From the NCBI GenBank assembly GCA_000500915.1, contig AYNO01000018.1:1-35955 (forward strand): a stretch of 35,955 nt of DNA. Direction: 5' to 3'. Positions 1-35,955 of the stretch are shown piece by piece (within the stretch, counting starts at the first letter, position 1; each line of letters starts with the position of its first letter). Origin of the DNA: Rhodobacter sp. CACIA14H1. GTDB lineage: Bacteria; Pseudomonadota; Alphaproteobacteria; Rhodobacterales; Rhodobacteraceae. The notes below the pieces were generated by a model. That model was not told the origin of the DNA. It worked only from the letters and a program-made list of their open reading frames with translations, and made no database searches. The translations under genes and the position numbers were made by a program.

Positions 1-1116
1 ATCCATGCCGAAGATCGGCTCGCCCACCGCCCGCAGCGCACGGGCGAATTCGTCGATGTCGCGGTCGGCGGGCACATAGCCCGCCTCGAAATGCACCTCG
101 GCCACGCGGCGGTAATCCTTGCGGATGAAGCCCATCAGGATTTCCGCATAGACCCGGCGGGTATATTCGTCGATCCGCCCCATGATCCCGAAATCATAGG
201 CGATGATCGCCCCGTCCGCGCCCACCTTCAGGTTCCCCTGATGCATGTCCGCGTGAAAGAACCCGTCCCGCAGCGCATGGTTCAGGAACAGCGACAGAAC
301 CCGCGCCCCCAGTACCTTGCGGTCATGCCCCGCCGCATCGATCGCGGCGTTGTCATTCATCCCGATCCCTTCGGCCCAGCCCAGCGTCATCACCGTCTTG
401 CCCGACAGGAACCAGACCGGACGCGGCACGCGGAACCCTTCATCCTTCTCCGTATTCGCCGCAAACTCCGCCGCGGCCGATGATTCCAGCCGCAGGTCCA
501 ACTCGCCCATCACCACGCCCTCGAAATGGGCGATCACATCCATGGGCCGCAGCCGCCGCGTCTGGGGCGCCACGATCTCGATCGTGCGGGCGATCAGGTA
601 GAAGGCGTCGATATCCTTGCGGAAGGCCCGTTCGATGCCGGGACGCAGCACCTTGACCGCCACCTCCTCGCCCGTATCGGCCAGCCGCGCCCGATGGACC
701 TGCGCGATGGACGCCGCCGCCACAGGCTCCGAAAATTCGGAAAACACCTGGTCGACCGGCACTTCCAGTTCTGCCGCCACCATCCGCATCGCCACCTCGC
801 GCGGGAAGGGCGGCAGCTTGTCCTGCAGATACTTCAACTGCTCCGACAGTTCCTCGCCCACGATATCCGGTCGCGTCGAAAGGATCTGCCCGAACTTGAT
901 ATAGGCCGGCCCCAGCGCCGTCAGCGCCCGCGTCGCAGGCGGCAGCGCGGGGTCGCCCTTCAGCCCCAGCCACTTGAACGGCCAGCCCAGCAGCCGCGCC
1001 GCCACGCGGATCGACGCAGGCGCCCGGAACGCCTCCAGCACCACGGCCATCGCGCCCGTGCGTTCCAGCGTCGCGCCCGTGCGGATCAGGCGCCAGATAT
1101 TGTGCGGTCCCCGCAT
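1..1116 (-). CDS. ubiB: UbiB family protein (ubiquinone biosynthesis kinase-like), 3' part runs off the window
   Basis: Reverse-strand translation from the ATG at 1116 reads MRGPHNIWRLIRTGATLERTGAMAVVLEAFRAPASIRVAARLLGWPFKWLGLKGDPALPPATRALTALGPAYIKFGQILSTRPDIVGEELSEQLKYLQDKLPPFP... (ABC1/UbiB motifs KFGQ..STR, FHAD.HQGN). The listed ORFs here are other frames. Confidence 0.93.
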   Translation of the reverse strand, partial: MRGPHNIWRLIRTGATLERTGAMAVVLEAFRAPASIRVAARLLGWPFKWLGLKGDPALPPATRALTALGPAYIKFGQILSTRPDIVGEELSEQLKYLQDKLPPFPREVAMRMVAAELEVPVDQVFSEFSEPVAAASIAQVHRARLADTGEEVAVKVLRPGIERAFRKDIDAFYLIARTIEIVAPQTRRLRPMDVIAHFEGVVMGELDLRLESSAAAEFAANTEKDEGFRVPRPVWFLSGKTVMTLGWAEGIGMNDNAAIDAAGHDRKVLGARVLSLFLNHALRDGFFHADMHQGNLKVGADGAIIAYDFGIMGRIDEYTRRVYAEILMGFIRKDYRRVAEVHFEAGYVPADRDIDEFARALRAVGEPIFGMD

Positions 1117-1117
1117 C

Positions 1118-1869
1118 CTACAGCTTCCACCCCGAATGCAGCGCCGCGATGCCCAAAGACAGGTTGCGATACTTCACCTGCCCGAACCCCGCCTTGCGGA
1201 TCATACCCGCAAACGTCTCCTGATCCGGAAATTTGCGGATCGATTCGACCAGATACTGATAGCTGTCCCTGTCCTTCGCCACGATCTGCCCCATCACGGG
1301 GATCACATTGAAGGAATAGGCGTCATAGACCTTCTGCATCAGGTCGTTGGGGATATGGCTGAACTCCAGCACCATCAGCCGCCCGCCGGGTTTCAGCACC
1401 CGATACGCCTCGTTCAGCGCGTCCTGCACCCGCGTCACGTTCCGGATACCGAAGCTGATCGTATAGACGTCGAAGGTATTGGCCGGAAACGGCAACGCCA
1501 TCGCATCGCCCACAACCCAGTCCAGCCGGTCCGCCTGCCGCTCTGCATCCGCCCGCTGGCGGCCCGCCACCAGCATGGACTCGGTCATGTCCAGCACCAC
1601 AGCCGAAGCCCCCGGCGCCCGCTTCAGGAAACGGAAGGCGATATCCCCCGTCCCCCCGCCACATCCAGCAGCCACTGGCCGGGCCGCGGGGCCAGCCAGT
1701 CCATCATCGCGTCCTTCCACAGCCGGTGGACGCCCCCCGACATCAGGTCGTTCATGATGTCATAGCGGCTTGCCACGCGGGTAAAGACGCCATGCACCAT
1801 CCCGGCCTTCTCGGCCTCCGGCACGGTCTGGAAGCCGAAATGGGTGGTGCCTTGCGGATCGTCGGTCAT
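1118..1869 (-). pseudogene. ubiE: Demethylmenaquinone/ubiquinone methyltransferase UbiE, with a 1-nt frameshift in this sequence
   Basis: N-terminal part in ORF 1624..1869 ([16 protein letters not shown]...QWLLDVAGG), remainder in ORF 1118..1720 ([29 protein letters not shown]...SGWKL). Frames switch at the C6 run 1652-1657. One added base restores a ~250 aa UbiE. Confidence 0.9.
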
Positions 1870-1957
1870 CGGGGTCTTGCCGTTTCCTTTGTGTGCAACT
1901 CCTTATAGGGCCGATCCTTGGCGCTGCAATGCGCCCACATGTCCGCCCGAGGAAGCG

Positions 1958-2854
1958 ATGCCCGAACTGCCCGAAGTCGAAACCGTCCGCCGCGGCCTCC
2001 TCCCCGCGATGGAAGGGCGCATCATCACACAGGCGCAGGTCAACCGCCCCGATCTGCGCTGGCCCTTCCCGCCCCGCATGGCCGAACGGCTGACCGGCGC
2101 CCGCGTCCTGACCCTGCGCCGCCGGTCGAAATACATCCTCGCGGACCTCTCCACCGACGAAACCCTCCTCATCCACCTCGGCATGTCCGGCCGGATGCTG
2201 ATCTCCCCTCCCCGCCGGCGGGGAGGGCAGGGGGAGGGGGTCGCCCCCGACCGCGCAACCCTCGGCGAATGGCACCACCACCACCCCGCGCCGGAAAAGC
2301 ACGACCATGTGGTCCTCGACATGGACAGCGGCACCCGCATCACCTTCAACGACGCCCGCCGCTTCGGCGCGATGGACCTGATGCCCACCGCCACAGCCGA
2401 TGCCCACCCGCTGCTGTCGCAACTCGGCCCCGAACCCCTGGGCAATGCCTTCTCCGGCCCCTACCTCGCCGCCCGCCTCAAGGACCGCAACACCCCCATC
2501 AAATCCGCCCTGCTCGACCAGCACATCGTCGCGGGCCTCGGCAACATCTATGTCTGCGAAACGCTCTACCGCGCCCGCATCCATCCCGCCCGCAAGGCAG
2601 GCCGCATCAGCGAAACCCGCGCCGCCGCGCTCGTCCCCCTCATCCGCGACGTGCTGGCCGAGGCCATCACCGCAGGCGGCTCCTCCCTGCGCGACTATCG
2701 GCAGGCGGACGGGGAACTCGGCTACTTCCAGCACAGTTTCCAGGTCTATGGCCGCGAAGGCGAACCCTGTCAGACCGAAGGCTGCACCTCCACCATCCGC
2801 CGCATCGTGCAATCGGGGCGGTCCTCGTTCTACTGCCCGACCTGCCAGAGGTGA
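1958..2854 (+). CDS. mutM: Formamidopyrimidine-DNA glycosylase
   Basis: [16 protein letters not shown] start and C-terminal zinc finger [28 protein letters not shown]; part of ORF 1844..2854. Confidence 0.96.
2206..2227. repeat. Perfect 22-bp palindrome CCCTCCCCGCCGGCGGGGAGGG inside mutM, followed by a G-rich tail
   Basis: CCCTCCCCGCC is the exact reverse complement of GGCGGGGAGGG; it encodes extra residues in an otherwise conserved MutM segment. Confidence 0.85.
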
Positions 2855-2924
2855 CGCCCCGTCCCACTTGATAACGCCCGCGTTACTGCTAGGAGTCACG
2901 CCAGCCAAGAACCGGAGGCAACCG

Positions 2925-3701
2925 ATGGCCTATGAAACCCTGATCGTCGAGATCGAGGATTACACCGCCCTCATCCGCCTCAACCGGCCCGAGGCGCTCA
3001 ATGCCCTGAACGCGAAGCTTATGCAGGAACTCGCGCAGGCCATCGCGGCCGCCGACCGCAACGACAAGGTGCGCTGCATCGTCCTGACCGGCTCGGAAAA
3101 GGCCTTCGCCGCAGGCGCGGACGTGAAGGAGATGGCCGAAAAGACCTTCACCGACGTGTTCTTCGACGACCTCTTCGCACCCGAGGCCGACAGCATCGCC
3201 CGCACCCGCAAACCGCTGATCGCCGCCGTTTCCGGCTACTGCCTTGGTGGTGGCTGCGAGCTGGCGATGATGTGCGACTTCATCATCGCCTCCGACACGG
3301 CCAAGTTCGGCCAGCCCGAAATCAACCTCGGCATCGTCGCCGGCATGGGCGGCACCCAGCGCCTGACCCGCGCCGTGGGCAAGGCCAAGGCGATGGACAT
3401 GAACCTCACCGGCCGCTTCATGGACGCCGCCGAAGCCGAACGCTGCGGACTCGTCAGCCGCATCGTCCCCGCCAAGGACCTGCTGTCCGAGGCGATGAAA
3501 TCCGCCGGCAAGATCGCCGAGAAATCCGCCCTCGCCGCCATGCTGGTGAAGGAATCGGTCAACCGCGCCTTCGAAACCACCCTGCGCGAAGGCATCCTCT
3601 TCGAACGCCGCATGTTCAACGCCGCCTTCGCGACCGAGGACCAGAAGGAAGGCATGGCCGCCTTCCTGCAAAAGCGCGAAGCCCAGTTCCGCGACCGCTG
3701 A
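2925..3701 (+). CDS. Enoyl-CoA hydratase/isomerase family protein
   Basis: [29 protein letters not shown]...[11 protein letters not shown]...[15 protein letters not shown]...[17 protein letters not shown]; crotonase fold motifs. Confidence 0.93.
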
Positions 3702-3867
3702 CCCCTTATTTTCCTGCTTTCCTTTCCTGCCCACTTGCCCTATAGCCCCGCCTCACATGCGCGTGGGCCCGCTTAGGCAAGAATCGAGTCCGTCCTGATA
3801 CAGGGCGGCGCCTTGGGTCTTTCGTGCAACCGAAACGCAACGACGACCCACAGGATACCGAAAGCCC

Positions 3868-4143
3868 ATGGCAAATACCGCCCAGTCCAAGAAGCGCGCA
3901 CGTCAGTCCGAATCCCGCTTCGCCATCAACAAGGCCCGCCGCTCGCGCATCCGGACCTTCGTCCGCAAGGTCGAAGAAGCCATCGCTTCGGGCAATGCCG
4001 AAGCCGCCCTCGCCGCCCTGCGCGCCGCCCAGCCTGAACTGGACCGTGGCGTGACCAAGGGCATCCTGCACGCCAACACCGTGTCGCGCAAAGTGTCGCG
4101 CCTCGCGGCCCGCGTGAAGGCTCTGGCGACCCCGGCTTCCTGA
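3868..4143 (+). CDS. rpsT: 30S ribosomal protein S20
   Basis: [39 protein letters not shown]...[19 protein letters not shown]. Confidence 0.97.
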
Positions 4144-4169
4144 TCCGCCAGGACCACCGAATCCCCTGC

Positions 4170-4204
4170 GGGGCGTGCCAATACGGTGCGCCCCGTTTTC
4201 ATTT
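4170..4204 (+). terminator. Intrinsic terminator downstream of rpsT
   Basis: GGGGCGtgccaatacggtgCGCCCC hairpin followed by GTTTTCATTTT. Confidence 0.7.
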
Positions 4205-4765
4205 TCCGTGACCTTTTTGCCGCGCCCCGCCGCGCCCCGTTCTGCATTTCCGCAGGCTTGCGTTGCGCGTTTGCAAGGGCGCCGGGATTCGGTTTTGCCG
4301 AGGTTGTGTCAAGCTTGAAGTTCGGTTGCACCGCCTCTCCGCGCCTTGCTAGCGTCACCCTGCGATTCACCTTCGTCTTGGGGGACATGACGGGATCGCA
4401 GACAGAAACGAAACGGTGCGCCGGGCTGCCAAGCGTCAGCAAAGCCGTAAATTTTTGTTTGTGATTCAAATGGTTATGCTGTCTGCACAGCTGTGCGGAA
4501 ATGGGCGGGCAACGGGCGGACCAGATGCGAATCTGGCTGTTCCCTGTCTGTCGATACGGTCCGATTGGGCTGAAACGGATTAAGTGGTGCGCCCCTGAAA
4601 AGGGGATTTGTGGTTGGTTCCGTTTCTGCCAAATCCGGCCCGCGCATTCCATGTCACCGACCCTTTGGCGACGGCGATAGCCCCGGCAAAAGCCGGTGCA
4701 ACAACAACAGGTGTGCCGGGCCTGACACAGGTTCAGAAGCACATCGTCGGACGGGTCAAAAAAGA

Positions 4766-6142
4766 ATGCTGAACGAGACTTGGGGTCTGGTCCGCGAGGA
4801 ACTCATCAAACGGGTTGGTCGCAACAATTATGTGACCTGGATCGAACCGCTGAAATTCTCCGACCTCCGCAACGGGGTCGCCCGGTTCGAGGTGCCGACC
4901 TCCTTCTTCGGCGACTGGGTCTCGCGCAATTTCTCCGACCATATCCGTGCCCAGCTCAACACGGCGGGCCAGCAGGTGGAACGGATCGAATTCGCCGTGG
5001 CGAACCGCCCCGCCGCCCCTGTCCAGCGCCCCGCCACCCCCGCGAAACCCGCGGCCCAGCCCCGTCTGCGGTCCAATGGCCGCACGGGGGATGCCGATGA
5101 AATGCCGGGCGCCCCGCTCGATTCGCGCTTCACCTTCGACAGCTTCGTCGTGGGCAAGCCCAACGAACTCGCCCATGCCGCCGCCCGCCGCGTCGCCGAA
5201 GGCGGTCCCGTCACCTTCAACCCGCTGTTCCTTTATGGCGGGGTTGGCCTCGGCAAGACGCACCTCATGCACGCCATCGCGCATGAACTGCAGACCCGCC
5301 AGCCGCACCTGCGCGTCCTCTACCTTTCGGCGGAACAGTTCATGTACCGCTTCGTGCAGGCCCTGCGCGAACGGCAGATCATGGACTTCAAGGAAATCTT
5401 CCGGTCCGTCGATGTGCTGATGGTGGATGACGTGCAATTCATCGCCGGCAAGGATTCCACCCAAGAGGAATTCTTCCACACCTTCAACGCGCTGGTGGAC
5501 CAGAACAAGCAGATCGTCATCTCCGCCGACCGCGCCCCCGGCGAGATCAAGGATCTCGAGGAACGCATCAAGTCCCGCCTGCAATGCGGCCTTGTCGTGG
5601 ACCTGCACCCGACCGATTACGAACTCCGCCTCGGCATCCTGCAGCAGAAGGTGGAACTCTACCGCACGCAGTACAGCAGCCTTGCCATCACCGACGGCGT
5701 GCTGGAATTCCTGGCGCACCGCATCACCACCAATGTCCGCGTCCTCGAAGGTGCGCTCACCCGCCTCTTCGCCTTCGCCTCTCTGGTGGGCCGCGAGATC
5801 ACGCTGGAACTGGCGCAGGACTGCCTCGCCGACATCCTCCGCGCCTCCGACCGCAAGCTGACGATCGAGGAAATCCAGCGCAAGGTCGCGGAACATTACA
5901 ACATCCGCCTGTCCGACATGATCGGGCCAAAGCGCGTGCGCACCATCGCCCGCCCCCGCCAGATCGCCATGTATCTGGCCAAGCAACTGACGCCCCGCAG
6001 CCTGCCCGAAATCGGGCGCCGCTTCGGCGGGCGCGACCACACCACCATCATGCACGGCGTCCGCAAGATCGAGGAACTGATGGCAACCGACAGCCAGCTC
6101 AACGACGATCTGCAGATGCTGCGCCGCCTGCTGCAGGGCTGA
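4766..6142 (+). CDS. dnaA: Chromosomal replication initiator protein DnaA
   Basis: MLNETWGLVREELIKRVGRNNYVTWIEPL...GGVGLGKTHLMHAI...MVDDVQFIAGK...GRRFGGRDHTTIMHGVRKIEEL. Confidence 0.98.
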   Translation: MLNETWGLVREELIKRVGRNNYVTWIEPLKFSDLRNGVARFEVPTSFFGDWVSRNFSDHIRAQLNTAGQQVERIEFAVANRPAAPVQRPATPAKPAAQPRLRSNGRTGDADEMPGAPLDSRFTFDSFVVGKPNELAHAAARRVAEGGPVTFNPLFLYGGVGLGKTHLMHAIAHELQTRQPHLRVLYLSAEQFMYRFVQALRERQIMDFKEIFRSVDVLMVDDVQFIAGKDSTQEEFFHTFNALVDQNKQIVISADRAPGEIKDLEERIKSRLQCGLVVDLHPTDYELRLGILQQKVELYRTQYSSLAITDGVLEFLAHRITTNVRVLEGALTRLFAFASLVGREITLELAQDCLADILRASDRKLTIEEIQRKVAEHYNIRLSDMIGPKRVRTIARPRQIAMYLAKQLTPRSLPEIGRRFGGRDHTTIMHGVRKIEELMATDSQLNDDLQMLRRLLQG

Positions 6143-6157
6143 TCCTTCCTTTCCGTG

Positions 6158-6472
6158 ATGGTGCCCATGTTCCGTTCTGCGCTGATCCTCGCCCTTGTGC
6201 TTCCGGCACCTGCCCTTGCGGCCCTTTCGGGCTTCTACGACAGCGCCGAAAAGATCGGTGCCATCTTTGCCAACGGCGCCGTCGCGGACCAGTTGCGTCA
6301 GGCCCCCGTCCGGTCGGTCGAAAACACCGGCACCACGCCGGACGGTCAGGATGAATGGACCATCCGCACGCAGGACTGTGACCTGACGGTCAAGGTGACG
6401 GCGCACCCGCCCGCAGACGGCATGGTCGGCATGACGACCTACACCGCCGAACCGCTCGGCACCTGCGACTGA
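6158..6472 (+). CDS. Small predicted secreted protein of unknown function
   Basis: MVPMFRSALILALVLPAPALAALSGFYDSAEKIGAIFANG... N-terminal signal-peptide-like segment; no recognised domain. Confidence 0.65.
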   Translation: MVPMFRSALILALVLPAPALAALSGFYDSAEKIGAIFANGAVADQLRQAPVRSVENTGTTPDGQDEWTIRTQDCDLTVKVTAHPPADGMVGMTTYTAEPLGTCD

Positions 6473-6729
6473 CCCCGCATCCTTTCGCCATCGCGATTCG
6501 TTAGCGCTGCTTTGCGGCACCGTGCGTATGTACAGTTTGCGGTACAAAATGCGGCACGACATCCGGTACAACCGGACCGCCCTTTCCCCCAAGGTGAACC
6601 CGACGCACGCAGCCCGTGCGGCAATTCCGCCGCGCCCGTGCCGCAGCCCGCCGCAAACCGCTTGTGAACCGCCTGAAAACGGCTAATTTCGGCTTCCCCG
6701 CAGGGGGCAAGGGCAAAGGGTGGTTAACC

Positions 6730-7848
6730 ATGAAACTCTCGATCGAACGCGGCACGCTGCTCAAGGCGCTGGCACAGGCGCAATCCGTCGTGGAACGTCG
6801 CAACACCATCCCGATCCTTGCCAACGTCTTGATCGAAGCCGATGGAAACCAGGTCAGTTTCCGCGCCACCGACCTCGACATCGAAGTGGTGGACCGCGCC
6901 CCGGCCATGGTGGAACGGGCGGGCGCCACCACCGTCTCGGCAGTCATGCTGCATGAAATCGTCCGCAAACTGCCGGACGGCGCATTGGTCAACCTGTCCG
7001 AAGACGGTGCCTCGGGCCGCCTGACGATCACCGCCGGCCGTTCCACCTTCAGCCTCGCCACCCTCCCGCGCGAGGATTTTCCGGTCATGGCCTCGTCGGA
7101 ATACGCCACCAACTTCTCGGCCCCGGCAGGCATCCTGCGCCGCCTCTTCGACAAGGCGAAATTCGCCATTTCGACCGAGGAAACAAGGTATTACCTGAAC
7201 GGTGTCTATATGCACACCGCCACCGGCGAAGATGGTCCCGTGCTGCGCTGCGTGGCCACCGACGGCCACCGCCTTGCCCGCATCGACGCAGCCCTGCCCG
7301 AGGGTGCGCAGGGCATGGCGGGCGTGATCGTCCCGCGCAAGACGGTGGGCGAATTGCGCAAGCTGCTGGATGACGACGATGCGGCCATCGCCGTCTCCGT
7401 CTCGGAAACCAAGGTGCGCTTCGCCACCCCTGCCATCACGCTCACCTCCAAGGTGATCGACGGAACCTTCCCCGACTACACGCGCGTTATTCCCACCGGC
7501 AACACCCGCCGTCTGGAAGTGGATGCGACCGAATTCGCCAAGGCCGTGGACCGTGTCGCCACCGTCTCCTCGGAACGCTCCCGCGCCGTGAAACTGTCGC
7601 TGGACGAAGACCGTCTGGTCCTCTCCGTTAACGCACCGGACTCCGGCGCCGCGGAAGAGGAACTCGCCGTGGCCTATGGCGACGAACGGCTGGAAATCGG
7701 GTTCAACGCGAAATACCTGCTGGAAATCGCCAGCCAGGTTGACCGCGAAAACGCCGTCTTCCTCTTCAACTCCGCCGGCGACCCCACCCTCATGCGCGAA
7801 GGCAACGACACCAGCGCGGTCTATGTCGTGATGCCGATGCGGGTGTGA
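6730..7848 (+). CDS. dnaN: DNA polymerase III subunit beta (sliding clamp)
   Basis: MKLSIERGTLLKALAQAQSVVERRNTIPILANVLIEA...AVYVVMPMRV. Confidence 0.98.
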   Translation: MKLSIERGTLLKALAQAQSVVERRNTIPILANVLIEADGNQVSFRATDLDIEVVDRAPAMVERAGATTVSAVMLHEIVRKLPDGALVNLSEDGASGRLTITAGRSTFSLATLPREDFPVMASSEYATNFSAPAGILRRLFDKAKFAISTEETRYYLNGVYMHTATGEDGPVLRCVATDGHRLARIDAALPEGAQGMAGVIVPRKTVGELRKLLDDDDAAIAVSVSETKVRFATPAITLTSKVIDGTFPDYTRVIPTGNTRRLEVDATEFAKAVDRVATVSSERSRAVKLSLDEDRLVLSVNAPDSGAAEEELAVAYGDERLEIGFNAKYLLEIASQVDRENAVFLFNSAGDPTLMREGNDTSAVYVVMPMRV

Positions 7849-7884
7849 AAACGAAAACCCCCGGGGACCGTGGTCCACCGGGGG
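7848..7884 (-). terminator. Hairpin just after dnaN; its poly-T side is on the minus strand (A-rich on +)
   Basis: CCCCCGG GGACC gt GGTCC a CCGGGGG (7858-7884), preceded on + by AAAACGAAAA. Confidence 0.5.
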
Positions 7885-7940
7885 GGCTGCTGGGCGTACC
7901 ATTCAGCGTTGCAACAGCAATATGTTTGCTGGGGGTAAAC

Positions 7941-8609
7941 ATGTCAATACCGCACAGAGCGCGCGCCGGATTCTACGTCGACGGATTTAACCTGTATCAT
8001 TCGATAGACGATCTCGGAAAACCTTACTTGAAATGGCTGTCTCTGGCGCGTCTCGCCGCGCGACTTGTGAAGCCCTTTTCAGCGGATGTGGTTGAAATCG
8101 TATTTTGCACGGCCTTCTTTCCCGGTGACTTCTCCAAGAGAAAACGACACGAAGCGTACATCGGTGCTCTTGAAGCTGAAGGTGTGAAGGTAGTCGTTGG
8201 CCACACAACGCTTGAAGATGCAAACTGCCATAGATGCGACCACTTATGGAAACAACCGCGAGAAAAAGAGACCGACATCAACGTTGCTCTTTCACTCTTC
8301 GAGGCCGCCGCGAGTGACCGCATCGATACTGCATTTCTTGTCTCTGCCGATACCGACCAGGCCGCAACGCTGAAGTTCATGAGACGCTGTTTTCCAGCAA
8401 AACAGACGATCGTGCTCACTCCACCCGGACGCAATACCCCGGCGCATCTACAATCACCCCTAGCATCGAAATCGGTTCGGATCAGTGAGTCTGATCTCGA
8501 TCTTTCGATCTTGCCGCCGATGGTAAAGCCCGCAACGGGAAGATTGATTACAAGACCAATCGAGTACCAGCCGCCAACCGGCTGGCTTCACCCTGATGAG
8601 CGACGGTGA
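7941..8609 (+). CDS. NYN domain (LabA/PIN-like) putative RNase
   Basis: FYVDGFNLYHSI (D..N), KETDINVALSLFEAA, TAFLVSADTDQAATLKF acidic motifs typical of NYN proteins; local CHRC motif; much lower GC than neighbours. Confidence 0.85.
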   Translation: MSIPHRARAGFYVDGFNLYHSIDDLGKPYLKWLSLARLAARLVKPFSADVVEIVFCTAFFPGDFSKRKRHEAYIGALEAEGVKVVVGHTTLEDANCHRCDHLWKQPREKETDINVALSLFEAAASDRIDTAFLVSADTDQAATLKFMRRCFPAKQTIVLTPPGRNTPAHLQSPLASKSVRISESDLDLSILPPMVKPATGRLITRPIEYQPPTGWLHPDERR

Positions 8610-9697
8610 CGAAGTTAACCATCTCCACACTCACCCTGTCCCACTTCCGCAGCCACCGCGCCGCGCGGATGGAACTGGACGGGCGGCCGGTGGCCATTTC
8701 CGGCCCGAACGGGGCCGGAAAGACCAACATCCTCGAGGCTGTCTCGCTCCTCTCTCCCGGCCGCGGCCTGCGCCGCGCTGCTGCCGACGAACTGGCGCGA
8801 AGGCCCGAATCCCTCGGTTGGAAGATCCGCGCCGAAACCGCCAACCCCTTCCATGAGCTTGAAACCTCAGCCGAAGGAACCGATTCCCGGCAGGTCCGCA
8901 TCGACGGCAAACCCGCCCCGCAGACGGCGCTTGGCCGCATCCTGCGCGTCCTCTGGCTGGTCCCCGCGATGGACCGGCTGTGGATCGAAGCCGCCGAAGG
9001 CCGCCGCCGCTTCCTCGACCGCCTGACCCTGTCCTTCGCGCCGGACCACGCCGATGTCACGCTCGCCTATGAAAAGGCCATGCGTGACCGAAACCGCCTG
9101 CTGAAGGACATGGTGCAGGACCCGCACTGGTACACCGCGCTGGAGTCACAGATGGCCGAAGCGGCGGCCCAGATCACCGCCAACCGCCTGCACGCCCTGT
9201 CCCGCATCGCCACCGCGCAGGCGGGCGCCGAAACGGCCTTTCCCGCCGCCGCCCTGTCGCTGACCGCACCCGAGGGGGAAGACCTGCCCGACGACCTTGC
9301 CCCCGCGCTTGCCGCCAGCCGCCGCCGCGACATGGCGGCAGGGCGTACCCTCATCGGCCCCCACCGTGCCGATCTTGCGGCGATCTACACCGCCAAGGGC
9401 GCCCCCGCCGACCAATGCTCCACCGGCGAACAGAAGGCGCTGCTGATCTCCCTCATCCTCTCCAATGCCCGCGCCTTGGCGCAGGACCTCGGCTCGCCTC
9501 CCATCCTCCTGCTGGACGAAGTTGCGGCCCACCTCGACCAGCACCGCCGCGCCGCGCTTTATGACGAAATCTGTGCCCTGGGTGCGCAGGCAATCATGAC
9601 GGGCACCGAACCGGGTCTGTTTGACAGTCTCGGCGACAGGGCGCAAAGCTTCACCGTCGCCGAAGAGGGCGGCCTGTCGAAAGTCACCCCCGCATGA
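8606..9697 (+). CDS. recF: DNA replication and repair protein RecF (GTG start)
   Basis: MTKLTISTLTLSHFRSHRAARMELDGRPVAISGPNGAGKTNILEAVSLLSPGRG (Walker A) ... LLLDEVAAHLD. Confidence 0.95.
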   Translation: MTKLTISTLTLSHFRSHRAARMELDGRPVAISGPNGAGKTNILEAVSLLSPGRGLRRAAADELARRPESLGWKIRAETANPFHELETSAEGTDSRQVRIDGKPAPQTALGRILRVLWLVPAMDRLWIEAAEGRRRFLDRLTLSFAPDHADVTLAYEKAMRDRNRLLKDMVQDPHWYTALESQMAEAAAQITANRLHALSRIATAQAGAETAFPAAALSLTAPEGEDLPDDLAPALAASRRRDMAAGRTLIGPHRADLAAIYTAKGAPADQCSTGEQKALLISLILSNARALAQDLGSPPILLLDEVAAHLDQHRRAALYDEICALGAQAIMTGTEPGLFDSLGDRAQSFTVAEEGGLSKVTPA

Positions 9698-10128
9698 CGC
9701 CCCAGCGCATCACCCTCGTAACGCTCGGCGTCCGCGACCTGCCTGCCGCCCGCGCCTTCTACGCCCGCCTTGGCTGGCAGGAACATGGGCAAAGCCAGCA
9801 GGGCGTCGCCTTCTACCAGATGCACGGTCAGGCGCTTGCCCTGTTCGGTCTGTCCGACCTTGCCAAGGACCAAGGCCGCCCCGACGCTCCCCTCGGCACC
9901 GGCGCCATCACCCTTGCCCAGAACTTCCCGTCCGAGGCCGAGGTGGACACGGCCTTCGCCGCCGCCATCGCCGCAGGCGCAACCGCGCTGAAGCCGCCGG
10001 AAAAGGTCTTCTGGGGCGGCTATTCCGGCTACTGGGCCGACCCGGACGGGCATGTCTGGGAAGTGGCCTGCAATCCCTTCTGGCCGCTCTCCGCAGACGG
10101 CTCCCTCATCCTGCCCGAAAAAGAATGA
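9694..10128 (+). CDS. VOC (glyoxalase/bleomycin resistance) family protein
   Basis: RITLVTLGVRDLPAARAFYARLGWQEH...FWGGYSGYWADPDGHVWEVACNPFW. Confidence 0.9.
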   Translation: MTPQRITLVTLGVRDLPAARAFYARLGWQEHGQSQQGVAFYQMHGQALALFGLSDLAKDQGRPDAPLGTGAITLAQNFPSEAEVDTAFAAAIAAGATALKPPEKVFWGGYSGYWADPDGHVWEVACNPFWPLSADGSLILPEKE

Positions 10129-10745
10129 CCGTCTCAGCCTATCAACTCCTCCTCTACGCAGGCGGCATGGCCGCGCTCTGGGCCGTCCCCGGCCCAGTAT
10201 GGGTGGCCCTGACCGCCCGCGCCCTGTCGGGCGGCATGGCGGGGGCGTGGCCCCTGGCCGTGGGCGTGGCGCTGGGCGATCTGGTCTGGCCGCTGATGGC
10301 GATCCTCGGCCTGACATGGGTCCACAGCGTCTATGGCGATTACCTGACCGTCCTGCGCTGGGTCGCGGCGGTCATCTTCATCGCCATGGGCCTCCTGCTG
10401 ATCCGCAAACCTGCCGCCACGCTGGACGCGGACAGTCGCCTGACCAAACCGGGGATATGGGCGGGCTTTTCCGTCGGCGTCGCCGCCGTGATCGGCAACC
10501 CCAAGGCCATCCTGTTCTACATGGGTGCGCTGCCGGGCTTCTTCGATCTCGGCTCGCTGCAAACCCCCGACATCATCGCCATCATCTGTATCTCGGCCTT
10601 CGTCCCGATGCTGGGAAACCTGGGCCTTGCATGGTTCCTCGACCGGGCGCGCAGGCTCCTGTCCAGCCCCGCCGCCGTCCGCCGACTGAACATCGGGTCC
10701 GGCATCCTCCTCATCCTCGTCGGCCTTGTGATCCCCTTCACCTGA
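10125..10745 (+). CDS. LysE/RhtB family transporter-like membrane protein
   Basis: MTVSAYQLLLYAGGMAALWAVPGPVWVALTARALSGG...GDLVWPLMAILGL...GNPKAILFYMGALPGFF; ATGA overlap with the VOC gene. Confidence 0.85.
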   Translation: MTVSAYQLLLYAGGMAALWAVPGPVWVALTARALSGGMAGAWPLAVGVALGDLVWPLMAILGLTWVHSVYGDYLTVLRWVAAVIFIAMGLLLIRKPAATLDADSRLTKPGIWAGFSVGVAAVIGNPKAILFYMGALPGFFDLGSLQTPDIIAIICISAFVPMLGNLGLAWFLDRARRLLSSPAAVRRLNIGSGILLILVGLVIPFT

Positions 10746-10768
10746 CCACCAAATCTTGTGTCCAAGGC

Positions 10769-13654
<2,886 letters not shown>

Positions 13655-13751
13655 GGGGGCCTCCATCGCTGCCCCCATCCGACGCCGAAGCAAGGGCAGG
13701 GGTCAATGCGACACCCGCCCACACGTTCCCGAAAACCGACCTTAGGGAAAA

Positions 13752-13827
13752 TGGCGATCCCGGCAGGACTTGAACCTGCAACCTTCCCCTTAGGAGGGGG
13801 ACGCTCTATCCGTTGAGCTACGGGACC
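13752..13827 (-). tRNA. tRNA-Arg (anticodon CCT), CCA encoded
   Basis: Minus strand GGTCCCGTAGCTCAACGGATAGAGCGTCCCCCTCCTAAGGGGAAGGTTGCAGGTTCAAGTCCTGCCGGGATCGCCA; cloverleaf pairs, loop CTCCTAA. Confidence 0.95.
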
Positions 13828-13884
13828 GACGCCGACTTGATGCGCGAAATTGGCGTAGGGTGCAACCTGCCATGGCAGGCAACA

Positions 13885-13913
13885 TTGACATGCGCAGGAT
13901 CTTGTACATATCT
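13885..13913 (+). promoter_or_regulatory. Promoter/operator of the yefM-yoeB operon
   Basis: TTGACA (13885-13890), TGCGCA (13891-13896) and TGTACA (13903-13908) palindromes 12 bp centre to centre, -10-like ATATCT (13908-13913). Confidence 0.6.
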
Positions 13914-13937
13914 GGGTTTGGCACAAGGAGCACTTCT

Positions 13938-14189
13938 TTGGACGTGATCACCTACACTGACGCACGCGCCAATCTTCGAGAGGTGATGGACCGCGTCATC
14001 AACGACCGTAGCGAAGTCGTCGTCACCCGCCGCAAGGGTGAGGCGGTGGTTGTCGTGTCGCTGGAAGAATGGAACGCCATTTCCGAAACGCTCCACCTCT
14101 TGCACAGCCCCAAGAATGCCGAACGCCTGCACCGCTCCATCGCGCAACTTGAAGCGGGCAAAGGCACGCAACGCGACGTCGCGGTCTGA
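13938..14189 (+). CDS. yefM: YefM/Phd family antitoxin (TTG start, RBS AAGGAG)
   Basis: LDVITYTDARANLREVMDRVINDRSEVVVTRRKGEAVVVVSLEEWNAISETLHLLHSPKNAERLHRSI. Confidence 0.92.
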   Translation: MDVITYTDARANLREVMDRVINDRSEVVVTRRKGEAVVVVSLEEWNAISETLHLLHSPKNAERLHRSIAQLEAGKGTQRDVAV

Positions 14190-14192
14190 CGT

Positions 14193-14426
14193 TTGCGCCT
14201 GCTGTTTTCGGACGATGCGTGGGATGACTACCTGCATTGGCAGAAGCAGGGCGATGGCAAGGTGTTGGACCGCGTCAACACCTTGATACGCGAGGCGAAA
14301 CGCACCCCTTTCGCGGGTATCGGTAAACCGGAACCGTTGAAGGGCGACCTGTCGGGCTGGTGGTCCCGTCGGATCACCGATGAACACCGCATGGTCTATC
14401 GCGTGACGGGGTCAGGCGCTGGATAG
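14193..14426 (+). CDS. yoeB: YoeB/Txe family mRNA interferase toxin (TTG start)
   Basis: [69 protein letters not shown]. Confidence 0.93.
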
Positions 14427-14469
14427 CAGTTGGAAATCGCGCAGCTTCGCTTCCATTACTGATCCGGGG

Positions 14470-14513
14470 AAAAGAAAAAGGGGGAAGTGAATTTTTGGCC
14501 CACCACTTCCCCC
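14470..14513 (-). terminator. Minus-strand-oriented intrinsic terminator-like hairpin
   Basis: GGGGGAAGTG / CACTTCCCCC 10-bp arms, A-rich run (AAAAGAAAAA) on the left, i.e. a T tract on the minus strand. Confidence 0.5.
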
Positions 14514-14577
14514 CTCGGGTCCGTTGCGTCTGGGTTGAGAGCTTGCAGGACGCGCAGGATATGTTTCAGCACCATGG

Positions 14578-14593
14578 CTGTTAGCGGTAACAT
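14578..14593. promoter_or_regulatory. GntR(LacI-type)-like operator CTGTTA-GCGG-TAACAT
   Basis: Inverted repeat matching the enterobacterial GntR-type pattern ATGTTA-N4-TAACAT except the first base; 29 bp upstream of the regulator's first ATG. Confidence 0.6.
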
Positions 14594-14622
14594 AGCGCAG
14601 CATCGCCCCTTGGACAAGCGGA

Positions 14623-15702
14623 ATGTTTGCGTCTAACAATGGATCAACAGCCGCAGGCAGGACCCCCCGTCAAGTGACCAAACCCCCCGTCGCCGATCCC
14701 CGCCGCACCCTGACTCTCCGCGACGTATCCGAAGCCTCGGGCGTCAGCGAAATGACGGTCAGCCGCGTGCTGCGCAACCGGGGCGATGTCTCCGACGCCA
14801 CACGCGAACGGGTGCTGGAAGCGGCCCGCAGCCTCGGCTACGTCCCGAACAAGATCGCGGGTGCGCTGGCTTCGCAGCGGGTCAACCTTGTCGGTGTGGT
14901 GATCCCCTCCCTGTCCAACATGGTCTTCCCCGAGGTCCTCACCGGCGTTTCCGACACGCTGGAAGATACGGGCCTGCAACCCGTGGTCGGCGTCACCAAC
15001 TACTCGCCCGAACGCGAGGAAACCGTCATCTACGAAATGCTGTCCTGGCGCCCCTCCGGCATGATCGTCGCGGGGCTGGAACATACCGACGCCTCGCGTG
15101 CCATGCTGGCCCAAGCCGGCATCCCGATTGTCGAGATCATGGACATCGACGGCGAACCCGTGGACAGCGCGGTGGGCATTTCCCACCGCCGCGCCGGCCG
15201 GCAGATGGCCGAGGCGATCATCGCCGCAGGCTACCGCCGCATCGCCTTTTGCGGGACGATGATGCCCTATGACCACAGGGCAAGGAAACGGCTCGAAGGA
15301 TTCGAGGATGCTCTGCGCAAGGCCGGGCTGGAACTGGCAGACCGCGAATACTACTCCGGCGGTTCGGCGCTGCTGAAGGGCCGCGAAATGACCGAAGCGG
15401 TGCTGAAACGCACGCCGGATGTAGATTTTCTCTATTATTCCAACGACATGATCGGCGCGGGCGGCCTGCTCTACTGTCTGGACAAGGGCATCGACGTTCC
15501 CGGAAAAGTGGGCCTTGCCGGCTTCAACGGTGTCGAACTGCTGGACGGCCTTCCCCGCCGCCTTGCCACGATGGACGCCTGCCGTCTGGAAATCGGCCGA
15601 CGCGCGGCGGAAATCATCGCGGGCAAGCATGAAGGCGTGATCGGGGGCGAGGTGGTCGAACTCACCCCCACCCTTCAACCGGGCGATACGATCAGGGCGT
15701 GA
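14623..15702 (+). CDS. LacI family transcriptional regulator, GntR (gluconate)-like
   Basis: LTLRDVSEASGVSEMTVSRVLRNRGDVSDATRERVLEAARSLGYVPNKIAGALASQRVNLVGVVIPSLSNMVFPEVLTGV; MLSWRPSGMIVAG; GLAGFNGVELL. Confidence 0.92.
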   Translation: MFASNNGSTAAGRTPRQVTKPPVADPRRTLTLRDVSEASGVSEMTVSRVLRNRGDVSDATRERVLEAARSLGYVPNKIAGALASQRVNLVGVVIPSLSNMVFPEVLTGVSDTLEDTGLQPVVGVTNYSPEREETVIYEMLSWRPSGMIVAGLEHTDASRAMLAQAGIPIVEIMDIDGEPVDSAVGISHRRAGRQMAEAIIAAGYRRIAFCGTMMPYDHRARKRLEGFEDALRKAGLELADREYYSGGSALLKGREMTEAVLKRTPDVDFLYYSNDMIGAGGLLYCLDKGIDVPGKVGLAGFNGVELLDGLPRRLATMDACRLEIGRRAAEIIAGKHEGVIGGEVVELTPTLQPGDTIRA

Positions 15703-15817
15703 TCGTGATGGTGGTCGGCTTCTCCGTAACCCACCACCGCACGAAATCCGGCGCGAGCCACAGCAAAAGAAGGCCCAGCGAAACGCCGATGACATAGCGG
15801 CGTATCACGCGCCTCAT
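15692..15817 (-). CDS. 41-aa predicted single-TM small protein, translationally coupled to mtaB
   Basis: [44 protein letters not shown] overlaps the mtaB stop (ATGA); absent from the supplied ORF track because of its length. Confidence 0.6.
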   Translation of the reverse strand: MRRVIRRYVIGVSLGLLLLWLAPDFVRWWVTEKPTTITITP

Positions 15818-17067
15818 GCCACCAGCCGCTCGCCCGCGAAGCCCGTGACTTTCGCCGTCACAATCTGGCCCTCTGGCTGATCCGCACCGAAGGCCACTTC
15901 CGTGAACTGCTCCGTCCGCCCCATGCGCGGCCCTTCCATCAGGACGCGATGGGTCACGCCCATCTGTGCCGCCAGATGCGCCGCCAGTGCCGCATCCCCT
16001 GCCGCCCGCAGTCTCGCCGCCCGTTCCTTGATCTCCGGCCCCCGGACCTGCGGCATCCGCGCGGCCGGTGTCCCCTTGCGCGGGGAAAACGGGAAGACAT
16101 GCAGGAACGTCAGCCCGCAGTCCCGCACCAGATCGACGGACCGCGCGAACATCTCTTCCGTCTCGGTCGGGAAACCCGCGATGATATCCGCCCCGAACAC
16201 CATATCCGGCCGCAGCCGCCGCGCCTCTTCGCAGAAACGGATCGCGTCATCCCGCAGATGCCGCCGCTTCATCCGCTTCAGGATCAGGTCATCCCCCGCC
16301 TGCAGCGACAGGTGCAGATGCGGCATCAGGCGCGGCTCGGTGGCAATCGCCCCCATCAGCGCCTCGTCCGCCTCGATGGAATCGATCGACGAAATCCGCA
16401 GCCGCGGCAGATCCGGCACCAGCCGCAGGATGCGCATCACAAGATCGCCCAGACGCGGCTGCGCGGGCAGATCCGCCCCCCATGACGTCAGGTCCACCCC
16501 GGTCAGCACGACCTCGTTGAAACCCTTGTCCACCAGTCGCTTTATCTGTTCGACCACCACCCCCGCCGGAACCGACCGCGAATTTCCCCGCCCGTAGGGA
16601 ATGATGCAAAACGTGCAGCGGTGGTCGCATCCGTTCTGCACCTGCACATAGGCCCGATGCCGACCGAACCCGTCGATCAGATGCCCCGCCGTCTCCTTCA
16701 CCGACATGATGTCATCGACCTGCACCTTCTCGGTCACCCCGATCAGGTCCGGTGCCTTCAGGCCGGCCCAGGTCTCTGCCTGCATCTTCTCGTGATTGCC
16801 GATCACCCGCGCCACTTCCGGCATGGCGGCAAAAGTCTCCGGCTCCGTCTGCGCCGCGCAGCCGGTCACGATGATCGTGGCGCCCGGATTCTCGCGGCTC
16901 AGGCGGCGGATTTCCTGCTTGGCCTTCCGCACCGCCTCGGCCGTCACCGCGCAGGTGTTCACGATCACCGCATTCTCCACCCCCGCAGCGGCGGACAGCT
17001 CCTTCATCGCCTCCGTCTCATAGGCGTTCAGACGGCAGCCCAGCGTGGCAAAGACCGGCGCAGTCAT
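15814..17067 (-). CDS. mtaB: tRNA (N6-threonylcarbamoyladenosine(37)-C2)-methylthiotransferase MtaB
   Basis: [21 protein letters not shown]...[10 protein letters not shown]...[20 protein letters not shown] radical-SAM CxxxCxxC. Confidence 0.95.
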
Positions 17068-17915
17068 GCGACCGCCGCCAGAAAGGCGGGCGTCAGCACC
17101 GCGTCAAAGACATGCGCCACCGGCCCCGTCATCCAGACGCCATCCTCGCGCCAATCCAGCTCCAGCCGCCCGCCATCCACATCCATGACGACCCGCCGCC
17201 CCGTCAGGCCCCGCAGATGCGCGGCCACCGCCGTTGCACAGGCACCCGACCCGCAGGCCAGCGTGATGCCCGTTCCCCGCTCCCAGACCCGCATCCGCAC
17301 ATGGTCCGGTCCGAGAACCGATGCAAATTCCACATTCGTCCGCGCCGGAAACAGCGGGTCATGTTCGACCTTTGCGCCCCATCCGGCCACATCCACCGAC
17401 TCGGCATCGGGCACGAAGAACACCGCATGGGGATTGCCCATCCCCACCGCCACCGGATCACCCGCCAGCGGCAGATGCTCCACATCCATCTCCCGCGCCA
17501 AAGGCACCTCGTCCCAGCGCAGCTGCGGATGCCCCATGTTCACCGACACCAACCCGTCTCCGCGCCGCACCGCCGACAGCCCGCCCCGCGCCGTGACCAG
17601 CGTCACCGCATCGCGCCCCAACTGCCGCATCATGTAATCCGCAACGCAACGCGTCGCGTTCCCGCAGGCCCCGGCGCGGCTGCCGTCGCTGTTCCAGAAG
17701 TCCAGCGCGAAATCCGCATCCGCCGCATCCCGGATTTCGGCCAACTGGTCGAACCCTACGCCGCGATTCCGGTCCCCCAGCGCCCGCGCCAGCGCCGGCG
17801 TCGTCACGCCAGCCGCCTCCGGCCCGCGCCCGCGCGAGTCGATCACCACGAAGTCATTGCCCAGCCCGTGCATTTTCATGAAGGGCAGGCCGGTCAGGGG
17901 CGTCTTTTCCATCAT
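17064..17915 (-). CDS. dapF: Diaminopimelate epimerase (start may be slightly upstream)
   Basis: [18 protein letters not shown]...[18 protein letters not shown]...MGNPHAVFF...[14 protein letters not shown]. Confidence 0.96.
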
Positions 17916-18009
17916 CGCGCCCATATACGCCCGACCCCGCAATTTATCCAGACCCAAGCATTTTTTGCCCTTGACCCCCCCGCGCGTCACCACTAATCAC
18001 CCCGCTCGT

Positions 18010-18085
18010 GGGCCCGTAGCTCAGTTGGTAGAGCAACTGACTTTTAATCAGTGGGTCACAGGTTCGAATCCTGTCGGGCTCACCA
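18010..18085 (+). tRNA. tRNA-Lys (anticodon TTT), CCA encoded
   Basis: GGGCCCGTAGCTCAGTTGGTAGAGCAACTGACTTTTAATCAGTGGGTCACAGGTTCGAATCCTGTCGGGCTCACCA. Confidence 0.98.
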
Positions 18086-18260
18086 CTGACTCCCCTGAAA
18101 GCGTGCATCTGCGCCTGTCGGAACGCCCGGCAGAAGCAGGCCCGTTCTTGTGCCCGTCCCGCAGAAAACCTGGGGCGACGGCACCCGTGGATGCCGCCGC
18201 CCCGTCACTCGTGTCACACATCCGCACGGCCGGGCAGGGACCCGCCCCGCCGCACAGACC

Positions 18261-21200
18261 TCAGGCCGCCGTCGCGGTTTCCGTCGCGGTCTCCGCCGCC
18301 GCCTTCCGCGCCTCGTAGCGCAGCAGCAGCAGCAGGATCGCGGGCAGCAGCGTCAGCGTCAGTGCAGTGGCTCCGGCAAGCCCCCCGATCATGGCAAAGG
18401 CCATCGGGCCCCAGAACACCTGCGGCGCAATCGGCACCATGCCCAGGATGGCCGCCAGCGCGGTCAGCAGGATGGGCCGCGACCGGTGCAGGGTGGCCGA
18501 CGACACCGCCTCTTCCACCGGCATCCCGGCGGCGACATTGCCGTCCACCTCCTCGATCAGGATCACCGCATTGCGGATCACCATCCCGGCCAGCGCGATG
18601 ACCCCAAGCTGCGCCACGAACCCCATCGGCACACCGGTCAGCAGCAGTGCCGCCACCACCCCGATCAGCCCGAACGGCGCCATCGCCATCGCCACCCCCA
18701 TGCGAGAGAAGCTGCGAAGCTGGACCATCAGCAGCGAGATCATGATCCCCAGCATCAGCGGGATCACCGCAAAGACCGATGCGCTGCCCTTCGATGCCTC
18801 TTCCACCGCGCCGCCGGTTTCCACGCGGTATCCCGGCGGCAGGGCGTCGGCAAAGGCCTGAACCTGCGGTGCCAGCCGCATGACCACCGTTGCGGGCTGC
18901 ACTCCGGGCACCACATCGGCCTGCACCGTGACGATAGGCTCCTGCCCGCGCCGCCAGATGATCGGCTCCTCGACCACCCATTCCAGCGACGCGATCTGCG
19001 ACAGCGGGATGGACCGCTGACCGTCCACCGGAATCTGCAGCCGTTCCAGCGTGGCCAGATCGTTCCGCGCCGCCGCATCCGACCGCAGGACCACATCGAT
19101 GATCCGCGTATCGTCCCGCACCGCCGTCACCGGATAGCCCGCATAGATCAGGGCCAGCGCACTTGCCACATCCTGCGACGACAGCCCCAGCGCCCGCGCC
19201 TCGGTCTGGTTCACGACCACCCGCACGGCCTTCTGCGGCTCGCCGGTGGACAGGTGGACCTCGCGCGATGCCACATCCGTTGCGACCAGATTCGCCAGTC
19301 GCATGGCATGTTCCCGCACCTCGCCGGGATCGGGCCCCGTCACCCGGTATTTCACCGGCCAACCCACGGGCGGACCAAGTTCCAGAGGGGTCGCCCGCGC
19401 CGTCATGTCGGTGAAATCGGTCTTGAACGCCGCTTCCAGCCGCGCCTTCAATTCGTCCCGCGCGTCCAGATCCTTCGCCACCACCACGGCCTGCGCGATG
19501 TTGTCATTGGTCAGCAGCACATCCATCGGCAGGTAGAAGCGGACCGCCCCCGCGCCGACATAGGTCGAAAAGCTCTCCACCGCCGAGTCTGCCGCCAGCA
19601 TCGCCTCCAGCCGCTGCGCCGCGCCGTCCGTCGCGTCAAGCGACGAATTCTGCGGCAGCGTCAGGCTCACCAGAAGTTCGGGACGGTCGGACGCGGGGAA
19701 GAACTGTTCTTCCACCTTCGTCAGACCCGCGACCGAAATCAGGAAGGCCAGCACCGAACCGACGATCATCGTCTTCGGCCGCGACATGGCAAAGCCCAGC
19801 ATCCCGCGCACGATCCGCGTGACGCGCCCTTCGGAATGGCCATGCGCGGCCATCTTCTCGGGCAGGACCCACATCCCGATCAGGGGCGAGAACAGCACCG
19901 CCACGACCCAGGACGCCACCAGCGCGATCATCACCACCATGAACAGCGAATAGGTGTATTCCCCCGCGCTGGACTGGGCGAAACCGACCGGAACAAACCC
20001 CGCGACCATCACCAGCGTGCCGGTCAGCATCGGGAAGGCCGTCGATGTCCAGGCAAAGCTCGCCGCACGGGCCTTGTCCCAGCCTTCCTCCAGCTTGGAC
20101 ACCATCGCCTCGACGGTGATCATGGCATCATCCACCAGAAGCCCCAGCGCGATGATCAAAGCACCAAGCGAGATGCGCTGAAGCCCGATCCCCGCGATTT
20201 CCATCCCGACGAAGGTCATCCCGAGCACGAGCGGGATGGACAGCGTCACCACGATCCCGGCCCGCGTGCCAAGCGAAAGGAACGAGACAGCCAGCACGAT
20301 GGCAATGGCTTCCAGCAGCACCTTGACGAAGCCGAAGATGGCCTTGTCCACCACCTTCGACTGGTCCGCGACCTTCGTGATCTCGATCCCGTGCGGCAGT
20401 TCCGTCTGGATCTCCGCCATCTCGGCCCCGATGACCTTGCCGAAGTCCAGCAGGTTGCCACCGTCGGCCATGGACACGGCAAGACCGATTGCCGGTGCCC
20501 CGTTCACACGGAACAGCGGGGCAGGGGGGTCCGCCGGAATCCGCCGGATCGACACGACGTCCTCCAGCGGTACGAAACGGTCATTTATCCGCAACTCCAC
20601 GGCCCGCAGGCTTTCTTCCGATGCGAACGCCCCCGAAACCCGCAGCGCCACCTTTTCGTCCGGCAGCCGCACCACGCCCGAAGGCGCCACCGCATTCTGC
20701 TTTGCCAGCGCGTCGGCCAACTGCTCTACCGTCAGGCCCAACGCGGCCAGACGGGCGGGCGAGAATTCGACGACGATCTGCTCCTCCTGCACGCCGATGA
20801 GATTGACCTTTCCGACATCCGGCAGTCCCAGGACGCGGGCACGCGCCGCCTCGACGTGGTTGCGCAACTCGCGGTCGCTGAATCCATCGGCCGTGAAGCC
20901 GTAGATCAGCCCGAACGTGTCGCCGAATTCGTCGTCGAAGAACGGCCCCATCACGCCAGCGGGCAACATGGGCGCCAGATCGCCCATCTTCTTGCGCACT
21001 TGATACCAGGTATCCGGCACATTCTCCGGCGGGGCATCATCGCGCAGGTTAACGAAGATCACCGTCTCGCCGGGGCGCGTATAGCTGTCCACGCGGTCAA
21101 GGAACGGCGTCTCCTCCAGCTTTTCCTCCAGCCGGTCGGTGACGAGGTTCATCATGTCCTCGCCCGTCGCGCCGGGCCAATAGGCGGCGACGACCATGGT

Positions 21201-21356
21201 CTTGATGGTGAAGGGCGGGTCCTCGTTGCGGGGCAGGTTGATATAGCTGATTGTCCCCGCCAGCATCGTCACGATCATCATGAAGATCACAAGCGCACGG
21301 TTGGCCAGCGCCCATGCGGACAGGTTGAAACCTTCCTTTTCGGGATGTGCGCTCAT
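18261..21356 (-). CDS. RND family efflux transporter permease
   Basis: 1031 aa; WALANRALVIFMMIVTMLAGTISYINLPRNEDPPFTIKTMVVAAYWPGAT...LGLLVDDAMITVEAMV... HAE1-type RND repeats. Confidence 0.95.
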   Translation of the reverse strand: MSAHPEKEGFNLSAWALANRALVIFMMIVTMLAGTISYINLPRNEDPPFTIKTMVVAAYWPGATGEDMMNLVTDRLEEKLEETPFLDRVDSYTRPGETVIFVNLRDDAPPENVPDTWYQVRKKMGDLAPMLPAGVMGPFFDDEFGDTFGLIYGFTADGFSDRELRNHVEAARARVLGLPDVGKVNLIGVQEEQIVVEFSPARLAALGLTVEQLADALAKQNAVAPSGVVRLPDEKVALRVSGAFASEESLRAVELRINDRFVPLEDVVSIRRIPADPPAPLFRVNGAPAIGLAVSMADGGNLLDFGKVIGAEMAEIQTELPHGIEITKVADQSKVVDKAIFGFVKVLLEAIAIVLAVSFLSLGTRAGIVVTLSIPLVLGMTFVGMEIAGIGLQRISLGALIIALGLLVDDAMITVEAMVSKLEEGWDKARAASFAWTSTAFPMLTGTLVMVAGFVPVGFAQSSAGEYTYSLFMVVMIALVASWVVAVLFSPLIGMWVLPEKMAAHGHSEGRVTRIVRGMLGFAMSRPKTMIVGSVLAFLISVAGLTKVEEQFFPASDRPELLVSLTLPQNSSLDATDGAAQRLEAMLAADSAVESFSTYVGAGAVRFYLPMDVLLTNDNIAQAVVVAKDLDARDELKARLEAAFKTDFTDMTARATPLELGPPVGWPVKYRVTGPDPGEVREHAMRLANLVATDVASREVHLSTGEPQKAVRVVVNQTEARALGLSSQDVASALALIYAGYPVTAVRDDTRIIDVVLRSDAAARNDLATLERLQIPVDGQRSIPLSQIASLEWVVEEPIIWRRGQEPIVTVQADVVPGVQPATVVMRLAPQVQAFADALPPGYRVETGGAVEEASKGSASVFAVIPLMLGIMISLLMVQLRSFSRMGVAMAMAPFGLIGVVAALLLTGVPMGFVAQLGVIALAGMVIRNAVILIEEVDGNVAAGMPVEEAVSSATLHRSRPILLTALAAILGMVPIAPQVFWGPMAFAMIGGLAGATALTLTLLPAILLLLLRYEARKAAAETATETATAA

Positions 21357-22429
21357 TGCCCGTCCTCCATCAGCGTGACGGCCTGATCCGGACGCAGCTT
21401 GCTGACGCCCGCCGTGACGACGCGGTCCCCCGCCTCGATCCCCTCGGTCACGAGGAAACGGTCCTGCTCGTAACGCGCGATGGTGACCGGTTTGCGCTTC
21501 AGAAGACCGGTCCCCTCCTCGACGACAAAGACCGCCGGAAGATCGCCCTCGTTCGTCAGCGCCGCCGCCGGAAACGCCATCAGGCCGGGGCTGCTTATCG
21601 CCACGGTCCCTTCCACCGTCGCCCCGAAACCCATGCGCTCCGGCGCGTCCTTCAGCGAAACAAGGACGCGATATGTCCGCGTCACCGGATCGGCCGCAGG
21701 GCTGATCTCGCGCAGGATGCCATCTGCCGTGACCTGCGGATCCGACACAAGCGAGATGCCGACCGGCAACCCTGCCTGCGCCCCGGCGACCAGCTTTTCG
21801 GAAATGTTGAAGGCCGCCTCGCGTTCCCCGCCCGCCGCGATGCGCAGCACGGGCTGGCCCGCCGCGACCACCTCGCCCGGCTGGGCCGCGATGGCGATGA
21901 CGGTGCCGCCCTCGGGTGCCCGCAGCTCCGCATAGCTCAACTGGTCGCGGGCCGCCGCCAGCTGGGCCTTGCTCGCCTCCACCCGCGCCAGCGCGGCCTG
22001 CCAGTCCGCCTCGGCCGCCTCGACCGCAGCCTTCGAAACGATGTCGCGGCTGGCCAGTTGCCGCTGCCGCTCCACATGGGTGCGGGCGACGCTTTCGCCT
22101 GCAGTGGCGGCCTCGACCTCGGCCTCGGCGATGCGCAACTGGTTCTCCAGATCACGCGGATCGATCGTGGCCAGCAGATCCCCCGCCTTGACCACCGCTC
22201 CGGCTTCGACGGGACGGGTCAGGAGGCGTCCGCCCAGCTTGAACGCCAGCGGCACGTCACGCCGCGCGACGATCTCTCCCGTCTGCGTGACCTGCTGCAC
22301 CTCGTCGGCCGCGGTCGCCACCACGCTGCGCACGGCGCGCAGGGGTTCAGGGGTTTCCTCTTCTTCCGTGCAGGCGCCCAGCGCGACAACCGCGACAAGG
22401 CCAAGTGTGATGGGAAGGCGTGAACGCAT
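21353..22429 (-). CDS. RND efflux periplasmic adaptor (HlyD/AcrA-like)
   Basis: N-terminal lipoprotein-like LGLVAVVALGACT; V..TGEIVARRDVPLAFKLGGRL...AGDLLATIDPRDLENQL; overlaps the permease start. Confidence 0.92.
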   Translation of the reverse strand: MRSRLPITLGLVAVVALGACTEEEETPEPLRAVRSVVATAADEVQQVTQTGEIVARRDVPLAFKLGGRLLTRPVEAGAVVKAGDLLATIDPRDLENQLRIAEAEVEAATAGESVARTHVERQRQLASRDIVSKAAVEAAEADWQAALARVEASKAQLAAARDQLSYAELRAPEGGTVIAIAAQPGEVVAAGQPVLRIAAGGEREAAFNISEKLVAGAQAGLPVGISLVSDPQVTADGILREISPAADPVTRTYRVLVSLKDAPERMGFGATVEGTVAISSPGLMAFPAAALTNEGDLPAVFVVEEGTGLLKRKPVTIARYEQDRFLVTEGIEAGDRVVTAGVSKLRPDQAVTLMEDGQ

Positions 22430-22441
22430 CTTTTGACCTCA

Positions 22442-22519
22442 CTAATCTGAAACTTCGTAATGTTACTAGGATTGACCATTCCACCCTGTCAAGATATTTC
22501 TGATGAAGTTTCAGATTAG
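22442..22519. promoter_or_regulatory. Divergent promoter/operator between RND adaptor and TetR: 15-bp perfect inverted arms
   Basis: CTAATCTGAAACTTC (22442-22456) and GAAGTTTCAGATTAG (22505-22519); promoter-like TTGACC-17-TATTTC on + and TTGACA-18-TAGTAA on - in between. Confidence 0.7.
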
Positions 22520-22526
22520 GTGTCCG

Positions 22527-23150
22527 ATGGACCTTCCCTCCACCACGCCCGCTCGCCCTCCGCTGCAACACCGCAGCAAACAGCGTGTGGACCGCATTCT
22601 CGACGCGGCCCGCGAACTGATCGCGATTCGCGGCTGCGCCGCGCTGACGATGCGCGACCTCGCCCAGGAAAGCGGGATGACCCCCGCCTCCATCTACCGC
22701 TATTTCCCGAACCGGGCCGCGGTGCTGGAACGGCTGGGCGAGGATTATGCCCGTCTCTTCATCGACCGGCTCCTTGCCGCGCTCGAGGACCGCTCCCTGA
22801 CCCGCGAAGGTTTCGTCGTCCGCTTCCGCACCCTGATCGACGAATTCTACGCCCTGCACCTCCGCGATCCGGTGCTTCGGGACATCTGGCAGGGCGTGCT
22901 GGTGGACAAGGCGCTGTCCGGCATCGCCCGCAGGACAAGGGATACGGGCGTCCGGCTCCTGATGGATGTGGTGGCACCGCTCTTTCCGGATGTCCGCCCG
23001 GCCGAGCTGAAACTGGACATGCTTCTGCTGCTGGAGCTGGCCACGACGGCCACTTCGGCCGCCCTCGACCTGCCGGCATCAGATGCCCGCCGGGTGGTGG
23101 ACCGTGGCAAAGGCTGGATAGCGCCACTGGTCCACGACTATTTACCCTGA
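22527..23150 (+). CDS. TetR/AcrR family regulator (upstream ATG at 22503 lies inside the operator)
   Basis: SKQRVDRILDAARELIAIRGCAALTMRDLAQESGMTPASIYRYFPNRAAVLERL. Confidence 0.93.
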   Translation: MDLPSTTPARPPLQHRSKQRVDRILDAARELIAIRGCAALTMRDLAQESGMTPASIYRYFPNRAAVLERLGEDYARLFIDRLLAALEDRSLTREGFVVRFRTLIDEFYALHLRDPVLRDIWQGVLVDKALSGIARRTRDTGVRLLMDVVAPLFPDVRPAELKLDMLLLLELATTATSAALDLPASDARRVVDRGKGWIAPLVHDYLP

Positions 23151-23154
23151 TATA

Positions 23155-23787
23155 TCAGATACCTGCGACCCAGATTGCACGGATCATCGCCTTCAGCCTG
23201 TCGATGGTCCGCCGCGCCTCGAGCGCCGGCATGTCCAGTGCGGCGCGGACGGCAGCCTCCACGAACTCTGTCATCAGAAGGATGGACAGACGCAGGTCGT
23301 CCCGTCTGGCCGGCGGAACCACCGGCACCAAAGCGGCACAGAGTGCGTCGATCTTCGCTTCGCTGTCCCTCCGGCTCAGTTCCCGCAGCGACTTGTCGGA
23401 AACGATGCCGAACATGATGTCCCGCATCACAGGATCCTGCTGGTTCATCTGGAAGAAAAGCTCCACGATCTCGTCGATCGTGTCCATCGCGCTGGTGTAA
23501 TCCTGCGGGATGACGGCCAGCTTTTCGGCCATCCGCCTGCCGAACTCGTCCAGATACCGTTCCGCCAGTGCGCAGAGGATCGCCGTCTTGTTGGGGAAAT
23601 ACTGGTACATTGAACCGGCGGTGATGCCCGCGCTTTCGGCAATGTCCACAATGGACAGCGCCGCCGACCCCCGCGCCGCGACGATGTCGCGCGCGGCATC
23701 CAGTATCTGGTCAACGCGCTGCTGGCTGCGCGCCTGCTTCGGCGCCCTGATGCTGTCCTGCCTTTGCCGTGCCATCGCGGCCTCCAT
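23155..23787 (-). CDS. TetR/AcrR family regulator, paralogue of the neighbouring TetR
   Basis: SQQRVDQILDAARDIVAARGSAALSIVDIAESAGITAGSMYQYFPNKTAILCALAERYLDEF. Confidence 0.93.
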   Translation of the reverse strand: MEAAMARQRQDSIRAPKQARSQQRVDQILDAARDIVAARGSAALSIVDIAESAGITAGSMYQYFPNKTAILCALAERYLDEFGRRMAEKLAVIPQDYTSAMDTIDEIVELFFQMNQQDPVMRDIMFGIVSDKSLRELSRRDSEAKIDALCAALVPVVPPARRDDLRLSILLMTEFVEAAVRAALDMPALEARRTIDRLKAMIRAIWVAGI

Positions 23788-23806
23788 CCTGAATATTTTT
23801 CAGGAT
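23786..23806. promoter_or_regulatory. Candidate autoregulatory operator of the second TetR
   Basis: Perfect inverted repeat ATCCTGAA-TATTT-TTCAGGAT overlapping the start codon. Confidence 0.6.
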
Positions 23807-23878
23807 TAGGTCGATCACCCCTTCCATGTCAACACGACACATTTCAAAAGCTGAAGGATATTCGCGTTAAGCCACAGC

Positions 23879-24460
23879 TCATCCCAGCAGCATCCCGGCG
23901 CCGCCAAGCAGCAGACCCCCAAGGATCAGGACCGTCACCGGCACAAGGCTGGGAAGGTCGGTCCGGTCCCCCGCGACGCGGGCCCGCAATACGTCGCCCA
24001 GGGTGGCAAGGATGGCGATCTCGTCCGCATCGTCCACCTGCATCAACCGCTCCACCTCGGCCTCCGAGGCGGGAAAAGGGTCGCGCAACCGCTCGGCTGC
24101 CCGCCGTGCCGTCCGGCGCGACTGCACCAGCGCGATGACCGCGCCCAGCGTCAGCAGAACGGGGCACAGGCCCACAAGGATGATGCGCGGCAGGTCATCG
24201 GGATAGGAAAAGGTCAGTATCCCCGTCCGCAGCAGCGCACCGATCACCGTCATGGCACTGGCAAGCGCACCGATCGACAGCCCGAACAGCAGCCGCAGAT
24301 GCCCCGCCACCAGCCCGCGCGTCCCCGCCATCTGGTCGATATGGATCCGGACCAGCGTCTCCAGCGCGAACTTCCGCGCCTCGAAACGCAGTTTCCGCAA
24401 CTCGACTCCGGCATCCGGGACGGGTGCCTGAACGGGGGGTTTGTCTTCGGGATGCATCAT
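23879..24460 (-). CDS. Membrane protein of unknown function
   Basis: Several hydrophobic segments (LRLLFGLSIGALASAMTVIGALL; IILVGLCPVLLTLGAVIALV; LVPVTVLILGGLLLGGAGMLLG); reading frame intact. Confidence 0.6.
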   Translation of the reverse strand: MMHPEDKPPVQAPVPDAGVELRKLRFEARKFALETLVRIHIDQMAGTRGLVAGHLRLLFGLSIGALASAMTVIGALLRTGILTFSYPDDLPRIILVGLCPVLLTLGAVIALVQSRRTARRAAERLRDPFPASEAEVERLMQVDDADEIAILATLGDVLRARVAGDRTDLPSLVPVTVLILGGLLLGGAGMLLG

Positions 24461-24553
24461 CTACCGCTCACGGACCACAACAGGCGCAGCTTACACGCAA
24501 CGCCGCTGCACCGCGCAAGCCCTGCCTCCACCGCACCGACACAGGACGCAGGG

Positions 24554-25516
24554 TCACGAAGGGTGCCGGGACTGCAAAAGGCGGCGCAGGCTCCGCGCAT
24601 CCTCGAACCCCAGCTCGTGGGCGATCTGCTCGCGCGTCATGCCGCCTGCATTCATCCGCGCCCGCGCCCTTGCCAGCCTGACGGTGTGCAGCAACGCGCG
24701 GTAGCTGGTGCCTGCCTCCTCCAGCCGCCGCCGCAGGCTCCGCTCGCTGGTTCCAAAGGCAGCCGCCACCCGCGCCAGCGGTTCCACCTCGGGCAGGGAC
24801 CGGATGATCCGGGCCTCGATGGCGTGCAGCATGTCCCGCTGGCCCTGCTCGGCATCGACAAGCGCCTGAAGCGCAAGCTGCGTCTCGGCAAAGGCGAAGG
24901 AATCGGCCTGCGGATTGGCCGTGTCCAGCACCGGCCCCGCCAGAAGCACCGACTGCCGCTCTGCCCCGTATTCGACCTCGCAGGCGCAAAAGGCCGAAAA
25001 CCGCCGCCTGTCCACGGGACGGAAGGGCGTCGTGACCTTAAGCACCGGGTTCCGGCCCGCGGACATGAACCGCGCCGCGATCAGGATCATCACATGCGCC
25101 TCCTGCATCAGGAACCGCCGGACCGGCGACCCGGCAAAGCGCGACTGCATCGTGATCAGCAACCCCCCGTCCGGCCGCTCCGTCGCATCGAAGTCCAACA
25201 TGGTGCCCAGGATGCTGTGATACCGCAGGCCCACATGCACGGCATCGCGCAGCGTCGGGCTGGCAAGCATCGCAGCGGCCACAAGACCGAACGACGCAAA
25301 GGTCTGCCGGTAGCCGACGGCCAGCCCGAGATCGGGATCACCCGACAGGTCCAGCGCACGCAGCAGCAATGCCTGGCTCTGCAGGAAACTGATCCTCTGG
25401 TGGTTGGGCAGCGTCCCGTCCGCCCGGAAGACGGACCAGTCCGGATCGCGTCCCGGATCCAGACCGCGCGACTGCAATTCGTGAAAGGTGTGGAACAGGA
25501 TCTGCGGCGTGATCAT
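24554..25516 (-). CDS. AraC family transcriptional regulator
   Basis: N-terminal AraC-type ligand domain and C-terminal HTH: RVAAAFGTSERSLRRRLEEAGTSYRALLHTVRLARARARMNAGGMTREQIAHELGFEDARSLRRLLQSR. Confidence 0.9.
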   Translation of the reverse strand: MITPQILFHTFHELQSRGLDPGRDPDWSVFRADGTLPNHQRISFLQSQALLLRALDLSGDPDLGLAVGYRQTFASFGLVAAAMLASPTLRDAVHVGLRYHSILGTMLDFDATERPDGGLLITMQSRFAGSPVRRFLMQEAHVMILIAARFMSAGRNPVLKVTTPFRPVDRRRFSAFCACEVEYGAERQSVLLAGPVLDTANPQADSFAFAETQLALQALVDAEQGQRDMLHAIEARIIRSLPEVEPLARVAAAFGTSERSLRRRLEEAGTSYRALLHTVRLARARARMNAGGMTREQIAHELGFEDARSLRRLLQSRHPS

Positions 25517-25712
25517 CACGCGCTCCTGCCGCTCTGCCAGGTTCACCGCCACACCGTCCCCCGACCATCACCCGCACCGGTCTGAAAGCATGATGCTTTT
25601 GGCCGAACTTGTCCAGTTTCGGGCCGAAGCTGCCCTTATCGGCGCGGCTGTCCGGCCGCATCCTCCGCCAACGCAAGGGAAAGTGCGACCGACAGGAAAA
25701 GGGGACGTGTTT

Positions 25713-26828
25713 ATGATTGCACGGGGTATCTATGCCGCAATGGCGGCAATGGCCGTGACGGCCGGTCATGCAACGGCAGGTGCGCTGGAGCAGACGAACC
25801 AGTCCATTCCCATCCTGTTCGAACAGGGCGGTTATGCCGAACTCGGCTTCACGCTGGCCTCCCCCGACGTGCGGGGCACCGACATCCTCGGAACCGGAAC
25901 GGGCAATGTCGGCCGCGACTACAGCATGGGCAGCCTCGGTCTGAAACTGGACCTGACGGACAGCATGTCCGCCGCGCTGGTGGTGGATCAGCCCTTCGGG
26001 ATCAGCGTGGCCTACGGCCCGGCGTCACCCGTCTTTGCCGGCACGACCGGACAGATGGACAGCACGGCCGTCACCGCCCTGCTCCGCTACCGGCTGGACG
26101 GCGGATGGGCAATCCATGGCGGCCTGCGCGGGCAGTGGCTGGACGCTTCGGCTCGGCTCGGCGGGCTGGGGGCAGGTCCGGCGGACGGCTATGCGGTCCG
26201 GCTCGGCCGGGAATTCGGCGTCGGATACGTCCTCGGCGGATCCTACGAATTGCCCGACATCGCGCTGCGCGTCGCCCTGACCTACAATTCCGAAATCCGG
26301 TATGACGCCACCACGACCGAAACCCTGCCCGCCGCCTTCGGTGGTCCGGCCGTCGTGACCGCGCCCATCTCCTACGCCACGCCGCAATCGCTCAACCTCG
26401 ATATCCAGTCGGGAATCGCCGAGCGCACGCTTGTCTTCGGGTCCATCCGCTGGGTGGACTGGTCGGCCTTCAACCTGTCTCCGGCAACCTTCACCGCCGC
26501 GACCGGCGAGGCACTGGCAAGCTATCCCAGCGACATCGTCACCTACACGCTCGGTGTCGGCCACCAGGTCACGGACAGCCTGTCGCTGGCGGCCGCCGTC
26601 GCCTACGAGGATGAACGCAACCGCGCCGGTTCGCCGCTCGGTCCCGTGAATGGCTATACCAGCCTCTCCGTCGCGGCGATCCACGAAACCGAACGGCACC
26701 GCCTCTCGGTCGGCATCGGCCACTACTGGCTGCGCGACGCCGACCCGCAGGCAGGCGGCGCACCGCTCGGCACCTTCCGCGACAACCGCCTGACCGCCAT
26801 CGAAGTGAAATTCGGCTTCAAGTTCTGA
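25713..26828 (+). CDS. FadL/OmpP1-like outer membrane transport protein
   Basis: Signal peptide MIARGIYAAMAAMAVTAGHATAGALEQTNQSIPILFEQGGYAELGFTLASPDVRG; beta-barrel pattern ending in KFGFKF. Confidence 0.82.
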   Translation: MIARGIYAAMAAMAVTAGHATAGALEQTNQSIPILFEQGGYAELGFTLASPDVRGTDILGTGTGNVGRDYSMGSLGLKLDLTDSMSAALVVDQPFGISVAYGPASPVFAGTTGQMDSTAVTALLRYRLDGGWAIHGGLRGQWLDASARLGGLGAGPADGYAVRLGREFGVGYVLGGSYELPDIALRVALTYNSEIRYDATTTETLPAAFGGPAVVTAPISYATPQSLNLDIQSGIAERTLVFGSIRWVDWSAFNLSPATFTAATGEALASYPSDIVTYTLGVGHQVTDSLSLAAAVAYEDERNRAGSPLGPVNGYTSLSVAAIHETERHRLSVGIGHYWLRDADPQAGGAPLGTFRDNRLTAIEVKFGFKF

Positions 26829-26861
26829 CCATCACGCAGACAAGGATTGGGGAACCCCGCC

Positions 26862-28241
26862 ATGACCACGACACAACAGAAAATCTGCATCATCGGGGCC
26901 GGTCCTGCCGGTCTCGCCATGGCACGCGCCTGTCTGGTGGCGGGCGTCCCCTATGACCAGTTCGACGCACACAGCGATGTGGGCGGGCTCTGGGACATCG
27001 ACCAGCCCGGCTCGCCGATGTATGAAAGCGCGCATTTCATCTCGTCCAAGACCATGTCGGGCTTCGACGGTTTCCCCTTTCCGGCGGATTACCCGGACTA
27101 CCCCTCGCACCGCCAGATCCTGACCTATATCCGCGCCTTCGCGGACCATTGGTCCCTGCGCGACCGCATCCGCTTCTCCACCCGCATCGCCGACATCGAA
27201 AAGCAGGACGAAGGCGACTGGATCGTCACGCTCGATAGCGGCGAACGCCGCCGCTACCTCGGCGTGGTCTGCGCCACCGGCTCGAACTGGCACCCCCGCA
27301 TCCCGGAATTCAAAGGCCATTTCGACGGCGAAATCCGGCATTCCGGCACCTATCGCAGCCCTGACGAATTCAGGGGCAAGCGCGTCATGGTCGTGGGCGC
27401 GGGCAATTCCGGCGTGGACATCGCCTGCGACGCCGCCACCAACGCGGACCGCGCCTTCCTGTCCGTCCGCCGCGGCTACCATTTCGTGCCGAAGCACATC
27501 ATGGGCACACCCACCGATGTCTTCGCCTCCTCCGGCCCGAAGCTGCCGCTCTGGCTGATGCGGATCGTCTTCGGCGGCCTGCTGAAATTCTACGTGGGGG
27601 ATGTCACCCGCGTCGGCTTGCCCAAACCCGACCACAAGCTGCTGGAATCCCACCCCATCCTGAACACGCAGGTCTTGCACCACATGCACCACGGCGACCT
27701 GATCGCCAAACCCGACATCGACCGTCTGGACGGCAACGGCGTCATCTTCAAGGACGGCACGCGCGAGGAACTGGACATGATCCTCCTCGCCACCGGCTAC
27801 ACGCAGGTCCAGCCCTATGCCCGCGACTACTTCCGCTACGAAGGCGGGCGCCCGAACATGTACCTGCAGCTCTTTTCGCGCGAACACCGCAACCTGACCG
27901 CGCCCAGCTTCATCGAAACCAACTCCGGCGCGTTCAAGCTGTTCGACCTCATGGCCTTCGCCATCGCCAACCACATCAAGGACCAGATCGACGGCAAACC
28001 GCAGGCCGCCCAGATGGCCCGCATGATCCGCGAGGATGCGCCCGACCTGACCGGCGGAATCCGCTTCGTCGCGTCGGATCGGCACGCCTCCTATTTCGAC
28101 AGCGACAGCTGGCAGAAATACCTCAAGGGCATCTTCCGCAAGATGGGCTGGACACTGCCCGACAGGCACCCCGCCGTCACGACCAACACCCCGCCGAAAC
28201 CGGGGTCCAATGTCACCTCCTTCAAGATTGCAGCCGAGTAA
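26862..28241 (+). CDS. Flavin-containing monooxygenase (FMO family)
   Basis: IIGAGPAGLAMA Rossmann; FMO fingerprint F-D-G-E-I-R-H-S-G-T-Y; second Rossmann MVVGAGNSGVDIA. Confidence 0.93.
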   Translation: MTTTQQKICIIGAGPAGLAMARACLVAGVPYDQFDAHSDVGGLWDIDQPGSPMYESAHFISSKTMSGFDGFPFPADYPDYPSHRQILTYIRAFADHWSLRDRIRFSTRIADIEKQDEGDWIVTLDSGERRRYLGVVCATGSNWHPRIPEFKGHFDGEIRHSGTYRSPDEFRGKRVMVVGAGNSGVDIACDAATNADRAFLSVRRGYHFVPKHIMGTPTDVFASSGPKLPLWLMRIVFGGLLKFYVGDVTRVGLPKPDHKLLESHPILNTQVLHHMHHGDLIAKPDIDRLDGNGVIFKDGTREELDMILLATGYTQVQPYARDYFRYEGGRPNMYLQLFSREHRNLTAPSFIETNSGAFKLFDLMAFAIANHIKDQIDGKPQAAQMARMIREDAPDLTGGIRFVASDRHASYFDSDSWQKYLKGIFRKMGWTLPDRHPAVTTNTPPKPGSNVTSFKIAAE

Positions 28242-28251
28242 GGACCTCATC

Positions 28252-29058
28252 ATGACCAGAACAGCACTGCTGACCGGTGCGACGGGTGGCCTCGGACAGG
28301 CCATCGCAGCACGGATGGCCGCCGACGGATACCGCCTGATCCTCGTGGATTTCGACGCCACGCGACTGGCTGACATGGCCGCCCGCTATCCGGGGGCCGA
28401 GACGCATGTCCTCGACCAGCGCGATCCCGCCGCCGTGACCCGCTTCTGCGAAGAAGCGATCGAACAGGGCACCTTCGCCGATGTCGCCGTCGTCAATGCG
28501 GGGATGCTGGTGATCGGCAATGTCGCGGACATCTCGCGTCAGGCCATGCTTGACCAGTTGCAGGTGAACCTCGTCTCCGGCGCCCTGATGATCCAGTCCC
28601 TTGCCCGCCGCATGTCGCGCGAACGCAAGGGGCACATCATCGCCACCGTCTCCATGGGCGGGATCGTCTCGCTCAAGGGCAGCGCCACCTATTCGGCGTC
28701 CAAATTCGGCCTGCGCGGCCTGCTCTGGGGCCTGCGGGACGAACTGTCGGCGGATGGCGTGCATGTCACCGGCATCTATCCGGCCGGCATCGACACGCCC
28801 ATGCTCCGGCACGAGGCGCGCAATGGCGGCTCCGCCCTCAACTTCGTCGGTGATCCCGTGACGGTGGATGATGTCGTGGACGCGATCACCGGCGCCCTGC
28901 GCAAACCCCGCCTCGAAGTCTATGTGCCCTATTCCGAAGGGCTCACTGGCCGGATCGCCGGTGCCTGGCCGGGCCTTCTCGCCCGCCTCTACCCCATGCT
29001 GGAACGGATGGGCGAGAAGGGCCGCGCCAAATTCCTGCGGCGCATCGGCGAAGCGTGA
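28252..29058 (+). CDS. Short-chain dehydrogenase/reductase
   Basis: TALLTGATGGLGQAIA (TGxxxGxG); SATYSASKFGLRGLLWGLRDEL (YxxxK). Confidence 0.94.
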   Translation: MTRTALLTGATGGLGQAIAARMAADGYRLILVDFDATRLADMAARYPGAETHVLDQRDPAAVTRFCEEAIEQGTFADVAVVNAGMLVIGNVADISRQAMLDQLQVNLVSGALMIQSLARRMSRERKGHIIATVSMGGIVSLKGSATYSASKFGLRGLLWGLRDELSADGVHVTGIYPAGIDTPMLRHEARNGGSALNFVGDPVTVDDVVDAITGALRKPRLEVYVPYSEGLTGRIAGAWPGLLARLYPMLERMGEKGRAKFLRRIGEA

Positions 29059-29082
29059 CCTTCGCAGCGGCGGCGCGGGCGC

Positions 29083-29892
29083 TCAGTCCTCCGCGCCGCC
29101 ATAGAGGAAACCCTCGCTCAACTCGATCTGCGGCCGCAGCATGGCCGAACCGGGCATCACGCGGCAGCCGGCAGCCCGCGCCGCCGCGATGAAAGGCGTG
29201 TCCTGCGGGCTGATCACCACATCCGCAACCATGGCCTCCGGCGCAATGCCGTCCAGCGCGACGGGCATCCCCTCGCTTCCGCCCATGCCCACGGATGTCG
29301 CATTCGCAACCAGATCGAACCCCGCCAAGGCATCCGTCCCCACCGCCCCGACCGTCCCGACCGCCAACCCCGTCGCCCGCGTCACCTCCTGCGACAGCGC
29401 CGCAGCCTTCCCCGCATCGCGGTTGGAAAGGACCAGCCCGCCCACCCCCGCACCCGCCAGCGCGAAGGCAATCGCCCGCCCCACGCCGCCCGCGCCCAGG
29501 AGCAGCACGCGCCGCCCCTCCGGCTCGAACCCGCTCGCCCGCAGCCCGCGCAGGAAGCCCAGCCCGTCCAGATTGTGCCCGGTCAGCGTCCCGTCCCCCT
29601 CGCGCCGCACGAAGTTCACCGAACCGGCCTGCTCCGCCGCGTCCGTCCGGCGGTCCACCAGCGCCGCCGCGGCAATCTTGTGCGGCGCGGTGATGCACAG
29701 CCCCCGGATGTTGTCCACCCGCCGCACCAGCGCCAGCGCCGCCGCCAGATCCTCCGGCAGCACGTTCAGCCCCCCGCAGCAGAAATCATGGCCCATCGCG
29801 GCGAAATGCTCGTTGAACAGGATCGGCGCCCGGAAATGCCGGACCGGCGTGCCGACGATGTAGAAAAGGTCCGTCTGTCCCGTGATCTGCAT
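29083..29892 (-). CDS. Shikimate dehydrogenase-like protein (copy 1, divergent)
   Basis: IVGTPVRHFRAPILFNEHF; ITAPHKIAAAALVD; GHNLDGLGFLRGL; LLLGAGGVGRAIAFALAGAGV; SNRD. Confidence 0.88.
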   Translation of the reverse strand: MQITGQTDLFYIVGTPVRHFRAPILFNEHFAAMGHDFCCGGLNVLPEDLAAALALVRRVDNIRGLCITAPHKIAAAALVDRRTDAAEQAGSVNFVRREGDGTLTGHNLDGLGFLRGLRASGFEPEGRRVLLLGAGGVGRAIAFALAGAGVGGLVLSNRDAGKAAALSQEVTRATGLAVGTVGAVGTDALAGFDLVANATSVGMGGSEGMPVALDGIAPEAMVADVVISPQDTPFIAAARAAGCRVMPGSAMLRPQIELSEGFLYGGAED

Positions 29893-29895
29893 CGC

Positions 29896-30702
29896 TCACC
29901 CCTCCAACAGGCCAAAGAATTCCGCCACCAGCGCGGGCTGGGGCTTCAACATCTCCGCCCCGCCGATCACGGGGCACCCCCGCGCTGCGGCCTCTGCCAG
30001 CAGCCGGGTCATCGCGGGCTGGACGATCACCTCGGCAACGGTGGTCCGGTCCTCCAGCCCCGTCAGGTCCAGCGGTAGCGGCTCGTCCGGTTTCATGCCC
30101 AGCGACGTTCCGTTCACCACGAGGTCCGCCCGCGCCACCGACCCCGCATCCGCCATGGCAACGCGACACCCCGGCACCGCGCTGCGCAACTCTGCGGCCA
30201 GCGCCTCGGCCTTCGCGCGGTCGCGGTTCATCAGGTCCAGCCCCGCCACCCCCGCCTCTGCCAGCGCAAAGGCGATGGCCCGTCCCACGCCCCCCGTCCC
30301 GCACAGCAGCGCCTGCCGCCCCGCCGGATCGAACCCGTTGGCCCGCAGACCGCCAAGGAACCCGGCGCCGTCCGTATTCGTGCCCGTCAGCGTGCCGTCT
30401 GCATTGCGCCGGACGAAGTTGGTCGCCCCCATCCGCCGCGCCACGGGCGTCAGGTCATCGACCAGCGACCATGCCGCCACCTTGTGCGGGATCGTTATGC
30501 CCAGCCCCGCCACGTTCCGCATCCGCCGCACGGCCTGCAGCATCCCGTCCAGATCGGCAGGCGCCACATGGATCGGCAGGATCACCGCATCCAGCCCCAG
30601 TGCGGCAAAACTGTCATTGATCAGCGCGGTCCCGCGGATATGCGACACGGGATCGGCCAGCATCAGCATGACCGCGGTCTTTCCGGTAATCGGCCCCGTC
30701 AT
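29896..30702 (-). CDS. Shikimate dehydrogenase-like protein (copy 2, divergent)
   Basis: MLADPVSHIRGTALINDSF; ITIPHKVAAWSLVDD; GTNTDGAGFLGGL; LLCGTGGVGRAIAFALAEAGV; MNRD. Confidence 0.88.
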   Translation of the reverse strand: MTGPITGKTAVMLMLADPVSHIRGTALINDSFAALGLDAVILPIHVAPADLDGMLQAVRRMRNVAGLGITIPHKVAAWSLVDDLTPVARRMGATNFVRRNADGTLTGTNTDGAGFLGGLRANGFDPAGRQALLCGTGGVGRAIAFALAEAGVAGLDLMNRDRAKAEALAAELRSAVPGCRVAMADAGSVARADLVVNGTSLGMKPDEPLPLDLTGLEDRTTVAEVIVQPAMTRLLAEAAARGCPVIGGAEMLKPQPALVAEFFGLLEG

Positions 30703-30705
30703 GCG

Positions 30706-32142
30706 TCACCCCTTCCGCGTGACAAGCCGCGTTTCCAGATAGGCGTCCAGCGCCTCCGACCCGCCCTCGGTCCCATGGCCCGACTCCTTCATCCCGCCGA
30801 ACGGGATTTCCGGCAGCGCCAGCCCCAGATGGTTGATGGACAGCATCCCCGCCTCCACCTCCGCGCCCAGCCGTGTCGCCGTGGCCGTGTCGCGGGTGAA
30901 GGCAAAGGCCGCCAGCGCGAAGGGCAGGCGGTTCGCCTCGGCAATCGCGTCCTCCAGCGCGGAAAAGCGGTTCACGATGGCGACCGGACCGAAAGGCTCC
31001 TCGTTCATGATCCGCGCCGTGACGGGCACATCGGCCAGCACCGTGGGCGCATAGAACCACCCCTCGTTCCCGATGCGCCGTCCCCCCGCCAGCAGCCGCG
31101 CCCCGTGGTCCACGGCATCGGCCACCAGCGCCTCCAGCGCCGGTATCCGCCGTTCGTTGGCCAGCGGCCCCATCTCCGTGTCGGGGTCCATCCCGTTGCC
31201 CACCCGCAACCGCTGCGCCGCCTCGGCGAAACGGGCGGCAAAGGCATCCGCCAGCGGCTCCTGCACAAGGAAACGGGTCGGCGCCACGCAGACCTGCCCC
31301 GCATTGCGGAACTTGTTGGGAATGATCGTCGCTGCCGCAAGGTCAAGGTCCGCATCCGCCGTGATGATGACCGGCGCATGTCCGCCCAGCTCCATCGTCG
31401 CCCGCTTCATATGCGCACCGGCCAGCGCGGCCAGATGCTTGCCGACAGGCGTCGATCCCGTGAAGCTCACCTTCCGGATGACCGGATGCGGGATCAGGTA
31501 TTCCGAAATCTCGGCCGGAACGCCGAAGACAAGGTTGGCCACCCCCGCCGGCAGCCCCGCATCGGCAAAGGCGCGCAGCAGTTCCGCCGGACTCGCAGGC
31601 GTTTCCTCGGGCGCCTTCACGATGATCGAACAGCCCGCCGCCAGCGCCGCCGACAGCTTGCGCACCACCTGGTTGATGGGAAAGTTCCACGGCGTAAAGG
31701 CCGCAACCGGCCCGACCGGCAGCTTCAGCGTCATCTGCAGCACATCGGGCGCCCGCGACGGGATCACCTGCCCGTAGGCCCTCTGCGCCTCGCCTGCGAA
31801 CCAGTCGATGATATCGGCCCCCGCCAGCGTCTCCAGCCGCGCCTGCGCCAGCGGCTTGCCATTCTCGCGCACCATGAGCGTGGCCACATCCTCGGCCCGC
31901 GCCCGCAGGATATCCGCCGCCTTGCGCATCAGCTTCGCGCGGTCATGGGCCGGGGTCAGCCGCCAGACATGGAACCCCCGATCCGCCGCCGCCAGCGCGG
32001 CATCCAGATCGCCGCGCCCCGCATGGGCCACCGTCCCGATCCTGCCGCCCGTGGCAGGGTCCAGCACCGGAATGACCCGTCCGTCCGATGCGGGCCGCCA
32101 GACGCCGTCGATGTAAAGCAGGGTATCGGGATAGGGGATCAT
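30706..32142 (-). CDS. NAD(P)-dependent aldehyde dehydrogenase, succinate-semialdehyde dehydrogenase-like
   Basis: [74 protein letters not shown]. Confidence 0.94.
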
Positions 32143-34081
32143 CGCTTTGCCTTCCTGTCGCTCTGGAACATCGGCCCGCCCTTGCCGCGCGGAAAGCCGT
32201 AGCCATGCACCTGCACGAGGTCGATATCCGCCGGACCCGCCGCGATGCCCTCGGCAAGGATCGCCCGCCCTTCCGCCGCCATGGCGCCCACCAGCCGGTC
32301 CACGATCTCTGCCGCAGCCAGACCCGGCCCCGACCCCGCCAGCGGCGCAATGATCCGCGCCGCCTCGGGCGACGGGCGCGGCGTCCGGTCGCCGGGGAAA
32401 TAGTCATACCAGCCGCCGCCCGTCTTCATACCCTTCCGTCCCGCCCGCACCAGCAGGTCGCCGGGTGTTTCCGGCACATCCTCGCCCCGCGCCCGCGCCG
32501 CCTCGCGGTTCATGAAACTGATGTCCAGCCCCGCCATGTCCTGCATCTCGAACGGCCCCATCGCATAGCCGAAACCGCGCATCGCCGCGTCGATATCGGC
32601 ATGGCCCACGCCCTCGCGCAGCATCGCCTCGGCCTCGGCGCGATACCGCTTCAGGATGCGGTTGCCGATGAATCCCTCGCAGATGCCCGCCCGCACCGGC
32701 ACCTTCCCCAGCTTCCGCGCCAGATCGAAGGCCGTGGCCAGAACCGTCAGGCCGGTCCCCGGCAACGGGATGACCTCAAGCAGTTTCATCACCTGCGCCG
32801 GGCTGAAGAAATGCAGCCCGATGAACCGCTCCGGCCCCGCCAACCCCTCCGCGATCAGCCGCGGATCGATGTAGGATGTATTCGTGGCAAGGATCGTATC
32901 AGCCCGGCAAAGGCGGACCAGTTCCGCAAAGACCCCGCGCTTCACCGCCAGATCCTCGAACACCGCCTCCACGACCAGATCGCAACCCGCCAGCCCGTCC
33001 AGCCCGACACAGCCCGTCACACCGGCCATCCGTTCCGCCGCGACCGCCTCCGTCACCGTCCCGCGCTTTACCGCCGCGTCGAAGATCGCCCCGACCGCGC
33101 CCATGCCCCGCTCCAGCGCCGCCCCGTCGCGTTCGGACAGGATGACCCGCAGGCCCGCCATGCGGAAGGCGGCGGCGATGCCGCTTCCCATCGTCCCGCC
33201 CCCCACGACGCCGACCGTCTCCACCCGCTGCGGGTCCACCCCGCGCAGATCGGCCGGACGCGCCGCCGCCCGTTCCGCAAAGAACAGGTGCCGCAGGGCC
33301 GCCGCCTCGTCCGACGCCTTCAGGGCAAGGAAGATCTCCCGCTCGTTCCGCAGCCCTTCGGCCACACCCTGCTCCACCCCGTGCCGCACGGCCCGCAACG
33401 CGGCAGGCGGCGCGGATTGCCCCTTCGCCCCCTTGGCGATGCGGGCGGCCGCCGCCTCCCAGAAGACCGCGCCGGGATCGGGCAGGGGGCGAAGTCCCGC
33501 CGGCTGCCGCGCCCCCGGAAGCGAGGCCGCAAATTCCACCGCACCCGCCGTCAGATCCCCCTCGATGACGCGGTCCACCCAGCCCGGCCCGCGCGGCCCG
33601 CTCGGTGTCCAGCTATGTCGCGCTCCGCGATCACCGGTATGGCCGCCGCCAGCCCGATCAGACGCGGCAGCCTTTGCGTGCCCCCCGCCCCGGGAATGAT
33701 GCCCAGCGTCACCTCGGGCAGGCCCATCGTCGCCCCGCGTGCCGCGACGCGGTAATGGCACCCCAGCGCCAGTTCCAGCCCGCCACCCAGCGCCTGCCCG
33801 TGGATCGCCGCAACCCACGGCTTCGCCGCCCCCTCGATCCGCGCGATCAGCTCGGGCAGGACCGGCGGCTCCGGCGGGCGGTCGAATTCCGCGATATCCG
33901 CCCCCCCGACAAACAGCTTCCCCGCCCCCCGCAGCACGATGGCCGCAACCGCCGGGTCGGCCTCCAGCGCACCCGCCAGTTCCAGAAGCCGCGCCCGCAC
34001 GGCCGTCTTCAGGGCATTCACGGGCGGGTTGTCGATGGTCAGGACGGCAACGCTGCCGTGACGCTCCACTATGACGGTCAT
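32139..34081 (-). pseudogene. FadJ/FadB-like enoyl-CoA hydratase/3-hydroxyacyl-CoA dehydrogenase, frameshifted in this sequence
   Basis: N-terminal hydratase in ORF 33551..34081 ([25 protein letters not shown]...[23 protein letters not shown]); remainder in the frame of ORF 32139..34457 from [13 protein letters not shown] (VGVVGGGTMGSGIAAAFRMAGLRV...). Frame change near 33575-33640. Confidence 0.88.
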
Positions 34082-34114
34082 CTCTGTCTTTCCTGCGTAT
34101 GGCTTCCGCGGCGC

Positions 34115-35371
34115 TCAGGCCGTCGCGCCCTCTAGGTCCAGTCCGGCGGCAGGGGCAACATCGCGGCAGGCGATCACCCCCTGCGCCACCAGCGCATCGA
34201 TCCGCGCCGGATCGAACCCCAGCACATCCCGCAGCACCGCCCGCGTATCCTCGCCCAGCAGCGGCGGCGCCTTCGGCCTGTGCCCCTCCTGCGCCGCCAG
34301 TCCCTGCGCGGGCCGGATCAGCGACACGGGCCCCAGCTCCGGATGCTCCAGCGTCTGGATCACCCCCCGCTCCACCACCGATTTCGCCTGCAGCGCCTCG
34401 GCAACCGACTTCACCGGTCCGGCGGGCACATCGGCGGCCAGACAGGCCGCCAGCCAATGCGCCATCGGGCGGCGCTCCACGATGGCCTGTATCGTGTCCA
34501 GCAGGTCCTGCCGGTGCAGCGCCCGCTGGTGCGACGTGACATAGCGGGTATCGCGGGCAAGATCGGGGCGATCGATCACCTGCTCGCAGAAATCCGCGAA
34601 CATCCGGTCATTCCCCACCGCCAGCGCAAAGGGCCCGTCCGATGCCGTGAAAAGCTGGTAGGGCACCACCGTCGGATGCGCATTGCCATAGCGCGTCGCC
34701 TCCACACCGGCGTTCAGATAGGCCGTCCCCACGTTGATCAGCAGGTTCAGCGTCGAATCCAGCAGCGCCACGTCGATGAACTGGCCCAGCCCCGTTTCCC
34801 GCCGCTGGTACAGCGCCGCCAGCACCGACTGCGTCGCCACCATGCCCGCCACCACATCCGTGAAGGCCACGCCCAGCCGGTTCGGCGGCCCGTCCGCCGC
34901 GCCGGTGATCGACATCAGCCCGCTTTCCGCCTGCATGATGAAATCATAACCCGGCCGCGTCGCCTCCGGCCCCGTCTGCCCGTAGCCCGAGATCGAACAA
35001 TAGACGATCCCCGGATTGATCCGGCGCAGGTCGTCATAGCCGATGCCCAGCCGGTCCACCGTTCCGGCGCGGAAATTCTCCACCACCACATCCGCCCGCG
35101 CCGCAAGCTCCAGAACGATCGCCTTCCCCTCCGGCGCCTTCAGGTCCAGCGCGATGCTCTGCTTGCCGCGATTGGCACAGAGGTAATACGTGCTGATCCC
35201 CTTGTAACTCGGCACCGACCAGGCCCGCGTGTCGTCTCCGCCCCGGATGTTCTCGATCTTCCAGACCTCGGCCCCCATGTCCGCAAGGCTCATGGTCGTC
35301 CACGGTCCGGCAAGGACCCGGGTGAGGTCCAGCACCTTGATGCCTTCCAGCGGCAGGGTCTGCATCGTCAT
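34115..35371 (-). CDS. CaiB/BaiF family (class III) CoA-transferase
   Basis: [46 protein letters not shown]...[40 protein letters not shown]. Confidence 0.95.
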
Positions 35372-35390
35372 GGTCCTCCCTCGTTACGTC

Positions 35391-35955
35391 TCAGCCGGTC
35401 GCTGCCAGACCCGTTTCCCGGGCACTTGGAAAATGGCAGGCGACGGCATGTCCTCCGTCCCTGTCGGCCAGCGGCGGTTCCAGTGTGGCGCAGACCGGCT
35501 GCGCGATCGGGCAGCGCGTCCGGAAACGGCAGCCCGACGGCGGGTTGATCGGGCTGGGCACATCGCCCTTCAGCACGATGCGGGCGCGGCTGCGTTCGCG
35601 CGGCGGATCGGCCAGCGGCACCGCCGACATCAGCGCCTGCGTGTACGGGTGCAGCGGCGCGGAATAGAGCTGCCGCTTCTCCGCCACCTCGACGATCTTG
35701 CCCAGATACATCACCGCCACCCGGTCCGAGATGTGCTGCACCACCGACAGGTCATGCGCGATGAAGACGAAGGCGGTGCCGAACTCCCGCTGGATGTCCT
35801 TCAGCAGGTTCAGGACCCCCGCCTGCACCGAAACATCCAGCGCCGATACCGGCTCGTCCAGCACCAGAAGATCGGGCCGCAGCGCCAGCGCGCGGGCGAT
35901 CACCACCCGCTGCCTCTGCCCGCCCGACAGCGCGTGCGGATAGCGGTCCGCATGT
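35391..35955 (-). CDS. Oligopeptide/dipeptide-type ABC transporter ATP-binding protein (OppF/DppF-like), 5' end outside the window
   Basis: [55 protein letters not shown]...[15 protein letters not shown] (oligo_HPY tail). Confidence 0.94.

Follow-up and report, generated by a model that had tools for sequence, protein, structure and literature searches.

Tandem shikimate dehydrogenase-fold proteins without the shikimate clamp in a candidate catabolic operon of Rhodobacter sp. CACIA14H1

What would a bacterium do with two adjacent shikimate dehydrogenase (SDH) homologs that both lack the residues used to hold shikimate? The question is raised by the window, the whole 35,955-nt stretch that was analysed (positions 1 to 35,955 of contig AYNO01000018.1, here C18, of Rhodobacter sp. 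CACIA14H1), in which two full-length ORFs, SDH-A and SDH-B, are separated by 3 nt (29893-29895) and encode proteins of ~50% identity. An earlier note, made from the letters alone, described them as tandem SDH-like paralogues; ORFs and alignment bear out their coordinates and every motif it quoted (HFRAP, ITAPHK, NLDG, GAGGVGRA and the late Gln in SDH-A; HIRGT, ITIPHK, NTDG, GTGGVGRA and the late Gln in SDH-B). The genes and their key sites are:

29083..29892, minus strand: SDH-A, clamp-less SDH-fold protein, 269 aa (ORF; PF08501, 55 bits)
29824..29838, minus strand: HFRAP of SDH-A, residues 19-23, in the place of the HSxSP clamp of AroE (aligned with Ser14/Ser16 of E. coli AroE)
29677..29679, minus strand: predicted catalytic Lys72 of SDH-A, equivalent to AroE Lys65 (alignment, invariant)
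29566..29568, minus strand: predicted catalytic Asp109 of SDH-A, equivalent to AroE Asp102 (alignment)
29896..30702, minus strand: SDH-B, clamp-less SDH-fold protein, 268 aa (ORF; PF08501, 57.7 bits)
30628..30642, minus strand: HIRGT of SDH-B, residues 21-25, at the site of the AroE clamp (alignment)
30481..30483, minus strand: predicted catalytic Lys74 of SDH-B (alignment)
30370..30372, minus strand: predicted catalytic Asp111 of SDH-B (alignment)

Both proteins belong to the SDH superfamily: each has the Pfam Shikimate_dh_N domain well above its cut-off of 27 bits, the catalytic Lys and Asp, and a predicted two-domain fold. The AF2 models are confident (mean pLDDT 91.1 for SDH-A and 91.6 for SDH-B), and the leading Foldseek matches of both are SDH-family structures, with PDB 4k28 the best. 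Which member of the family they are is another matter. All scores against the NCBIfam shikimate/quinate models fall far under the cut-offs (the best are 184 and 185 vs 252); the AroE equivalog TIGR00507 gives 141 bits for SDH-A and 136 for SDH-B against a cut-off of 200, and the YdiB model PRK12749 gives 99 and 108 against 349.

The alignment indicates where the difference lies. Equivalents of E. coli AroE Thr61, Lys65, Asn86, Asp102 and Gln244 are retained in both proteins. The SxS clamp is gone, as the earlier note had read from the HFRAP and HIRGT motifs: Ser14/Ser16 of AroE align with Phe/Ala in SDH-A and with Ile/Gly in SDH-B. Also gone, and absent from that note, is the substrate Tyr, with E. 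coli Tyr215 replaced by Ile in SDH-A and Val in SDH-B. These replacements are stable: HFRAP is unchanged in the SDH-A orthologues of Agrobacterium, Ancylobacter and Gemmobacter, HIRG[TS] is retained in 8/8 core SDH-B sequences, and SDH-B is under purifying selection (dN/dS ~0.11-0.17; the ratio is for SDH-B only since synonymous sites of SDH-A are saturated). Sequencing error or pseudogene drift is thereby ruled out as the origin of the motif loss in SDH-B, by dN/dS and conservation; for SDH-A, motif conservation speaks against it. What might hold a substrate in place of the clamp? A pair of Arg residues follows Asn86 (residues 96-97 of SDH-A) and is present in 100% and 96% of the clamp-less relatives described below; it may serve as a substitute anchor.

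Is the loss of SxS special to this tandem pair? It is not: it marks an old clade. In a quick tree, computed with the motif columns excluded and carrying SH-aLRT support only, the clamp-less proteins form one clade of 52 sampled proteins (support 99) with P. putida 4k28 inside; long branches occur at E. coli AroE and L027_2. The tree, which covers AroE and YdiB of the five subfamilies that the note had named for comparison, places SDH-A and SDH-B on the clamp-less branch, separate from both enzymes; with SxS and Tyr215 lost and the Arg pair present, the two have every mark of the clade. SDH-A groups with three orthologues (support 100) and SDH-B with seven from other loci (support 99); the two clades are separate and each reaches into other alphaproteobacterial orders, which rules out a recent tandem duplication. 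Across 75 proteins, SxS and Tyr215 co-occur without exception (both in 22, neither in 53), a coincidence whose Fisher p-value does not stand for many independent events because two changes per trait suffice on the tree.

The clade is already represented in structural databases by 4k28, an SDH family protein from Pseudomonas putida KT2440 and the closest PDB match to SDH-A and SDH-B by both sequence and predicted fold; its profile score is 206 bits vs 96 for Ael1 (3pwz) and 92 for HI0607 (1npy). Like the Rhodobacter proteins, 4k28 lacks Tyr215 and has the Arg pair; unlike them, it keeps the second Ser of the clamp (QVKSP), and its identity to them is only 35-36%. A function assigned to 4k28 was looked for and not found. 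In the plasmid records examined, annotated clade members are mostly labelled shikimate dehydrogenase despite the missing shikimate-binding residues, so the clamp-less subfamily is probably mislabelled. A simple sequence test would separate it from AroE: SxS absent, Tyr215 absent and Arg-Arg after Asn86.

How do the two proteins compare with better-known members of the family? AroE shares with them the fold, the catalytic Lys and Asp, Asn86, Thr61 and Gln244 but has the SxS clamp and Tyr215. YdiB has the same fold and catalytic residues but retains HSLSP and the Tyr and sits on a separate branch. The Gluconobacter 5-ketofructose reductase (PDB 7cok, 7col) resembles SDH-A and SDH-B more closely in one respect: it has the SDH fold and has lost both the clamp and Tyr215. 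Unlike them, it falls outside the clamp-less clade, lacks the Arg pair and has another motif at the clamp, and on the tree its clamp loss counts as a change of its own. As it acts on a keto-sugar, it is a precedent for an SDH-fold enzyme with a non-shikimate substrate. All three proteins have an NRDxxKA stretch in the cofactor domain; since the reductase was solved with NADPH, the NRD motif is no sign of NAD preference, and that reading was discarded.

Does the bacterium have another enzyme for shikimate? Contig C56 encodes an AroE N-terminus with an intact HSRSP clamp, which runs for ~86 residues to the contig end; the remainder was searched for and not found, and the gene is probably complete in the organism. 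A genome without any other aroE is ruled out by this canonical gene, the separate housekeeping aroE that the earlier note had expected. On the same contig, a single uninterrupted reading frame spans maf and aroE (L086 3-860).

If not shikimate, then what? SDH-A and SDH-B close an operon, and the other operon genes lie upstream of SDH-B:

30706..32142, minus strand: aldehyde dehydrogenase, succinate-semialdehyde-dehydrogenase-like (PF00171, 522 bits; SSADH model 467, under the cut-off of 646)
32139..34112 (upstream end approximate), minus strand: enoyl-CoA hydratase/3-hydroxyacyl-CoA dehydrogenase fusion, frameshifted
34115..35371, minus strand: CaiB-type (family III) CoA-transferase (PF02515, 419 bits)
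35391..35955, minus strand: 3' part of an OppF-type ABC ATPase, 187 aa, cut by the contig end

The best NCBIfam model for the CoA-transferase is succinate-glutarate CoA-transferase (354 bits, under the cut-off of 750). In the hydratase/dehydrogenase gene, the frame changes near 33584-33614 relative to intact relatives; this may be a mutation, which would leave the operon partly broken, or an error of the assembly. Where does the operon begin? The 187 aa of OppF on C18 and 148 aa at positions 1-444 of contig C21 (L080 1-444) make up a protein of 335 aa, and this split gene, together with the matching gene order in relatives, indicates that C18 and C21 are probably neighbours. Beyond OppF, C21 encodes (families named on the Agrobacterium proteins) OppDCB, an IclR regulator, an AcoC-type E2, a class II aldolase and a DUF1537 kinase, and, further on, an acyl-CoA dehydrogenase, a fused E1, a binding protein, class III and class IV aminotransferases and a ThuA-like protein. 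Convergent with the operon, window positions 25488-29058 (plus strand) carry FadL/TodX, flavin monooxygenase and SDR genes.

The cluster is kept in Agrobacterium sp. T29 (on a plasmid), Ancylobacter tetraedralis, Gemmobacter aquaticus, Xinfangfangia pollutisoli and two Rhodobacteraceae MAGs. The Agrobacterium version has two extra genes, for a 3-oxoadipyl-CoA thiolase (714 vs a cut-off of 605) and an enolase-superfamily dehydratase, and its kinase is 3-oxo-tetronate-kinase-like (273 bits, cut-off 350). At L041 8607-9173, a gene for the same kind of dehydratase is without its middle; what is left aligns with residues 1-80 and 193-373 of its Agrobacterium counterpart. Literature searches on the SDH subfamilies, the gene combination and the pathway, mostly outside subscription journals, yielded no description of the cluster.

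Other clamp-less genes have similar company. In 18 further clamp-less loci from the genome scan, a transketolase/E1 homolog occurs in 14, a DUF1537 kinase and a class III aminotransferase in 10 each, a class II aldolase in 9 and an Opp permease in 7; these are raw counts without a background rate, and several of the loci are short. Five loci (L048, L051, L054, L055 and L059) have the clamp-less gene immediately behind the class II aldolase, with the DUF1537 kinase adjacent. The kinase, aldolase and aminotransferase neighbours suggest an acid-sugar or amino-polyol role for clamp-less genes, and the SDH-A/SDH-B cluster has the same linkage to a DUF1537 kinase and a class II aldolase. Recurrent near clamp-less SDH genes is also an N,N-dimethylformamidase-like protein (L042, L044, L048, L051, L054, L055 and L062). 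Outside this group, three Nitrospinota SDH genes that keep HTMSP and the Tyr lie directly before a CaiB-type CoA-transferase gene (L063, L064 and L065).

Taken in combination, the lost residues, the cluster content and the separate aroE make the case against shikimate, and a non-shikimate dehydrogenase role is likely, as the earlier note had proposed. The reading that we favour, and consider reasonably probable, is that SDH-A and SDH-B are NAD(P)-dependent alcohol dehydrogenases of the clamp-less clade that serve an undescribed catabolic operon. They would transfer hydride between a secondary alcohol or ketone and the nicotinamide via the conserved Lys-Asp pair, with the substrate held without SxS and Tyr, perhaps by the clade's Arg pair. 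From gene content we infer a route and its possible order: Opp-type uptake, deamination and dehydrogenation would be followed by acid-sugar kinase/aldolase steps and E1/E2 cleavage, and then by aldehyde oxidation, CoA transfer and beta-oxidation. Possibly, SDH-A and SDH-B act in succession and catalyze two steps on a polyol or hydroxy acid. Whatever the details, the conserved cluster offers a testable path toward the substrate.

Could this operon be a variant of a known pathway? In the LtnD/OtnK/OtnC pathway for four-carbon acid sugars, the same logic of a dehydrogenase, a DUF1537 kinase and a class II aldolase is at work, and the dehydrogenase comes from a family other than SDH. A narrower version of the favoured reading would have SDH-A and SDH-B replace LtnD/DenD as sugar-acid dehydrogenases. 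The five loci with aldolase-adjacent clamp-less genes and the 3-oxo-tetronate-kinase-like Agrobacterium enzyme fit this idea, and dehydrogenase-kinase-decarboxylase logic has been described (PMC12540250). However, the kinase and the aldolase of the SDH cluster score under the equivalog cut-offs, and the CoA-ester genes, E1/E2 and aminotransferases would be superfluous for a tetronate pathway; we regard the replacement as a tentative, rather unlikely candidate. Somewhat less likely still is a bolder proposal, in which an undescribed pathway would use clamp-less SDH-fold enzymes to oxidize an amino-polyol or cyclitol at one or two of its hydroxyls, cleave the resulting acyloin or diketone to acyl-CoA by E1/E2 and finish through an adipate-like CoA ester via a 3-oxoadipyl-CoA thiolase; the clade would then be a new SDH functional class, with SxS and Tyr lost and the Arg pair gained.

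Does the loss of SxS suffice to exclude shikimate-like substrates? One clamp-less subgroup, with FRAP or FKAP at the clamp, says no: in 4/5 loci examined, a 3-dehydroquinate dehydratase gene lies within ~8 kb (~3 kb in L036, ~8 kb in L097, ~5 kb in L098 and one gene away in L099), and L036 has protocatechuate genes alongside. SxS loss alone therefore does not exclude a quinate/shikimate substrate, and a clamp-less active site may, by analogy with this subgroup, be able to accept quinate-like acids. SDH-A and SDH-B could accordingly be read as quinate/shikimate-type dehydrogenases that bind the carboxylate through other residues, for example the (nearly) invariant Arg pair, in the catabolism of quinate-like acids. 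Yet they lie elsewhere in the clade than the FRAP/FKAP subgroup; no quinate or protocatechuate-forming genes and no 3-dehydroquinate dehydratase were identified in their cluster; and it is hard to see what the CoA and acid-sugar genes would do in a quinate route. These differences make the quinate-type reading improbable for this pair.

Why, then, two dehydrogenases? Genome searches found SDH-A orthologues in Ancylobacter and Gemmobacter (61-70%). SDH-A was sought and not found in four SDH-B-bearing genomes (a Rhodobacter MAG, Xinfangfangia, a Rhodobacteraceae MAG and Microvirga), two of which are MAGs and possibly incomplete; in the Rhodobacter MAG, a decayed SDH-A remnant lies directly behind an intact SDH-B (L050 ~10903-11040). 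SDH-B is the conserved core partner and SDH-A an extra; in the route that we favour, SDH-B would carry out a core oxidation and SDH-A an additional or alternative one. The earlier note had taken the tandem arrangement as a hint of a heteromeric enzyme, and the adjacent genes with their 3-nt gap and the retention of the pair in four genomes would suit an obligate heteromer, but the four genomes with SDH-B alone, the decay of SDH-A and the full catalytic residue set in each protein leave that idea very doubtful. Two minor observations concern related genes: in Brucella cytisi, an SDH-B-like gene is present in two overlapping pieces, which suggests a frameshift (L060 9962-10650), and in another genome two SDH-family paralogues lie on opposite strands, ~100 bp apart (G094:C27 379101-380736).
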